Assembly: GCA_015200345.1 (NCBI GenBank)
Contig: CP054187.1
Span: 1,906,470-1,970,469 of the forward strand
Length of the DNA stretch: 64,000 bases
Source: Planctomycetia bacterium
GTDB taxonomy: Bacteria > Planctomycetota > Phycisphaerae > UBA1845 > UTPLA1
Direction: 5' to 3'
Shown: in pieces, positions 1 through 64,000 of the stretch
Layout of the letters: every line of letters starts with the position of its first letter
How positions within the stretch are numbered: position 1 is the stretch's first letter
The notes under the pieces: model-generated
Database searches by the model: none
Told to the model about the DNA's origin: nothing
Seen by the model: only the letters and a program-made list of their open reading frames with translations
Made by a program: the position numbers and the translations under genes

Positions 1-1081
1 TGTGCCGGGCGATGACGGCCCAGAAGCGATCCCAGTCGGGGAAGTTCGGCGCGCCTTCGTACAGGACGCACGTCACGCCGTTCTGCAACGGACCGTAAAT
101 GATGTAGCTGTGCCCCGTGATCCAGCCGATATCCGCCGTGCACCAGTAGATGTCGTCGGGCTTGAGATCAAAAACCAGCCGCGCCGTGTAGGCCGTGTAC
201 ACCATGTAGCCCGCCGTCGTGTGCAGGATGCCCTTGGGCTTGCCGGTGCTGCCGCTCGTGTACAGCAGAAACAGCATGTGCTCGCTGTCGAGCGGCTCGG
301 CCGGGCATTCGTCGGGCACGTCGGCGATGGCATCGTGCCACCAGATGTCGCGGCCGGACTGCATGGCGACGCCCTCGCCGCAATGGTTCAGCACAACGAC
401 CTTCCTGATCAGCGGCGTCAGCTTGCACGCTTCATCCACGGCGTTCTTGAGCGGCACAACTGCGCCACGCCGCCAGCCGCCCCCTGCGGTGATGACCACG
501 TGCGACTGCGCATCCTCGACGCGATCGACAATCGCCTGCGCCGAGAAACCGCCGAAGATCACCGAGTGCGGCGCGCCGATCCGCGCGCAGGCCAGCACGG
601 CCACGACCAGCTCCGGAACCATCGGCATGTAGATCGTGACGCGGTCGCCTTTCTTGACGCCGAGCTTTTTCAATCCATTGGCGAATCGGCTGACGTCGCG
701 CAGCAACTGGGCGTAGGTGAGACGCCGCACGTCGCGCGGCGTGCCCGCCTCGTCGCACGGCTCGCCCTCCCACAGCAGGGCGACGTGCTCGCCGCGCCCG
801 CGGGCCACCTGCAAATCGAGACAATTGTATGATACGTTCGTCGTGCCCCCGACGAACCACTTGGCAAACGGCGGGGACCAGTCCAGCACGCGATCCCACT
901 TTTTGAAGAAGTGCGAGCCAGACGCCACCTCGGCCCAGAACGACTCGGGATCCTCCATCGACCGGCGATACAGCGCCTCGTACTCGGCCGGCGACTTGAT
1001 GTGCGCCGCGGCCGCGAACGCCGACGGCGGTGGATACAGTTGGGAATCGGTCTGGATTGACTCAATCGTCGGGTCGGACAT
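1..1081 (-). CDS. acs: Acetyl-CoA synthetase, N-terminal part (cut by window edge)
   Basis: Reading the minus strand from the ATG at 1081 gives an unbroken frame of 360 residues that runs off the window at base 1. It begins MSDPTIESIQTDSQ, followed by the N-terminal cap typical of acyl-CoA/acetyl-CoA synthetases (SFWAEVA, FVGGTTNVSYNCLD). The AMP-forming adenylate core follows, with the ATP-binding loop YTSGSTGKPKG at residues 274-284 and the acetyl-CoA synthetase stretches IFGGFSAQAI and WCTADIGWITGHSY. The enzyme activates acetate to acetyl-CoA through acetyl-AMP in the cytoplasm. The full protein is about 650 residues in this family, so roughly the C-terminal 45% lies outside the window, including the catalytic/regulatory lysine region. 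The gene is divergent from the next gene to the right. Confidence 0.95.
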   Translation of the reverse strand, partial: MSDPTIESIQTDSQLYPPPSAFAAAAHIKSPAEYEALYRRSMEDPESFWAEVASGSHFFKKWDRVLDWSPPFAKWFVGGTTNVSYNCLDLQVARGRGEHVALLWEGEPCDEAGTPRDVRRLTYAQLLRDVSRFANGLKKLGVKKGDRVTIYMPMVPELVVAVLACARIGAPHSVIFGGFSAQAIVDRVEDAQSHVVITAGGGWRRGAVVPLKNAVDEACKLTPLIRKVVVLNHCGEGVAMQSGRDIWWHDAIADVPDECPAEPLDSEHMLFLLYTSGSTGKPKGILHTTAGYMVYTAYTARLVFDLKPDDIYWCTADIGWITGHSYIIYGPLQNGVTCVLYEGAPNFPDWDRFWAVIARH

Positions 1082-1179
1082 GATCCACCTCGTTATGGGC
1101 TGCCTCCGCCTGAAACCGCCATTATGCACATTTTCTTCGCCACGTTGAACAGTTACCGGCTCTGAAATCGGGGCCTTGT

Positions 1180-1208
1180 TTGCCCACGTCTACCACCACG
1201 GCTAGACT
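1180..1208 (+). promoter_or_regulatory. Sigma70-type promoter, TTGCCC-N17-TAGACT
   Basis: The -35 box TTGCCC (1180-1185), exactly 17 bases of spacer, and the -10 box TAGACT (1203-1208) are read directly. The same -10 hexamer recurs at 42629 and 48524 with TTGnnC boxes at matching distance. The expected transcription start lies at or next to the ATG at 1216. Confidence 0.45.
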
Positions 1209-1215
1209 AGACCAC

Positions 1216-1596
1216 ATGAATGCACCCGAAGCCGCCGCCGATCCTCGCTTGGTTCGCCGCGCAGCGCTGCCCGCGCTGGTCGTCGGTGTCGCGGCAATGG
1301 TCGGCATTCAGGCCACCGTCAGTGCGGTCGAGCCTCCGTTGAAGCGGACCGCGCGGATCTGCGACATCCCCACGTCCATCGGCGCGGCGACCTCGGTCTC
1401 GGGCTTTGATGCATCGCCGCTGATGCTCTGCTCGGCCCTCGTGATGGCGGCGTGTCTCCTGGCGTCGGCCCGTACACCCAGTACGGTCTTCACTCCGATT
1501 CAACTCTCCGTCCGACTTGTCAGTTCGCCGACGCTTGCGTCGCGTGATCGCAAGGTTCAAATCGCCTATCACCTCGGCGGCCTCTACGGCCCGTAG
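1216..1596 (+). CDS. Hypothetical small protein with two hydrophobic segments
   Basis: The frame from ATG 1216 encodes 126 residues. It has two hydrophobic stretches, [18 protein letters not shown] near residues 16-33 and [17 protein letters not shown] near residues 70-86. Third codon positions are mostly G or C, as in neighbouring genes. No family is recognised. A good promoter ends 7 bases before the ATG and there is no Shine-Dalgarno, so translation would have to be leaderless. The C-terminal part (from about residue 100) is less convincing. The opposite strand also has an open frame here, and the gene may not be real. Confidence 0.35.
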
Positions 1597-1665
1597 CGTC
1601 AGCCTGGAATCTGGTGGGCCGTGCCCGCCCTGCAGGTCTCCGCTTCCTGTCCCCCTTTGTACCTT

Positions 1666-1697
1666 CGTTTTGGCGTTTCGACGTTTTGACGTTTCCC
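1666..1697 (+). repeat. Four tandem octamers CGTTTYGR upstream of secA
   Basis: Four consecutive 8-base units are CGTTTTGG, CGTTTCGA, CGTTTTGA and CGTTTCCC. They end 17 bases before the secA ATG. Related octamer tracts lie upstream of the hydrolase gene (56246-56277) and of the antiporter gene (58413-58436). Confidence 0.6.
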
Positions 1698-1714
1698 TTG
1701 AAGCGAGATTCCCC

Positions 1715-5731
<4,017 letters not shown>

Positions 5732-5910
5732 GGGCTGACAACGAACTGCGATAAACGCGAAAGGCAGCCGGGGCGCGCGCGTTCGACGCACCAAAACGGG
5801 AAACGCAGATTCCATGAAGAAGACAGAATCCAGCAGGTAGAACGAAACGGCCCTCGATCACCCGCCGCGGGCGAAAAAACTTTCGCCTTTCGCCGCTCGC
5901 GATTCACCTT

Positions 5911-6096
5911 TCAAAGACTCTCCCCGCAGGCGGAGCAGCGCGGCGAAGACCGGTTGGGCAACTCGTGTCCGCAGGACGGACAACTCGCCCGCGACGCGCC
6001 GGATTGACCGCGCCGCGCGCAGCGCAAGGCCCACCATGCAGCGCACAGGGCGAGGACCATCGCCAAGGTAATCAGCCAGGAAAGGCGCATAATCAC
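5911..6096 (-). CDS. Small membrane protein with C-terminal zinc ribbon
   Basis: This 61-residue frame starts with GTG at 6096 (ATG at 6090 is an alternative). One transmembrane helix (RLSWLITLAMVLALCAAWWAL) is followed by a basic stretch and a zinc ribbon with two CxxC pairs (CPSCGHEL and CSACGESL). Such helix-plus-ribbon mini-proteins are common in planctomycetes, and their function is unknown. It reads away from secA and towards it is convergent. No Shine-Dalgarno is evident. Confidence 0.55.
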   Translation of the reverse strand: MIMRLSWLITLAMVLALCAAWWALRCARRGQSGASRASCPSCGHELPNRSSPRCSACGESL

Positions 6097-6330
6097 AGCG
6101 CTGGGCGGCGCGTATGTTTACAAACGTATAACGATTCCCCGTTCCGGAAAGCGCCGCCGCGCCGCCAGCGCTGCGAACCAGAGATGATACCACCAATCGG
6201 CCCGACGCAACCCCTGCAGGCTGACGTGAATTCCTCATTCATGCTGCGGACGGAAGCCGGTGTGCAGCCGCACACAATCGCAATCGCAAAAACGGACCGC
6301 CGCAAAGAACGATTTGCCCAATCTGAAACC

Positions 6331-7374
6331 TTACGGTTCCGTCAGCGTCGTCGCCGCGCGTGGTTCCAGTTCAAACGTCACCTCGTACGGCGGCGTCGAC
6401 TCTGGAATCGAAAACCCCGGCGGCAGCACGAATTGCACGCGACGCTGAATTTTTGTCCCGACTTTCTCGATGTCCGCCGCGAACACATCCGCAAATGCAC
6501 GTATTTCACGCGGGTCCAGTTGCTCCACGAGGTCTTTCGGACCCGTCACGTCAATATCCGGCCGAAGGTTCACGTTCGGATCAGGCACGATCCGAAACTC
6601 GTCCTGCACCTTCTGCGGCACCGACCAGGTAATCTGAATCGGGCCTTTGCGCACCGTCTGCGTCTGGCTCTGTATCTGCCCGGAAATCGTGACTTCTTCC
6701 GTGGGCCGAATCTCCACGCGCAACCCGGGGTCCAGCTCGCGCAGCGCTTCAATCACCAGCGGCACGCGCACGCGAAACGTCCCATCCGCCTGCTTCGCCG
6801 CGATGATGCGCTGCTGTGCATCCGCCCGCGCCACCGGATCGCGCCGTAACTTCTCCGCTGCGTACCGCGGCAACCGAACGGCTACCTTGTCCGGCGACGG
6901 CTCGGCACTCACCTTCAACTCACCATAGTTTGGGGCCACGCGCACGTCGGACACCGTCTCATACTCGTCGATGTAGACTGCTGCATTAATCGGCTCAACG
7001 TTGCTCACCTTCAACCCCGATTCCGCTACCGCCTTCACCCGGTTCAGAATCTCCCGCGAGCCGATCGTCTGTTTCTGCGTCGACGACTCCATCGTGCTAT
7101 CCAACACCGCCTCGAAGTAGGGCCGCGAATCCACGATCTCGGCCATTTCCTTGAGGTGCCGCCGCCGGCCCCGAAACGTCACGTGAAACGTCTGCTCAAA
7201 CGGCGGCTCCGCGAACGCCGCGTACCGATCCGGCGAATCGCTCGTCACACGCACCGGAAGCGACAACATCTGCTCGTCCATCACATTCTGATCGGCCACC
7301 AGCCAAATCAGAATCGTGATACCCGCCACGGCCAGGCCGGACCGGATGCGTTCGTAGATCGCGGAACTGATCAT
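6331..7374 (-). CDS. YbbR-domain protein, probable CdaR-type partner of CdaA
   Basis: The protein has 347 residues, with one N-terminal transmembrane helix (about 13-28, AVAGITILIWLVADQ) and a large periplasmic part. It shows YbbR-like repeats, beginning LPVRVTSDSP and later VSNVEPINAAVYIDEY. The family regulates membrane diadenylate cyclase CdaA in Gram-positives and commonly sits next to it. Here it lies 12 bases downstream of cdaA on the same strand, so the two are almost certainly one transcript. The role as regulator of c-di-AMP synthesis is inferred from family and position. The stop is followed by about 230 bases without a convincing gene. Confidence 0.85.
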   Translation of the reverse strand: MISSAIYERIRSGLAVAGITILIWLVADQNVMDEQMLSLPVRVTSDSPDRYAAFAEPPFEQTFHVTFRGRRRHLKEMAEIVDSRPYFEAVLDSTMESSTQKQTIGSREILNRVKAVAESGLKVSNVEPINAAVYIDEYETVSDVRVAPNYGELKVSAEPSPDKVAVRLPRYAAEKLRRDPVARADAQQRIIAAKQADGTFRVRVPLVIEALRELDPGLRVEIRPTEEVTISGQIQSQTQTVRKGPIQITWSVPQKVQDEFRIVPDPNVNLRPDIDVTGPKDLVEQLDPREIRAFADVFAADIEKVGTKIQRRVQFVLPPGFSIPESTPPYEVTFELEPRAATTLTEP

Positions 7375-7386
7375 TGGTTCATTCCA

Positions 7387-8205
7387 TTACGTCTCGGCCT
7401 CGTTCTCGCGCGGCGGTTCGGGCGGACGACCCAGTCGCTCGCGCAGTTGCGCACGAAGCTGCTCCGGCGTCAACGGACGCACCATCTCGCCGCGCTCCAC
7501 AAGACTGATCGTCTTCGTCTCCTCACTGACGACCACCACGATCGCGTCCGTTTCGTTCGTCAGGCCGATGGCCGCCCGATGCCGCGAGCCGAGCGACGGC
7601 GCCACGTCGTCTGAATCGGTCAGCGGAAACTGAACCGCCGCCGCGAGAATGCGACCCTGACCGATGACCACGCCCATGTCGTGCAACGGCGAGCCAGGCC
7701 AGAAGATCGTCACCAGCAGTTCACGCGTCAATTCCGAGTCCAGCTTGCAGCCCGCGTCGATCATCGCACCGAGCTCATTCGATCGCTGAAACGCGATGAT
7801 CGCGCCGATGCCGCGCTTCGCCAGCGTCTCCACCGCCTCCGTCACCTCGTCAATCGTTCGATCCAGGCTCCCCGATGCCTCGGCGAAGAAACTCGCCGCG
7901 CCCAGCCGAATGAGCGCCCGGCGCAGCTCCGGTTGAAACGCCACGAGTGCGCTGGCGAACAACCCGCCGACAAAGAACGGATAAATCGTCTTGATGCGCT
8001 CCAGATCAAAAATGTTCGCCACGAGGTTCAATACCAGCGTTCCGCCGACCAGTAACAGCAGAAATCCGCGAAGCAGACGCGCTCCGCGCGTCCCTTTCAG
8101 GAATCGCGCGATCCAGAACACCACCAGCCCGATGACGAACAACTCAACGAAGTCCGTCCACACCAGGCGCGGCAGGCGATCCGAGATGAACCGAAAAAAA
8201 TCCAA
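7387..8205 (-). CDS. cdaA: Membrane diadenylate cyclase (DisA_N/DAC domain)
   Basis: The enzyme makes c-di-AMP from two ATP at the membrane. The 272 residues contain about three N-terminal transmembrane helices (roughly 17-35, 45-65, 73-92) and then the DAC domain. The start is TTG at 8205, chosen because AGGAGG stands six bases upstream. The RHR motif is intact (Arg208-His209-Arg210, within SLGSRHRAAIG), as are ELGAMID and VVVVSEET. The usual DGA of PLHDGAVI is replaced by Asp176-Met177-Gly178 (bases 7672-7680). The metal-binding Asp is kept but its two neighbours differ. The YbbR-domain gene follows 12 bases downstream. Confidence 0.9.
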   Translation of the reverse strand: MDFFRFISDRLPRLVWTDFVELFVIGLVVFWIARFLKGTRGARLLRGFLLLLVGGTLVLNLVANIFDLERIKTIYPFFVGGLFASALVAFQPELRRALIRLGAASFFAEASGSLDRTIDEVTEAVETLAKRGIGAIIAFQRSNELGAMIDAGCKLDSELTRELLVTIFWPGSPLHDMGVVIGQGRILAAAVQFPLTDSDDVAPSLGSRHRAAIGLTNETDAIVVVVSEETKTISLVERGEMVRPLTPEQLRAQLRERLGRPPEPPRENEAET

Positions 8206-8276
8206 CCGGCGCCTCCTCGGCGACCTTTAACCGACCCCGGCCGCGCCGCGCTGGACGCCGACGCGGCGGCGGCCGC

Positions 8277-8282
8277 ATTATA
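8277..8282 (-). promoter_or_regulatory. -10 box TATAAT upstream of cdaA
   Basis: A perfect TATAAT reads on the minus strand, about 70 bases before the cdaA TTG start. No good -35 hexamer is seen at 16-18 bases. It is the only AT-rich stretch in the cdaA/dehydrogenase divergent spacer. Confidence 0.4.
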
Positions 8283-8342
8283 CCCATCGACGCGTTGGCC
8301 GCCCTGATGCGGCATCCTCTCTTCGTTGGAGGTACTCGACCC

Positions 8343-9299
8343 GTGTCGTCCCCGCGCGTGCTCATTACCCGTCCGATCCCCGACGCCGGTCTCGCGCTGC
8401 TCCGCGCCGCGAAGCTCGACTATCACCTGCCCGATTCGCCGCCCGATCACGATCGCCTCTTCCAACTCGTCGCCCATCACGACGCCGTCATCGGCCAATT
8501 GGCCGATCGATTTGATGCCCCGTTGATCGCCGCCGCGTCGTCCCGTTGCCGGATCATCGCCACCTGCTCGGTCGGCACCGACCACATCGACCTCGACGCC
8601 GCCCGGGCCGCAGGCATCCACGTCACGAACACCCCCGGTGTCCTCACCGAGGCCACCGCCGATCTCACCTGGGCCCTTCTCCTCGCCACCGCCCGACGCA
8701 TCACCGAAGCCGAGCGACTCGCGCGATCCGGCACCTGGCAAGGCTGGGAGATGATGCAGATGCTCGGCGCCGATGTTCACGGTCGCATGCTCGGTATCGT
8801 CGGCGCGGGCCGGATCGGCACGGCCGTCGCGCGACGCTCGATCGGGTTCTCCATGACCGTGCTTTACACAGCCCGCGAAGACAAGCCCGCGATGGCGGCG
8901 CTCGGCGCGCGACGCGTGCCGCTCGAGACACTGCTAGCCGGGAGTGATTTTGTTTCGCTCCACTGCCCATTGACCGACGAAACGCGCCATCTGCTGAATC
9001 GCTCCGCCCTGGAGCGCATGCGTCCGGGGAGCGTTCTCATCAATACGGCGCGCGGACCGATCGTCGATGAATCGGCTCTGATCGACCTGCTGCGCGAGCG
9101 TCGCATCGCCGCGGCAGGTTTCGATGTGTACGAACATGAACCGCGCATTCCTCCCGAGTTGATCGCGCTCGAAAACGTCGTGCTGCTCCCGCACATCGGA
9201 TCGGCCACCGTGACGACGCGCAACCGCATGGCGGAAATGGCGGCGGAAGACGTGATCGCCGTCCTGGGTGGCAAACCACCATTGCGGCCCGTTTGTTGA
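8343..9299 (+). CDS. D-2-hydroxyacid dehydrogenase (glyoxylate/hydroxypyruvate reductase type)
   Basis: This NAD(P)H-dependent enzyme interconverts 2-oxo and D-2-hydroxy acids. It most resembles glyoxylate/hydroxypyruvate reductases, but substrate cannot be read from sequence. GTG 8343 (318 residues, SSPRVLITRPIPDAG) is preferred over an in-frame upstream ATG because GGAGGT lies nine bases before it. The Rossmann motif GIVGAGRIGTAVAR is present, with catalytic Arg237 (INTARGPIVDE), Glu in YEHEP (264-267) and His284 (LPHIGSAT). It is divergent from cdaA. Confidence 0.9.
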   Translation: MSSPRVLITRPIPDAGLALLRAAKLDYHLPDSPPDHDRLFQLVAHHDAVIGQLADRFDAPLIAAASSRCRIIATCSVGTDHIDLDAARAAGIHVTNTPGVLTEATADLTWALLLATARRITEAERLARSGTWQGWEMMQMLGADVHGRMLGIVGAGRIGTAVARRSIGFSMTVLYTAREDKPAMAALGARRVPLETLLAGSDFVSLHCPLTDETRHLLNRSALERMRPGSVLINTARGPIVDESALIDLLRERRIAAAGFDVYEHEPRIPPELIALENVVLLPHIGSATVTTRNRMAEMAAEDVIAVLGGKPPLRPVC

Positions 9300-9333
9300 A
9301 GTTAAGCCGCACCGGTCGAAGCGACCGCTCGGC

Positions 9334-9363
9334 TTGTGTCGCGCTGCGGCTCGCCCGTATCAT
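9334..9363 (+). promoter_or_regulatory. Promoter TTGTGT-N18-TATCAT
   Basis: A -35 TTGTGT (9334-9339) and -10 TATCAT (9358-9363) lie 18 bases apart, about 90 bases before the GH10-like gene. Confidence 0.4.
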
Positions 9364-9452
9364 GGCGCTCGTATCACGGCGGATGAACCGACCATTCGGC
9401 CCACCCTCCGGGGGCAGTTGGGCACCCCACACGGCGGCCTTTCGGCGAGATC

Positions 9453-10925
9453 ATGTTGCGGTTTAATGTTTATCTTGACGGCGCGCCGGCGAAATCGCTC
9501 GACCTGACCGCGGCGCACCTGCTGGGCAACGAGCGGGTCCCCCTGCGCGGCGAGATTCGTTTTGAAAACGGGCAGGTCATCTGCGAAACACGGGCGCGCG
9601 GCGCGGCCGCCTTGGCCCTTCTCTGGCCGGTGCGCGGCGCGGGGGTCGGCGGCACGCTCATGCTCGAAACGACGCGGCTGGTCGAGCGCAGCGAGCCGTA
9701 CAATCTGCACGTCGAACTGGCTCGCGGCCAGCTGATGCGAATCACCCAGAAGCGCGAGGACTGGGGCCTGTTCGACTACCCCGAAGGGGCTGCGGTGTAC
9801 AAGCAGATCGACCTCGCGCGCGAATACCTCGTCGCCGCGATAACCGCCGACGACGCCCTCACCGCCACGAAGCACGCCGACGCATCCATCGCCGCCGGAC
9901 TCAAAGCCGCCGAAGCGACCGCAGCCCTGCACGCCGACGTCTTCATCAAACGGCGCGAGCCGACCGGTCCGTTTGCCCGTCGACCATTCGGCTGTCGAAT
10001 TCTTCCCGCGCACTGCACCGAGGCGGCGCTGGCCCGCGCGGCGGACGCCTTTGATTTCGTCACGCTGCCCTGTGACTGGGTGACCACGCAACCGCAGGCG
10101 GGCAGGTTCGACTTGGCCGAGCTGGAACGCTGCGCCGCCCTGCTCAAGGCAAAGAAGTTCCCGGTGACGGCCGGTCCCCTGCTGTCCTTCGACGACTCCG
10201 CGCTGCCCGATTACGTCCGGCGCAAACACACGACATTTGACTCGTTTCGAGACGCCGCCGCCAAACACCTCAAACACGTCATCACCGCGCTGGCGCCGCA
10301 CATCACCGCGTGGGAAGTCGTTCGCGGCTTGCACGCGCACAACGTCCTTCGCTTCAATTTCGAACAACTGGTGGACCTGTCTCGCCTTGCCGCTCTGACC
10401 GCACGGCAATGCGCCCCGCGCTCCGCCGTCATCCTCGGTATCGCCATGCCCTGGGGCGAGTACTACGCCGCCGATCCCCAGACCATCCCGCCGGTCCTGT
10501 ACGCCGAGATGGCCGTACAAAGCGGCATCCCGTTCGACGCCTTCGGGCTGGAGATCTGGTTCGGCTCGGGCACCGACCCGGGCAGCGGTCGGCGCTTCGT
10601 GCGTGACATGATGCAGGTGTCCTCGATGCTCGACCGGTTCGGGGCGATGGGGAAACCGATACACATCACCGCGGCGGGCGTACCGTCGGGCGGCGAGATC
10701 GGCGCCGGATGCTGGCGCGGCGCCTGGTCGGCGATCAACCAGGCGGCCTGGGCCAAGGAGTTCTATCGCATCGCGCTTAGCAAGCCGTTCGTGGAGTCGA
10801 TCTGCTGGCGGCATCTGATCGACCGGCCGGATTCATCCAGCGGCGTCGTGTGCGCGGACCTGTCTCCCAAGCCGGCGTTTGATGCAATCCAGACGCTGCG
10901 CGCGGAAATCTCGGCAGGGACGTAA
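9453..10925 (+). CDS. GH10 (endoxylanase)-like protein without the catalytic glutamates
   Basis: The 490-residue protein has an N-terminal beta-rich part (about 1-170) and a C-terminal TIM-barrel part. The barrel resembles glycoside hydrolase family 10: PLLSFDDSALPDY, GIAMPWGEYYA, FDAFGLEIW, and a C-terminal WRHLIDRPDSSSG. GH10 acid/base sits in a WDVVNE motif; here it reads WEVVRGLH (Trp287-His294), so Asn-Glu is Arg-Gly. The nucleophile, normally ITELD, reads ITAAG (405-409). Both glutamates are therefore missing. No signal peptide is seen, so the protein appears cytoplasmic. It may be a carbohydrate-binding pseudoenzyme or have a different chemistry. Confidence 0.75.
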   Translation: MLRFNVYLDGAPAKSLDLTAAHLLGNERVPLRGEIRFENGQVICETRARGAAALALLWPVRGAGVGGTLMLETTRLVERSEPYNLHVELARGQLMRITQKREDWGLFDYPEGAAVYKQIDLAREYLVAAITADDALTATKHADASIAAGLKAAEATAALHADVFIKRREPTGPFARRPFGCRILPAHCTEAALARAADAFDFVTLPCDWVTTQPQAGRFDLAELERCAALLKAKKFPVTAGPLLSFDDSALPDYVRRKHTTFDSFRDAAAKHLKHVITALAPHITAWEVVRGLHAHNVLRFNFEQLVDLSRLAALTARQCAPRSAVILGIAMPWGEYYAADPQTIPPVLYAEMAVQSGIPFDAFGLEIWFGSGTDPGSGRRFVRDMMQVSSMLDRFGAMGKPIHITAAGVPSGGEIGAGCWRGAWSAINQAAWAKEFYRIALSKPFVESICWRHLIDRPDSSSGVVCADLSPKPAFDAIQTLRAEISAGT

Positions 10926-10953
10926 TTCCGTTCCTACGCGCCGAGGATGCACC

Positions 10954-11556
10954 TTACTCTTTGGCGGCCGGCGGCGCCCCTTCGGTCGCCTTGTTTCGCA
11001 CCACTTCAAGAATATCCCGCTCGAGCTGCACGTCGCGCGGCAGATCGGTCCAGACCTGATCCTGTGCCGCCGTCACGCCGGCCTCGCGGTCGATCGGCGT
11101 GTCGGTGGGATAATCATCAAATCGCTCCATGTCACGGAAAACGCGGTGATCGGCCGTGTCGAGCCGCTGCACCTCCACCACGCAATGCACGATGCTGCCC
11201 TCGCCCCACGGCTGCACATACAGCGTGGCCGTGCGCCGCAGGCGATTGGGAAACTTCAACGCCGTGTCACGAATGCGACCGGTGCCACCGCGCTGCTCGT
11301 ACTCGGTCGTCACGCTGCGAATCTGGCCGTCGACCGGAGAGGCCTGGGCCACGCGAAACCACTGCTTCATCGCATGAAGACATGCGTCGTACGCAGCCGC
11401 CGGCGCGATGTGCGGCAGCCGTATCGCCGTGCCCTCGCCCCGCGACCGCCTCGACGAAAGCCCGCTTGACGAATCACCGGGGCAGCCGGCGCCCAACAGC
11501 GACAGCGGCATCGCGGCCAGAACGGACCATCGCACCAGGGTCGCCGCCGCAGACAT
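10954..11556 (-). CDS. Hypothetical lipoprotein
   Basis: The 200-residue protein starts at ATG 11556, with GTG 15 or so bases earlier as an alternative. A signal peptide ends in the lipobox LLGAGC, followed by a Ser/Gly/Arg-rich linker. The rest is soluble, with a beta-rich look (TATLYVQPWGEGSIVHCVVEV), and contains no recognised family. A longer open frame extends upstream across lpxK but is antisense. The gene faces lpxK divergently with a 141-base spacer. Confidence 0.7.
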   Translation of the reverse strand: MSAAATLVRWSVLAAMPLSLLGAGCPGDSSSGLSSRRSRGEGTAIRLPHIAPAAAYDACLHAMKQWFRVAQASPVDGQIRSVTTEYEQRGGTGRIRDTALKFPNRLRRTATLYVQPWGEGSIVHCVVEVQRLDTADHRVFRDMERFDDYPTDTPIDREAGVTAAQDQVWTDLPRDVQLERDILEVVRNKATEGAPPAAKE

Positions 11557-11697
11557 TCGAGTGGATGACACGATGACCACGCTCCCGAGGACCGGCGCGC
11601 CGGGCTTCAACGTCCCCCGCACGGCGAACGGCCGGAGAATAGCCGCCGCGCGCGGTACGGTCAATCTGCCGTTGTTTCTGCTACACTTCGCCGCCAA

Positions 11698-12804
11698 ATG
11701 GCGAAGGGTTTCCCGCGATACCTGGACATCATCTCCGGCCGCGCGCAGGGCGTGCTTGCCGAGTTCGCCCGCGCCGCTCTCGCGGGGCTGTCCGTCCCCT
11801 ACCGCGTCGCGGTCTCGCTGCGTAACGGGTGGTATACCTATGTTCCCGGTACGCGTCGCCGCGCGGCGCTGCCGGTGATTTCCATCGGCAATCTCACCGC
11901 GGGCGGCACCGGCAAGACACCCGTCTCCGCGATGGTCGCGGATTTGCTTCTCCAGCGCGGGCGGCGCGTCGCTGTCCTCCTGCGCGGTTACAAGGGGCGG
12001 CCGATTCAGTTTGACAACGATCAGCGCGGCCGCGCCGCCGATCAGTGGCGCATGGAAAGCGACGAAGCCGAAGTGCTTCGCCGCCGCTGCCCCGCAGCGC
12101 GCGTGATCCTCAATCCCGATCGCGTCGCCGCCGCGCGCCAGGCCGTCGCGGAACGGTGCGACGTCGCCGTGCTGGACGACGGCTTTCAGCATCGCCGCAT
12201 TCGGCGAGAGTTGGACATCGTGCTGATTGATGCCACCAATCCGTTCGGCCACCAGCGCCTCTTGCCGCGTGGCCTGTTGCGCGAGCCGATCCGCGCCTTG
12301 CGCCGCGCCGACCTGATCATCCTCACGCGCAGCGACCAGGCCGACGAAACCAGCAAGGCCCTGCTTCAACGAACGCTGCGCAAGGCGTCCGGCGGCAAGC
12401 CCGTCGTGCAAGCCATTCACCGAATCGCCGGCTTCCTCGATATCAAGAGTCGACCGGTCCAAGTGGAGGACCCGCGCGCCGTGCAGGCCGTGCTCTTCGC
12501 CGGAATCGCCAACTTCCAGAGCTTTCGGCAATCCGTCGAAGAACTGGGCGTGCATGTCCTCGCGGCCTACGAGTATCCCGATCACCACCCCTACACGGCC
12601 GATGAGATAAGCGGCCTGGTCGAAGTCGCCAGCAACCTTGAAGCCAACGCCCTTATTACCACCGAGAAGGACGCAGTCAAACTGGTCGGCCGCTGGCCCG
12701 ATGGCGGCTGTCCGGTGCTTGTGGTCGATCTTTCGATCGAACTGCTTGATGACGGGCATGCGGTGCTAGCCGCCGCGCTCGACCGAGCGCTGACAGATTC
12801 CTGA
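11698..12804 (+). CDS. lpxK: Tetraacyldisaccharide 4'-kinase (lipid A 4'-kinase)
   Basis: LpxK phosphorylates the 4' position of the lipid A disaccharide precursor on the inner membrane, the sixth step of the Raetz pathway. The 368 residues show an N-terminal membrane-associating helix, the P-loop GNLTAGGTGKTP (around 63-75), LDDGFQHRRIRRELDIVLID (Walker-B-like DDGFQH), PRGLLREP, and a C-terminal half ending in TTEKDAVKL. All expected LpxK signatures are present. A TACACT box (11682-11687) ends only 10 bases before the ATG and no Shine-Dalgarno is visible. Its presence argues for lipid A in this organism. Confidence 0.95.
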   Translation: MAKGFPRYLDIISGRAQGVLAEFARAALAGLSVPYRVAVSLRNGWYTYVPGTRRRAALPVISIGNLTAGGTGKTPVSAMVADLLLQRGRRVAVLLRGYKGRPIQFDNDQRGRAADQWRMESDEAEVLRRRCPAARVILNPDRVAAARQAVAERCDVAVLDDGFQHRRIRRELDIVLIDATNPFGHQRLLPRGLLREPIRALRRADLIILTRSDQADETSKALLQRTLRKASGGKPVVQAIHRIAGFLDIKSRPVQVEDPRAVQAVLFAGIANFQSFRQSVEELGVHVLAAYEYPDHHPYTADEISGLVEVASNLEANALITTEKDAVKLVGRWPDGGCPVLVVDLSIELLDDGHAVLAAALDRALTDS

Positions 12805-12839
12805 CGCGAGAATGACCAGCGCGCGATCCGCGCGGCGCG

Positions 12840-12867
12840 AAAAAAGCCCCAGGCATGAGCCCGGGGC
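12840..12867 (-). terminator. Rho-independent terminator of the 12946-13455 gene
   Basis: On the minus strand GCCCCGGGC, loop TCAT, GCCTGGGGC (8 of 9 pairs) is followed by six T. It lies about 80 bases downstream of the lipoprotein stop. The stem arm is shared with the terminator at 45851. Confidence 0.75.
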
Positions 12868-12945
12868 CTGGATTCCCTTTCAACTTGATCGGACCCGCGC
12901 CACATATCCGCCGCAGCGGGATTCACAAACGCGCGTCCCGCGGGG

Positions 12946-13455
12946 TCAATTCCGCGGCGCGATCGGCGGATCAACGTCTTCCACCATCTCCCCGGCTTCC
13001 ATCAACAGCTCGCGGGCCTTGAGGATCGACCCTTCCAACTGCTGCACCCGCGCGTCGTCGCGCGTTTTCCCTTCGCTCAAGAGCTTCTTGCGCTCGCTGA
13101 TGAACTCCTCCATGCGCAGGCGTATCTGGGCGTAGATCATGTTCGCCGCCTGCTCGCGCTTCTCCTCATCCGTCGTTGCCAGAACCGGTTCCTGCGCGGC
13201 GGTTGTTTGCGATTGCGACGGCGTGATCGGCTCCAGCCGCGTCGGATGAACCTGCGGCTTCTTCGTTTCGGCCGGCGCCGGCTCCGTGTGCGTCGCCGCC
13301 GCGACCTGGGCCGGCTCGGGCTTCGTCGGCGCGGCCGGTTCCGCCGCCTGCTTGTGCGCGGCCGGCTCGCTCGACGAATTCGAACAACCCCAAGCCATCA
13401 TTGCGGCGACCGACAACACCGCGCCGCGCGAAAATTGCTTCCATACGGTTGACAT
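12946..13455 (-). CDS. Hypothetical lipoprotein, Pro/Ala-rich linker and helical C-terminus
   Basis: The ATG at 13455 is chosen because GGGAG stands nine bases upstream; it gives 169 residues (an earlier in-frame start adds 19). The signal peptide ends in the lipobox MAWGC. About 70 residues rich in Ala, Pro, Glu and Thr (EPAAPTKPEPAQVAAAT) follow. A charged alpha-helical C-terminus (IRLRMEEFISERKKLL, QQLEGSILKARELL) may form a coiled coil. No family is recognised. A terminator follows on the left. Confidence 0.7.
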   Translation of the reverse strand: MSTVWKQFSRGAVLSVAAMMAWGCSNSSSEPAAHKQAAEPAAPTKPEPAQVAAATHTEPAPAETKKPQVHPTRLEPITPSQSQTTAAQEPVLATTDEEKREQAANMIYAQIRLRMEEFISERKKLLSEGKTRDDARVQQLEGSILKARELLMEAGEMVEDVDPPIAPRN

Positions 13456-13566
13456 CGAATCAGACTCCCGAATCAGGTTCTGGCGAGTTTTTGTTAGGGT
13501 ACGCTCCCACACTATGCTTCGGTGCCGCGCCGTCAGCCGGAGCGACCACCGACGGTTTCCTCAATG

Positions 13567-14004
13567 TCACGGCTTTCCAGCCGGCTGGGTCGACGCCGCG
13601 GGTGTGCCTGCGGCCGACTGCGCCGGCGCCTTTTTCCAGTCCGTCTCCTGCGGGCGAATCACTTCGATCATCGTCGCGACGAGCTGCGCGCTGTCCCCCG
13701 AACCATCCTTGTATCCCGTCACGATGATCCGGTCATTCTCGCGGATGTCTTCCAGCTTCTGGGCGCGGCCGTTGATGACCACTTCCGTATTCTCGCGGAT
13801 GGTTCCTCGAAGCTCGCGTTCCACGCCGCGATCGTCCTTGAAGACCATCGACACGTCGTTGTTCTTCAAGTCGATGTGCTTGGCGATCCCTTCGATCTTT
13901 CGGACCTTCGGCGACTTCTTTTCCTTGTCGGAGCAACCGGCGATTCCCAACACGGCCGTCAGCAGCCCGACAACGCACCGCACTCCCCAGGATCGATTCA
14001 TCAC
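13567..14004 (-). CDS. Hypothetical small lipoprotein
   Basis: The 145-residue protein starts with tandem start codons at 14004/14001. The signal peptide ends LGIAGCSD, a lipobox. The mature part (VRKIEGIAKHIDLKNNDVSMVF to DRIIVTGYKD) looks like a small beta-barrel similar to the OB-like fold of periplasmic domains handling bound factors, but no named family is assigned. The C-terminus is a Ala/Pro/Thr tail. It is 111 bases upstream of, and parallel to, the preceding lipoprotein gene. Confidence 0.65.
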   Translation of the reverse strand: MMNRSWGVRCVVGLLTAVLGIAGCSDKEKKSPKVRKIEGIAKHIDLKNNDVSMVFKDDRGVERELRGTIRENTEVVINGRAQKLEDIRENDRIIVTGYKDGSGDSAQLVATMIEVIRPQETDWKKAPAQSAAGTPAASTQPAGKP

Positions 14005-14188
14005 TGCCCTGACTCCCTGCGGGTCCGACTCACACTGTTGCGTGCTTAGTCCGTCCCTACCCGCCTACAGCTCGCTCACTCTAAGGCACGCCGCCGCGTG
14101 GGGAAAGACCACATCGGGTGGCTCGTTGATTGTTACGTTCCCGTGATGGGTTCAGAAGAAGTAAACGGCTCCCGCTGGAACCCGTCGA

Positions 14189-14217
14189 TTGAACCGCAAC
14201 GTTTTGTAGGTTAAGAT
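14189..14217 (+). promoter_or_regulatory. Promoter TTGAAC-N17-TAAGAT
   Basis: The -35 TTGAAC (14189-14194), 17-base spacer and -10 TAAGAT (14212-14217) sit about 42 bases before the ATG of the M28 peptidase, whose Shine-Dalgarno is GAAGGA. Confidence 0.55.
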
Positions 14218-14258
14218 ATTACGATCGTCGCCCCACACTTTTTTGAAGGAACCATTCC

Positions 14259-17018
14259 ATGCTTAACTCTCGCCGCTTTGCACGTATCGCCCTGGTTCTG
14301 TTCTTGGCGATTGCTGTCCTGCCGGCTCGCGCATCGGAGAATGCCGCCGACAAACGCCGTTCCGACAGCGCCGCGCTCTTTTCCGAGGCAGATTACCTTC
14401 GCCACGTCAGCACACTCGCCGACGACTCCTTCGAAGGCCGCGGAACCGGGCAGGAGGGCATCGACAAGGCCGCGGAGTACATCGCCGCGCGCTTCGAGGA
14501 ATGGGGCGTTCAGCCCGGCGGTGACGACCACACTTACTTCCAAAACTTCACGCTCAAACTCAAAAGTCAGGTGGCCCAGGGCACACGACTGGCGGTCGGC
14601 ATGAATGATCGACCGACGCGCCGCGCCGCGACCCTCCACGAGGACTACATCCCGTTTCCGTTTTCATCCAACGGCAGCTTCAGCGGAGAAGTCGTTTTCG
14701 CGGGATACGGAATCGTCAAGGACGACGCGGGCTACAACGACTACGCGGGAATTGATGTCGCCGACAAAATCGTGCTCGTGCTGCGGCGCGGGCCGAAGTT
14801 CGGCGATTTCTCCGTGCAGGATTCCGCCTTCCGCGCGAAGGCCTCGCGCGCAGCCGGCCGCGACGCCGCGGCGCTGCTCGTGGTCAATCCCGCTGATGAC
14901 GAAGAAGGTGACAAGCTGTTCGATTTCAACGCGCAGGGAACGGCGCGATTCGGCGGACGCGGCTACGGCATCCCCATGATTCACATCAGCCGCAAACTGG
15001 CCGACCGCATGCTGCGAGCCGGGGGCTTGGGCGGGCTGGAGGCCGCCCAGAAGCGAATCGAGGAAACACAGAAGCCGGCCTCGGCTGTGCTGAAGGGCGT
15101 GACGATTCGCGGGCGCGTCGAGATCGAACCGATCGAGTCCCCGGTGCGCAACATCATCGGCATCGTGCCCGGAACCGGTCCGCAGAAAGACGAATACATC
15201 GTCATGGGGGCGCACTACGACCATCTCGGCATTCGTAACAAGGGCACGTCGGAGTTCAACCCGGAAAAAGACATCAGCAACGGCGCCGACGACAACGCAT
15301 CGGGCACGACGCTCGTGATGATGCTGGCCCGCGCCTTCGCCTCGGGCAAACCGCCGAATCGGACGATGGTCTTCATGCTTTTCACCGGTGAAGAGATGGG
15401 TCTGCTCGGCTCGGCGCACTACGCCAACAATCCCACCATCGACCTGACCAAAGTCAACGCCATGCTCAACTTCGACATGGTCGGCCGGCTCAAGGACAAC
15501 AAGCTCGAAGTCGGCGGCATGCGCACCGGCGGGTTTGAAGACCTGGTCCACCGCCTCGCCGAACCCTACGGTTTTACGATTCGCGATGGCGGCGGCGGGC
15601 GCGGCCCGTCGGACCACACCAGCTTTTACAACAAGGACATCCCGGTGCTGTTCTTCTTCACCGGGCTGCACAAGCAATATCACCAGCCCGAGGACGATAC
15701 GCCTCTGCTGAACATCGAGGGCGCCGTGCGAATCGCCCGCTTCGGCGCTGACATCGTTGACGAGATCGACGCGCGCTCCGAGCGCATCGTGTTCACGCAA
15801 GACACGAGCCGCGCTCGCATCTCGCGGCAGGATACGCCCGACGACGAGCCGCAGGTCGCCACGGCCTCTCCCGCTGACGAACCGGAGCGCCTGCGTCTGG
15901 GCATCGTGCCTGACATGGACAACGATCAACCCGGTGTTGTCATCGCCCAGGTTGTCGACGGCTCCCCCGCAGCCGCCGCGGGATTGAAGGCGGGCGATCG
16001 CCTGATGGCCATCGGCGAGAAGCGCATTGCCGGCGTGATGGACATTGCCGGCGCGCTAAGCGCCTTCAAGTGGGGCGAAACGGCGCGCGTGCGCATTGTG
16101 CGCGACGGTGAGCGGAAGTCGATTGACGTGAAGTTCCCCGCGCGAGCAGCCGTGGCCGCCCGACCGGCCCCGGATCGCGCGCGGCCTGACCGCGAACGCC
16201 GCCGAGAGGACGCTCGCGAGCGCGGCCCCGGCGACGCCGACACGGCCACCGCGCCCGGCTCCATCGAGCGGTCGCTCAACGAGCTGGTCGGCCGCATGGC
16301 GGATTTGAGCGGCGGCGATTGCACCGTGAACATCAAGGGCCAGAACGTGGACATCACGCTCACGGTCGCCGCAAGACATGAAAGCGACAGGCGTCTTGTA
16401 TCACAGATCGGCCGCTCGCTGGACGCCGCGGTCCGCGGCGACGTGCGCATCGGCGTGTCGTTCAATCTTTCGCGCGGCCGCGGCCAGGAACCTTCCAATC
16501 CGCTCCGCGGCCCGTTCCGAGATCGACCCGGCGGACGGCGCGGCATGCAGTCCACCGCGGACGCCGGCGAGGAAGACATGACCACACGACCGCGACGCGA
16601 CAACCGCCCTGAACGGCCCCAGCCACCGGCTACGCCTGCGCCGCCGCGCGCCGCGGGCGGCGATCCTACGCAAAAGGCCGCCAAGAAAGACCCGCACGCG
16701 CACGCCGACGATGAAGTCGCCGCCGTGCCCATGCCGAAGGTGCGCCTGGGCATCCTGCCGACCTACGGCGAATCCGAAGGCCGCGGTTACGAAATCACCG
16801 GCGTGGTGGACGACGGCCCGGCCGCGAAGGCAGGCATGAAGAACAACGATCGCATCCTGAAGATCGGGGGCAAAAACGTGACAGATGTCTATTCCTACAT
16901 GGAGGCCCTCGCCGGCTACAAGCCCGGCGATGAAGTCACCGTCGTCGTCCTGCGCGGCGACCGGGAAATCACCCTGACGATCAAGAGCGCTCCGCAGAAG
17001 TCGCTCGACGCCGATTAA
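14259..17018 (+). CDS. Exported M28 metallopeptidase with PA insert and two PDZ domains
   Basis: The 919-residue protein has a signal peptide (RIALVLFLAIAVLPARA). A protease-associated region (about 110-290) interrupts the front part. The M28 zinc aminopeptidase domain follows, with ligands in GAHYDHLG (His319), GADDNASG (Asp344), TGEEMGLLGS (Glu378-Glu379), NFDMVGR and GPSDHTSF. Two PDZ domains come next, at about 545-630 and 827-912 (VRLGILPTYGES, DDGPAAKAGMKNNDRILKIGG). They are separated by a charged, Pro/Arg-rich linker that also contains a short folded stretch (VNIKGQNVDITLTVAA). PDZ domains suggest peptide or protein targeting in the periplasm. It has its own promoter and appears monocistronic. 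Confidence 0.9.
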   Translation: MLNSRRFARIALVLFLAIAVLPARASENAADKRRSDSAALFSEADYLRHVSTLADDSFEGRGTGQEGIDKAAEYIAARFEEWGVQPGGDDHTYFQNFTLKLKSQVAQGTRLAVGMNDRPTRRAATLHEDYIPFPFSSNGSFSGEVVFAGYGIVKDDAGYNDYAGIDVADKIVLVLRRGPKFGDFSVQDSAFRAKASRAAGRDAAALLVVNPADDEEGDKLFDFNAQGTARFGGRGYGIPMIHISRKLADRMLRAGGLGGLEAAQKRIEETQKPASAVLKGVTIRGRVEIEPIESPVRNIIGIVPGTGPQKDEYIVMGAHYDHLGIRNKGTSEFNPEKDISNGADDNASGTTLVMMLARAFASGKPPNRTMVFMLFTGEEMGLLGSAHYANNPTIDLTKVNAMLNFDMVGRLKDNKLEVGGMRTGGFEDLVHRLAEPYGFTIRDGGGGRGPSDHTSFYNKDIPVLFFFTGLHKQYHQPEDDTPLLNIEGAVRIARFGADIVDEIDARSERIVFTQDTSRARISRQDTPDDEPQVATASPADEPERLRLGIVPDMDNDQPGVVIAQVVDGSPAAAAGLKAGDRLMAIGEKRIAGVMDIAGALSAFKWGETARVRIVRDGERKSIDVKFPARAAVAARPAPDRARPDRERRREDARERGPGDADTATAPGSIERSLNELVGRMADLSGGDCTVNIKGQNVDITLTVAARHESDRRLVSQIGRSLDAAVRGDVRIGVSFNLSRGRGQEPSNPLRGPFRDRPGGRRGMQSTADAGEEDMTTRPRRDNRPERPQPPATPAPPRAAGGDPTQKAAKKDPHAHADDEVAAVPMPKVRLGILPTYGESEGRGYEITGVVDDGPAAKAGMKNNDRILKIGGKNVTDVYSYMEALAGYKPGDEVTVVVLRGDREITLTIKSAPQKSLDAD

Positions 17019-17117
17019 CCTCGCGGATCTCCGGCATCCGTGCGCGTGTTAACCGAACTCGCGGAATGCCTCGCGCTAACCCCTTGTCGCCGCACGCCTT
17101 TTACGGCCCGCGCCGCC

Positions 17118-17146
17118 TTGTGACGCTCGCTTCCGCCCCGTAGAAT
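17118..17146 (+). promoter_or_regulatory. Promoter TTGTGA-N17-TAGAAT
   Basis: The -35 TTGTGA (17118-17123), exactly 17 bases, then -10 TAGAAT (17141-17146). It precedes the EF-G-like gene, with an expected leader of about 97 bases. Confidence 0.55.
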
Positions 17147-17249
17147 CGCACGTCTTGTCGACCGGCAGGTCCGGCGCGGAAGGCTCGGCGTCGGCACTCG
17201 CCGGTCGCGGACGCGAATCGGTATCTTCGTTTCACCCTACGGAGGCCGT

Positions 17250-19286
17250 ATGCCCGGTTATACCATCCAGGACATCCGCAACATCGCCCTCGTCGGTCAC
17301 AGCGGCGCGGGAAAGACTTCTCTCGCCGAAGCCATCCTCCACGCCGCCGGCGTCACCAACCGGCTCGGCAGCACCGCCGACAAAACCAGTATTCTCGATG
17401 TCGACGACGAAGAGAAGGAACGCGGTATTTCCATCGAGTCGCATCTTCTCAACGTCCCCCTCGACGGCCGGACTCTCAACATCATCGACACTCCCGGCGC
17501 GCCCGACTTCATCGGTCCCGCCATCGCCGCGCTCGCCGCCGTCGAGACCGCCGTCATCGTCATCCACGCCGGCGCCGGCATTCAGGTCAACACCCGTCGA
17601 ATGAAGGACCTCGCCGGCGCCTGCGGACTCGCCCGCGCCGTTGTCATCAATCGCATCGATGCCGACAACGCCGATCTTGCCGGCCTTATCAACGCCCTCA
17701 AGGAAACCTTCGGCCCCCAGGTCACGCCGGTCAATCTGCCCGTCAACGGCGGCAAGGGCGTCATCGACTGCATAGACAACACCACGGGCGATTCCGATGT
17801 CGGCGATGTCGCCGAAGCCCACACCAACCTCGTCGAACGCATCGCCGAAGTCGATGACGCCCTGATCGCCAAATACTTCGACACCGGTGCGCTCTCCCAC
17901 GACGAGATCGAGCACCACTTCCCTCGCGCCATCGCCGAAGGAAAGGTCTGCCCCGTCCTCTTCACCAACGCCCGCACCGGCGTCGGCGTCAAGGAACTTC
18001 TTCAGTTCATCGCTCACGACTGCCCGGCGCCCATCGAAGGCGCCCAGCGACGACTCGTCCACGGCGAAACCGAGACGCCCATCGATCCCAATCCCAACGG
18101 CCCCTTTGTTGGCCAGGTCTTCAAGATCGCCGTCGATCCCAAGAGCCACATCAAGTACGCCTTCATTCGCGCCTTCGCGGGGACGCTCAAGAGCGACGCC
18201 AACCTTATCCTGCCCGGCGAGAAGAAGGGCTTCCGCCCCGGCCACCTGCTCAAGTTCCAGGGCGCCACGCCCAAAGAAATCGACGAAGGAATCGCCGGTG
18301 ACATCTTCGCCGTCGGCAAGCTCGATTTGCACATCGGCAACACCGTCTTCGTCGATCAGGGCGAAGGGAAGATCGCCATGCCGCGCACGCCCACGCCCAT
18401 GTTCTCCCTCGCCGTCGAGCCAAAGGCCCGTGGCGACGAAGCCAAGATCGGTGAAGCCATGCGCCGCTTCACCGATACCGATCCCTGCTTCCGTTCACAT
18501 TACGACGCTCAAACCCACGAACTGGTCATCAGCGGCATCGGCGATCTGCACCTGCGCGTCATCCTTTCCCGCATGCACCGGCTTTATAAACTCGACGTGA
18601 ACACCAAGCCGCCCAAGATTCCCTATCGCGAGACGATCACCGCACAGGCCGACGGCCACCACCGACACAAGAAGCAGACCGGCGGCGCGGGGCAGTTCGG
18701 CGAAGTCTTCCTGAAGGTCTATCCGCTCCCGCGCGGCAGCGAGCCGCCGATGGAATGGTCATGGGACATCTTCGGCGGCGCCATCCCCGGGCAGTTCGAG
18801 CCTGCGATCAAGAAAGGCGTCGTCGAGCTGATGGGGCAGGGCGCGCTGGCCGGCTTCCCGATTCAGGATGTCAAAATCAGCATCACCGACGGCAAACACC
18901 ATCCGGTCGACTCGAAGGAAGTCGCCTTCAAGACCGCGGGCAAGCTGGCCTTCAAAGACGCGTTTCTCAAAGCAAAGCCCGTCCTGCTCGAGCCGATCGT
19001 CAACATCGAGGTCACCGTCCCCGCCGACAACGTCGGCGACATCACCGGCGATCTCGCCCAGCGCCGCGGCCGACCGAGCGGCCAGGACATGCTTCCCGGC
19101 AATTTCGCCGTCATCAAGGCGCAGGTCCCGCTGGCGAAAGTGGCGGATTATCACTCACGTCTAAGTTCCATCTCCGGCGGCAAGGGCAGCTTCGCCATGG
19201 AGCTGTCGCACTACGAACCCGTGCCCGCCAACGAGGCCCAGGCCATCATCGCGGCCTACAAGCCGCACAAGGATGAGGACGAGTAG
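17250..19286 (+). CDS. Elongation factor G-like GTPase (EF-G paralogue)
   Basis: This 678-residue translational GTPase is preceded by GGAGG. G1 is GHSGAGKTS (16-24), G3 is DTPGAPDF (80-87) and G4 reads NRID instead of NKxD. Switch I has RGISI (58-62), where canonical EF-G has RGITI, so the Mg-coordinating Thr is Ser. Domain II, domain III, domain IV (KKQTGGAGQFGEVFLKVYP) and domain V (GDLAQRRGRPSG) are all present. It best fits the EF-G2-like paralogues found beside a canonical fusA in many bacteria. The absence of str-operon neighbours (rpsL, rpsG, tuf) supports a paralogue. Its role in translocation or ribosome recycling cannot be decided. Confidence 0.85.
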   Translation: MPGYTIQDIRNIALVGHSGAGKTSLAEAILHAAGVTNRLGSTADKTSILDVDDEEKERGISIESHLLNVPLDGRTLNIIDTPGAPDFIGPAIAALAAVETAVIVIHAGAGIQVNTRRMKDLAGACGLARAVVINRIDADNADLAGLINALKETFGPQVTPVNLPVNGGKGVIDCIDNTTGDSDVGDVAEAHTNLVERIAEVDDALIAKYFDTGALSHDEIEHHFPRAIAEGKVCPVLFTNARTGVGVKELLQFIAHDCPAPIEGAQRRLVHGETETPIDPNPNGPFVGQVFKIAVDPKSHIKYAFIRAFAGTLKSDANLILPGEKKGFRPGHLLKFQGATPKEIDEGIAGDIFAVGKLDLHIGNTVFVDQGEGKIAMPRTPTPMFSLAVEPKARGDEAKIGEAMRRFTDTDPCFRSHYDAQTHELVISGIGDLHLRVILSRMHRLYKLDVNTKPPKIPYRETITAQADGHHRHKKQTGGAGQFGEVFLKVYPLPRGSEPPMEWSWDIFGGAIPGQFEPAIKKGVVELMGQGALAGFPIQDVKISITDGKHHPVDSKEVAFKTAGKLAFKDAFLKAKPVLLEPIVNIEVTVPADNVGDITGDLAQRRGRPSGQDMLPGNFAVIKAQVPLAKVADYHSRLSSISGGKGSFAMELSHYEPVPANEAQAIIAAYKPHKDEDE

Positions 19287-19327
19287 CCGCGCCGAACGGT
19301 CGCCGCGCATCAGGAATCCACCTCACC

Positions 19328-20344
19328 ATGAGAGCGAACAACGTGCAGGACACCCACGCATGCGGCGTGGCCACCGGCGCGGCACCCACCGCGGCCAATC
19401 AATCCGCCACGGCGACGCCCCATGCGGCAGCCTCCGCGACGCCCTCCGAGCGGCCGATCCATCCCATCACCCGCGCACGCATCGCACTGGTCCGCGCCTT
19501 GCTCATGGCGTGGGTCCGGGCCTTCTCGCTCAAGGGCCTCTACGGTCTGGGGCGATTCTTCGGCACGTGCGAGTACCTCTGCGATTACAACCGACGACGA
19601 CGCGTGCGACGAAAACTGCACCAATTTTTCAAGGATGAGCTTTCGCCCGCCCGCGTGCGGCTGATCACCTGGCGATACTTCATGCGCATCCGCTGCGACA
19701 AGATGTTCTACACCATCATGGATCGCATCCCGCGGGACAAACTGTTCAAGCGCATCAAGCTCAAAGGCATCGACCAGATCGACGAGGCCCTACAACGCGG
19801 ACGGGGCGTGTACGTCGCGCTCTGCCACTTCGGCTCCCATCACATCGCCGGACTCATGATGGCCCTGCTGGGATACGACATCGCGGGCGTGCGCGACGAC
19901 AAGGAAAGCGTCGTGCGGCGCTACATCATGCAGAAATACCGCGAGACCTTCCCCGAAGTCGCGCGAATGAAAATGTTCTACTCATCGAGCTTTCCCCGGC
20001 AGATCATGCGCCACATGCAGCAAAACGGCATCGTCGCCAGCCTGCTCGACGTCGATCGACGCCGCGGCGAGACCACGCGCATGCACCCGGTCAACATCTT
20101 CGGCGAGGAGCGCGAGTTCCTTGCCGGCCCCGTGCAGATGGCCATCCGTTGCGGCGCAACGACCTTTCAAGGGTTCGTCGTCTCGCGGCGAAACTTTTAT
20201 TATCAGCTGATTATCGATGAGAAGCTGATCGATCCCGACCAGCCCGAAGCCGAGGACGTCATCGTTCAGCGCGTCATGCAGCACTACGCCAACAACGTCG
20301 AGGCCTTTGCCCGGCGGCACCCCGATCATCTGATGAAGATCTAG
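19328..20344 (+). CDS. LpxL/HtrB-type lysophospholipid (lipid A) acyltransferase-like protein
   Basis: The 338 residues match the lipid A late acyltransferase family that adds secondary acyl chains to Kdo-lipid A on the inner membrane. Evidence is GVYVALCHFGSHH, NGIVASLLDVDRR, VNIFGEEREFLAGPVQMAI and GATTFQGFVVSRR. The N-terminal 45 residues are a low-complexity Ala/Thr extension, so a later start is possible. The catalytic HX4(D/E) motif reads His-Phe-Gly-Ser-His-His, so the acidic partner is absent. It follows the EF-G-like gene by 41 bases and shares a palindromic CTAG at its stop with the convergent gene on the minus strand. Confidence 0.8.
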   Translation: MRANNVQDTHACGVATGAAPTAANQSATATPHAAASATPSERPIHPITRARIALVRALLMAWVRAFSLKGLYGLGRFFGTCEYLCDYNRRRRVRRKLHQFFKDELSPARVRLITWRYFMRIRCDKMFYTIMDRIPRDKLFKRIKLKGIDQIDEALQRGRGVYVALCHFGSHHIAGLMMALLGYDIAGVRDDKESVVRRYIMQKYRETFPEVARMKMFYSSSFPRQIMRHMQQNGIVASLLDVDRRRGETTRMHPVNIFGEEREFLAGPVQMAIRCGATTFQGFVVSRRNFYYQLIIDEKLIDPDQPEAEDVIVQRVMQHYANNVEAFARRHPDHLMKI

Positions 20345-20739
20345 CGGCGCGGCGGAGGCCGGCGCAGCGGAAGATTGCGACCCAGCCGCTGACGCGCGTT
20401 GCGCTCGACCTCATTGCGCTCGCTCTGTTCGACGGCCCGCAGGAATCCCCCGGCCTGCCGGCGCGCCTGCTCCGCTGCCAGAAGATCGGCACGACTGATC
20501 TCCCCCACCACCGCCGAGAAGTCGGAATCGAGCAGGGCCTCCTGCGCCGCAGCCAGATTGGACCGCACGATCGCCTCCAGCGCCGCATCCACCGGCGGCT
20601 GCCCATCGGATTCATTGGACGGCATCTCGATCCGCGCCGGCAACCGCTCGACCGCGGGCGTCGACGAACCAGGCGGCCGGCGAATCGGACGGATGCGCGC
20701 GGACAGCAGCGAGTTGATCGGTGGTTTTTCGTGACTCAA
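20341..20739 (-). CDS. Hypothetical Ala/Arg-rich protein
   Basis: This open frame downstream of the GT2 gene encodes about 132 residues from the TTG at 20739. An ATG at 20829 would overlap the GT2 gene by 59 bases, and another ATG lies at 20625; no Shine-Dalgarno decides. The C-terminal two thirds look alpha-helical (AALEAIVRSNLAAAQEALL, SRADLLAAEQARRQAGGF), and the end is Arg/Pro-rich. No family is recognised. Its stop codon is part of a CTAG that is also the stop of the acyltransferase gene on the other strand. Confidence 0.5.
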   Translation of the reverse strand: MSHEKPPINSLLSARIRPIRRPPGSSTPAVERLPARIEMPSNESDGQPPVDAALEAIVRSNLAAAQEALLDSDFSAVVGEISRADLLAAEQARRQAGGFLRAVEQSERNEVERNARQRLGRNLPLRRPPPRR

Positions 20740-20770
20740 GACGACTGCCCGATCCGTGCAGCTCGCACGA

Positions 20771-22012
20771 TCACACCAACGCGCCCGGCCGCGTGCCAGT
20801 TTCCACGGGCAGTCCCGCAATCGACGCATGCCGCGCCGAACTCACCGCGGGCGATTCCGCGCCCAGCCACGGCGCGGGCGACACGACCGGTAGACCCGGC
20901 CACGTCGCCGACAGCCGCTCGGCTTCATCCTCCGCCACGCCCGGCGAAAGCGAACCGATCACGACGCCATCGACCCCGCTCCCATCGAATGCATCGGTCG
21001 AAACGACCTCCGCGTTTCGCCAGATGCCGGAATCTCCGCCGCCATCATAGACGCGTTCGAGCCAAAGTCCAGTTTTTTTCAGCAGATCAAGCAGTTGTTC
21101 GCAGCCTTTGCCGCGGCCCCACACCGCCACGCGCCGCACGGCGCACTTATCGGCCCACGACCGAATCGCCGCGCAAGCTCGATCCAGGCCCATCAGGCGC
21201 TCAAATTGTAATTCAGACATCGGTCGCGATTTAACGCCACGCGACAGAATCGCCCGCGCCTCCGCGCGGCCCGCCTCGAACCCCGCCATCGCGCCTTCCT
21301 TCCGCGCGACCCGCTCGTATCGCTCGAACGTCGACTCGATCAGGTCCGCTCGCAGCGATGCCGGCGCATGCCGCGCCCACATGCGCACGTTGTTCCGCAC
21401 CAGCAACCGCAGCATCCGATTGTTGTCGCGATTGCGCGTCACGCGCCCGTGCCAGACGAGCAACTCCCCGCGCGGCTCCACGCGCCAGCCGTTCCTCCAC
21501 AACTTGCACGCCAGATCATACTCCTCGGCGTAATACTCGTAGTCCGTCGGATACCCGCCGACCGCGAGAAACGCCTCGCGCCGCACGGCCCCGCCGCAAT
21601 TAAAAAAGATGCCCGGAACCCCGCCCGCATCGTGACGATGCGGCGGATCCGTTAATCGAACCCGACACGCCATCGCCGCCAGCGACGCGTCGCACGCGAA
21701 CAGTCCTCCCAGCGCGTCGATGACGCCCGGTGCAGGGTGGCTGTCGTCGTCCAGCATCAGCAGCACGCGCCCCTCCGCCGCCGCTGCGCCGAGGTTTCGC
21801 GCCGCGCAGCCGATGTTGCGCGACAGGTGAATCCAGCGCACGTCCGGATGATCGGCCGCCAGGGCGGAAGTCTCGTCCGTCGAGCCGTTGTCGAGGACGA
21901 TCACTTCAAACGCTCGATCGGGCAGTTCGCGCAGCCGAGCCAGCGTCGCGCGCAACACCGCTGCGCGGTTATGTGTCGGTATAATGACACTACATTCACA
22001 CGCCGGCCGCAT
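20771..22012 (-). CDS. GT2 family glycosyltransferase with extra Rossmann-like C-terminal domain
   Basis: The 413-residue protein begins SVIIPTHNRAAVLRATL, a GT-A fold opener. LLMLDDDSHPAP carries the metal-binding DxD, and YEYYAEEYDLACKLW the acceptor-side acidic motif (EED). The last third contains a nucleotide-binding-like turn (VAVWGRGKGCEQLLDLL) and a domain not typical of GT2, which may bind a nucleotide or sugar. It is inverting in family. It overlaps the end of the upstream bifunctional sugar enzyme by 17 bases, so both are translated from one mRNA. Role in LPS-core or polysaccharide synthesis is inferred from neighbours. Confidence 0.85.
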   Translation of the reverse strand: MRPACECSVIIPTHNRAAVLRATLARLRELPDRAFEVIVLDNGSTDETSALAADHPDVRWIHLSRNIGCAARNLGAAAAEGRVLLMLDDDSHPAPGVIDALGGLFACDASLAAMACRVRLTDPPHRHDAGGVPGIFFNCGGAVRREAFLAVGGYPTDYEYYAEEYDLACKLWRNGWRVEPRGELLVWHGRVTRNRDNNRMLRLLVRNNVRMWARHAPASLRADLIESTFERYERVARKEGAMAGFEAGRAEARAILSRGVKSRPMSELQFERLMGLDRACAAIRSWADKCAVRRVAVWGRGKGCEQLLDLLKKTGLWLERVYDGGGDSGIWRNAEVVSTDAFDGSGVDGVVIGSLSPGVAEDEAERLSATWPGLPVVSPAPWLGAESPAVSSARHASIAGLPVETGTRPGALV

Positions 22013-23705
22013 GTGGCGCCTTTCGCACGGGAGCTGACCGAACGCCCCGGCCGCTTTCCAGCAACCGCGTCCCGACGCGCTCGCCCGAATCGACGCTCGC
22101 CAGTTCCGTCCGGCCGGCGAGCCACCTCGCCAATTCTTCCGCCGTCACCGGTACGATCCCCAGCCGACCGATCTGCACCGCCGCCACCGCGCTGTACAGA
22201 TACGACGCCTGCATCAGCGTCGCGCCAGCCGCCATCGCCAGCGTCGCCGCGGCCGTCGCGCTCTCGCCGCACCCCAGTCGATCCAACGACCACTCCGACA
22301 ACGCCGGCAGATACTCACTCAAGAGCCGGTCGTGCCAGTTGGGTGACGCCCGGTCGTGCGAGCGGCGATCAAACGTCACCACGCCGCGCTTCGCGACGCT
22401 CACCAGCATCCGCGCCGCGCCCGTTGCCTGCATTACCTCATACGCGACCGCCGACAGACCACCGCTCGAACTCCCCGCTGCCTCACGAAGCCGCCGCTCG
22501 GAGACGCAAATCAAATCCGGCGATGACGCAACGTGTATCGTTCCCTGGCCGCCCGCCGACACCGTGCACCACCGGCCCGCTTCATGCAGCGATGCCGCCG
22601 CCGCTTCGACCATACCGGGCATCACAAACCCGTAACCACAGTCGTGCACGATGAACGCATCGACCCGAGCAGCCAACTCGCGCACCAAACTTGTCACCGC
22701 GCGTTCACTGATCGAATCAAGCGGGCGCGCCCCCGCGCGATCCACCCGGAACAGCTTCTGATCATCCGCGACGAAGCGCGTGCGGACCACCGCATCCTCG
22801 CGATAGCTCAATGCCTCAACGCGCACCCCGCCCGACTCCAGCGCCTGACGCAATCGCCGCGACGAGGCATCCCGCCCCAACGCCGTCACCAGCGTCGTCG
22901 GCGCGCCCAGCGCCGCCGCCGCAAGCGCCACCGCACCGGCCTCGCCGACGTACTCGCGTTCCCCCAGCTCCAGCAACGACATCATCGGCGCTTCGCCCGC
23001 GGCTGCCGACACGTCGCACGCCACGTAGCGCTCCAGCGTCGTCTCACCGATCACCAGCAACGACCGCCCGCGCATGCGACCAAGCAGTTCCGCCAGAGTC
23101 GACCGATCGATCCCATGCCGCCGGCACACCACGCCCAGCCGATCCGCAGCGAATTCTCCCACACGCGCGAGCGACTCCGCCAGACGCGTCGAGCTGAACA
23201 CGACCTGACCGCTGGAGAACACCACCCGCCCGCCGTGCGACTCGACCGTCTGGCGCTCCGCGAGAAAGCGCGGATCCTGGCTGGCCGCGTACTCCTGGCC
23301 CTTCACGTAAATGTCGGGCCGGACCTGTCTCAATATCTCAACAGCTGTCTCGTTTTGATCAATCACGACGTAGTCGACGAATGCCAGCGCCGCGAGGTTC
23401 TCCGCGCGCAGCTCTTCGGGGATGTACGGCCGCTGATCGCCTTTGCTGATCTGCGCATCGCCGGTAATCGATACGACCAGCACATCGCCGAGCGAACGCG
23501 CGAATTGCAGATAGCGAATGTGCCCGGGGTGGACGATGTCGAAGCAACCGTGACATTGCACCACGACCGGCGCGCGAGCCGATCCATCACCCGAACGCGC
23601 GGACAGGGGGTTGTCACGCAGGCGCGCCAGGGCGGCAGCCAGCGCCGCCGGCGAGAGGATCTTTTCACGATAGGAACACTCGACGCCGGTTTCGCGCGGG
23701 ATCAT
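21996..23705 (-). CDS. Bifunctional nucleotidyltransferase / PfkB-type sugar kinase (HldE-like, reversed order)
   Basis: The 569-residue protein starts at ATG 23705 (MIPRETGVECSYREK). The N-terminal third (about 45-190) is a cytidylyltransferase-like domain with GCFDIVHPGHIRYLQFAR (HxGH motif) and VDYVVIDQNETAVEILRQVRPDIYVKG. The remainder is a PfkB/ribokinase-type domain with GRSLLVIGETTLERYV, GEAPMMSLLE and a C-terminal RLGCGESATAAATLA. HldE of the ADP-heptose pathway carries both domains, but kinase first; here the order is reversed. The usual GAGD catalytic motif of the kinase is GCGE (Asp to Glu). It probably supplies an activated sugar for the adjacent GT2. The upstream membrane-protein gene ends 14 bases before it. 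Confidence 0.85.
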   Translation of the reverse strand: MIPRETGVECSYREKILSPAALAAALARLRDNPLSARSGDGSARAPVVVQCHGCFDIVHPGHIRYLQFARSLGDVLVVSITGDAQISKGDQRPYIPEELRAENLAALAFVDYVVIDQNETAVEILRQVRPDIYVKGQEYAASQDPRFLAERQTVESHGGRVVFSSGQVVFSSTRLAESLARVGEFAADRLGVVCRRHGIDRSTLAELLGRMRGRSLLVIGETTLERYVACDVSAAAGEAPMMSLLELGEREYVGEAGAVALAAAALGAPTTLVTALGRDASSRRLRQALESGGVRVEALSYREDAVVRTRFVADDQKLFRVDRAGARPLDSISERAVTSLVRELAARVDAFIVHDCGYGFVMPGMVEAAAASLHEAGRWCTVSAGGQGTIHVASSPDLICVSERRLREAAGSSSGGLSAVAYEVMQATGAARMLVSVAKRGVVTFDRRSHDRASPNWHDRLLSEYLPALSEWSLDRLGCGESATAAATLAMAAGATLMQASYLYSAVAAVQIGRLGIVPVTAEELARWLAGRTELASVDSGERVGTRLLESGRGVRSAPVRKAPHAAGV

Positions 23706-23719
23706 TCGATCGCCCCCGA

Positions 23720-24469
23720 TTACTGCGGCTTGAAGATCGCCTTGGCCGAGGCGACCACGCCTCGCGCCACCAGACTCGCCAGCAGCAGCAGCGTCAACCA
23801 GCCCACGGTCAGCGCCAGGATCGGCCACGCCCGAGCGATCGACTCCGGCATCGTCGGATAGATGGTTCCCGCCAGAAACGCAATCACGCCCGCGCTCGCG
23901 ATCGCGCCCAGATGCCCGCGGACATTCCCCGGCAGCGGCGCCATCCGCACCGTCAGACAGACGAGCAGATACGTGAACAGCAGAATCTTCCACGGATCGA
24001 CCGCCGCCGAACGCACCGCGTTCAACGTCGCTTCCGACAGCGTGATCAAGTCGCGCAGCTGCGCCCAGATCGCCGTCAGCGTCCTCGGAACCTGCTGGGA
24101 TATTTTTTCCGCCGGAACACCCATCAGCACCGGAGCGCCCAGGCGAACGCCCAAGACGTAGATCAATCCGCCGAGTGCCGCCATCGGCAGCAACGCCACC
24201 AGCACCGGACCGATAATCGGCAACTTTGGCTGCGGCCCGGGGTCGAAAGAGGCCTCGCCTTTGTCGCCATCCTTCACCAAGGCCGTATCGTTCACCGTCG
24301 CGCCCGTGATGAGCAACGCCACGATTCGTGCCAGCATCGCCATCAGCGTGCCCGGCAGCAGCAGCATGTTCACGGTCTTGGGACGAATCATGCCCAGCCA
24401 GAGCGTGTTCACGCCCCAAGCCAGGAGGACAGCCACGGCAATCCAGAAACAGGCAGTCGCATAGATCAT
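23720..24469 (-). CDS. Hypothetical polytopic membrane protein
   Basis: The 249 residues have about six hydrophobic segments (CFWIAVAVLLAWGVNTLWLG, LPGTLMAMLARIVALLIT, GPVLVALLPMAALGGLIYVLG, ILLFTYLLVCLTVRMAPLPG, GAIASAGVIAFLAGTIYP, AWPILALTVGWLTLLLLASLV). A soluble loop lies after helix two (DTALVKDGDKGEASFD). No family is recognised. It is the first gene of the minus-strand unit that continues with the bifunctional sugar enzyme, GT2 and the small helical protein, so a part in envelope glycan export or synthesis is possible. Confidence 0.75.
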   Translation of the reverse strand: MIYATACFWIAVAVLLAWGVNTLWLGMIRPKTVNMLLLPGTLMAMLARIVALLITGATVNDTALVKDGDKGEASFDPGPQPKLPIIGPVLVALLPMAALGGLIYVLGVRLGAPVLMGVPAEKISQQVPRTLTAIWAQLRDLITLSEATLNAVRSAAVDPWKILLFTYLLVCLTVRMAPLPGNVRGHLGAIASAGVIAFLAGTIYPTMPESIARAWPILALTVGWLTLLLLASLVARGVVASAKAIFKPQ

Positions 24470-24594
24470 GGCTGATGTCGCGCAGAATTCGCCCGGCGCG
24501 GAATCCCCGCGCGAGCCGCACTAAACATCGGCATTCCCGCACGGCCAAATTGAAGCGCGCAGCATGCCGGCCCAGGCGCTCGCGCAATTCCCGC

Positions 24595-24623
24595 TTGTCG
24601 CCGCCGCCGCAATTTGACATAAT
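24595..24623 (+). promoter_or_regulatory. Promoter TTGTCG-N17-CATAAT
   Basis: A -35 TTGTCG (24595-24600) and -10 CATAAT (24618-24623) lie 17 bases apart, about 50 bases ahead of the FHA gene. Confidence 0.45.
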
Positions 24624-24671
24624 GCCGACTCGGACCGACGGCTCTTCTTGACGGGCACCCTCAAGGCCATC

Positions 24672-25634
24672 ATGGCGCAAACGATCTGCTGTCCCTGCGG
24701 AACCCCCATTGACTGTGACCACGTCGAACTCGTGATCACCGCCACCTGTCCGCGCTGCGACCGCGAGCTGCCTCTGGAACTGGACCATTCCTTCGGCGCG
24801 CGGCGGGCCATGCTGACCATCATGGAAGGCCCCCACTGGGTCGGCGAACAATTCATCATGCCCGTCGGGGCCGCCCTTTCCATCGGCCGAGCCTCCGGTA
24901 ACTGGCTTTGCCTCGATGCCGCCGACATCGCTGACACCCACTGTCGACTCACCCTCGCCGCCTCCGGGGCCGTCATCGTCGAAGACCTCAACAGCCCGGC
25001 CGGCACCTGGATCGGTCCGCAGCGCATCGTGCGCGGTCACCTCGCGCCGACCGGTTCCTTGCGCGTCGGGCCGTTCCGGTTTCGATTCGACATTCAAACG
25101 CCGGAGGGCCGCATCGTCGCGCCGGACGGGCGGGACCAGAGTGACAGTGAATTGTCACTCCCGACCATGGCCAGCGTGAAGCGGAAGAACTCGCCGGCGC
25201 AATGGGCCGCGCGAAACCGCTTCATCCTCGCACGCTGGATCATTCTGACGCTCGCCTCGATCGGCGGGGCCGATTTCACGCTGCACCTTCGCGCACGACC
25301 GCCGGCCCCCTGGAACTGGAACAAGGCCCTCATCGCCGGCGCGCTCGTCTGGCTCATCACCAGTTTCGCCGGACGGCACGTCACGCTGATTCACAATTAC
25401 CTGAAGTATGCCTCGCTCGGATTGACCGTCGCCCTCGCGTTGGTCGGGCTGTCCTTCGGTGCGGGCGCCTTCGCCACCGCGTCGCTTTGCGCGGCAGCAG
25501 GCCTGGTGGTGCTCATCATGCGCGAGCCGCAGCCCTGGCTGGCCTTCGGCGGTGCGCTCATCGGCGCATTCGGACTGATCGTTCTAACGCGCGATTTGAC
25601 GCAGTTGATCCGGATCATTTCGTCCGGCGGATAA
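24672..25634 (+). CDS. FHA-domain membrane protein with N-terminal zinc ribbon
   Basis: From ATG 24672 the protein has 320 residues. The first 40 contain CPCG and CPRC (zinc-ribbon-like). An FHA domain follows (about 60-130: ALSIGRASGNWLCLDAADI, HCRLTLAASGAVIVEDLNS, GTWIGPQRIV), which binds phosphothreonine peptides. The C-terminus has four or five transmembrane helices (about 185-205, 215-235, 245-315). Such proteins would sense Ser/Thr kinase signalling at the membrane, but no kinase gene is nearby. Function is otherwise unknown. Confidence 0.8.
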   Translation: MAQTICCPCGTPIDCDHVELVITATCPRCDRELPLELDHSFGARRAMLTIMEGPHWVGEQFIMPVGAALSIGRASGNWLCLDAADIADTHCRLTLAASGAVIVEDLNSPAGTWIGPQRIVRGHLAPTGSLRVGPFRFRFDIQTPEGRIVAPDGRDQSDSELSLPTMASVKRKNSPAQWAARNRFILARWIILTLASIGGADFTLHLRARPPAPWNWNKALIAGALVWLITSFAGRHVTLIHNYLKYASLGLTVALALVGLSFGAGAFATASLCAAAGLVVLIMREPQPWLAFGGALIGAFGLIVLTRDLTQLIRIISSGG

Positions 25635-25691
25635 GGCTGGATCGCGGCCGGTCGGCGCGATGCAAACCTCCACCTCGGAAGCCATTTCCGG

Positions 25692-25697
25692 TATAAT
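25692..25697 (+). promoter_or_regulatory. -10 box TATAAT
   Basis: Perfect TATAAT, about 58 bases before the next start codon; no clear -35 at the standard spacing. Confidence 0.4.
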
Positions 25698-25754
25698 TGC
25701 CGATACGGTACCGCGCCGCCAGGCATCGGCGCGGGCCATCATGGAGTCATTCCC

Positions 25755-26306
25755 ATGACTCAAGCGGCGATGAAATCCTGCGAACTGTGCAAGGCGCCGA
25801 TCACGCCCGAGCAGATCATTCAACGTCAGGCGGGGCTCGTGAAGGGCGTCTTGCTCTGCCCCCCTTGCGTCGAGCAGAAGCGTCGTGAAGCCATCGAGGC
25901 GCAAAAGGCCGCCGGCGCTCACCCCGGAATCGGCGCGAACGCCACGCAAGCCGCCCCGGTCACCACGGCCAAGAAGGAATTCCACGAAGAGCCGATCTCC
26001 CTCGTCGAGGCCGGCGTCGGCGGCAGTTCCGGCCTGATTCGCAGCTTCGCGGCAAGCAGCACGCTCGGCGGCGTTCATACCGAGGCCAACCTCAAGCGGC
26101 CGATGTCGACGGTTTCCGAACCGCCGACTCGCTGCCGCACGTTCAACGGCAAGCTGACCCCTGCGGCGCTGGCGCACATGGACGCACAGATCAACGAATG
26201 GCTCGACGCCCACCCGGACATCTTCATCAAGCATGTCGTCTCGGCCGTCGGCCCCTTCGAGGCCAAGCACGTCGAGCAGCACCTGATCCTCACCATCTTC
26301 TATTGA
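25755..26306 (+). CDS. Hypothetical protein with N-terminal zinc ribbon
   Basis: The 183-residue protein has CELC (about 9-12) and CPPC (about 35-38), a two-knuckle zinc ribbon of the general kind seen in DksA/TraR-like and other regulators. A linker rich in Ala and Glu follows. The C-terminal 60 residues (NGKLTPAALAHMDAQINEWL, VVSAVGPFEAKHVEQHLILTIFY) look like a small alpha/beta domain resembling the Cse60-type fold in pattern, but this is only a weak impression. It does not belong to a family I can name. A TATAAT box precedes it, and a promoter for the next gene overlaps its end. Confidence 0.7.
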   Translation: MTQAAMKSCELCKAPITPEQIIQRQAGLVKGVLLCPPCVEQKRREAIEAQKAAGAHPGIGANATQAAPVTTAKKEFHEEPISLVEAGVGGSSGLIRSFAASSTLGGVHTEANLKRPMSTVSEPPTRCRTFNGKLTPAALAHMDAQINEWLDAHPDIFIKHVVSAVGPFEAKHVEQHLILTIFY

Positions 26307-26332
26307 TCCTTGGCGCCGGGCGCCGTCATAAT
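26303..26332 (+). promoter_or_regulatory. Promoter TTGATC-N18-CATAAT overlapping the ATG of the M42 gene
   Basis: TTGATC (26303-26308), 18 bases, CATAAT (26327-26332). Only six bases separate the -10 from the ATG at 26339, so transcription would start at the A of the ATG. Confidence 0.5.
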
Positions 26333-26338
26333 GCCCGC

Positions 26339-27571
26339 ATGGCTAAAACCAAGTCGCTCGCGCCAACCGTCGCCTCGCGCCGCCAGCTGCGCATCCTCCA
26401 GGAGCTTGTGAATCTCCCCACGGCGCCCTTTGTCGAGCGCTACGTCATCGCCTACATCCGCGCGTTCGTCGCTGCACGACCGAGCCTGCGCATGGCCATC
26501 GACCGATTCGGCAATCTGCTGGTGACTTATTCTCCCGCCAGAAAATCAAGCGCGCCGCGACGAGCCAAATCGAGCGGGCGGCCGATCCTCTTCGCCGCGC
26601 ACATGGACCACCCCGGTTTCGCCGCGACCCGCATGATCGACGCGCGCCGCGTGGAGGCCGAGTTTCGCGGCTGGGTCTCCACGCCTTACTTTGCCGGCGA
26701 GAAGATTCAGTTCTTCGACAACGGCCGCTGGATTCCCGCGACCATCGAGCGCGTGCTGAATGAGCAGCCGGCCACCGCCGGCGCGCGGCGCGCCACGCGC
26801 AGCGCCAACACGTTCCGCAACGAGCGACCGCCTCGCGGAGTGATCGCACGCGTTGCCCGGCCCGTCGCGCCCGGCAGCCCCGGCATGTGGGCGCTGCCCG
26901 ACGCGCGCCTCCGCGGTCACCAGCTTCACGCTCGCGTCTGCGACGACCTCGCCGGACTCGCCGCCGTGCTGTGCATGCTCGATGAAATCTGTCGCCGGCG
27001 CATCCCGACGCTTGCTTACGCCTTCTTCACGCGAGCGGAAGAGGTTGGCTTCGCCGGCGCGCTCGCTGCGGTCGAAGCCAAGACCGTGCCACGGAAGGCC
27101 GTCGTCGTTGCGGTCGAGTGCAGCAAAGCCATCGCCGGCGTTCAGTTCGGCGATGGACCCGTCCTGCGCGTCGGCGATAAGGCCTCGGTCTTCACGCCCG
27201 CCGCGACCGCCTATTGCCAGGTCGTCGCCGAAGCGCTGACCGAGCGCGATGCAAGCTTCCGATTTCAACGCAAGTTGATGGACGGCGGCACCTGCGAATC
27301 CACGGCCTACTGCCACCACGGCTACGACGCGACCGGCATCTGTCTGCCGCTGGGGAACTATCACAACATGGACGCGGCGCGCGGCCGAATCGCTACCGAG
27401 TACGTCGATCTGCGGGATTACCTCAATCTCGTGAAGTGGTTTGTGGCGCTGGCGCAAAGCCCGGCGACGCTGCCCTACGACGGACGGCATCCCGGATTGA
27501 GCAGGCGGCTGGATGATCTGCTGCGTGCGAATCGGCCGAAGCTGCTGAAGACGGCGAACGGCCGAGGATAA
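26339..27571 (+). CDS. M42 family aminopeptidase
   Basis: ATG 26339 gives 410 residues (MAKTKSLAPTVASRRQLR). This is a dinuclear metallo-aminopeptidase, typically cytoplasmic. Metal and catalytic residues are in AAHMDHPGF, CDDLAGLAAV, RAEEVGFAGA, VECSKA and the C-terminal DGGTCESTAY plus GNYHNM (His ligand). This family has a PDZ-like dimerisation region inserted between the halves, and the region of lower conservation with RGVIARVARPVAP fits it. No Shine-Dalgarno is present upstream. Confidence 0.88.
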   Translation: MAKTKSLAPTVASRRQLRILQELVNLPTAPFVERYVIAYIRAFVAARPSLRMAIDRFGNLLVTYSPARKSSAPRRAKSSGRPILFAAHMDHPGFAATRMIDARRVEAEFRGWVSTPYFAGEKIQFFDNGRWIPATIERVLNEQPATAGARRATRSANTFRNERPPRGVIARVARPVAPGSPGMWALPDARLRGHQLHARVCDDLAGLAAVLCMLDEICRRRIPTLAYAFFTRAEEVGFAGALAAVEAKTVPRKAVVVAVECSKAIAGVQFGDGPVLRVGDKASVFTPAATAYCQVVAEALTERDASFRFQRKLMDGGTCESTAYCHHGYDATGICLPLGNYHNMDAARGRIATEYVDLRDYLNLVKWFVALAQSPATLPYDGRHPGLSRRLDDLLRANRPKLLKTANGRG

Positions 27572-27583
27572 ATCAGGTGAGTC

Positions 27584-27772
27584 TTACTTTTTTCCGCCGT
27601 TGCCCGACGGAGCGGGGTCCTTGCGGGCGAGGGGCACGCGGAAGTTAATGCTGCAATAGTGGCACTTAACGACCTGGCCCCGGAACTGCGCCGGGACGCG
27701 CAAAACCTTTTTGCACTTCAGGTTCGGGCAGATCGTGATGACGGTCGATTGATGGTCCATCGGATGGCTCAT
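27584..27772 (-). CDS. Small zinc-ribbon protein
   Basis: A 62-residue protein starts at ATG 27772, selected because GAGGAGG is ten bases upstream; a longer frame from 27850 is not supported. Two CxxxxC/CxxC pairs (CPNLKCKKVL and CHYCSINFRV) make a zinc ribbon of the type used for nucleic acid binding. The C-terminal 15 residues are basic and disordered. It is convergent with the M42 gene, 12 bases apart. Confidence 0.75.
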   Translation of the reverse strand: MSHPMDHQSTVITICPNLKCKKVLRVPAQFRGQVVKCHYCSINFRVPLARKDPAPSGNGGKK

Positions 27773-27937
27773 CGTCGCAAACCCTCCTCGGAAGCGGGCT
27801 TGTCGCCGCTGCCACCGCCGACGCATCAGCAGTCGCGGCTTATCAGACATCGGTCAAAACGTGTCGCGGATTAAGCGTACAAAAGATTTGCGCATCGGTC
27901 GGCTCGCGCCGCGAAAAAATCCGCGACAACCAGGCCA

Positions 27938-27970
27938 ATAAAAAAGGCCGGCGGATTCACTCCGCCGGCC
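27938..27970 (-). terminator. Rho-independent terminator of clpX
   Basis: A perfect 10-base stem, GGCCGGCGGA and TCCGCCGGCC with loop TTCAC, is followed on the minus strand by TTTTTTATT. It lies about 108 bases after the clpX stop. Confidence 0.85.
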
Positions 27971-28078
27971 TCATATCACGTTCACGTTTATCGGCCGCCC
28001 AGGTCGCCACGGCGAGCAGTGTGCCGTAATCCGATCCTCCCTGCCCGGTATGCGCCGTCTGGACGTTTTGACGCTTAC

Positions 28079-29422
<1,344 letters not shown>

Positions 29423-29501
29423 GAATCACGTCCTTCCACTGATTGCGCCACCGGCGAGTTGCGCGGCGCGCGGACACGGGGCTGCCCGATCCGCACGCAA
29501 C

Positions 29502-29855
29502 TTATCGTCCGCCCTGCGCAGGTGTCTTGATGTCATTCCCCGCCTGCGGCGAACTCTGCGCCGCGCGGCCCGTTGCCGCGCCCGTCGCGCCGCCTTTGCG
29601 CTCCGACGCACCGCCCGTCGATTGCAGCACGCCGGCTCGCAGTTTCTCGAACTCTTCGTCCGACAACTGCCCGCTGGATCGTAGCTCGCGCAATTTGTGC
29701 AGCGACCACACCGCGCCGGATTCGACTTCGCCGGTTCCGGATCGCGCCCACCGCCGACCCAGCCACAGCGCGACCCCCAGCATCGCCAGCGCTCCCAGCA
29801 GGAGCAAGCCCCAGATCAGGGCACTTAGCAATTCCGGCGTCGACTGCGACGGCAC
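29502..29855 (-). CDS. Small membrane protein with SHOCT-like segment
   Basis: The start is GTG 29855, supported by GAGG and located seven bases past the stop of the upstream gene. The 117 residues have one transmembrane helix (LLSALIWGLLLLGALAMLGVALWLG). A short SHOCT-like motif follows (WSLHKLRELRSSGQLSDEEFEKLRAGVL), then a low-complexity Ala/Gly-rich tail. SHOCT motifs are usually oligomerisation modules. The gene forms a two-gene unit with the exported protein upstream. Confidence 0.65.
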   Translation of the reverse strand: MPSQSTPELLSALIWGLLLLGALAMLGVALWLGRRWARSGTGEVESGAVWSLHKLRELRSSGQLSDEEFEKLRAGVLQSTGGASERKGGATGAATGRAAQSSPQAGNDIKTPAQGGR

Positions 29856-29862
29856 GCGATCC

Positions 29863-30963
29863 TCACACTCTGCTGCGGCGCATGCGCCGCATTCGATGCG
29901 AACGAACAAACGGCGCCATCATGACCATCGCCGCCAGACCGATCGATTCAAGACCGAGCACGCCGCACAACGGCGCGAGCGGGAAAGGCGACGATCCGTT
30001 CATGTAACTCACGCCCGTCGTATCCACCTGCTGCGACACGGCGTTGGCCAGCGCCCGGCCGCGCGAATCGCTCTTGACGCGCTCGAACACGACGCCGATC
30101 GCGTCCTGCGGAACGCCGAACGTCGACGACGCGCCGACGCCGCCCGGTTTCGTGATCACCTGCGACTGCACCGCAAGGTCCAGATCAAACTCTTCGTTCA
30201 GCGCGACGTCGTACTCGTACGGCAGACTCAACCCGGTGAACAGAATCGCCTTCGCGAGGCTCACGTTCGTGTCCGGATTGGTGAAATCGACTATCGGAAA
30301 ATTCACATTGGCCAGCGCGCCGGCCTGGCGCACGATCGACACGGCCCCGTTCGGCCCGCCCGCCAGCGCCACGTCGCCGGAGATCAGCGTCACCGCGCGC
30401 TGGTCGGCGCGCCGCTGACTCACGCTGAACGTCAGATTCACTTCGACGCCGGTCAGATCCGTCCCCGCGCGCAGCGACGCAATCAACATGACGCCGGTCA
30501 GCAGCACGCGGCTGCGAACGCGCGACGGCGGCCCGCCCTCGCCGATGCCGCCGATGTCCGCCGCCGTGACGCGCACGCGGCGTGTTTCGTTGACGATGCC
30601 CTCGATGCGCCAGCCGGTCACGTCGTCATCGGAGAAGGCGCTCAAGTCCAGCCCGGCGTCGTTCGGGGTCTGACCGCCGGAGAAGACCGGCTTGTCCAGC
30701 AAACTGATGGCCTGCGCCGAGGCGCTGGTCGTGCCGTCGGAGTTCAGCCGATCCAGGCTCGATCGCGCGGCGATCGGCGGCGATGCCTGCGTCTGCGGCA
30801 CGGCCTCTCGTGCGAAATCTGTCTGAATCGGCAACGGACCGAAGAATTGCAGGATCGATGATTGCGCGCTGCCGGTCACGTTCAGCACTTCCGCGCGAAC
30901 CGCCGACGTCGCCAGCGCGCACCCCAGCGCAGCCGATAAAACTCCCCGAATCATTCGAGACAT
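29863..30963 (-). CDS. Exported protein with C-terminal membrane anchor and arginine-rich tail
   Basis: The 366-residue protein has a clear signal peptide (RGVLSAALGCALATSAVRA). A beta-rich middle lacks a known domain, with VSQRRADQRAVTLISGDVAL and LPYEYDVALNEEF. The C-terminus is PLCGVLGLESIGLAAMVMM followed by APFVRSHRMRRMRRSRV, that is a hydrophobic segment and Arg-rich tail like a sorting signal. No standard PEP-CTERM motif is present. The protein is followed 7 bases later by the SHOCT-like gene. It has a TAGAAT promoter. Confidence 0.7.
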   Translation of the reverse strand: MSRMIRGVLSAALGCALATSAVRAEVLNVTGSAQSSILQFFGPLPIQTDFAREAVPQTQASPPIAARSSLDRLNSDGTTSASAQAISLLDKPVFSGGQTPNDAGLDLSAFSDDDVTGWRIEGIVNETRRVRVTAADIGGIGEGGPPSRVRSRVLLTGVMLIASLRAGTDLTGVEVNLTFSVSQRRADQRAVTLISGDVALAGGPNGAVSIVRQAGALANVNFPIVDFTNPDTNVSLAKAILFTGLSLPYEYDVALNEEFDLDLAVQSQVITKPGGVGASSTFGVPQDAIGVVFERVKSDSRGRALANAVSQQVDTTGVSYMNGSSPFPLAPLCGVLGLESIGLAAMVMMAPFVRSHRMRRMRRSRV

Positions 30964-31032
30964 GGTCAGCCCTCTGCTCCGATGCGAGGCGGCGCAAGTG
31001 CGGCAATTCCCTCTGGAAACACCTGCACTCCT

Positions 31033-31062
31033 ATTCTACACCGTTCCCGCCCGGCCGCCCAA
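31033..31062 (-). promoter_or_regulatory. Promoter TTGGGC-N18-TAGAAT
   Basis: On the minus strand TTGGGC (31062-31057), 18 bases, TAGAAT (31038-31033). It precedes the 30963 start by about 70 bases. Confidence 0.45.
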
Positions 31063-31321
31063 TACGATTTTGCCAAGGACTGGATTTGCTATGTTCAATC
31101 TGCGCAGCAGGTTAGAGATCGGATCTGGCGATTGAAACCCGGAAATCAGAGCCGCGACCATCGGGGAGCGGGTTCTTAACGTTGGAATATTTGAACCCGC
31201 CCGCCACAGCGGGTCTTCGACGTGCTGGGGCGCGCGGCACGGTTCAAACGCTACCTGGGAATCGGTGGGCACTTCCATCCTGCGCGCCGGCGGTGGTCCG
31301 CCGCGGCCACGCCGATACCGA
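31063..31321. other. Intergenic, no gene seen
   Basis: Apart from the promoter at 31033-31062, the 358-base gap between the exported protein and the ResB/CcsA gene holds no convincing coding frame. Its open frames lack a start context or codon bias. An imperfect hairpin exists near 31198-31217. Confidence 0.5.
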
Positions 31322-34300
31322 TCATGCGTAGCTGTGCAGCCCGACGATGTAGAAGTTCACCACCCACCAGTTGAACTGCATCACGGCGAAGCCCACGACG
31401 CTTAGCACGGCGGTCCACAAGGCATGATGCTTGGTGACAAATCGCGCGTGGATCAGAATCGCATAGACCAGCCACGTGTTGAGCGCGAAGACTTCCTTCG
31501 GATCCCACCCCCAAGGCCGGCCCCAGGAGTAATCGGCCCAGACCGCGCCGAGCACCAGTCCGACGAAGAGCGAAATCGTCGACGTGTAGAGCAGCACGCG
31601 ATGCGATCGGTCGAACTCATCGAGGATGGACCGCGTGCGCTGTGTGAGACTGGGGTCTTCGGCCGGCGCATTCATCGCCACCGCGCCGCCGCCCGCGCCG
31701 GCCAGAACGACCTGCCTGCGGCTCAAGAGCATCGCCGCCGCGCCGACCGCCAGCATCGCGCCGCCCGCGGTGGCCGCGGCAAAGGCCGTGACAAACCCCG
31801 CGCTGGACGCATGGTCGAAATAGCCGATCTTCGCGAGGACGAGGCAGGCCATCGCGCCGATTTGCGCGCCGATGGTGCCCTGGGCCAGCGGCTGACGATG
31901 CCGAAGGGCACTGACAAAGAGATAACAATTCGCGACGCCGTACGCGAGCGTGATGACCGCGTAGCTGGAGATGATGAGCACCGTGTGGATGCGAAGCATG
32001 ACGTCGTCCAGAATCGGCATCATGGTCGTCAGGCGATTGTCCACTTTGTCCGGCAGAATCTCGGGCAGCGCCAGGGCGAAGAACCCCAGCAGCGCCGAAC
32101 TCAACAGGAACACCCGCTTGCGCAGGAACAATTCAAGCAACAAGCCCAGCGCGGTGCCCGCCAGCGTGCTCGACACGACCGCTTCGTACATGTTCGCCAC
32201 GGGGATGCGCCCGATGACGTACCACCGCAGTCCCAGGTCATACGCATGAATGCCGATCGCCGCCGTGAGCATCACCAGGCCGACGTTGCGCACCCAGCGG
32301 TAGCGCGTCGCCACCGCAAAGATTGAAACAAAAAACGTGAAGATATAGACCAGCCAGGCCCACCACATCAGGTCCATGCGGCGGTACTTCACCTCGGCCA
32401 GCCGTCGCGCCGATTCGGGATAGATCCCCGCCGGCGCGAGCGTCGGCATGAGCTGCTCCAGCCGGCCGATGTGCTCGTTGATCTGCGACGCATCGCGCGC
32501 GAGCCATGCTCGCTCCAGCGCCTGCATCACCGCCAGCACGTCGTGCGCCTGTTTCTCATTCAAGCCGGTGTCCTGCCGGCTGCGCGGATCGGCCAGCGAC
32601 GCCGGAGAGGACCACGGCGTATCGTGCGTGCCGGTCGGGTGTGGGACAACGGTGAACGTCCAGCCGAGGCTCTCGAAGAGATTGACCGCCGAGAGCATGC
32701 GATCCATCGCCTTTTTCTTGATTGTCTCGCCGGCCAACTCGCGCACCCGCGCCGAGACCATCGGCGAGCGCACGAATTCCAGGCTCACCATGCCGCGCCG
32801 GAACAAGTCCATCCGCGCTTCGTCGGAGATCGGCACCGGATACGCCGTCAGGTCGGCCAGCAGGACCTTGTCCTTCACATACAGGATCGGCGCGGCGCGA
32901 TAGGCCGACGCATTGAACATCAACTCCATCGCCGCGACGACCGGGTCCAGCCCGTAGAGCGGCTTGCTGCCGTGAATCGTCTTCATCGCGTCACGCGCCC
33001 ACGAGTCCACCGTGGCGTAGCGCCAACTGTGCTGCAAAACGATCGCGCCGAGGCGCTTCACGTCGATCTGGGATTGAATCGCCGCCAGGCGCTCCGCCGC
33101 GCGCTGCGCCGTGGCTTCATCGGCGGGCGCTTGCGCATGCCCGTGCGCGTCGAACCCCGCCATGCCGGAGTGTGCCTTCATCATGGCATCAACCGCCGCG
33201 TCCGGCCTCCCCGCGGACTGCGACGCCGCAGGCGCCGCCGTCGATTGGGCTTGCACGGCCGCCGGTCGCGCGATCGCGCCCGCCATTCCCACCAGCGCCG
33301 CCAGAATTAATCCCAGGGCGCTCCCGACCGGCTCGCGCGGGCCCGTCCGAACGCCGCGCCCCGGTGCGGGGTCGCGCGGCGCCGGATCGTCTGCCGACGT
33401 CGCCGCCGCGGCCAGCCGACGCCGTCGCACCAGCGCCGGTTTCACAGTCCACGCGTACATCATGCCCAACGTTATCAGCAAACAACCAAACGCCATCGTC
33501 ATGACACCCTCACGATTGCCCACTCCCAGCACCGTCCACGACTCGTGATCCCCGGCCGCCTGCGACTGAAACAGCGTCCATCCGCCGATCCGCGCCGTGT
33601 TGTTCAACCACGCCTTGGCCGCCACGACCCGGCGTTCCGTCGGATCCTCGTATCGGAAATAACTCGCCCATCCGCTGGGCTGCTGCCGCCCAGGATAGAA
33701 ATCTGTCTGCAATCGCTCGAGCGTCACCCGGCCCGGCAGCGCCCGCTCGTAGCGACCGTAGATCAACTGCACCGGCCGGCCGCCGGGGATCGAATCCACC
33801 ACCGTCGGCTCATGGCGATCCATCAGCGTCGTGTTGTTGTACAAGCTGAACGGCACCCATTGCCGATGCGTCCACGATCCGTCGCGCGCCGCCAGCTTCA
33901 CGCGAATCAACGACTCCGTCCGCCGCACGTCGCCCAGCGACCGCCGCTGACGCACCGGCACCACCTGCGGCACCTGAACAATCCGCGGCTTCTCGATGCA
34001 TTCCAGCAGCGTCAGCGCCAAGTCGCCCGCCCGGAACGGCTCGCCGCTCTTGAGCTGTGACACCGTCCGCTTGCCGCCCCGCGCCGTATGCACGACGACC
34101 GGCGCCAGCGACTCGCTCGCCGCGATCATGAAATGATCCACCGAGGCGTCGGTGTAGAACAGCGCGAGGTTGTCGTCCACGAGATTCGCCGTATCCGACA
34201 TCTTCTTGCCCGCGCGATCGCGATCCTGATTCAACTGCGGGAAGCGATGCAGCACCGACCGCTGAAACTCCTGCTTCGGCGATTTCACCCACACCAGCGC

Positions 34301-35656
34301 GATCGGCGTCCGCGCGTTGTTGAAGCCTGCCGTCATCAAGGGCCAGCTCGGCCGAAGTTCCTCCACCGTCAGGCTATAGTCCGTGCCTTCCACGTCGATC
34401 TTCATGCCCGGCGTGACCGCGTAGCTCCGGCGAACGTCGCGATCCTTGACCCACACTTCCAGCACGTGCTCGCCCGGCACCGGCTTGGTGTACATGTCCG
34501 GCAGCGCGGTCTGACCCGTCAGCCATGCGAACTCAAACCGTTCGCCCTGGTTCAACTCCACCATCGACCGCGCCGGCACGCTCGCCGCCAGCCAGCTGTC
34601 GGCCTTGTCCGGCCCGCGCGTCACCTGAACGTGCGCCAGCGGCATCGTCTGATCGCCCCCGGGGATCGCACGATCTTCCAGGCGCGCGTACGGCAGATAC
34701 CCGTCGATTTCCACCGTGAACGGCCAATCGGCCGACACCGCACGGTTCGAGTCATCCAACGTCAGCGGCATCCGCCACGACTCGACCAGCGGGATCGGCG
34801 TCATGCGATCGGGGCGCACGACGTTGCCCGCTGTATCGGTGATGGGTGGTTCACCCGCCGGCTCGACGAATCGCTCGTTGTAGTACGGCAGGCCGTTCAG
34901 CGCGAAGACCTCGGTGTGCCCGTCGCGCGTCACCGACAGCATCGGCGTCGTGTCGTCGTAAAACGTCTCCGTGGTGCGACCCGGTGACAGCAGCAGCAGC
35001 AGCCGGTCGCTCAATTTCGCGAACCGCGCATCCACGTCGCCGCCCTGCCGCAGCTCGATCTCCTGCGGCGGCTGGTCTCCGATCTGCGCAACGAGCTTCA
35101 CCCGCGCCGCCGGCGTCATGCCCGAATGCTCCACGTCGGTGACTTCCAGCGCATGCCGCCCGCCCAGCATGGGGATGTTCGTCTCGAAACGCTTGCCCTT
35201 CACCGCCACGAACGAGCCGATCACCGCGCCTTGCGGATCGGTCTTCAGCCGATCGGAAGACACCAGTCGAATGCGCGGGGCATCAAGCCAGACATCGCCT
35301 TCGATCTTCTGCCCGAAATACACCACGCCCCCGCCGCACAACATCAACAGGCCGGTGTGAACGGTCAGCACGCCCAGATTGCGCACGTTGAACGCGATCC
35401 GACGGATCGTCGTGACCGTCAGACAGACGCAAAACAAGACGATCAACAGCAAGAAGACCCAGTGATTGAAAAAGGCGAATTCCGTCAACTCAAAGAATTG
35501 ACGAAACGTGGGAACGGCCGACCCGAGCGCCGAGTAGATGAGGATCAACGCAATCAGCACGATACCCAGCTTGATGCTGTCGAACGGGTCGATCATGCGG
35601 GACAGGAGCGGTCGCGTCGGCGTGGTGCGTGGTCGGGCGTTCACGTGCATTTCCAT
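31322..35656 (-). CDS. Fused cytochrome c biogenesis protein (ResB/CcsB plus CcsA)
   Basis: This 1444-residue fusion is a system II heme exporter and cytochrome c synthase. The N-terminal part has ResB-like transmembrane helices (IKLGIVLIALILIYSALGS, WVFLLLIVLFCVCLTVTT) and a large periplasmic region (about 100-750) with ResB domain. A hydrophobic segment and a low-complexity region (about 770-860) follow. The C-terminal third is CcsA, with multiple helices and the Trp-rich heme-handling WWD-type motif WGRPWGWDPKEVF, which contains the conserved WD. A His in TWLVYAILIHARFVT fits a heme ligand. Fused CcsBA forms exist in other bacteria; the size here is large because of the periplasmic domain. 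No cytochrome gene is adjacent. Confidence 0.88.
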   Translation of the reverse strand: MEMHVNARPRTTPTRPLLSRMIDPFDSIKLGIVLIALILIYSALGSAVPTFRQFFELTEFAFFNHWVFLLLIVLFCVCLTVTTIRRIAFNVRNLGVLTVHTGLLMLCGGGVVYFGQKIEGDVWLDAPRIRLVSSDRLKTDPQGAVIGSFVAVKGKRFETNIPMLGGRHALEVTDVEHSGMTPAARVKLVAQIGDQPPQEIELRQGGDVDARFAKLSDRLLLLLSPGRTTETFYDDTTPMLSVTRDGHTEVFALNGLPYYNERFVEPAGEPPITDTAGNVVRPDRMTPIPLVESWRMPLTLDDSNRAVSADWPFTVEIDGYLPYARLEDRAIPGGDQTMPLAHVQVTRGPDKADSWLAASVPARSMVELNQGERFEFAWLTGQTALPDMYTKPVPGEHVLEVWVKDRDVRRSYAVTPGMKIDVEGTDYSLTVEELRPSWPLMTAGFNNARTPIALVWVKSPKQEFQRSVLHRFPQLNQDRDRAGKKMSDTANLVDDNLALFYTDASVDHFMIAASESLAPVVVHTARGGKRTVSQLKSGEPFRAGDLALTLLECIEKPRIVQVPQVVPVRQRRSLGDVRRTESLIRVKLAARDGSWTHRQWVPFSLYNNTTLMDRHEPTVVDSIPGGRPVQLIYGRYERALPGRVTLERLQTDFYPGRQQPSGWASYFRYEDPTERRVVAAKAWLNNTARIGGWTLFQSQAAGDHESWTVLGVGNREGVMTMAFGCLLITLGMMYAWTVKPALVRRRRLAAAATSADDPAPRDPAPGRGVRTGPREPVGSALGLILAALVGMAGAIARPAAVQAQSTAAPAASQSAGRPDAAVDAMMKAHSGMAGFDAHGHAQAPADEATAQRAAERLAAIQSQIDVKRLGAIVLQHSWRYATVDSWARDAMKTIHGSKPLYGLDPVVAAMELMFNASAYRAAPILYVKDKVLLADLTAYPVPISDEARMDLFRRGMVSLEFVRSPMVSARVRELAGETIKKKAMDRMLSAVNLFESLGWTFTVVPHPTGTHDTPWSSPASLADPRSRQDTGLNEKQAHDVLAVMQALERAWLARDASQINEHIGRLEQLMPTLAPAGIYPESARRLAEVKYRRMDLMWWAWLVYIFTFFVSIFAVATRYRWVRNVGLVMLTAAIGIHAYDLGLRWYVIGRIPVANMYEAVVSSTLAGTALGLLLELFLRKRVFLLSSALLGFFALALPEILPDKVDNRLTTMMPILDDVMLRIHTVLIISSYAVITLAYGVANCYLFVSALRHRQPLAQGTIGAQIGAMACLVLAKIGYFDHASSAGFVTAFAAATAGGAMLAVGAAAMLLSRRQVVLAGAGGGAVAMNAPAEDPSLTQRTRSILDEFDRSHRVLLYTSTISLFVGLVLGAVWADYSWGRPWGWDPKEVFALNTWLVYAILIHARFVTKHHALWTAVLSVVGFAVMQFNWWVVNFYIVGLHSYA

Positions 35657-36315
35657 GGGTGTGGGTATTCAATCGTTGCGGGTGTATGGGTTGTCCTGTT
35701 TCCGGTTAATTCGCCGCCCGCCGGTCGCGGAAATCACCCTTTTACGGTACCGGGTCGCCGGGCGGCAGGTGAGTCGAGCGACAAGCGAACCCCAGCACTG
35801 CAACTGTGGTGCCAGAAGCCGAAAACGCACCTCCTCCGAGACTTGTTGCATTCTAGCCGGGGATGTCGGAAACCGCCCTTCGAAAAGCGAGTGCCAGCAC
35901 CCGTTGCTGGTACGGCGTAACCGCTTTACAACGTGGACCTTACCTTTGTAAGCGACTTAGGCAGATGCCATCCGGGGTCGAATTCCCTGTGACCGGCAGC
36001 ACAAACGGTCCACGTGATAAGCCCCGATTTCCACCAGCTCGATGCGTCCATCGATCCCAGGATGCACCCGTCGATCGTGCTGCTTCTCGCGAGACGGTAG
36101 CGGAAATATCCCAATTTTGTGTCAATCTGCGCAGCCGTGGTTGGCCATGCTTCTTCAATTGGGTTGGCGGCAGTTTGGCGTTAGCCTTGTCTTGGAGATT
36201 CCGGAGACGGGACGATTGTGGACACGCATGCTCCGCCAGGAAGGACCGGGGCGAAGGGACGTTCAACCAGGCCGTCATCATTGCCGGGTCTCTCTCGACG
36301 ACCGGCACGCTTTCC
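35657..36315. other. Intergenic region without a supported gene
   Basis: This 659-base stretch has lower GC than its surroundings. Open frames on both strands are short, with no promoter or Shine-Dalgarno that looks convincing. It holds a small inverted repeat around 35895-35920 (ccagca...tgctgg). It may contain upstream regulatory sequence of the LPS-kinase unit or a decayed gene. Confidence 0.5.
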
Positions 36316-37143
36316 ATGTCCGACTTGATGATCTTTTTCCAGCCGCGGTATGCCGCCGCACTCGCCGCGCTCGGCCTGGCCACGCTCGATGACTTCCTCG
36401 CCGAACAGGCCGGCCGATTGGTCAGCGCGCACGGCCTGACGCATACCCGTCGCATCGAATTCGCGCACGCCGGTCAGATCCTCGCCGGCTATCTGAAGAT
36501 TTACGACTACACGCGCCGGCCGCTGCGGCATCGGTTCATTCGCGACAAGGCTCGCCGCGAGGCGGAGAACGTTTCGGTCCTCCGCCATCGCTGCGGCCTT
36601 TCGATGCCGACCGTTGTCTGCATCGGCGCGCGGCGACGGCTGGGCGCGCTCGTGCGAAGCTTCATCCTGACGCTGGAGCTGCCGGCGTCGCGCCCGCTCG
36701 CTGAAGCGTGGGACCACTCGCTGGTTGATCGAACCGAGCTGCTCGCGCGTTCGCCGGCTTTCGTCGCGCGGATGCACGCCGCCGGATTCGTTCACATCGA
36801 TCTGCGCTGGCGCAACATCCTTGTGTGCTGCGAAGGCGATCGTCCTTTCGAATTCGTGCCGATTGATTGCGTGCGCGGTGGATGGCGGCGCGCACGCCTG
36901 GCGCGGGAACACGGTCGACTTCGTGATCTGTCCAGCCTCTACAAGGACGCGCGGCCACGACTGACTCGCACCCAGTTGCTCCGCTGGTACATCGCCTACG
37001 TCGCCGCGCTGAACGACGTCGATCCGCGTCGAAGGCGGCAACCGGCGAACGAGAGCGCTCGGATCCGCCTTGACGGGTTGCATCGGCAAGCCATTTGTGT
37101 CATTCTGCGCGATCGCGATTCCAAGGACGGATCGCCCGCATGA
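36316..37143 (+). CDS. LPS kinase-like protein (WaaP/Kdo-kinase family)
   Basis: The start ATG 36316 gives 275 residues and aligns by eye with the start of the downstream paralogue (MSIHFEIEPPYAEALRAAGL vs MSDLMIFFQPRYAAALAALG). The kinase-like core has GFVHIDLRWRNIL (HxDxxxxN catalytic loop, His-Ile-Asp) and VPIDCVRGG (metal-binding Asp). This family phosphorylates heptose or Kdo in LPS. Substrate is not known here. Its stop overlaps the next ATG (ATGA), so translation is coupled. Confidence 0.7.
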   Translation: MSDLMIFFQPRYAAALAALGLATLDDFLAEQAGRLVSAHGLTHTRRIEFAHAGQILAGYLKIYDYTRRPLRHRFIRDKARREAENVSVLRHRCGLSMPTVVCIGARRRLGALVRSFILTLELPASRPLAEAWDHSLVDRTELLARSPAFVARMHAAGFVHIDLRWRNILVCCEGDRPFEFVPIDCVRGGWRRARLAREHGRLRDLSSLYKDARPRLTRTQLLRWYIAYVAALNDVDPRRRRQPANESARIRLDGLHRQAICVILRDRDSKDGSPA

Positions 37144-38981
37144 GCATTCACTTCGAAATCGAGCCGCCGTATGCCGAAGCCCTGCGCGCCGCGGGACTCG
37201 ACTCCTTCGACGCGCTGATGGCCGCGCGCGGCGGTCCGGCCGTCAGCGCTCACGCCGAACGGGAGACGATTCCGCTGGATATTCAGCTCGACGGCACGAT
37301 GCAGCGCTGCTTCCTCAAGCGCGTCTTCCGCGTGCCGATCAAACAAGTCGTCGCCCCGCTGCTGCGCGGGCGCCGCGCGCGGTCGCAGCCCCTGCACGAG
37401 TGGAACATGCTCGGCGCGCTGCGCGCCGCCGGAATCGGCGCCATGCAGCGCATCGCCGTCGGGGAACAGCGCATCGCGGGCCAGCCCGTAGCGGCGTGCC
37501 TGCTTGTCGCCGCGGTGCCATCGGACAATACGTTCGAACATTGGATGCAAACAGGGGATGTGCGATCCGGCTCGGTCGGCGCACGGCAGCGCGCCCGCCT
37601 TCTGGGCGCCGTCGGAACGCTCATGGGGCGACTGTCGTCTAACGGGTTCATGTGGCCCGACTGTCAGGCGAAGCACCTCTTTGCGGCGCGGCAGCCGGAC
37701 GGCCCCGGGTGGTCCCTGTGGCTGATCGACGTGGAGCGAATGGAGCGCGATGCGAATCGCGCGCAATCCATCGAGCGTCGCCTGCAAGGAGCGAGGGCTC
37801 ACCTCGTTCGTCTGCGCCGATCGTGCCCGATGGCGCGGTTCACGTGGCGCGATTATTTGCACGTCGCGGCCGGGTTGCGCCGCGCGCTGTGGACCGACGG
37901 CGGTTGCCCGCGCCGCGGCCGGCCGGAGCCGGTTCACACAGAAAAAGACCGTTCGAAGGCTGCGCCGATCCTGTTCGACACGTTCGCTAAGATGGAGTTG
38001 CGACCCGCCGTGCCCGACGATCAGCGTCCATTGAACGGTGTCCGGAGCGTTGACGGGTACAAGATGCTCGCCGAATACGAGAACCTGTTTCGGGCGCATC
38101 AGCTTGATCATTTTGATCGTCTTTTCAATCTCGCTTCGGATGCCGATCTTCACAAACCGGGCCTGGCGGCCCATCGCAGCCGCAGCCGATTCACGCTGAC
38201 CGACGCCACTGGCCGGGAGCACACGTTTTTTCTGAAGCGCTACCTGCATCCCCCGACGGCCGATCAACTTCGCCGCATCGTCAGCGGCTCGCCGGGGGAG
38301 AGCATGGCCGCGCGCGAGTACCGTTGCATCAAGCGCTTGAATCAGATTGGAATCTCCACGCTGCAATGCGTCGCCGTTGGGCAACGGATGGTCGGACTCA
38401 CCGAGCGGCAAAGCTTCCTGATCACGGTGGGCTTGAACGACGTTTCACTGGAGCGCTACGCGGCGGACATCGCGCGCGGTCATGCGCCGCTCCCGTCGCC
38501 CGGATTGCGGCGGCAGATCATCTGCCAGCTCGCGCTGGTGGCGCGCACGCTTCATGCCGCGCGCTATTTTCATCGCGACCTTTATTTGTCTCATGTTTTT
38601 CTGCATCGCAACGCCAACGGATCGGTCGCCCTGCGGTTGATCGACCTCGCACGGATGCTGGTCAAGCCGCGCCAAACCCTCCGCTGGACAATCAAAGATT
38701 TGGCCGCCTTGGATTACAGCGCCCCGCGACCGCTGGTCACACGAGCCGATCGGGTTCGATTTCTTCTCGTCTACCTGAATCCGTTGCGCGATCGTTGCTT
38801 ACTTTCGAGCCTGGGCGTCGAGCGCGGAAGCTGGGCAAGCGCCGTGCGCCGAGATCGGACCGCCGCCGACCGCGCGGCCGGGAAGCAGGCCCTGCGTTAC
38901 CATATTCCGCTGGTTGCCGCGCGCGTTCGCAAGATGGCCGTTCACGACGCGCGCCGCCGGGAAACGGGTGCCACGGCTTGA
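37140..38981 (+). CDS. Tandem LPS kinase-like protein with two kinase domains
   Basis: The 613-residue protein holds two kinase-like modules. Module one (about 1-270) has WPDCQAKHLF (Asp retained, Asn replaced by His) and WLIDVERM. Module two (about 310-613) has FHRDLYLSHVFLH and LRLIDLARML. Both keep the two Asp that WaaP-type kinases need, so neither is obviously dead. The N-terminus resembles the preceding one-domain paralogue. Possibly one domain acts on inner-core heptose and the other elsewhere, which is inference. Confidence 0.75.
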   Translation: MSIHFEIEPPYAEALRAAGLDSFDALMAARGGPAVSAHAERETIPLDIQLDGTMQRCFLKRVFRVPIKQVVAPLLRGRRARSQPLHEWNMLGALRAAGIGAMQRIAVGEQRIAGQPVAACLLVAAVPSDNTFEHWMQTGDVRSGSVGARQRARLLGAVGTLMGRLSSNGFMWPDCQAKHLFAARQPDGPGWSLWLIDVERMERDANRAQSIERRLQGARAHLVRLRRSCPMARFTWRDYLHVAAGLRRALWTDGGCPRRGRPEPVHTEKDRSKAAPILFDTFAKMELRPAVPDDQRPLNGVRSVDGYKMLAEYENLFRAHQLDHFDRLFNLASDADLHKPGLAAHRSRSRFTLTDATGREHTFFLKRYLHPPTADQLRRIVSGSPGESMAAREYRCIKRLNQIGISTLQCVAVGQRMVGLTERQSFLITVGLNDVSLERYAADIARGHAPLPSPGLRRQIICQLALVARTLHAARYFHRDLYLSHVFLHRNANGSVALRLIDLARMLVKPRQTLRWTIKDLAALDYSAPRPLVTRADRVRFLLVYLNPLRDRCLLSSLGVERGSWASAVRRDRTAADRAAGKQALRYHIPLVAARVRKMAVHDARRRETGATA

Positions 38982-39019
38982 TGCAGTGGCCCACACAAGG
39001 ATCGTAGGCAGGGGCACAC

Positions 39020-40201
39020 GTGAAGCTCGGCATCATCATTGAGCGATTGGAAGCCTGGCGCGGCGGGGCGGAAACCTCCACGCTGGAACTGGCGCGCCTG
39101 TTGCGCGAGAAGGGGCACGCGATTCACGTCATCACCTCCACGATCAGCCAGTCGACGCCCGGTTTGACGATCCACCAGGTGCCGGCGCCGAGCGTCTTCG
39201 GCCCGCTTCGCACCGCGACGTTTGTTCGCCACGCCGCTCGGCAGGCGGAACAGATCGGGTTCGATGCGGTCCTGGCCATGTCGCCCTGTCCCGCCGCCGA
39301 CGTGTATCAGCCCCGCGGGGGGCTGGTGCGCGAGACGCTGGCGCGCAACATCGCCACGCGCAGCTCCGCTCCGCGCCGGTTCGCCAAGCGCGCCATGCTC
39401 GCGCTGAACATCAAGCAGCGCAGCCTGCTGGAGCTGGAACGCAAGACCCTGCGCGAAGGCGGACCCATCGTCGTCGCGGTGTCGAACTACGTCGCGCGAC
39501 AATGCCGGGAACTCTACGGCCTGACGCCGCCGCGCGTCCGCATCGTCTTCAACGGCGTCACCATCGAGCGACCGCCGGCGCCGCAATGGGCCGCCGACCG
39601 CGCCGCAATCCGGCAGCAGTATCACGTTCCGGACGGCGCGCTGCTGTTGCTCTTCGTCGCGCACAATTTTCGCCTGAAGGGGCTGGAACCCTTGATCGAA
39701 ACGGCCTCGCGCCTGGTCACCGGCGGGTTCACCGATTTTCGCGTGCTCGTGGTCGGGCGCGACAACCCGGTGCGATTTCAGAGGCGGATTCACACGCAAC
39801 ACCTGGATCGCTTCATCACGTTCACCGGTCCGACCCAGCGCTCCGCCGCGTTCTTCTGCGCGGCCGATGCACTCGTGCATCCAACCTACTATGACCCGTG
39901 CAGCCGCGTGGTACTGGAAGCCCTCGCGCTGGGCGTGCCGGTGCTGACGACGCGATTCAACGGCGCGAGCGAGATCATGACCGACGGCGTGGAAGGGTTC
40001 GTCATCGCCACGCCGGACGAAGTGGGCCTGTGGGCGCGACGGATCACGGAACTGGCCGACCCGGCGCTGCGGGAAAAGATGGTTGCAGCGGCGCTGCGAC
40101 TGCGCGAGCGCGTCAGCATGAAGCGGCACGCGGAGGAGTTGAACGCGATCCTGTTGGAGGCAGCCGACCGGCGGGGCACAAAACGTCGCGCCCCGGCGTG
40201 A
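39020..40201 (+). CDS. GT4 family glycosyltransferase (WaaG-like)
   Basis: The GTG start at 39020 is preceded by GGCAGGGG. The protein has 393 residues and a GT-B fold. The N-terminal half opens MKLGIIIERLEAWRGGAET. The C-terminal nucleotide-sugar half has LLFVAHNFRLKGLEPLIE and HPTYYDPCSRVVLEALALGVPVLTT, the EX7E-type motif of GT4. It closely resembles LPS core glucosyltransferase WaaG and the neighbouring kinases support an LPS-core role. It is 38 bases after the tandem kinase gene. Confidence 0.85.
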   Translation: MKLGIIIERLEAWRGGAETSTLELARLLREKGHAIHVITSTISQSTPGLTIHQVPAPSVFGPLRTATFVRHAARQAEQIGFDAVLAMSPCPAADVYQPRGGLVRETLARNIATRSSAPRRFAKRAMLALNIKQRSLLELERKTLREGGPIVVAVSNYVARQCRELYGLTPPRVRIVFNGVTIERPPAPQWAADRAAIRQQYHVPDGALLLLFVAHNFRLKGLEPLIETASRLVTGGFTDFRVLVVGRDNPVRFQRRIHTQHLDRFITFTGPTQRSAAFFCAADALVHPTYYDPCSRVVLEALALGVPVLTTRFNGASEIMTDGVEGFVIATPDEVGLWARRITELADPALREKMVAAALRLRERVSMKRHAEELNAILLEAADRRGTKRRAPA

Positions 40202-40203
40202 GT

Positions 40204-40235
40204 AAAAAAAGAAACGCCCAGCCGAAGCCGGGCGT
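40204..40235 (-). terminator. Hairpin with flanking A tract (terminator on minus strand)
   Basis: ACGCCC (40214-40219) pairs with GGGCGT (40230-40235), extended by GC/GC around a CGAA loop. The plus strand has seven A before it, so only the minus strand shows hairpin plus T tract. No minus-strand gene lies just to its right, so its function is unclear. Confidence 0.4.
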
Positions 40236-40239
40236 CAGA

Positions 40240-40258
40240 CCGGAGATGCGATCTCCGG
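40240..40258. repeat. Perfect 8-base inverted repeat ahead of the NYN gene
   Basis: CCGGAGAT, loop GCG, ATCTCCGG. It lies 30 bases before the NYN-domain start and may be an operator or part of a leader structure. Confidence 0.5.
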
Positions 40259-40287
40259 GGCTGTTACATAAGAAAGTAGCTCGTTGC

Positions 40288-40917
40288 ATGGTGCAAGTCA
40301 AGCAAAGCACTCGACTCATTGCATACGTCGATGGGTTCAATCTCTATTTCGGCATGAAGCAAAGCAAATATGAGAGGTACATGTGGCTTAACGTTCACGC
40401 CCTGATCGCATCACTCCTAAAGGCCGACCAGGTATTGGTTTGTGTGCGATACTTCACGTCGAGAGTCATCGGGGATGCAGGCAAAATGGCCCGCCAGACT
40501 TCGTACCTGGAGGCGCTTGAGACGGTTCCCGATGTCCATATTAACTATGGAAAATACCAACGGCAAGACCGACGGTGCTCCGTCTGCAAGGCGACAGATT
40601 ATGTTGCCAACGAGAAAATGACGGACGTAAACATAGCCACTGAACTCATGGCGGACGCTTTTCAAGATCAATTCGATGTCGCCATGCTCGTTTCAGCAGA
40701 TAGCGATCTGACATCCCCGGTTCGACGGGTGCGCGGGCTGTTTCCGGACAAGAGGGTCATCATCGCATTTCCTCCGGCTCGCACCTCCAGAGAACTTGTC
40801 GGGGCAGCCAGCGCATCGTTTACCATTGGGCGTCAGAAACTAGCGACCAGTCAGCTCCCCGATCTCGTCATGCGTGCGGACGGGCATAGGTTGTCTCGCC
40901 CTGCAACCTGGCATTAG
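40288..40917 (+). CDS. NYN-domain (LabA/DUF88-like) PIN-fold nuclease
   Basis: The 209-residue protein contains AYVDGFNLYFG (Asp15, first acidic metal ligand), KMTDVNIATELM and LVSADSD. These are the acidic motifs of NYN/PIN-like RNases, which are Mg-dependent. A CxxC pair (CSVCKATD) is also present. Its base composition is visibly lower in GC than its neighbours, with many A/T-ending codons, and the sequence lies between the GT4 and a deacetylase-like gene that are of normal GC. Acquisition by transfer is likely. The start ATG 40288 is chosen from NYN homologues and an upstream AGAAAG. Confidence 0.8.
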   Translation: MVQVKQSTRLIAYVDGFNLYFGMKQSKYERYMWLNVHALIASLLKADQVLVCVRYFTSRVIGDAGKMARQTSYLEALETVPDVHINYGKYQRQDRRCSVCKATDYVANEKMTDVNIATELMADAFQDQFDVAMLVSADSDLTSPVRRVRGLFPDKRVIIAFPPARTSRELVGAASASFTIGRQKLATSQLPDLVMRADGHRLSRPATWH

Positions 40918-41016
40918 CCGAGGCAAGACTTTAAATGCCAAACTCCAAGTCAAGCGACTCCGGTGCTTTGGATTCGGGCCGCACCGACAAATGGAGACGA
41001 TTCGAGTCAACCGGAG

Positions 41017-41859
41017 ATGTATCGCGTGCTTAACAAGGTTGTCGGCTGGCTTGGACGTCTGTTTGGGGTGATGCCCCCCTCTGACCAAGCTCGCGGCGGC
41101 GCGGGCGACGCGCTGCCGGTCGCACGCACGACGGTCGGCCTGTGTTTCGATTTCGCGCCGGGCATCGGTTTTGAAAGCGCTCGCGAGGCGGACATCGGAC
41201 TGGACCTCATCCTCGGCAAGCTGAACGAGATGCGGCTCACCGCGACGTTTTTCTGCCCGGCCAAACTCTGCGAGACGATGCCCGGGCGGCTGGAACAGAT
41301 CGCCTCGCGCGGCCACGAGCTGGGCTGCCTCGGATACGCCGACGAGGAACCTCGCAAACTCACCGAAGACGCCCTGGCGCAGATGATCATTGCCTGCCGC
41401 AGCGCGTTTGAGCGACGAGGCTGGAAGCCCGCCGGGTATCGCTATCCGCACTCCGACTGGGACGCGCGGCTCAACGCCGTGCTGCCGCGGCAGCAGTTCA
41501 TCTACCACGCCCACCACGATCACGCGAAACACCCCTATCGCGTCGCCCGCGGTCCGGACCTGGTGCGCGTGCCGATCTGCACCGACGATCGCGGCCTGCG
41601 CCGCCGGCAGGAGACCGTGAACCTGACGCTGTCCAAGCATTTGCGCTATCTGCGAAAAGCGATCGCGCGCGGGACGTATGTCGCCGTGGCGTTCCACCCG
41701 GCGATTCTCGCGGAAGACCCCGATCACATGAGCCACTGGGAGGAATGGGTCCGGGCTGCCGTGCGCAGCCGGGCGGACGTCGGCCCGCTGGTGCGCGCGC
41801 TGCCGGAGGCCCTTCGCCCGGTATCGAGCGAACCCGCGGCCAAAAGGGAAAAGACCTGA
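41017..41859 (+). CDS. Polysaccharide deacetylase (NodB)-like protein, degenerate metal site
   Basis: ATG 41017 gives 280 residues; GTG 41026 would be better placed after GGAG (nine bases) and is equally possible. NodB-like landmarks are TVGLCFDFAPGIGFE, RLTATFFCPAKLC, RGHELGCLGYADEE, AGYRYPHSDWD and VAFHPAILAED. In the second motif the HxxxH metal ligands of carbohydrate esterase 4 are not present after HELG. The first motif has Asp but not the usual Asp-Asp pair. It could be a divergent deacetylase or a non-enzymatic relative. It overlaps the start of plsY by one base. Confidence 0.65.
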   Translation: MYRVLNKVVGWLGRLFGVMPPSDQARGGAGDALPVARTTVGLCFDFAPGIGFESAREADIGLDLILGKLNEMRLTATFFCPAKLCETMPGRLEQIASRGHELGCLGYADEEPRKLTEDALAQMIIACRSAFERRGWKPAGYRYPHSDWDARLNAVLPRQQFIYHAHHDHAKHPYRVARGPDLVRVPICTDDRGLRRRQETVNLTLSKHLRYLRKAIARGTYVAVAFHPAILAEDPDHMSHWEEWVRAAVRSRADVGPLVRALPEALRPVSSEPAAKREKT

Positions 41860-42524
41860 TGACGAACGCCACAAACATGGCACTGCTTTTCCTCGGCGCG
41901 CACCTCGCCGGGACGATCCCGTTCGGCCTCCTCGTCGCGCGGCTCAAGGGCGTCGACATTCGATCGGTCGGCAGCGGCAACGTCGGCGCGACCAACGTCG
42001 GCCGCGTGCTGGGTCGCAAATGGGGCGTGCTCGTCCTGCTGCTCGACGCCGGCAAGGGCGCGGCCGCCACGATCGCGGCACGCCTCGTGATGGACCACGC
42101 CGGCATGGTCGGCGTTACCCAGCGCGATCTCGTCTGGCTCGGCGCGGGGTTCGCCTGCGTCCTGGGGAACATCGCGCCGTTCTATCTCGGCTTTCGCGGC
42201 GGAAAGGGCGTGGCGGCGTCGCTCGGCGCGATCATGGGAATCTACCCGTACATGACCCTGCCTGGTCTCGCCGTGTTGTTTGTGTTCGCCGTCACCGCGC
42301 TGGTCAGCCGCTACGTCTCCCTCGCCTCGATCGTGGCGGCCTGTTCCCTGCCGTTGATCTTCTCCGCTGCCTGCCTCCTGGCGGGTTGGCCGCTCGTTGA
42401 GCATTGGCCGCTTTTCTCGTTAGGTGTGCTGCTGGCCACCTTCATCACCATTCGTCATCGTGCCAATCTCGCTCGCATTCGCGCTGGGACCGAGAACCGA
42501 ATCGGCTCTCGCACGGACCGATAA
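41859..42524 (+). CDS. plsY: Glycerol-3-phosphate acyltransferase PlsY
   Basis: The membrane enzyme acylates glycerol-3-phosphate using acyl-phosphate, the first phospholipid step in most bacteria. The 221 residues show several transmembrane helices and family motifs SGNVGATNVGRVLG, GNIAPFYLGFRGGKGVAASLG and the C-terminal RHRANLARIRAGTE. It overlaps the preceding stop in TGATG, so translation is coupled. plsX and acpP are not in the window. Confidence 0.95.
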   Translation: MTNATNMALLFLGAHLAGTIPFGLLVARLKGVDIRSVGSGNVGATNVGRVLGRKWGVLVLLLDAGKGAAATIAARLVMDHAGMVGVTQRDLVWLGAGFACVLGNIAPFYLGFRGGKGVAASLGAIMGIYPYMTLPGLAVLFVFAVTALVSRYVSLASIVAACSLPLIFSAACLLAGWPLVEHWPLFSLGVLLATFITIRHRANLARIRAGTENRIGSRTDR

Positions 42525-42943
42525 GAATCGGACACCTGCCGACTGATTACACGAACACACCCGTGATTTTTTAGAGACCGCTGGGCCAATTCACCGCCAC
42601 AGCGCTTGATCGACGCATGGGGGCTTCGTAGACTCGAATGCCTGCGGTGTTTGTGTAGCCCTTCCTCGCCCCGATGCGGCCCGTGCGGCGGATGTGCCCG
42701 CGCCGTTGGACCGCCTCGGCAGGGTGATTCTCGCCGGCGGGGGGGTCAAGTCCGGATTCTCGCAGTCCGATCAGACCAACCAGCCTTGGTAGGTGGTGAG
42801 CAAACGTTATCAGGCGTTGTCCGGCCGATTTTTCGTCGCTTCCGGCGCGCTTGTAAATAATCACCCGCGTATCAATCCACGATACGTGAATAGGGGACTC
42901 GGCCTCCTCGCCGGCCGCCGACCCGCCTGACGGAGAGAAGTCC
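42525..42943. other. Intergenic region, promoter but no gene seen
   Basis: This 419-base region has no frame with coding character on either strand. It holds a good promoter at 42606-42634, a weak hairpin plus T run near 42547-42573, and GGAGAGA directly before the next start. Confidence 0.5.
42606..42634 (+). promoter_or_regulatory. Promoter TTGATC-N17-TAGACT
   Basis: TTGATC (42606-42611), 17 bases, TAGACT (42629-42634). The transcript would have a leader of about 300 bases before the repeat lipoprotein, or make a small RNA. Confidence 0.45.
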
Positions 42944-45775
42944 ATGCTGCGCTCGTCACGATCGTTCCGTTTCTGCGTCGCGTTCCTGTTCCTAGCAGCC
43001 GCCGGATTGGGTGGCTGCGCGACCCTCGGCGGCATCCTGCCGTTCGGGGTCATCACCGCCGTGCAGCTCTTCGACCAACCCAATTACACCATGGCCTTGA
43101 GCGTTGACTCGGCCGTCTCGAATCCGGCAGCGGTTTCGAAAGTGAACTGGGTCTTCGGCGACGGCGGAGGGTTTGTCGCCGGCGCGCCGGGTCGCACGAC
43201 GATTACCTACAAGTACGCCGCGCCGGGAACCTACAACGTCACGGCCTACATCTTCGGCACCGACGGCACCATCGCGGCAACGCTCAACAACGACATCACG
43301 GTCTTGCCGGGTGACGGCGTCAATCCGCCGACCGGCGACCTGCCCGGGCTGATCTCGGCGGCGAATCCGGCCGACGGCGCGGAAAACGTCAACGTGCGCG
43401 TCGTGCTGACGTGGACCGGCGGCGCGAACGCCGACAGCAACGACATTTATCTCGGCACCGACGAAGATGCCGTCAACGCCGCCAACGACGGCACGGCCGG
43501 CATTTTCCAAGGCAACCAGGAAGAGAACTCCTTTGACCCCGAGGGGGAAGACGGCTTCCTGCAGCCGGATACGGAGTACTTCTGGCGGATCGATACCGTC
43601 AACGCCGTCGGCATCACCAAGGGCGTCGTGCGCAGCTTCCGCACGGCCAAGGCTCCGGAGAAGGCCAAGACGCCGACGCCGGCCAACAATTCGGTTTCAG
43701 CCCGCGCGGATCAGGTGCTGTCGTGGGTCGCCGGGGCACGCACATCCAATCATGATGTCTATTTTGGAAAGAACCTGATGGCCGTGACGGATGCCACGCC
43801 CGAAACGGAAGACATCTTCATCGGGAATCAGGGCGGCACGACGTTTGACCCGTCCGACGAGGACGCCGACATCGAAGGTGAACTGCTCCCCGCCACGACT
43901 TACTTCTGGCGCGTTGACGAAGTCGGCATCGGCGGCATCACCAAGGGCGACGTGTGGTCGTTCACCACGCGACCGGCCCCGCCGCCGATCACCAGCCCGA
44001 ATCCGGCCGACATGGCGATCGATGTCGGCGTCGAACAGGTTTTGAGTTGGAACGCGCCGGGCAGCGTCGAGAATTACGACGTGTACTTCGGGTTTGACGC
44101 CGCCGATGTCGCCGATGCGACGCGCGACAGCCCCGAGTTCATGGGCAACCAGACGAACAAGCTTTTCGATCCCGGCACGCTGATTTCGAGCTTCACCTAT
44201 TTCTGGCGCGTCGATACGCGCGGCCCCGGAGGAACGAGCCGCGGGACCGTGCTCACGTTCACGACGGCGGACGCGCCGGCCCAGGTGGTCGCGCCGTTCA
44301 CGCCGGCCAACAACGCGCTGAACCAGAGCATCGATCAGATTCTGCAATGGACCGCGGGAGTCGGCGGCGACGTCGATGAATACCAAGTCTACTTCAGCAA
44401 CGTTGAATCCCAGGTGGTCAATGCCGTGACCTCGGCGCGCGTCGCCGTGCTCGACGTGGCCCAGACCCAGTTCGATCTGCCGAACGATCTGATGCCCGCC
44501 ACGACGTACTACTGGCGCGTCGACACCGTCGGCCCCGGCGGCCGCACCATCGGCCCGCTGCTGCGATTCACCACGGGCGCGCTGGCCGGTCTGGCCACCA
44601 ATCCCAACCCGCTGAACACCGCGATTGAGGTCGCGCCCGATGCCGTCTTGTCGTGGACCGCCGGCGTCGGTTCGTCATCCAGCGATATCTACTTCGGAAC
44701 CAGCCAGTCGGCCGTCAACGCCGCCACGACCTCCGATGCGGAGTTCCGGGGCAATACGGCCGGCAATACGTTCGATCCGTTCGGGGCCTCGCCGATGGCC
44801 GCCAATACGACTTACTTCTGGCGCATCGACTCGCGCAGCACCGGCGGGCCGAACAAAGGGACGATCTGGCAGTTCAAGACCGGTCCGGGCCGCGCCACCA
44901 ACCCCTCACCGGCGCATCTGGCCACCGGCACGTCCAACAATCCGACGCTCTCGTGGACGGCCGGCATCGGAACCGACAGTCACAACGTGTACTTCGGCGA
45001 GGACGAAACGGCCGTCACCGACGCCAACACGCTTAGTCCGGAGTTCCGCGGCAATCAGACCGGCACGACGTTCAATCCGGGTTCGCTCATCTCGGTGACG
45101 ACGTATTTCTGGCGTATCGATGAAGTCGCCGCCAACGGAGACACCACGAAGGGCCTCGTTTGGCGATTCACGACCGAGTTGCCGAAGGCGACCAATCCCG
45201 ATCCGTCGAATCTGGCGTCGGGCGTGCTGCTTGATGCGATTCTCTCGTGGACGGCTGCCGCCGGCGCGGCATCCTACAATGTCTATTTCGGGACGAGCCT
45301 GGCCGCCGTGTCGAACGCGACCACGTCCGATCCGGAGTTCCAGGGCAATCAGGCCGGCACGCTGTTTGACCCGCCGGGCCTGATGACCGCCAACACGCAG
45401 TTCTTCTGGCGCATCGATTCCGTGACCGGCATGACGACGACCAAGGGCGATGTCTGGCGCTTCACGACGCTGGCCCCGCCGGCGCAGGTCAGCGGACCGA
45501 ACCCGCTCAACGGCGCGACGAACGTCTCGATCACGGTGACGCTCATGTGGGCCACGGCTGGCAGTGCGACCAGTTACGACGTGTACTTCGGGACGAGCCA
45601 GATGGCGGTGCAGAATGCCACGACGTCCGATCCCGAGTTCCAGGGCAACCAGCCGGGCACGAACTTCACGCCGGCGGGCCTCGTGAACAACACGCAATAC
45701 TTCTGGAGGATCGACTCGAAGAACACCGCCGGCACCACGACCGGGAGCGTCTTCAGCTTCACGACGGTTCCGTAG
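42944..45775 (+). CDS. Lipoprotein with PKD-like domain and eight tandem beta repeats
   Basis: The 943-residue protein has a signal peptide with lipobox LGGC (about 22-25) and Shine-Dalgarno GGAGAGA. A PKD-like domain (about 30-125: VNWVFGDGGGFVAGAPGRTT, TYKYAAPGTYNVTAYI) is followed by eight repeats of about 95-105 residues. Each repeat contains a conserved pair: D/N-Y-V-Y/F-G-x and YFWR-I/V-D, and ends in xF-x-T. The fold is likely fibronectin-III or Ig-like. The last repeats (from about residue 655) are most similar to each other, suggesting recent duplication. It probably sits at the outer membrane or cell surface. No ligand is known. Confidence 0.85.
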   Translation: MLRSSRSFRFCVAFLFLAAAGLGGCATLGGILPFGVITAVQLFDQPNYTMALSVDSAVSNPAAVSKVNWVFGDGGGFVAGAPGRTTITYKYAAPGTYNVTAYIFGTDGTIAATLNNDITVLPGDGVNPPTGDLPGLISAANPADGAENVNVRVVLTWTGGANADSNDIYLGTDEDAVNAANDGTAGIFQGNQEENSFDPEGEDGFLQPDTEYFWRIDTVNAVGITKGVVRSFRTAKAPEKAKTPTPANNSVSARADQVLSWVAGARTSNHDVYFGKNLMAVTDATPETEDIFIGNQGGTTFDPSDEDADIEGELLPATTYFWRVDEVGIGGITKGDVWSFTTRPAPPPITSPNPADMAIDVGVEQVLSWNAPGSVENYDVYFGFDAADVADATRDSPEFMGNQTNKLFDPGTLISSFTYFWRVDTRGPGGTSRGTVLTFTTADAPAQVVAPFTPANNALNQSIDQILQWTAGVGGDVDEYQVYFSNVESQVVNAVTSARVAVLDVAQTQFDLPNDLMPATTYYWRVDTVGPGGRTIGPLLRFTTGALAGLATNPNPLNTAIEVAPDAVLSWTAGVGSSSSDIYFGTSQSAVNAATTSDAEFRGNTAGNTFDPFGASPMAANTTYFWRIDSRSTGGPNKGTIWQFKTGPGRATNPSPAHLATGTSNNPTLSWTAGIGTDSHNVYFGEDETAVTDANTLSPEFRGNQTGTTFNPGSLISVTTYFWRIDEVAANGDTTKGLVWRFTTELPKATNPDPSNLASGVLLDAILSWTAAAGAASYNVYFGTSLAAVSNATTSDPEFQGNQAGTLFDPPGLMTANTQFFWRIDSVTGMTTTKGDVWRFTTLAPPAQVSGPNPLNGATNVSITVTLMWATAGSATSYDVYFGTSQMAVQNATTSDPEFQGNQPGTNFTPAGLVNNTQYFWRIDSKNTAGTTTGSVFSFTTVP

Positions 45776-45850
45776 CAGAGAGCGAAGCCCCGTGAGCGGA
45801 TTGGTGGGTGAAGGCCCCCCTTACCCGCGCTCGCGGGACACGATGACAAA

Positions 45851-45880
45851 AAAAGCCCCAGGCATTTGCCTGGGGCTTTT
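45851..45880. terminator. Bidirectional Rho-independent terminator
   Basis: A perfect 13-base stem, AAAAGCCCCAGGC and GCCTGGGGCTTTT, with loop ATTT. It has T tracts on both strands and separates the convergent lipoprotein and redoxin genes. Confidence 0.9.
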
Positions 45881-45906
45881 TCATTCAGCGATTCAACGAG
45901 CGCAAG

Positions 45907-47007
45907 CTACGGCTTGGTCGCCCCTTCCGCGCCGATCTGCTTCGCTGCCTGGAAGTACTTGAGGACTTTTTCACTCTCGGTCTTGGCGTCGCCGCTGGCC
46001 AGCTGGACCGCCGCCTTGGCCGATTCGATCGCCGCATCCAGCATGCCCATCTCGGCCTCGACCCGTGCCCGAACCAAATGGCCCTCGGCGGTCTTGTTCA
46101 ACTCCGCCGCGCGCCGGGCGGCGGCCAGCAATCGTCGCGGATCGCCGCGTTCCGCCAGCTCCCGCCCCATTTCGATCTGCACAAACTCCATCAAGCCGCG
46201 CGGAGAATTGGCGATCGCCTTGTCCATCTCGGACTCCAACGCCGGAATCTTGTCCGCCATGTCGAACTCCGTCAGGACCTGACGCTTGATGTAATACGGC
46301 TGGACTTCGCCGGGCTTCAGGGCAATCGCCTCGTCCAGCAACTTCACCAGCTTTGCCGAATCCTTCGCCTCGTAGGCCGGTCGCAACTGCATCATCACTT
46401 CGTTGAACTTCTTGTCGGTCTCGGCCATTTTCTTCGCCGAGGCCGCGTCGAGCTTGCCCGCCAGCGTTTGCTCCAGCGCCGAATCGAACGCCGGATCCAT
46501 CGGGTGGCCGGTCCAGACGACTTCACCGGACTTGCTGACGATGAAGGCGTGCGGGATGCCGTCGATCCCTTCCATCCACTTGTTGTTCGTGCCCAGCTCG
46601 TCGTCGATGCCGACGCTGTAAGGCATGTCGATCATCGAGCCGTCGGGCTTCTTCTTCTTCATGAACTTGTCGACGACCTCCGCCTCCTCGTTGCTGATGC
46701 CCAGGATCACAAGGCCGTCTTTGCTGTGCTTGCGATGCAGCTCCGCCAAGTGCGGAATACTTTTCAGACAAGGCCCGCACCACGTCGCCCAGAACTCGAC
46801 CACGAACGTGTGCTTTTCGGCGCCCGCGCCACCGGGCAACACCGCCGGCGCCTGGTTGAACCACTTGGCTACCTTGATCGGCGGCGCCTTGTCGCCGATC
46901 TGCGGTGCGGCCGACGCCGCCGAGCCACTCCCCAGAATGGCCGACGTCGCCAGCCACGCCATTGATTTCAAACCGCGGACAAATCCTCGAGTCATTGAAT
47001 GCACCAT
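45907..47007 (-). CDS. Exported TlpA-like redoxin with helical repeat C-terminus
   Basis: The 366-residue protein starts at ATG 47007 (ATG 47034 or 46995 possible). A signal peptide ends SGSAASAA. A thioredoxin-fold domain (about 38-200) has the active-site WCGPC in FWATWCGPCLKS, the cis-Pro IDGIPHAF and a TlpA-type insert KPDGSMIDMPYSVG. The C-terminal half (about 205-366) is alpha-helical with TPR-like character (ERGDPRRLLAAARRAAELNKTAEGHLVRA). A periplasmic disulfide role in cytochrome c maturation is plausible. Confidence 0.85.
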   Translation of the reverse strand: MVHSMTRGFVRGLKSMAWLATSAILGSGSAASAAPQIGDKAPPIKVAKWFNQAPAVLPGGAGAEKHTFVVEFWATWCGPCLKSIPHLAELHRKHSKDGLVILGISNEEAEVVDKFMKKKKPDGSMIDMPYSVGIDDELGTNNKWMEGIDGIPHAFIVSKSGEVVWTGHPMDPAFDSALEQTLAGKLDAASAKKMAETDKKFNEVMMQLRPAYEAKDSAKLVKLLDEAIALKPGEVQPYYIKRQVLTEFDMADKIPALESEMDKAIANSPRGLMEFVQIEMGRELAERGDPRRLLAAARRAAELNKTAEGHLVRARVEAEMGMLDAAIESAKAAVQLASGDAKTESEKVLKYFQAAKQIGAEGATKP

Positions 47008-47141
47008 CGTGTCAGGGGTTAAAGTTGGAAACACGGCCTACGGGCCGATCGGTCAACAGGAATGATAAGCGCGGCGCAAGCGGGCGACCATTGCCCTGCT
47101 TCACCAGTGCGGAGACGGGCCGGCGACCGGGCCGGAGGATG

Positions 47142-48407
47142 TCAATTGATCCATAAAGGGCGGTCGCCGGTCTTTTTCCGGCGGGCCGCCGCGATGCCCA
47201 GACCGCCCAGCAGCAAAAGGACCGCCGTGGCCGGTTCGGGCGCGGGCGGGTCGAAGGCGACGGTGAGCGCGCCGTTGGAATCAATGTATGCAATCGCGGG
47301 CCAGCTCGTGCCGTAGTCATCGAACGCCAGTGACGGCCGGCGGGCATGGTTGTTGGGCGCGTCGTGCAGGATCGAATCGTCCACGAGGCTGTGCTGCCAC
47401 GTCATCGCGCCGGTGAGGTAGGCCATGAGCAGGCGCTGGGCGGAGTTGGAATTAACAAAGTTTTCGTAAGCAATCGCAGGCCGCCCGTCGGACAAATCAA
47501 ACGCGAGCGCCACGTCGCGATACTGCTCCGTGGTCGAGCTTAGCACTTCCGTCGTTTGCAGAAACGACCCCGTGAACTTCGCGTAAAACAGCTTGGATGT
47601 ATTCGTGCCGCTGTTGAGCGTGGTATAGGCCAGTGCCATGCGGCCGTCGGTGGGATCGCGTGCGATGTCCACGCCGCCGATGGCGTCATCGCTCGTCAGG
47701 GTGGCGGTTGACCACGCGCCGCCGCCGGCCGGTTCGGATGCGATGAGGACGCCCTGGCCGCCGCCGGCAAGATTTCCGCGCGCGATGAAATGGCGTCGCC
47801 CCTGCCCGTCGGTCGACATCGCGGAATCGTGAACGAGCGTGACGCCGGAAAGCGACAACATGTCGGCTGTCGTGAAGGCCGATCCGGTGTGACCGATGGA
47901 GCGGAAGTTTCCCGTCGTGGTGCCGCCGAAGTAGCCGCGCGCGGTGCCGGCGAGATCGTAAGTGAGGCTGATATTGGGCCGAGCGGCGTTGGCGGCGCCG
48001 GTCCCGGCGATGCTCTGGTTGGCGCCGTAGTTGAACTGACCCTGCACGCTGCCGTCGCCGTTGATCCACGCGAGCAGCGGTCGCTCGGAACGATCGAAGG
48101 AGAGGGCCGCACGCTTGCCGACATCGTTGCCGGTAATCAGGGTGCGCGTGTTCCACAGGCCCAGCCCCGTCATTTGCGAATGTCGCACCGCGCCGTCGCT
48201 GGTGTTCTGATTGATCTCGGTCCAGCCGATCGAAGCCGAACCATAATGATCAAAGGCAAGGACCGGTGACGACACATACGAGTTGGCGCCCGGTGAAGCC
48301 ACAAACGACGAGAACCAGATCGGCGTGCCGTCGATCGCCATGACGGGCGATGCGATCCGCGCCAGGCAAACAACTGCGAGAAGAACGCCGCACTTGGAAA
48401 ACGACAT
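47142..48407 (-). CDS. PEP-CTERM exported protein, unknown function
   Basis: The 421-residue protein is preceded by AGGAGA. It has a signal peptide (CGVLLAVVCLARIASPVMA) and an interior with repeated segments such as AFDHYGSASIGWT, SFDRSERPLLAWI and AFDLSDGRPAIAYE, suggesting a repeated beta-propeller-like motif. It ends with a PEP-CTERM signal (APEPATAVLLLLGGLGI plus ARRKK), recognised by exosortase. It is probably anchored to the outer envelope. No enzymatic domain is recognised. It diverges from fabG, separated by 187 bases. Confidence 0.85.
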   Translation of the reverse strand: MSFSKCGVLLAVVCLARIASPVMAIDGTPIWFSSFVASPGANSYVSSPVLAFDHYGSASIGWTEINQNTSDGAVRHSQMTGLGLWNTRTLITGNDVGKRAALSFDRSERPLLAWINGDGSVQGQFNYGANQSIAGTGAANAARPNISLTYDLAGTARGYFGGTTTGNFRSIGHTGSAFTTADMLSLSGVTLVHDSAMSTDGQGRRHFIARGNLAGGGQGVLIASEPAGGGAWSTATLTSDDAIGGVDIARDPTDGRMALAYTTLNSGTNTSKLFYAKFTGSFLQTTEVLSSTTEQYRDVALAFDLSDGRPAIAYENFVNSNSAQRLLMAYLTGAMTWQHSLVDDSILHDAPNNHARRPSLAFDDYGTSWPAIAYIDSNGALTVAFDPPAPEPATAVLLLLGGLGIAAARRKKTGDRPLWIN

Positions 48408-48499
48408 GCCGATTCTCCTGGGAATGAGTCAGGGCCGTGAACAGCCGGCCCGATTGTCAAAAAGTTAGAGTGGCGCGGCGGCCATCGTCAAGTGCTCGG

Positions 48500-48529
48500 T
48501 TGGACAGCGCGCGCGGCGCGGGTTAGACT
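48500..48529 (+). promoter_or_regulatory. Promoter TTGGAC-N17/18-TAGACT
   Basis: TTGGAC (48500-48505) with TTAGAC (48523-48528) at 17 bases or TAGACT (48524-48529) at 18 bases, about 65 bases before fabG. Confidence 0.5.
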
Positions 48530-48594
48530 CGACGTCGATTTCACAACAATTCACAGGCCGGTCGGCCGGGTCCATCGTGACCGGGAGGTGGAAC

Positions 48595-49341
48595 ATGGGT
48601 GTTCTTGACGGAAAGCTAAGCGTGGTGACGGGTGGATCGCGCGGGATCGGACGGGCGATCGCCCTGGCGCTGGCACAGGAAGGCAGCGACGTGGCACTGA
48701 TCTATGCGCACAAGCGGGAACCGGCGCAGGAAGTGGCCGACCTGATCGCAAAGATGGGACGTAAGGCAAATGTCTATAAAGCAGACGTTTCGCTGCCGGA
48801 GGAAGACGATCGCGTCGTGGCGGAGATCAAGAAGGACCTCGGCACGGTGCAGATTCTAGTGAACAACGCCGGCATCACGCGCGACAAATCGTTCCTGAAA
48901 ATGAACCGGGACATGTGGCACGAAGTGCTCAACGTGAACCTGACCGGTGCGGCCATGATGATGCACCGGCTGCTTCCCGGGATGATCGAGTCGGGCTGGG
49001 GACGCATCGTGAACATCACCAGCGTCGTCGGGCAGATGGGCAATTTCGGCCAGGCGAACTACGCCGCGGCCAAGGGCGGCCTGGTCTCGCTGACCAAGAC
49101 GCTCGCTCGCGAGTTCGCGCGGAAGAACATCACCGTCAACGCCGTCGCGCCGGGCTACATCGAGACCGACATGACCGCGAACGTGCCCGGCGATGTGCTG
49201 GAACATGTGCGGCAGATGACGCCGATGGGCCGGCTGGGCAAACCCGAGGAAGTCGCGTCGGCGGTGGTTTATCTTGCCTCGCCGCAGGCATCGTTCATCA
49301 CCGGTGAAGTGCTCGGTGTGAACGGTGGCATGTACATGTAG
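48595..49341 (+). CDS. fabG: 3-oxoacyl-ACP / acetoacetyl-CoA reductase (SDR family)
   Basis: The NADPH-dependent short-chain dehydrogenase has 248 residues and GGGAGG-like Shine-Dalgarno. The cofactor loop GGSRGIGRAIA, NNAG, catalytic ITSVVGQ with Ser, and YAAAKGG (Tyr, Lys) are intact. The C-terminal GEVLGVNGGMYM matches FabG. Fatty acid elongation is most likely, though acetoacetyl-CoA reductase (polyhydroxyalkanoate synthesis) cannot be excluded. Confidence 0.92.
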   Translation: MGVLDGKLSVVTGGSRGIGRAIALALAQEGSDVALIYAHKREPAQEVADLIAKMGRKANVYKADVSLPEEDDRVVAEIKKDLGTVQILVNNAGITRDKSFLKMNRDMWHEVLNVNLTGAAMMMHRLLPGMIESGWGRIVNITSVVGQMGNFGQANYAAAKGGLVSLTKTLAREFARKNITVNAVAPGYIETDMTANVPGDVLEHVRQMTPMGRLGKPEEVASAVVYLASPQASFITGEVLGVNGGMYM

Positions 49342-49415
49342 AAACGTCCAACGAACCGAAACCGGGGCACCAGGCCGTAGGATGGGCATCGCCCACCATG
49401 CTGGCTCATGGTTCA

Positions 49416-49823
49416 ATGAAACTCGAACTGGAAACCGGGCCGTGGAACGAGGCGCTGACGGACGACTCCATTGCGGTCGCGCTGGGGCGACTCGATGGCG
49501 ACCAATGTTCGTACGCCATCCTCGATCATACGGAAGACACCTATCTCCAGACGTGCGGTTCACCGGAAAGCGGGTTCGTTCTGGAGTATCAGGTCGACGA
49601 TCTCGACCATCACTACCAGTCGCTGCGCCAGGACATCCCCCTCACCGAAGTCGTCACGGCCTTTCAGAAATACGCGCGAGGCGACGCGTCGTGGCAGCGC
49701 GATTATGAATGGCGCAAGATGGAGCCGATGGTCTTGAAGCCGCCGCAGCCGCGCAAAGTCTTCTTCGGTATCATGGTCGTGCTGGTCGCGCTGGTGGCCG
49801 TTCTTCGTTGTTTCAGGGAGTGA
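49416..49823 (+). CDS. Hypothetical protein with C-terminal membrane helix
   Basis: The 135-residue protein starts at ATG 49416 or 49398. Most of it is soluble, with acidic stretches (DHTEDTYLQTCGSPESGFVLEYQ). It ends in one transmembrane helix (FFGIMVVLVALVAVL), giving a tail-anchored type topology. It lies 74 bases behind fabG. Family unknown. Confidence 0.6.
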   Translation: MKLELETGPWNEALTDDSIAVALGRLDGDQCSYAILDHTEDTYLQTCGSPESGFVLEYQVDDLDHHYQSLRQDIPLTEVVTAFQKYARGDASWQRDYEWRKMEPMVLKPPQPRKVFFGIMVVLVALVAVLRCFRE

Positions 49824-49849
49824 GTCGACTGCCGCTTGAACCGGGCCGG

Positions 49850-50929
49850 CTATTCCGCGCGAAAACCGATGCGCACGGTGTGCGTGCGATGGTGTGCGCT
49901 GATGATCGTCATGCGATAGGTCTGGCCCGACGCGCCTCGGAACGTGAGCGACCGGCCGACGCGGAGCGCGCGCACTTTTCGAATGCGCTCGCCCCCCTTG
50001 AGCAGGTCCACGTCGACCTCAATGACGCCGTCGTCCTCGTCGGTGTCCTTCAGCTTGAGCGTGATGCCGTCGATCGCGTCGCCCGTGCGGGGGAAACGCT
50101 GGTCCTGCAAGCTGTACGTGCGCACGACCTGAAATGCGGTGTTTTCTCCGGCCAGGCTCGGCGCGCCGCCGTGCATCGCCGGCCTTTTCGCCGGGCGTTC
50201 GGAATGGACGACCGGTTCCTCCCCGGGTGCGGAGTCGGTCGAGGTGTCCGCGGCGCGTGCCGTAATCTTGTCAGTCGGCTCGCGCGTCTTGCGCTGGGAC
50301 TCTGATCGTTCGGGGCGACGCGGGCGCGGTGGCGGCTTCGCCGGCTGGGGTGCCGGTTCCCTCGGATCGCGCGCGGCGAGCGTCGCCCCATCGGCCCGCG
50401 CCATCGAACCCGCCGGCGTGGTCGCTTGTGAGGCCTCCGTGGGCGACGAGTCGCGCACGGCATCGGCCTTCGCGACGCTTCGACGCGGTTCGAGCTGCGC
50501 CCTGGGCAGGGCCGTGTTGCCGCGCTTCAGCCAGTCTTCACGGACCGCGGCGATCTGGGTCGAATGCTCGGTCTCCAACTGGCGAATCATCTGCGCCGCG
50601 GTCGCGTGGTCGGGCTGAATCTCAATCGTGCGCATCCAGCAGCGCCAGGCATCGGCGTAGCGGCCCTCGTCCGCCGCCGTCAGCGCGAGGCGCTCCCAGT
50701 ATGCCGCCGCCGCCGGGCGAGTCCGCTCGAGGCCGTCGGCGATGGTGAGGCTGCCGCGGTGATCCTGCGCAGCGCGACAATAGTAGTCATACGCCACGGC
50801 CGGGTCGCCGCGCTCCTCGGCCTGCCTTGCAAGATCGGCGTTGCGTCCGCCGCCGCAGCCGCCAGCCGACGTGACGAACGCGATCAGCACCATCGAGCAT
50901 CGTCGAAGGGATTGCGGGATTCGCTTCAT
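49850..50929 (-). CDS. Hypothetical TPR-like lipoprotein with beta-domain
   Basis: The 359-residue protein has lipobox SAGGC. Two helix-turn-helix units (about 30-125: YYCRAAQDHRGSLTIADGLE, YADAWRCWMRTIEIQPDH) look like TPR. A Pro/Ala/Arg-rich linker follows, then a beta-sandwich-like end (VRTYSLQDQRFPRTGD, ISAHHRTHTVRIGFRAE). Its ATG overlaps the stop of the upstream gene by the ATGA arrangement. Role unknown. Confidence 0.7.
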   Translation of the reverse strand: MKRIPQSLRRCSMVLIAFVTSAGGCGGGRNADLARQAEERGDPAVAYDYYCRAAQDHRGSLTIADGLERTRPAAAAYWERLALTAADEGRYADAWRCWMRTIEIQPDHATAAQMIRQLETEHSTQIAAVREDWLKRGNTALPRAQLEPRRSVAKADAVRDSSPTEASQATTPAGSMARADGATLAARDPREPAPQPAKPPPRPRRPERSESQRKTREPTDKITARAADTSTDSAPGEEPVVHSERPAKRPAMHGGAPSLAGENTAFQVVRTYSLQDQRFPRTGDAIDGITLKLKDTDEDDGVIEVDVDLLKGGERIRKVRALRVGRSLTFRGASGQTYRMTIISAHHRTHTVRIGFRAE

Positions 50930-51801
50930 GGCGACGCTCCGGAAGCCTGCGCGCCGGACGCCTCATACACCGAGCGATCCAGCGGATAGGGATCGGGCGA
51001 CAACAGCCGCGGGGCGATGACCGCCTGAACAAATCGCCGCGACGAGACGCCCGTGTGCGAGCCGCTCCAATCATACCCGACGTAGGCCGGCTGCCAGGGG
51101 AGATTAAAGACCCGGCTGTAGGCGTCGATCGAGTCGGTGCTGCCGGCGCGGGCGGGCATGCGAAATCCGTTCAGTCCCGCGGGAGGACCGCTCTTGCCGT
51201 CGGCGTTGACGATCAGGGTCTTCGCGATGCCGTCGTGTGTGCTGCACGTGGCGTAGAGCCTGCCGCGGACGTGCTTCATCGGCCGCGTCAGATCGTAGCG
51301 AGCCGAACAGGTCGGCGAGAAGAGCACCACGTCATCCACCATCACGCCCTCGTCGAGCCGTTCCAGCGCCATGAGAATCAATGACGTGCCCGCGGACAGC
51401 CCCATCAATCGTATCGGCGAATTCGCGTCGACTTGGCGATGGGCCTCGATGCGCCGGGCGAGACGCTTGGCAATCAGGCCGCTGCTGGCATTGACAAAAT
51501 GATCGTGGGCGGGGCCGAGGAAGCTGGTCCAGGTAAAAGTCTCGAAACGGCCTTCGTAACCCGCGTCGCGCAGACCGCGTTCCACGCTTCCGGCGCTGGC
51601 GCCCCAACTGGCGCCTTCAAGGTAGATGACGACGGGACCGCCCGTCGGTTTGGAACAACCGGCAGCGATGCCGACGCAGAAGAACGCCGCGAAGGTGATC
51701 CGTTTTCGCCGTGACGGCGCAACGGAACAAGCCCGCTCCCGGATGGTGGCGGCTCGGTTCGGCGCGCCGGAGGTCAACGCACGACCGACGGGCGCGCGCA
51801 T
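50926..51801 (-). CDS. Alpha/beta-hydrolase-like lipoprotein
   Basis: ATG 51801 gives 291 residues with a long N-terminal region before the lipobox GIAAGC. The core resembles an alpha/beta hydrolase. The nucleophile elbow is MGLSAGTS, and a His in SGSHTG lies near the C-terminal catalytic position. It has LDEGVMVDDVVLFSPTCS and IVNADGKSG, which match loose parts of that fold. Substrate unknown. It is translationally coupled to the TPR-like lipoprotein. Confidence 0.6.
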   Translation of the reverse strand: MRAPVGRALTSGAPNRAATIRERACSVAPSRRKRITFAAFFCVGIAAGCSKPTGGPVVIYLEGASWGASAGSVERGLRDAGYEGRFETFTWTSFLGPAHDHFVNASSGLIAKRLARRIEAHRQVDANSPIRLMGLSAGTSLILMALERLDEGVMVDDVVLFSPTCSARYDLTRPMKHVRGRLYATCSTHDGIAKTLIVNADGKSGPPAGLNGFRMPARAGSTDSIDAYSRVFNLPWQPAYVGYDWSGSHTGVSSRRFVQAVIAPRLLSPDPYPLDRSVYEASGAQASGASP

Positions 51802-51876
51802 TGACGCGCAATCGACCCCGATCCGCGAGCAATCCGGAACGGAGTACGGCCAAGTGGAATCATGTTTCAAGTGCAA

Positions 51877-52230
51877 TCACGTACCGCCCGGTTCGGGGAT
51901 GTCCCAGCCGCGCTCACGTTCCTTCTGCTGAACCTGCTCGAGCGTGAGTGCGCCGGGAAGGGGGTCCTTTTTCTGGGTCAGGTTCGTGCCCTTCTTGACC
52001 AGCTCGGCGTTCTTGGCCTTCCACTCGGCGTACGGCTCGGGCAGTTCGTCCTCGGTGTAAATGGCGTGGACCGGGCACTCGGGAATGCACAGGCCGCAAT
52101 CGATGCAGGTGTCGGGATCGATGACCAGCATCGCCGGATCGGTCGTCTCCCAGAAACACTCGACCGGGCAGACCGTGGCGCAGTCGGTGTAACGGCAATT
52201 CACGCAGCGTTCGGTGACAATGTGCGTCAT
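51877..52230 (-). CDS. 7Fe/2[4Fe-4S]-type ferredoxin
   Basis: The 117-residue protein has two iron-sulfur cluster motifs, CVNCRYTDCATVCPVECF and CIDCGLCIPECPVHAI. The spacing in the first matches the 7Fe ferredoxin (FdxA) type, with an extra Cys in CRYTDC. The C-terminus (about 60-117) extends as in FdxA. It is likely a low-potential electron carrier. It is divergent from the agmatinase gene. Confidence 0.88.
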   Translation of the reverse strand: MTHIVTERCVNCRYTDCATVCPVECFWETTDPAMLVIDPDTCIDCGLCIPECPVHAIYTEDELPEPYAEWKAKNAELVKKGTNLTQKKDPLPGALTLEQVQQKERERGWDIPEPGGT

Positions 52231-52446
52231 GGCTGATAGGGCCTCCGCAATGTTGGCGACCGAGTGTCTCCCCCGGCCGACTGGGGCTGTCAGAGGGCGT
52301 TATCAAACAATGTAATCGGCTTCGAGTCAACACCAACCCGCTTTCCGGCTCGAGCAAAATCGCTCGGCAATTTGCCGCATCGGACCGATTGGGCCAAGAT
52401 ACCGCCTTTAAAAATCCATTCCCACACAACACAATGGAGACCATCC

Positions 52447-53340
52447 GTGGCGACCATACCCGATAACTTTTTGGGCCTTCCAAGGCCCCACGCCGAGTAT
52501 CGCAAGGCGAAGTACGCCGTCCTTCCGATCCCGTATGACTCCACGGTCAGCTTCCAGGTCGGCACACGCCACGGCCCCCGCGCCATCCTCACCGCCAGCC
52601 AGCAGGTCGAACTGTTCGATCAGGAATACGAGCGTGAGTTCTTCAAAGCGGGCGTGGCAACGCTGGACCCGGTCGCGCCGAACATGGCCGGGCCCAAGGC
52701 GATGCACGAGGACATCTTCGCGGAGGCCCGGCGCGTCGTGGCCGACGGGAAGTTTCTGATCGGCCTGGGTGGCGAACATTCGATCACCAGCGCGCTGGTC
52801 CGCGCCGTGCTGACGAAGCACAAGAAGTTGAGCGTGCTCCAGATCGATGCACACGCCGACCTGCGCGCCGAGTACGAAGACACGCCGTTCAGCCATGCGG
52901 CCGTCATGCGGCGCGTGGTCGAGATGGGCGTGAAGGTGACCGGCGTCGGCATTCGCAATTACTGCATCGAAGAACATCGCTTCATGAAATCGAAGAAGAT
53001 CGCGCCGATCTCCGCGCGTCAGGCGCGCGAGGACGCGGACTGGATGATGCGCGCGGTCGAGTCGCTCGGCGAGAACGTCTACGTCACCATCGACATCGAC
53101 GGTTTCGACCCGGCGTATGCCCCCGGCACCGGCACGCCCGAGCCGGGCGGACTCGATTGGTTCCAGGTGACCGATCTGCTCAAGGCGACGGCGATGAACC
53201 GGCGCATCGTCGCGGCCGACGTGGTGGAAGTGATCCCGCTGCCCGGCAACGCGATGACGGAGTTCTTGGCGGCGAAGCTGATCTACAAGCTCATCGCCCA
53301 CATCGAGGCAAATGGCGGAGGGAGGCGAACGAAGAATTGA
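52447..53340 (+). CDS. speB: Agmatinase / ureohydrolase
   Basis: The Mn-dependent enzyme removes urea from agmatine to give putrescine. GTG 52447 is chosen because GGAGA lies seven bases upstream. The 297 residues contain GGEHSIT (His ligand), DAHADLR (Asp-His-Asp) and DIDGFDPAYAPGTG (Asp-Asp), all five metal-binding positions intact. No speA (arginine decarboxylase) is seen nearby. It meets metG head-on with seven bases between stops. Confidence 0.9.
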   Translation: MATIPDNFLGLPRPHAEYRKAKYAVLPIPYDSTVSFQVGTRHGPRAILTASQQVELFDQEYEREFFKAGVATLDPVAPNMAGPKAMHEDIFAEARRVVADGKFLIGLGGEHSITSALVRAVLTKHKKLSVLQIDAHADLRAEYEDTPFSHAAVMRRVVEMGVKVTGVGIRNYCIEEHRFMKSKKIAPISARQAREDADWMMRAVESLGENVYVTIDIDGFDPAYAPGTGTPEPGGLDWFQVTDLLKATAMNRRIVAADVVEVIPLPGNAMTEFLAAKLIYKLIAHIEANGGGRRTKN

Positions 53341-53347
53341 GACGCCG

Positions 53348-55126
53348 CTATTCGTTATTCGCTATTTGCCATTCAGACAAATCCAGCTTCTTAAACAGCA
53401 CCTGCGGCGCGGGGCCGAGCGCATGTCCCACCGGCAGGGGTTCGGTCGCACGGGGCCACGTCCACTGGTCCGCCGGCACATTCATCGACACGCGTATCTT
53501 CTCCGCGGCGAACGGCAGGAACGGCGCGAGCAGCACGCCCAGCGTCCGCACCGCCTGAATGCAGGTGTGAATCGTCGCAGCGGTGCGCGCCGCGTCGGTC
53601 TTGCGCGTGGTCCACGGCGCGCGGCCGTCGATGTAACGATTGCACGCGCGGAAGGCTTCCATGACGCGACCGAGGGCGGACTTGAACCGCGCCGCTTCGA
53701 TCTCCTCGCCGACCTTCTCCGGCAGCGCCGCCAGCATGGCGAGGAGTGCCCGATCGGTGTCATCGGCGGCATCGAACGGCGGCACGCGGCGGTCAAAATC
53801 GTCGGTCACGATCTTCTGCCAGCGGTTCACGAAATTGCCCAGCGCGGCGATCAGCTCGCCGTTGTTCCGCTCGACGAAGTCTTCAAAACTCCAGAAGGTG
53901 CGCTGCGATTCCGGCGCATTGATGGTGAGATAATATCGCAGCGGGTCGGGGTCGAACGACTGGAGATAGTCCTCGATCCACACAGCCGTGCCGCGCGATT
54001 TGCTGATCTTCTCCTCCTCCTTGCCGGGGAACTTGATATTGAGAAATGCGTTGGCCACGACGTTCGACGGCAGTTGGTAATGACCCGCCGCCTTCGGTCG
54101 CGTGAAACTGCTGCCGCGACTCGCAACCTCGTCCGCCGTGAATTGCGTGCCCAGCAGCATCGCCGGCCAGATCAGGGCGTGGAAGACGATGTTGTCCTCG
54201 CCGATGAAGTGGACGATCTTGCAATCGGGGTTGCGCCACCAATCTTTATATTGTTCCCAGTCGCCGTCGAGCTTCTGACACAGGGCGGCGGTAAAACTGA
54301 CGTACCCGATCGGCGCGTCAAACCAGACGTACAGCACCTTGCCCGCCGCGTCGGGGTCGTCCAGCGGCACCGGGACGCCCCACTCCAGATCGCGCGTCAT
54401 CGCCCGCTCGGGCAGACCCGTCTTGATCGAGCCCAGCGCGAAGTTCGTCACGATCGGCCGCCAGTCCAGCGACGTGAGGCTGAACCAGTCGGCCAACATG
54501 CCCTGGAATTGGTCCAATCGCAGGTACCAATGCGTGGTGTTGCGCTGTTCCGGCGTTGCGCCGGTCAGCGCGCTGACCGGGTTGATGAGCTTGAGCGGGT
54601 CGATGCTGTTGCCGCATTGCTCGCACTGATCGCCGAGCGCCTGCGGGTTGCCGCAGGGCGTGCCGTCGTCCTTCTTGTGATAGCACGTCCCGGTCACATA
54701 CCGGTCGGGCAGAAACTTCTTCGCTTGCGCGTCGTAGAGCTGCTCGGTCGTGCGCTTTACGAAGTGGCCGTTGGAATGGATCGTGCGGAAAAAGTCCTGA
54801 CTCAACTTCGTGTGCAAGGCGACGTACTCGGGTTGATGCGTGCCGCCGTAAATGTCGAAGTGAATGCCCAGCCCCTCGAAGTCGGCGGCCTGCCGCTTGT
54901 GGTAGCGCGTGCAAAGCTCCTGCGGCGTGGTGCCTTCCTTGCGGGCGGAAATTTCAATCGCCACGCCGTTGTCATCGCTGCCGCAGATGAATCGCACATC
55001 ATCCCCGCGCGAGCGCAAATAGCGCACATAAATGTCGGCCGGCAGGTACGCCCCGGCGATGTGCCCGACATGCAGGCGGCCGTTGGAGTAAGGCAACGCG
55101 GCGGTGACGAGGAACTTTCGACTCAT
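53348..55126 (-). CDS. metG: Methionyl-tRNA synthetase
   Basis: The 592-residue class I synthetase starts at ATG 55126 (MSRKFLVTAALPYSNG). LPYSNGRLHVGH holds the HIGH-type motif, and EEKISKSRG is the KMSKS-type loop. A Cys-rich zinc knuckle (CYHKKDDGTPCGNP, CEQCG) is typical of the MetG1 group. There is no C-terminal tRNA-binding (Trbp111-like) domain, so this is the short form. TAGAAT stands eight bases before the ATG and no Shine-Dalgarno is visible. Confidence 0.97.
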   Translation of the reverse strand: MSRKFLVTAALPYSNGRLHVGHIAGAYLPADIYVRYLRSRGDDVRFICGSDDNGVAIEISARKEGTTPQELCTRYHKRQAADFEGLGIHFDIYGGTHQPEYVALHTKLSQDFFRTIHSNGHFVKRTTEQLYDAQAKKFLPDRYVTGTCYHKKDDGTPCGNPQALGDQCEQCGNSIDPLKLINPVSALTGATPEQRNTTHWYLRLDQFQGMLADWFSLTSLDWRPIVTNFALGSIKTGLPERAMTRDLEWGVPVPLDDPDAAGKVLYVWFDAPIGYVSFTAALCQKLDGDWEQYKDWWRNPDCKIVHFIGEDNIVFHALIWPAMLLGTQFTADEVASRGSSFTRPKAAGHYQLPSNVVANAFLNIKFPGKEEEKISKSRGTAVWIEDYLQSFDPDPLRYYLTINAPESQRTFWSFEDFVERNNGELIAALGNFVNRWQKIVTDDFDRRVPPFDAADDTDRALLAMLAALPEKVGEEIEAARFKSALGRVMEAFRACNRYIDGRAPWTTRKTDAARTAATIHTCIQAVRTLGVLLAPFLPFAAEKIRVSMNVPADQWTWPRATEPLPVGHALGPAPQVLFKKLDLSEWQIANNE

Positions 55127-55134
55127 GGGCGGGG

Positions 55135-55140
55135 ATTCTA
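55135..55140 (-). promoter_or_regulatory. -10 box TAGAAT of metG, leaderless arrangement
   Basis: TAGAAT on the minus strand, eight bases before the ATG; only a poor -35 is found 17 bases upstream. Confidence 0.4.
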
Positions 55141-55379
55141 ATGCCCGCCCCATCGCGCTGCCACGCGGCGCGGCAGCGCTCGCTGTCAGGGTTTCTGCGC
55201 CGCGGAATCGTCCGCACAGCTCCCTGGGAAATCTGGCTCCCACGGAATTCTGTCGACAAAGCCAGTTGGCCATGACCGGATCGACGTAGGATTTCTCATT
55301 AAGGCTGGTACAGAAAATGGGGCAGGTTCAACAGACCCCGATCCTAACGCAGGACCTGGATCAGTTTCTGGGGGGAAGG

Positions 55380-56222
55380 TCAGCATGTGTTCCGCTGCTC
55401 AATCCACTCCACCAAATCCCCCAGAAACGGCTTCGGATCGGCATCAAACTCCAGCGTGTGGCAGCCGTTGGGGTAGTCGGTGATGCGGCGGTCGGGGGAC
55501 GGCAGAGCGCGGAGCCAGGCGCGGGTGCGGTCGTTGTCGATGATGCGTTCGCGGCCGGCGAGCAGGAGGTGGACAGGGTTGCGAAAGGATGTTTCGCCGA
55601 ATCGGCGGACGATGCGGTCCATGCGGCGCGTGACGAGCAGAAACGGCGCGGTGACGTGCGTGAGAAGCAATTTGTCGTTTTCAACAAACCGGACGCGCTC
55701 GGGGTTCTCGGTGAAACAGGCGGGGTCGTTCAGCGGAATGGGAAAGAGCCGCTCGCGGTCGTTGATCAGCGCGACGCCGACGCGGAACTTCTGCGCCGTG
55801 GTGAGATCGACCCGCGGGAACAACCCCGGCGCGACCAGCGAGAGCGACGCGACCTCATTCGGCCGCTGCGCCGCGAGGCAGACGGCGAGCTTGCCGCCCC
55901 AACTGACGCCGACGACGTGCGCGGCAGGCTGACCCGTTGCCGCCAGCAGCGCATCCAGCGCGTCCGTAGCATCGGCGATGGCGCGCTCGAGCGAATCGAC
56001 ATGCCCGCGCTGCGATTGATTCAGCCCGCTGCCGCGCCGATCGGGCATCAGCACGGTGTACCCGCGATCGGCCAGGGCCTCGCCGGATTGTTCGTACCAG
56101 CCGCCGTGGGATTGGATGCCGTGAAAGTAGAGCACCGCGCCGCGCGGTTTGGGCGGTCGCCACCACCGCACCACCGCGCGATAGCCGTCGGAGAGCGTGA
56201 GGGGTTCGATGGTGGGCGACAT
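55380..56222 (-). CDS. Alpha/beta hydrolase (lysophospholipase-like)
   Basis: The 280-residue protein has the oxyanion region AVLYFHGIQSHGGWYEQSG, nucleophile elbow GVSWGGK, an acid in RIIDND and His in NGCHTLEF. It resembles monoglyceride lipase/lysophospholipase enzymes; exact substrate unknown. No signal peptide. A tract of CGTTTCGA-type octamers precedes the start. Confidence 0.85.
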   Translation of the reverse strand: MSPTIEPLTLSDGYRAVVRWWRPPKPRGAVLYFHGIQSHGGWYEQSGEALADRGYTVLMPDRRGSGLNQSQRGHVDSLERAIADATDALDALLAATGQPAAHVVGVSWGGKLAVCLAAQRPNEVASLSLVAPGLFPRVDLTTAQKFRVGVALINDRERLFPIPLNDPACFTENPERVRFVENDKLLLTHVTAPFLLVTRRMDRIVRRFGETSFRNPVHLLLAGRERIIDNDRTRAWLRALPSPDRRITDYPNGCHTLEFDADPKPFLGDLVEWIEQRNTC

Positions 56223-56245
56223 GGCAGAAGAATAGACACGGTCGA

Positions 56246-56277
56246 GAGAAAAGTCGAAACGTCGAAAAAACGAAACA
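56246..56277 (-). repeat. Octamer tract upstream of the alpha/beta hydrolase
   Basis: On the minus strand: TGTTTCGT, TTTTTCGA, CGTTTCGA, CTTTTCTC. It ends about 23 bases before the ATG, a placement similar to that before secA. Confidence 0.5.
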
Positions 56278-56361
56278 GGGAGCCGGCGGCACGCAAGGCC
56301 AAGCCTGGGATGGACATCGCCGGGGTATGACGGCGCGATGCGCCGAGCGGCGCGAGATGAA

Positions 56362-58395
56362 TTACGGTTGAACCGTCGATTCGTCTTGGGGCGGCGGAGA
56401 GAAGAGCGCCTTGGCGGCGTCGAGCTGCTTGTGCCCGCCGAGGAGGATCAGCAGATCGCCGGCGGCGAAGGTCCAATCGGGGCCGGGGTTGGTCGCGGGC
56501 TTGCCGTCGCGCACGATGGCGATGATTGAGACGCCTGTCGCGGCGCGCAGATCAACCTCTCGAATCGAGCGGCCCAGGACCGGGCTGTCGGTCTCGAGCA
56601 GAAACGTCTGCGTGGCGGTGGCATCGAAGAGCTGAATCAACTCGGCGCGGCGTGCGGCCGTGTCGGGCAGGCCGCGCATCATGCCGTACTGCCCGGCGCG
56701 GACCATGGCCACTTGCGCCTCGATCACGTTGTCGGCGATTCCGAAATGGTGCAACACGTGCGCAAAGATTTCGATGGATGTCTCAAACTCCTCGGGGATC
56801 ACCTGCTGCGCCCCGAGGCGATGGAGGACGTCCAGCTCGGCGACGTTTCGCGTGCGCGCGAGGATGAACAGATCGGGCCGCTCGGCGCGGGCCTGGGCCA
56901 CGATGCGCCGCGTCGCAGGCTGATCGTGTATGGCGACCACCAGCGCGCGGGCGCTGGCCAGACCGGCCTGGAGCAGAATCGACAGCCGCGTGGCGTCGCC
57001 CAGGATCACGCGCCAGCCGTCGGCGCGGGCGGCCGACGCGAGGGCCGGGTTCATTTCGACAATGCTGAAGCCGATGCCGGTGGCTTTCAGCACGCGGGCG
57101 AGATTCTGGCCGTTCAGCCCGTAACCAACGATCACCACGTCGACGCCGGGCAGGCAGGGCGCATCCGTAAGCGGTTTGTCGAGATTGGAATCCGTCGAGG
57201 CCGGCTCGCCGCGCCGCCGCGCGATGGAGGCTGAAGCAAGGAAGATCGCCGAAATGCGATGCGCCAGCGGCACGAGCGGCGTGCCGAGGATCATCGTGCC
57301 GACGATGATGGCCGTGAGGACATTCATGGCGGCGGACGGAAACAGATTCATCGACGCGGCCTCGCGCGCGAGCACGAAACCGAACTCGCTGATGCTGGCC
57401 AGACCGAGGCCGACCTGGATGGCCAGGCGCATGGGCCAGCCGGCGATTCGCACGGCCAGCGCGGCGAGCAGCGTCTTGATGACAAGAATGACAACGACTG
57501 CGGCGGCGATCCAGTGCAACTGCGGCGAGGCCTCGGGCAGGTCGACGAGCATTCCCATCGACATGAAGAACAGCGCGTTGAAGACATCGCGAAAGGGGAC
57601 GATGTCGGCGAAGAGCTGGTGCTTGATGTCGGTCTCGGCGAGCAACATGCCGGCGATGCAGGCGCCCAGGGCCGGCGCCCATCCGGCGCGCGCAGCGAGC
57701 CACGCGCCGGCGCAGGCCATCATCACCGCGAAGAGCGCCATCAACTCCTGACCGCCGACGCGCACCAGCGAGTTCGTGATCAGCGGCAGTACGTATCTCA
57801 ACACAACCGCCGCAACGGCCAGCCCGGTGAGCGACGCCGCGCCGCGCAACAACCCCGCCGCCAGCCCACCCTCGCCCGGGCCGGCCAACAGCGGCAGGAA
57901 CAGCATCAGCGAAATCACCATGATGTCCTGCACCAGCGAGACACCGGTGATCGTGCGGCCCATGGCCGAGTCCGTCTGGCGCATGTCGGCCAGCGGCTTG
58001 AGCACGATGGCCACGCTGCTGGGCGTGATGGCCAGCGCCAGCGCGAATGCGACAGTCCAGGACGAGGGCGTCGATGCCTTGATGAGCACCAGACCGACCA
58101 ACAAGGTAAACGCGATTTGCAAGGCCGCGCCGAGAATGATGCGATGGCCGGTGCGCAGCAGCGGGCCGGGCGACAGCTCCAGGCCGACCGCGAAGAGCAA
58201 CATGACGAGGCCCAGCTCGGCAAATTGCGAGACGGTGTCCTGCGTGATCAGTTGCAGGCCCGACGGTCCGATGACGATGCCGGAGACCAGAAACCCGACC
58301 ACCGACGGCGCACGCAGCACGCGAAACAGCCACGCCACGGCGACGGCCGCACCGAAGAGCAGGACGGTCTGCTTGAGTAGAAGTGTGTCGGGCAT
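56362..58395 (-). CDS. Kef-type monovalent cation:proton antiporter with RCK domains
   Basis: ATG 58395 gives 677 residues. The first two thirds form about 12-13 transmembrane helices of the CPA2 family (LQLITQDTVSQFAELGLVML, GASLTGLAVAAVVLRYVLP). TrkA-N (RCK-N, VVIVGYGLNGQNLARVL, NAD-binding) and TrkA-C (TQTFLLETDSPVLGRSI) domains follow. It likely moves K+ or Na+ against H+ under nucleotide or metabolite control. It has an octamer tract just ahead of its start. Confidence 0.9.
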   Translation of the reverse strand: MPDTLLLKQTVLLFGAAVAVAWLFRVLRAPSVVGFLVSGIVIGPSGLQLITQDTVSQFAELGLVMLLFAVGLELSPGPLLRTGHRIILGAALQIAFTLLVGLVLIKASTPSSWTVAFALALAITPSSVAIVLKPLADMRQTDSAMGRTITGVSLVQDIMVISLMLFLPLLAGPGEGGLAAGLLRGAASLTGLAVAAVVLRYVLPLITNSLVRVGGQELMALFAVMMACAGAWLAARAGWAPALGACIAGMLLAETDIKHQLFADIVPFRDVFNALFFMSMGMLVDLPEASPQLHWIAAAVVVILVIKTLLAALAVRIAGWPMRLAIQVGLGLASISEFGFVLAREAASMNLFPSAAMNVLTAIIVGTMILGTPLVPLAHRISAIFLASASIARRRGEPASTDSNLDKPLTDAPCLPGVDVVIVGYGLNGQNLARVLKATGIGFSIVEMNPALASAARADGWRVILGDATRLSILLQAGLASARALVVAIHDQPATRRIVAQARAERPDLFILARTRNVAELDVLHRLGAQQVIPEEFETSIEIFAHVLHHFGIADNVIEAQVAMVRAGQYGMMRGLPDTAARRAELIQLFDATATQTFLLETDSPVLGRSIREVDLRAATGVSIIAIVRDGKPATNPGPDWTFAAGDLLILLGGHKQLDAAKALFSPPPQDESTVQP

Positions 58396-58412
58396 GGAAA
58401 GACCGCCAACAG

Positions 58413-58436
58413 GCAAACCGCCAAAACGGTGAAACG
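58413..58436 (-). repeat. Octamer tract upstream of the Kef-type gene
   Basis: On the minus strand: CGTTTCAC, CGTTTTGG, CGGTTTGC (then more degenerate copies), ending within about 17 bases of the ATG. Confidence 0.4.
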
Positions 58437-58492
58437 CCGGATCGCGGTAGAGTGCTCCCAGACGGCACCACGTCAATGCGCAATCACGGAGT

Positions 58493-59368
58493 TCACCCGG
58501 CGACGCCGTAGTATGTGGCAACGGGTGCGTTGACGCGAGCACGAACGGCCGATGCGATGCCGTCCAGCTCCGCGTCGGTCAGCATCGTGGCATACAGCTC
58601 GGTCGTCTCGCGCGCGATCGTGTAGAGTTGAATCCTTTCGAGTCGCCCGCCGGCGGCAAGCAATTCATTCAATCGCGCGCAATAAGCATCGATCTCCTCG
58701 CGAGACGGCGGCGCGCCGTGCACGCGCATGAACAACGATTGGATCGTGACCGGCCGAACCCGCGCCGCGTCGAGAATGTTCGCCAGCACATGCGACAACG
58801 GAAGGTTCGGTCGATTCACGAGGCGATAGTATTCCTCCGTGCCGGCGTCGAGCTTGGCCCAGATGTGCCCGTTGTTCGCGTCGAGAATCGCCAGCCCCTC
58901 GCGCACCGCGGGCCGCGCGAGATAACAGGCGTCGGTAATCAGCACGAGTTGCGTATCCGTCAGCCCGTGAACGCGCCGCAGCTCCGCGGCGATCTGCACG
59001 GCGTCCTTGAACCGCGGATACGTCGTCGGCTCGCCGTCGCCGCTGAAGGCGATGTCACGAATAACGCGATTGGCCGGCGGCACGCGGTCGTAGGGCGACT
59101 CGGTGAAAATCGATCCGTCCACGGCGGCGAGGATCAGTTGTTCCAGCTCCGTGCGCAAAACGTTCAGGTCCACCTCGCGCGTGACGGGCGGCGTCTTGCG
59201 ATCCACTTGGCAATAGATGCAGTCGAAATTGCACGCCTTGTCCGGGTTGAGATTGACCCCAATCGAAAGCCCCCCCGAACGCCGAGACACTACGGCATAG
59301 CAATAGAGGTTGTCCTGCCAGCGGCGATCGTGCTGGCGATAGGCGATGTTCAGCGGCGTGTCTGGCAT
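58493..59368 (-). CDS. Radical SAM protein
   Basis: The 291-residue protein has Cys46, Cys50 and Cys53 in CNFDCIYCQ (CX3CX2C for a [4Fe-4S] cluster) and FSGDGEPTTYPRF (glycine-rich SAM motif). It resembles the MoaA/wyosine-like radical SAM group in organisation, but the substrate is not known. A TAGACT box ends 11 bases before the ATG, with no Shine-Dalgarno, indicating a very short leader. Downstream on the same strand is the Kef antiporter, 97 bases away. Confidence 0.85.
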   Translation of the reverse strand: MPDTPLNIAYRQHDRRWQDNLYCYAVVSRRSGGLSIGVNLNPDKACNFDCIYCQVDRKTPPVTREVDLNVLRTELEQLILAAVDGSIFTESPYDRVPPANRVIRDIAFSGDGEPTTYPRFKDAVQIAAELRRVHGLTDTQLVLITDACYLARPAVREGLAILDANNGHIWAKLDAGTEEYYRLVNRPNLPLSHVLANILDAARVRPVTIQSLFMRVHGAPPSREEIDAYCARLNELLAAGGRLERIQLYTIARETTELYATMLTDAELDGIASAVRARVNAPVATYYGVAG

Positions 59369-59379
59369 GAGGATTGCTT

Positions 59380-59385
59380 AGTCTA
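59380..59385 (-). promoter_or_regulatory. -10 box TAGACT of the radical SAM gene
   Basis: TAGACT on the minus strand; the predicted transcription start is within about five bases of the ATG. No convincing -35. Confidence 0.4.
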
Positions 59386-59411
59386 TCCGACGGTGAGGGT
59401 CAGCCGCCGCG

Positions 59412-59440
59412 TTGACGCGGCCCGGATGACATCCTAGGAT
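59412..59440 (+). promoter_or_regulatory. Promoter TTGACG-N17-TAGGAT
   Basis: TTGACG (59412-59417), exactly 17 bases, TAGGAT (59435-59440). It drives the membrane protein at 59467 with a leader of about 20 bases. Confidence 0.6.
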
Positions 59441-59466
59441 GATACCACGCTGACGGACCATACGGC

Positions 59467-60006
59467 ATGAGAGCAAGCACGCAAACATCCCGTCGAACCA
59501 TGCTCTGGCGCAGCCTCTGGGCGCTGGTGCTGCTGTTGCACGCCCCGATCACGGTCAGTGTTTTCGCGGCCGCCCTGCGGCTGGAAGAAGGCCGGGCGTC
59601 GTGGTCGTCGCTCCTGCTTCTGGCTCTTAGCAACGCTTTCTTTATTATCGAAATTCTGTTCGCCTATTCGCTTCGACTGTTGCGCGATCGGCGGGCCGTA
59701 TTTGTCTTTTTCCTCGTCATCGCCCTGTTGCACGTCGGTGTGATCGAGCGCGGTTTCCCGGCCTTGGTAGCCAACCTCGATCAACCCGTTGCATGGCTTC
59801 TGCTTGGCGTCGTCGGCACGATGGCAGTGCCGTTTTTCGCACGCCAGGGCCTCATTCTGGCGATCCGCCGCTGGGCCGATTCACTGGCGGCCTCCGTGCT
59901 GATAAGGGCCAGGCGCTATTCCACGCGCCCGGTGAGTCCCATTCTCCGGGTCTCACAGATTCAATCCATTCCCTTTGCCGCGCTTCGCGCCCCGCCTCGA
60001 CGCTGA
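59467..60006 (+). CDS. Hypothetical membrane protein
   Basis: The 179 residues have three or four transmembrane helices (LWALVLLLHAPITVSVFAAAL, SLLLLALSNAFFIIEILFAY, AVFVFFLVIALLHVGVIE, PVAWLLLGVVGTMAVPFF). A Ser/Arg/Pro-rich C-terminal tail follows. Family unknown; no neighbours in the same unit. Confidence 0.65.
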   Translation: MRASTQTSRRTMLWRSLWALVLLLHAPITVSVFAAALRLEEGRASWSSLLLLALSNAFFIIEILFAYSLRLLRDRRAVFVFFLVIALLHVGVIERGFPALVANLDQPVAWLLLGVVGTMAVPFFARQGLILAIRRWADSLAASVLIRARRYSTRPVSPILRVSQIQSIPFAALRAPPRR

Positions 60007-60246
60007 CGTTCGTCGCTGCCGACGGATCGACACCGATCGCTTTCGCGCTTCGCGCGTCGGCTGAACGTCCAACCCCATTCTCGGATCATTGTTCGAGCGA
60101 CCACTGCCGATTTCGGCGTGGCGCGGCAGCGTGTGAATCGCGTTTCAACGGAAGCGATGATCCAGTGCGCTGTTCATCCCGGATTCTCGCCGACCGAATC
60201 AGATCGGCGTGAGCAGTCGGCGCGGCGCATGGCCGCGCGAGGAGGC

Positions 60247-61605
60247 ATGACGTTGAAGCGATTTCTTCCAGCGATGGCTGGAGTTCTGATAGCGGCGATT
60301 TCCGCGCGCGCTGCGGAATTTCGCCTGCTCGTGGGAGTGGATGTCGGCCGGTATCCCGGCACGGCGCGAAACGTTGCGCCGTCTCCGGGGCCGGGTTTTC
60401 CCGGCAGCTTTGCCGACGGTGACCGGCTGGCCGGCACGTCCGACACCGGCGCGATCGTCGCGTACCAGGGAATCGGGACGCCGCTGTATCCGCCGAACCA
60501 CGTCGGCGCGATGAGCATGCTGTTCCGCCGCGGAAGCGTGCCGATCCCCGGGTTCGGTCCGCTGCCGCTGATGGGGATCGATTTCCTCGGCGGGCCGCTG
60601 CTCGATCTGGACGGCGACCTGAACAACGGCGTGCGCAGCCTCGTGCCGGTCGGCGGGAATCCGACACCGGTCGAGATACCGGGCACGACGAGCCACGTCG
60701 ATCTGGTGTTTGATTTCGCCGGCGGCCTCGTCACGCTCGTGGGGCTGGATGCCACGGGTACCAACGAAGGCGGACCGTCGATCGGCCCCGGGATCGCGAC
60801 GGTCCTCGTGACGCTGGCCGGCACGACGCCGACGGGCGGCGCGGGGGCCGGGCCGAATCCGGTGTACGACACGCGCGTCGGCGCGCTGACGCCGTACACC
60901 GGAACCGGCGGCACATTGACAGGCGTCTATCGTATCGACGCGTTGCCGCTGGAATACTGGTATGACTCGATCGAGCCGAACAGCGCGACGGCGGCCGACC
61001 TCGGCTCGCTTCAGCAGTTCGGCGTCTTCCGTGGATGGCTTGTCGTGCGCGATTGCGCGACGGGGCAGTTCCCGGTGCTGACCGGCGAAGGACTCGGGTC
61101 AACGCTCTGGCCGCTGGTCGACGCCGGGGACGTCGGAAACATCTACAACACCGCGGTCGATGCCTTCGGCGACACGGCGGAGATTTTCGAGGGCGTGCCC
61201 GCCGATCTGTTCACCGCGGCGGGCAACGGCGGTCTGCCGCTGACCGACGGCGGCGGCGATCTCGGCGCGTACTTCGACCACGTCGTGAAGCCGCGCGTCG
61301 CGATCGGCTCCGGTGCCTTTGTCTATCTCGAAGCAGCCGGCTTCGGCATCAACAATAGCGGCGATCCGGTCTTCACCGATACGGTGGGCTACGACGCCGT
61401 TTTGATCGGTGAGGCGGCGAGCGTCTTCGCCGCGGGCGATGTCAACGCCGACGGCGCGATCGACCTGCTCGATGCGTCGCTTCTGGCGTCGGTTCTCGTC
61501 AACCCCGCCGCGCACTCATCCTGCGAGCAAGCGCGGGCGGATGTCAACGGTGACGGCCAGCGCGACGGGCGGGACGTTCGCGCGTTTCTTGACGCTGTTC
61601 TGTGA
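60247..61605 (+). CDS. Exported protein with C-terminal dockerin, paralogue of the next gene
   Basis: The start is ATG 60247; TTG 60253 has better Shine-Dalgarno spacing (GGAGG, seven bases) and may be the true one. About 452 residues. A signal peptide (LPAMAGVLIAAISARAA) precedes a domain shared with the next protein (FADGDRLAG, LDLDGDLNNG, SLVPVGGNPTPVEIPG, FVYLEAAGFGINN). The end is a type I dockerin with two calcium loops: DVNADGAIDLLD and DVNGDGQRDGRD, with Cys between. Dockerins bind cohesins on scaffold proteins, so it is likely held in a surface complex. Domain function unknown. Confidence 0.85.
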   Translation: MTLKRFLPAMAGVLIAAISARAAEFRLLVGVDVGRYPGTARNVAPSPGPGFPGSFADGDRLAGTSDTGAIVAYQGIGTPLYPPNHVGAMSMLFRRGSVPIPGFGPLPLMGIDFLGGPLLDLDGDLNNGVRSLVPVGGNPTPVEIPGTTSHVDLVFDFAGGLVTLVGLDATGTNEGGPSIGPGIATVLVTLAGTTPTGGAGAGPNPVYDTRVGALTPYTGTGGTLTGVYRIDALPLEYWYDSIEPNSATAADLGSLQQFGVFRGWLVVRDCATGQFPVLTGEGLGSTLWPLVDAGDVGNIYNTAVDAFGDTAEIFEGVPADLFTAAGNGGLPLTDGGGDLGAYFDHVVKPRVAIGSGAFVYLEAAGFGINNSGDPVFTDTVGYDAVLIGEAASVFAAGDVNADGAIDLLDASLLASVLVNPAAHSSCEQARADVNGDGQRDGRDVRAFLDAVL

Positions 61606-61660
61606 AACGATGGAAACGAACTTTTTTCAAAATCGCACCTCAAGAGGGAGAAAGATCAAG

Positions 61661-62893
61661 ATGACCAGGAATCAAAGCACAATGATCGTCGCGGCCGTGG
61701 CCGCTATCAGTTTGTCCGCCGGCGCGGCGCACAGCGCGGAATATCAGTTGTTGACCGGCGTCGATGCCGGGCTGGCACCGGGTGCGGTGCGCACGGTGTT
61801 CCCCAGCGGCGCGGGCGTGCCGGGGTCTTTCGCCGATGGCGATCGACTGGCTGGATCGGGGGCGACCTCGTCGGCGGCTTACGTCGGCACGGGCAGCCCG
61901 CTGATCGCGCCGAATGCCTACGGATCGCTAAGTTTCATGTTTCGCCGCGGCAGCGTGCCGGTGCCGCAAGTGGGTCAGGCGCCGGTGCTGGCCATTGATT
62001 ACCTTGGCGGACCGCTGCTCGATCTGGACGGCGACTTGAACAACGGTTCGCGCAGCCTCGTGCCGGTCGGCGGGAACCCCACTCCGGTCGAAATCCCCGG
62101 CTCGCGCAGCAGCATCGGCCTGGACTTTGATTTCGGCGCGGGCGCGGTCTCGCTGACCGGTTTCGATGCCACGGCCACCAACTCCGGCTTTCAGGGGTTC
62201 GGCCCGAACATCGCGCTCACCGTCAATACGCTGTCCGGCACGCTGCCCAACGGCACGAACAGCGGCGCGGTGCTCAACCCCGCGCTGGACACGCGCAGCG
62301 GATCCTTGCAGGCGATCGCGCCGAACGTATATGGCATTACCGACCTCGGCTACGAAATCTGGCAGGACTCGATTGACCCCGCCTCCAGCACGGCCAGCAC
62401 GCTCGGGACGTTCCAGTATCTCGGATCCCTGCGCGGGCTGGTCGTCACACGCGACGGCAACGGCAATTTCCCCACGCTGGCGGGGACGGGTCTGGGCGGC
62501 ACGCTCTGGCCGCAGGTGAACTCGGCGCTGATCGGCGCGAACGTCGCGCAAACCTCCGGCCCGCCGCCGTTTACAACGATCACGAGCGGCCCCGCCAACG
62601 ACAGCTTCCTCGCGCCGAACAACGGCGGTCTTCCGCTGACGGCGTTCGGCGGTGATCTCGGCGCGTATCTCGACGCCGTGGTCATTCCGCTGATCGATCC
62701 GCTGTCGCAGAGTTTTGTCTATCTCGAGTCGGCCGGCGTCGGCGCGAACAACAGCTTCGACCCGGTCTTCAGCGATACCACGGGCTACGACCTCGTGCTG
62801 ATCGCGCAGTCGGCCCCGATCCCCGAACCGGCGACGGGCCTGCTGGCGCTGATCGGTCTCGCGGTGATCGTTCGGAATCGGCGCACTGCATAG
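61661..62893 (+). CDS. Exported PEP-CTERM protein, paralogue of the preceding gene
   Basis: The 410-residue protein has a signal peptide (MIVAAVAAISLSAGAAHSA) and the same domain as its upstream neighbour. It ends with IPEPATGLLALIGLAVIV and a short basic tail, a PEP-CTERM signal for exosortase processing. It starts 55 bases after the dockerin gene on the same strand. The two proteins are thus tandem duplicates differing chiefly in their C-terminal anchoring module. Confidence 0.88.
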   Translation: MTRNQSTMIVAAVAAISLSAGAAHSAEYQLLTGVDAGLAPGAVRTVFPSGAGVPGSFADGDRLAGSGATSSAAYVGTGSPLIAPNAYGSLSFMFRRGSVPVPQVGQAPVLAIDYLGGPLLDLDGDLNNGSRSLVPVGGNPTPVEIPGSRSSIGLDFDFGAGAVSLTGFDATATNSGFQGFGPNIALTVNTLSGTLPNGTNSGAVLNPALDTRSGSLQAIAPNVYGITDLGYEIWQDSIDPASSTASTLGTFQYLGSLRGLVVTRDGNGNFPTLAGTGLGGTLWPQVNSALIGANVAQTSGPPPFTTITSGPANDSFLAPNNGGLPLTAFGGDLGAYLDAVVIPLIDPLSQSFVYLESAGVGANNSFDPVFSDTTGYDLVLIAQSAPIPEPATGLLALIGLAVIVRNRRTA

Positions 62894-62937
62894 AAAGGTT
62901 TCTCCGACTGGAGCAGTCGGGCACAGGAGCACGGGAC

Positions 62938-63696
62938 ATGTCGAAAGGAATGACAAATAGTCGGCACCCTAACAAGCCGCGACGTGGCGCCTTCACGCTG
63001 ATTGAGCTGCTTGTCAGCGTGGGCATCATCGCGACGCTGATCTCCATCACGCTTCCGGCGCTGTCGTCGGCCAAGCGCCAGGCGCAAATCACCGGGTGCC
63101 AGGCCAAGCTGCGCGAGGTCTCGCAGGCGTTTTGGGCTTATTCCGTCTCCAACGACGCGCGCGTGCCGTACGTCGTTTCGCCGATGGTGAACGGCAAGTT
63201 CAACAACGCTTCCGTTCCCGATGCCGACATCGACCCCTACAACCGTGACCTGTGGCCCGACTCGCTTCAGAACATTCTCATGCCGCTTTACCTCGGTGAG
63301 AATCGAAAGCTCTTCACCTGCCCCGCCGCCAACCGCGGCTGGCCGCGCCAATCCGGTATGTTCGAGATGACCTACCGCGATGCCGGAATCAACCAGCCCG
63401 GCGGCGGCACGTCGCTGGCCGGTTCATACGAGCGTGAGGCGTTCGGCTTCCTCGATGGCCGGCCGATGGTGGAGTTCCGCCCGAAGTTCAGCGGCAACAT
63501 CATTCAGGATGCGCAGATCCAAAGTTATCTGCGCGGCGCATTCCTGCGCGACATGATCCAGCGCGATGGAACGAAGATCGTGGGTCCGCATAACGGCGGG
63601 ATCAACGTCATCAACCGCGAATTCGGCGTCGAATTTCGGGACCGGCGGGAGACGCAGGCCGATCTGGCCCCGAATTTCGGCGGCGTTCAGTTCTAG
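62938..63696 (+). CDS. Prepilin-type (N-methylation) protein
   Basis: The 252-residue protein has a short basic leader and the prepilin motif RGAFTLIELLVSVGIIATLI (about 16-35), with Gly before the cleavage site and Phe after it. The rest is similar in layout to planctomycete type II pseudopilin-like proteins. Its C-terminus has HNGGINVINREFGVEF, in the region that usually carries the H-x9-DG motif, but Asp-Gly is not there. Translation starts after an AGGAGC Shine-Dalgarno. Confidence 0.85.
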   Translation: MSKGMTNSRHPNKPRRGAFTLIELLVSVGIIATLISITLPALSSAKRQAQITGCQAKLREVSQAFWAYSVSNDARVPYVVSPMVNGKFNNASVPDADIDPYNRDLWPDSLQNILMPLYLGENRKLFTCPAANRGWPRQSGMFEMTYRDAGINQPGGGTSLAGSYEREAFGFLDGRPMVEFRPKFSGNIIQDAQIQSYLRGAFLRDMIQRDGTKIVGPHNGGINVINREFGVEFRDRRETQADLAPNFGGVQF

Positions 63697-63798
63697 ACCC
63701 CCTCGCCGAGGCGACCATCACGCCAACGGCGTTGTCGGCTCCCCATCGCCCCATATTTCCCGCGGCAACTCCCTCCAAACACTACCTGTGAATTGCTT

Positions 63799-63828
63799 GC
63801 CGCGCCGGCGACGAGGCGTATACAATCG
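63799..63828 (+). promoter_or_regulatory. Promoter TTGCCG-N16/18-TATACAAT
   Basis: TTGCCG (63799-63804) with TATACA (63821-63826, spacer 16) or TACAAT (63823-63828, spacer 18). It leads into the partial gene at 63891. Confidence 0.4.
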
Positions 63829-63890
63829 CCCTCTGTGGGCAACTCGTAGCGGGGGGCGGCCGATCGTCAAGGCCGGGCAGGACCCAAACG

Positions 63891-64000
63891 ATGTATGCGG
63901 GAAGAACCGCTGAACCGGGCGCGCCGCTCGCGAACCGGGATGCACGGCGACCGCAAAGGAGCGGGTTGCCGTTCGGAGCCGCAACCGTGAGGGGGCGGGT
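63891..64000 (+). CDS. Partial hypothetical gene running off the window end
   Basis: The frame from ATG 63891 (MYAGRTAEPGAPLANRDA) remains open to base 64000. Codons are GC-rich at the third position and an AGGAC lies upstream. Only about 36 residues are visible, so no function can be given. A structured RNA leader is an alternative reading of this GC-rich stretch. Confidence 0.35.
   Translation, partial: MYAGRTAEPGAPLANRDARRPQRSGLPFGAATVRGR

What the first reader, a model, noticed from the sequence alone, without database searches (positions are those of the whole stretch)
36316..38981. LPS-kinase-like paralogues, one with two kinase domains fused
The one-domain gene and the tandem-domain gene overlap (ATGA) and are followed by a WaaG-like GT4. 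The N-terminus of the one-domain protein matches the N-terminus of the tandem one. In module one the HxDxxxxN Asn is His. This may be a phosphorylation cassette for an unusual core.
Basis: partly seen in the sequence, partly recalled or inferred. Interest (0 to 1): 0.5.

Follow-up and report, generated by a model that had tools for sequence, protein, structure and literature searches.

The report
Two-kinase protein for bacterial outer-membrane sugar
A planctomycete carries a conserved gene set that probably adds phosphates to the inner sugars of its outer-membrane lipopolysaccharide, including one protein made of two different kinase modules, the first of which has an unusual active-site loop.

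Summary
Window 36316-37143 encodes one Kdo/WaaP-family kinase module (B). It overlaps by 4 bases a 613-residue gene (37140-38981) with two modules (C, D), followed by a WaaG-like GT4. All three modules are predicted kinase folds. The tandem protein is in 15 of 17 family genomes. The common order there is GT9, kinase A, B, C-D, GT4, like the Pseudomonas core cluster; in this genome A sits elsewhere, beside a GT9. WaaA and LpxC are present. LPS inner-core phosphorylation is the best reading; no substrate is shown. The real oddity is Trp-Pro-Asp instead of His-Arg-Asp in module C. No first module of this type has His (0 of 28), yet the catalytic Lys, Glu, Asp, Mg-His and DFG-Asp remain in all 16 of the window's type. 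C and D are old, separate lineages. Either C is a second active kinase with a rebuilt loop, or it is becoming a support module; in one other family (3 of 3 seen) it has lost the catalytic Lys.

The parts
36316..37143 (+). Kinase B: one-module Kdo/WaaP-family kinase, 275 aa; catalytic loop H160-I-D162-x4-N167 at 36793-36816 (Asn type)
   Evidence: PF06293 47 bits; AlphaFold pLDDT 91.5; best PDB 6dfl WaaP Z 20.6 over 230 residues, rmsd 3.6; family alignment A2
37140..38981 (+). Tandem kinase C-D, 613 aa, overlapping kinase B by 4 bases
   Evidence: two PF06293 stretches, 148.3 bits; AlphaFold pLDDT 84.0, pTM 0.78; alignment A1 of 15
37140..37901 (+). Module C (residues 1-254 as aligned; the fold match runs to about residue 287): kinase module with W172-P-D174-x4-H179 at 37653-37676 instead of HRD; K60, E87, D197 kept
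   Evidence: Bud32 4ww5 Z 16.6 aligned at 22-287, 212 residues, rmsd 4.2
38055..38981 (+). Module D (residues 306-613): WaaP-type kinase module with H478-R-D480-x4-H485 at 38571-38594; K366, E393, D502, D520 kept
   Evidence: 6dfl WaaP Z 20.8 at 306-601, 236 residues, rmsd 3.3; 31% identity to E. coli WaaP over 194 columns; NCBIfam RfaP 148.8 bits for the whole protein, below its 170 cut-off
39020..40201 (+). WaaG-like GT4 glycosyltransferase, same strand, 38 bases after the tandem gene
   Evidence: conserved downstream neighbour (cluster c2, 14 loci)
40963..41859 (+). Polysaccharide deacetylase (PF01522), neighbour in part of the family
   Evidence: (cluster c9, 7 loci)
41859..42524 (+). PlsY glycerol-3-phosphate acyltransferase (PF02660), frequent neighbour, probably not part of the function
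   Evidence: (cluster c3, 12 loci)

Best explanation
The locus is the phosphorylation part of an LPS inner-core gene set. Kinase A (elsewhere in this genome, beside a heptosyltransferase-type gene), kinase B and module D are ATP-dependent sugar kinases that phosphorylate different hydroxyls of the heptose/Kdo region on the cytoplasmic face. D acts like WaaP (heptose I). Module C, fused ahead of D, is most likely a second, working kinase whose catalytic loop has been rebuilt (Trp-Pro-Asp for His-Arg-Asp, often without the alphaF Asp that normally anchors it), so that one polypeptide places two phosphates on neighbouring positions. Shown: family membership, predicted folds, retained catalytic residues, conserved linkage, presence of WaaA, LpxC and GT9 genes, omega below 1 for both modules. 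Inferred: LPS as substrate, heptose as acceptor, activity of C, the two-phosphate outcome.
For: In 16 of 16 tandem proteins of the window's type (15 of family f1 plus one of f6) module C keeps the Lys, alphaC Glu, catalytic Asp, Mg-His and DFG Asp. Omega for C is below 1 (0.33 and 0.22 in two close pairs; D 0.09 and 0.05). C-type modules with Trp also occur as stand-alone frames of 234-272 aa with the full residue set (6 of 6), so the module can exist without D. D falls with E. coli WaaP (63-row group, SH-aLRT 95). Context GT9-A-B-[C-D]-GT4 in the family and GT9 beside A in this genome; the Pseudomonas core cluster has four kinase genes in a row (PA5006, wapQ, wapP, waaP) beside wapG, waaC and waaF (PMC8005017, table passage).
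Against: C has lost the HRD His and Arg, and the alphaF Asp in 12 of 18 Trp-type tandem modules with a letter at that column (that loop is gappy, so this is soft). Omega of C is 3.6 and 4.5 times that of D in the two close pairs and higher than that of D in all five pairs computed. In family f14 the Lys is Arg and the Glu is Thr or Met (3 of 3), one f9 member has DFG Asp to Asn, and the f5 tandem (L055) is degraded in both modules. In this genome kinase A and GT9 are not in the cluster. No biochemical data exist here.
Confidence: 0.45

Rival explanations
1. Module C is a pseudokinase or support module: it binds and positions the acceptor, or stabilises D, while only D does chemistry in the tandem protein.
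For: HRD is replaced in all 20 Trp-type tandem modules (WPD 17, WLD 2, WPE 1); alphaF Asp absent in 12 of 18; weaker constraint than D; catalytic residues lost in f14 and elsewhere. P. aeruginosa WaaP itself needs a bound partner, acyl-ACP, for stability (PMC6147952, passages).
Against: All five chemistry residues stay invariant in 16 of 16 proteins of the window's type, which a pure scaffold would not need; stand-alone Trp-type modules with all five exist.
Confidence: 0.37
2. The enzymes phosphorylate a different glycan or lipid-linked sugar, not the LPS inner core.
For: No substrate is known; equivalog cut-offs for RfaP and for the Kdo kinase are not met; a GT9-cluster gene lies upstream in only 9 of 16 loci and not at this locus.
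Against: D is closest to WaaP by sequence and fold; a WaaG-like GT4 follows in 14 of 16 loci; GT9 and kinase A are neighbours in this genome; WaaA and LpxC are in the genome.
Confidence: 0.13
3. The tandem protein is a recent internal duplication of one WaaP-like domain.
For: C and D align over most of their length at 24% identity, E 2e-8.
Against: C and D lie in different groups on a tree built without three motif columns; holding 14 C and 14 D rows of family f1 together costs 144.7 log-likelihood units, p-AU 5e-5 (84 rows).
Confidence: 0.03

Closest known systems
WaaP/RfaP LPS heptose I kinase (E. coli, P. aeruginosa; PDB 6dfl)
   Same: Module D: fold (Z 20.8), 31% identity to E. coli WaaP over the core, HRDxxxxH loop with Mg-His, IDLxR as the DFG motif, alphaF Asp
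   Different: Fused behind a second kinase module; below the NCBIfam RfaP cut-off; the acyl-ACP-binding tail was not compared
Pseudomonas core cluster waaF-waaC-wapG-waaP-wapP-wapQ-PA5006
   Same: Four kinase modules next to heptosyltransferase and a WaaG-type GT4
   Different: There four separate genes; here three genes, one with two modules; one-to-one orthology was not tested
KdkA Kdo kinase / Bud32 / Rio (the KdoK-Rio-Bud32 cluster of Kannan et al. 2007, PMC1821047, passages)
   Same: Kinase B has HxDxxxxN and weak KdkA and Bud32 profile matches (28.4 and 26.5 bits)
   Different: Far below the equivalog cut-offs (142 and 125 bits)
GT9-WaaP fusions of planctomycete MAGs (L117, L107)
   Same: A D-type kinase fused to a partner of the same pathway
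   Different: Partner is the heptosyltransferase itself, not a second kinase

Membership tests
Pfam PF06293 Kdo/WaaP family | score over the curated cut-off of 21.3 bits | tested here: met
   P0001 47 bits, P0002 148.3 bits in two stretches; separately 95.1, 58.2 and 47.2 bits for D, C, B in the genome scan
Pfam PF06293 Kdo/WaaP family | protein-kinase-like fold | tested here: met
   Predicted models; WaaP Z 20.6 (B) and 20.8 (D); Bud32 Z 16.6 on C
RfaP/WaaP equivalog (NCBIfam NF011703) | score over the cut-off of 170 bits | tested here: not met
   148.8 bits for the tandem protein
WaaP-type catalytic site, module D | Lys, alphaC Glu, HRD, Mg-binding His in place of Asn, DFG Asp | tested here: met
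   K366, E393, H478-R-D480, H485, D502; reference residues from PMC6147952
WaaP-type catalytic site, module C | HRD motif | tested here: not met
   W172-P-D174; 0 of 28 first modules of His type have His there
WaaP | binds acyl-ACP through its C-terminal subdomain | not tested
   -
WaaP | phosphorylates heptose I of LPS | not testable with these tools
   needs an enzyme assay
KdkA Kdo kinase (NCBIfam NF002475), kinase B | score over the cut-off of 142 bits | tested here: not met
   28.4 bits
WaaG glucosyltransferase, GT4 39020-40201 | nearest solved relative is WaaG | tested here: met
   E 4.1e-19, top of 19 PDB sequences; 24% identity to E. coli WaaG. Sugar specificity not tested; among NCBIfam models the best matches were MshA and BshA, far under their cut-offs

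The most novel reading that the evidence does not exclude
Phycisphaerae have a separate branch of WaaP-like sugar kinases in which the HRD motif of the catalytic loop became W-P-D (F/Y-P-D or F/Y-R-D in relatives; L/M-P-D apparently arose a second time), often with loss of the alphaF Asp anchor, while the chemistry residues stayed. Fused to a classical WaaP module, it makes one enzyme that phosphorylates the LPS inner core twice.
Probability: 0.35. Interest if true: 0.55.

Novelty: new variant of a known kind. Interest (0 to 1): 0.36.

Why it matters
Planctomycete LPS core chemistry is little known (my own knowledge; I ran only the paper searches named), and core phosphates are what divalent cations bridge in other outer membranes (PMC8005017 abstract). 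A compact, conserved four-module kinase set points to a phosphorylated inner core that can be tested directly. Module C also gives a natural series (F/YRD, F/YPD, WPD against HRD) for asking how far the HRD anchor of kinases can be replaced while the catalytic residues stay.

Tried and rejected
Asn-to-His as a sign of a dead or unusual module: rejected, it is the WaaP norm. Recent internal duplication: rejected by the AU test. Chance ORFs or a fusion made by an assembly error: rejected, the frame is open and conserved in 15 of 17 family genomes. A pair with the genome's second tandem protein (L056:7891-9906): rejected, both its modules are Asn-type (HDDMHPGN, HRDLKAPN) and lie elsewhere on the tree.

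Led nowhere: phmmer of P0001 against PDB gave one match at E 0.87. Seven paper searches (open-licence PMC only; ranked lists, in part capped) showed no title or abstract about a two-module PF06293 protein or a WPD loop; of the 10 papers naming PF06293 I read passages of one, PMC1821047. Passages of PMC3422733 on planctomycete outer membranes said nothing on heptose kinases. Orthology to WapP, WapQ and PA5006 was not tested: no Pseudomonas genome was fetched. The alphaF column is unreliable in Trp-type modules because that loop is gappy. The 143-row tree is the 'quick' type with some long branches; 5 short, degraded or stray rows and 1 unclassified row were left out, and 30 of 78 D singles are in it. 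In one search two Lys/Glu cells of B modules are gaps from split or cut rows.

Full report
What is there. Window 36316-37143 (+) encodes a 275-residue protein with one Kdo/WaaP (PF06293) module. Window 37140-38981 (+) encodes 613 residues with two. The genes overlap by four bases, ATGA. A GT4 gene follows at 39020. I call the modules B (one-domain), C and D (tandem, first and second). B and C align at 24% identity over 227 columns, E 8e-9, and the two family profiles match with 99.6% probability, so the match is not confined to the N-terminus.

Fold. AlphaFold models from alignments of window-type relatives are confident: B pLDDT 91.5, tandem pLDDT 84.0 and pTM 0.78, with segments 255-276 and 548-573 under 50. 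Structure alignment puts B on P. aeruginosa WaaP 6dfl (Z 20.6, 230 residues, rmsd 3.6), D on WaaP 6dfl (Z 20.8, 236 residues, rmsd 3.3) and C on Bud32 4ww5 (Z 16.6, 212 residues, rmsd 4.2).

Catalytic residues. In 15 aligned tandem proteins the invariant columns include K60, E87, W172, D174, H179, D197 in C and K366, E393, H478-R479-D480, H485, D502, D520 in D. The paper on the WaaP structure (PMC6147952, passages) names K51, E78, H161RD and D188 as the conserved kinase residues and says that H168 coordinates the second Mg in place of Asn171 of PKA. So His at the Asn place is the WaaP rule: it was found in 86 of 87 D-type modules and in E. coli WaaP. What is unusual in C is the loss of the HRD His and Arg. 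Over all two-module proteins collected, the first module of the His type never has His at that place (0 of 28): Trp 20 (WPD 17, WLD 2, WPE 1), Phe 5, Tyr 2, Met 1. The 16 of the window's type (15 of family f1, one of f6) all keep the five chemistry residues. Of the other 12, six keep them, one is cut off, and five have lost at least one: three of family f14 with Lys to Arg and Glu to Thr or Met, one f9 with DFG Asp to Asn, and L055 (f5), degraded in both modules. Six stand-alone Trp-type modules (one G048 gene, five of family f17) keep all five. The alphaF Asp, which in WaaP contacts the HRD His main chain, is present in 28 of 28 D modules of tandem proteins with a letter there, 78 of 78 D singles and 33 of 34 A/B-type singles, and in 8 of 8 F/Y/M-type C modules, but in only 6 of 18 Trp-type tandem modules with a letter there and 1 of 6 stand-alone ones (the region is gappy). 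Kannan et al. (PMC1821047, passages) describe H158, H164 and D220 as a hydrogen-bond network linking DFG with substrate regions; C seems to have dismantled part of it.

Ancestry. On a quick maximum-likelihood tree of 143 modules with three motif columns masked, the Trp-type modules are one group (25 rows, SH-aLRT 97), the F/Y tandem modules another (7 rows, 97), kinases A (17 rows, 99) and B (16 rows, 98) two more, and D lies in a group with E. coli WaaP (63 rows, 95). Forcing 14 C and 14 D modules of f1 proteins into one clade is rejected (delta lnL 144.7, p-AU 5e-5). The tandem gene thus joins two old kinase lineages; whether stand-alone C came before or after the fusion is open. Single L/M-P-D kinases (6 rows, 100) fall in the D group, so an x-P-D loop seems to have arisen twice.

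Distribution and setting. Of 61 genomes searched with the whole tandem protein, 56 match; the C-D arrangement is in 15 of 17 genomes of the window's family (not found in G004, 75% complete, or G008, 95% complete; one copy, G016, is cut by a contig end) and in G021 of family f6. With the C profile, 18 of 114 genomes of the order score over 150 bits (the 16 above, stand-alone G048 and degraded G030); all other matches listed at E up to 1e-20 are under 100 bits. In the class sample 56 of 397 match at 1e-25 and in the phylum sample 8 of 392; among the 20 class regions that I fetched there are F/Y-type and f14 tandems, D-type proteins, L/M-P-D singles and one stand-alone Trp-type gene. The 80 named contigs kept from 337 matches are mostly planctomycete MAGs; two titles say Omnitrophota and one 'bacterium'. 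In the 16 loci with the window-type tandem, B lies directly upstream in 15 (not in G003), kinase A directly before B in 10, a gene of the GT9 cluster upstream of A in 9 (in L048 about 1.6 kb away), and the GT4 directly after the tandem in 14 (GT9 confirmed by Pfam on one member; L044 and L053 are cut by contig ends). The start and stop codons overlap by exactly 4 bases in 9 of 14 loci measured, with starts that I chose. In the window's genome and its genus mate kinase A sits elsewhere; in this genome it is beside a GT9 gene (G000:C1:2573957 and 2574808). The genome also encodes WaaA, LpxC, SIS_2 proteins of the GmhA kind and an HldE-like cytidylyltransferase just below its cut-off (178.1 against 181.5 bits).

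Selection. Between genus mates, omega is 0.33 for C and 0.09 for D; in a second close pair 0.22 and 0.05; in three more distant pairs, where dS is over 1, C is again above D (0.54/0.32, 0.32/0.27, 0.38/0.21). C is constrained, but less than D. No formal test was run.

Reading. GT9, WaaG-like GT4 and four kinase modules resemble the Pseudomonas core cluster, where waaP, wapP, wapQ and PA5006 stand beside wapG, waaC and waaF (PMC8005017, table passage). I therefore take the block as LPS inner-core phosphorylation. D is the WaaP-like part. C is either a second kinase with a rebuilt catalytic loop, which I slightly prefer because all chemistry residues are kept throughout the window's type, or a support module on its way to a pseudokinase, as in family f14. 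Substrate and activity are not shown.

Novelty. PF06293 proteins and core kinase clusters are known. The two-module fusion with a WPD module did not turn up in seven searches of open-licence papers; this does not cover subscription papers or database annotations.

Noticed in passing
L117:4885-6840, L107:3874-6054 (planctomycete MAGs): D-type WaaP kinase fused behind a GT9 heptosyltransferase in one ORF (both Pfam domains over cut-off). 13 further proteins of 617-702 aa carry D at the C-terminus; the one of these that was scanned, L130, had no GT9 match.
   Followed up: partly
L056:7891-9906 (own genome C1:3445525-3446997) and L204, L250, L254, L255, L256: A second type of two-module PF06293-like protein with Asn-type loops in both modules, seen in several families.
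   Followed up: partly
L200-L205 (families f15, f21, f23, f25): Single WaaP-like kinases with L-P-D or M-P-D instead of HRD, grouping with D/WaaP on the quick tree: an apparent second origin of an x-P-D loop.
   Followed up: partly
window 21999-25097 (-): 1033-residue frame with a cytidylyltransferase domain before a PfkB kinase domain and about 500 residues ahead of them without a Pfam match at E 0.001; it matched the HldE domain II model with 121.8 bits, under its cut-off.
   Followed up: no
L055:7334-9016 (G030): Tandem homologue whose two modules have both lost catalytic residues (WPE and no DFG Asp in C; no Lys, HRD or Mg ligand in D).
   Followed up: no
window 31325-35656 (-): 1444-residue frame upstream with a cytochrome c assembly (PF01578) domain at its C-terminus.
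   Followed up: no
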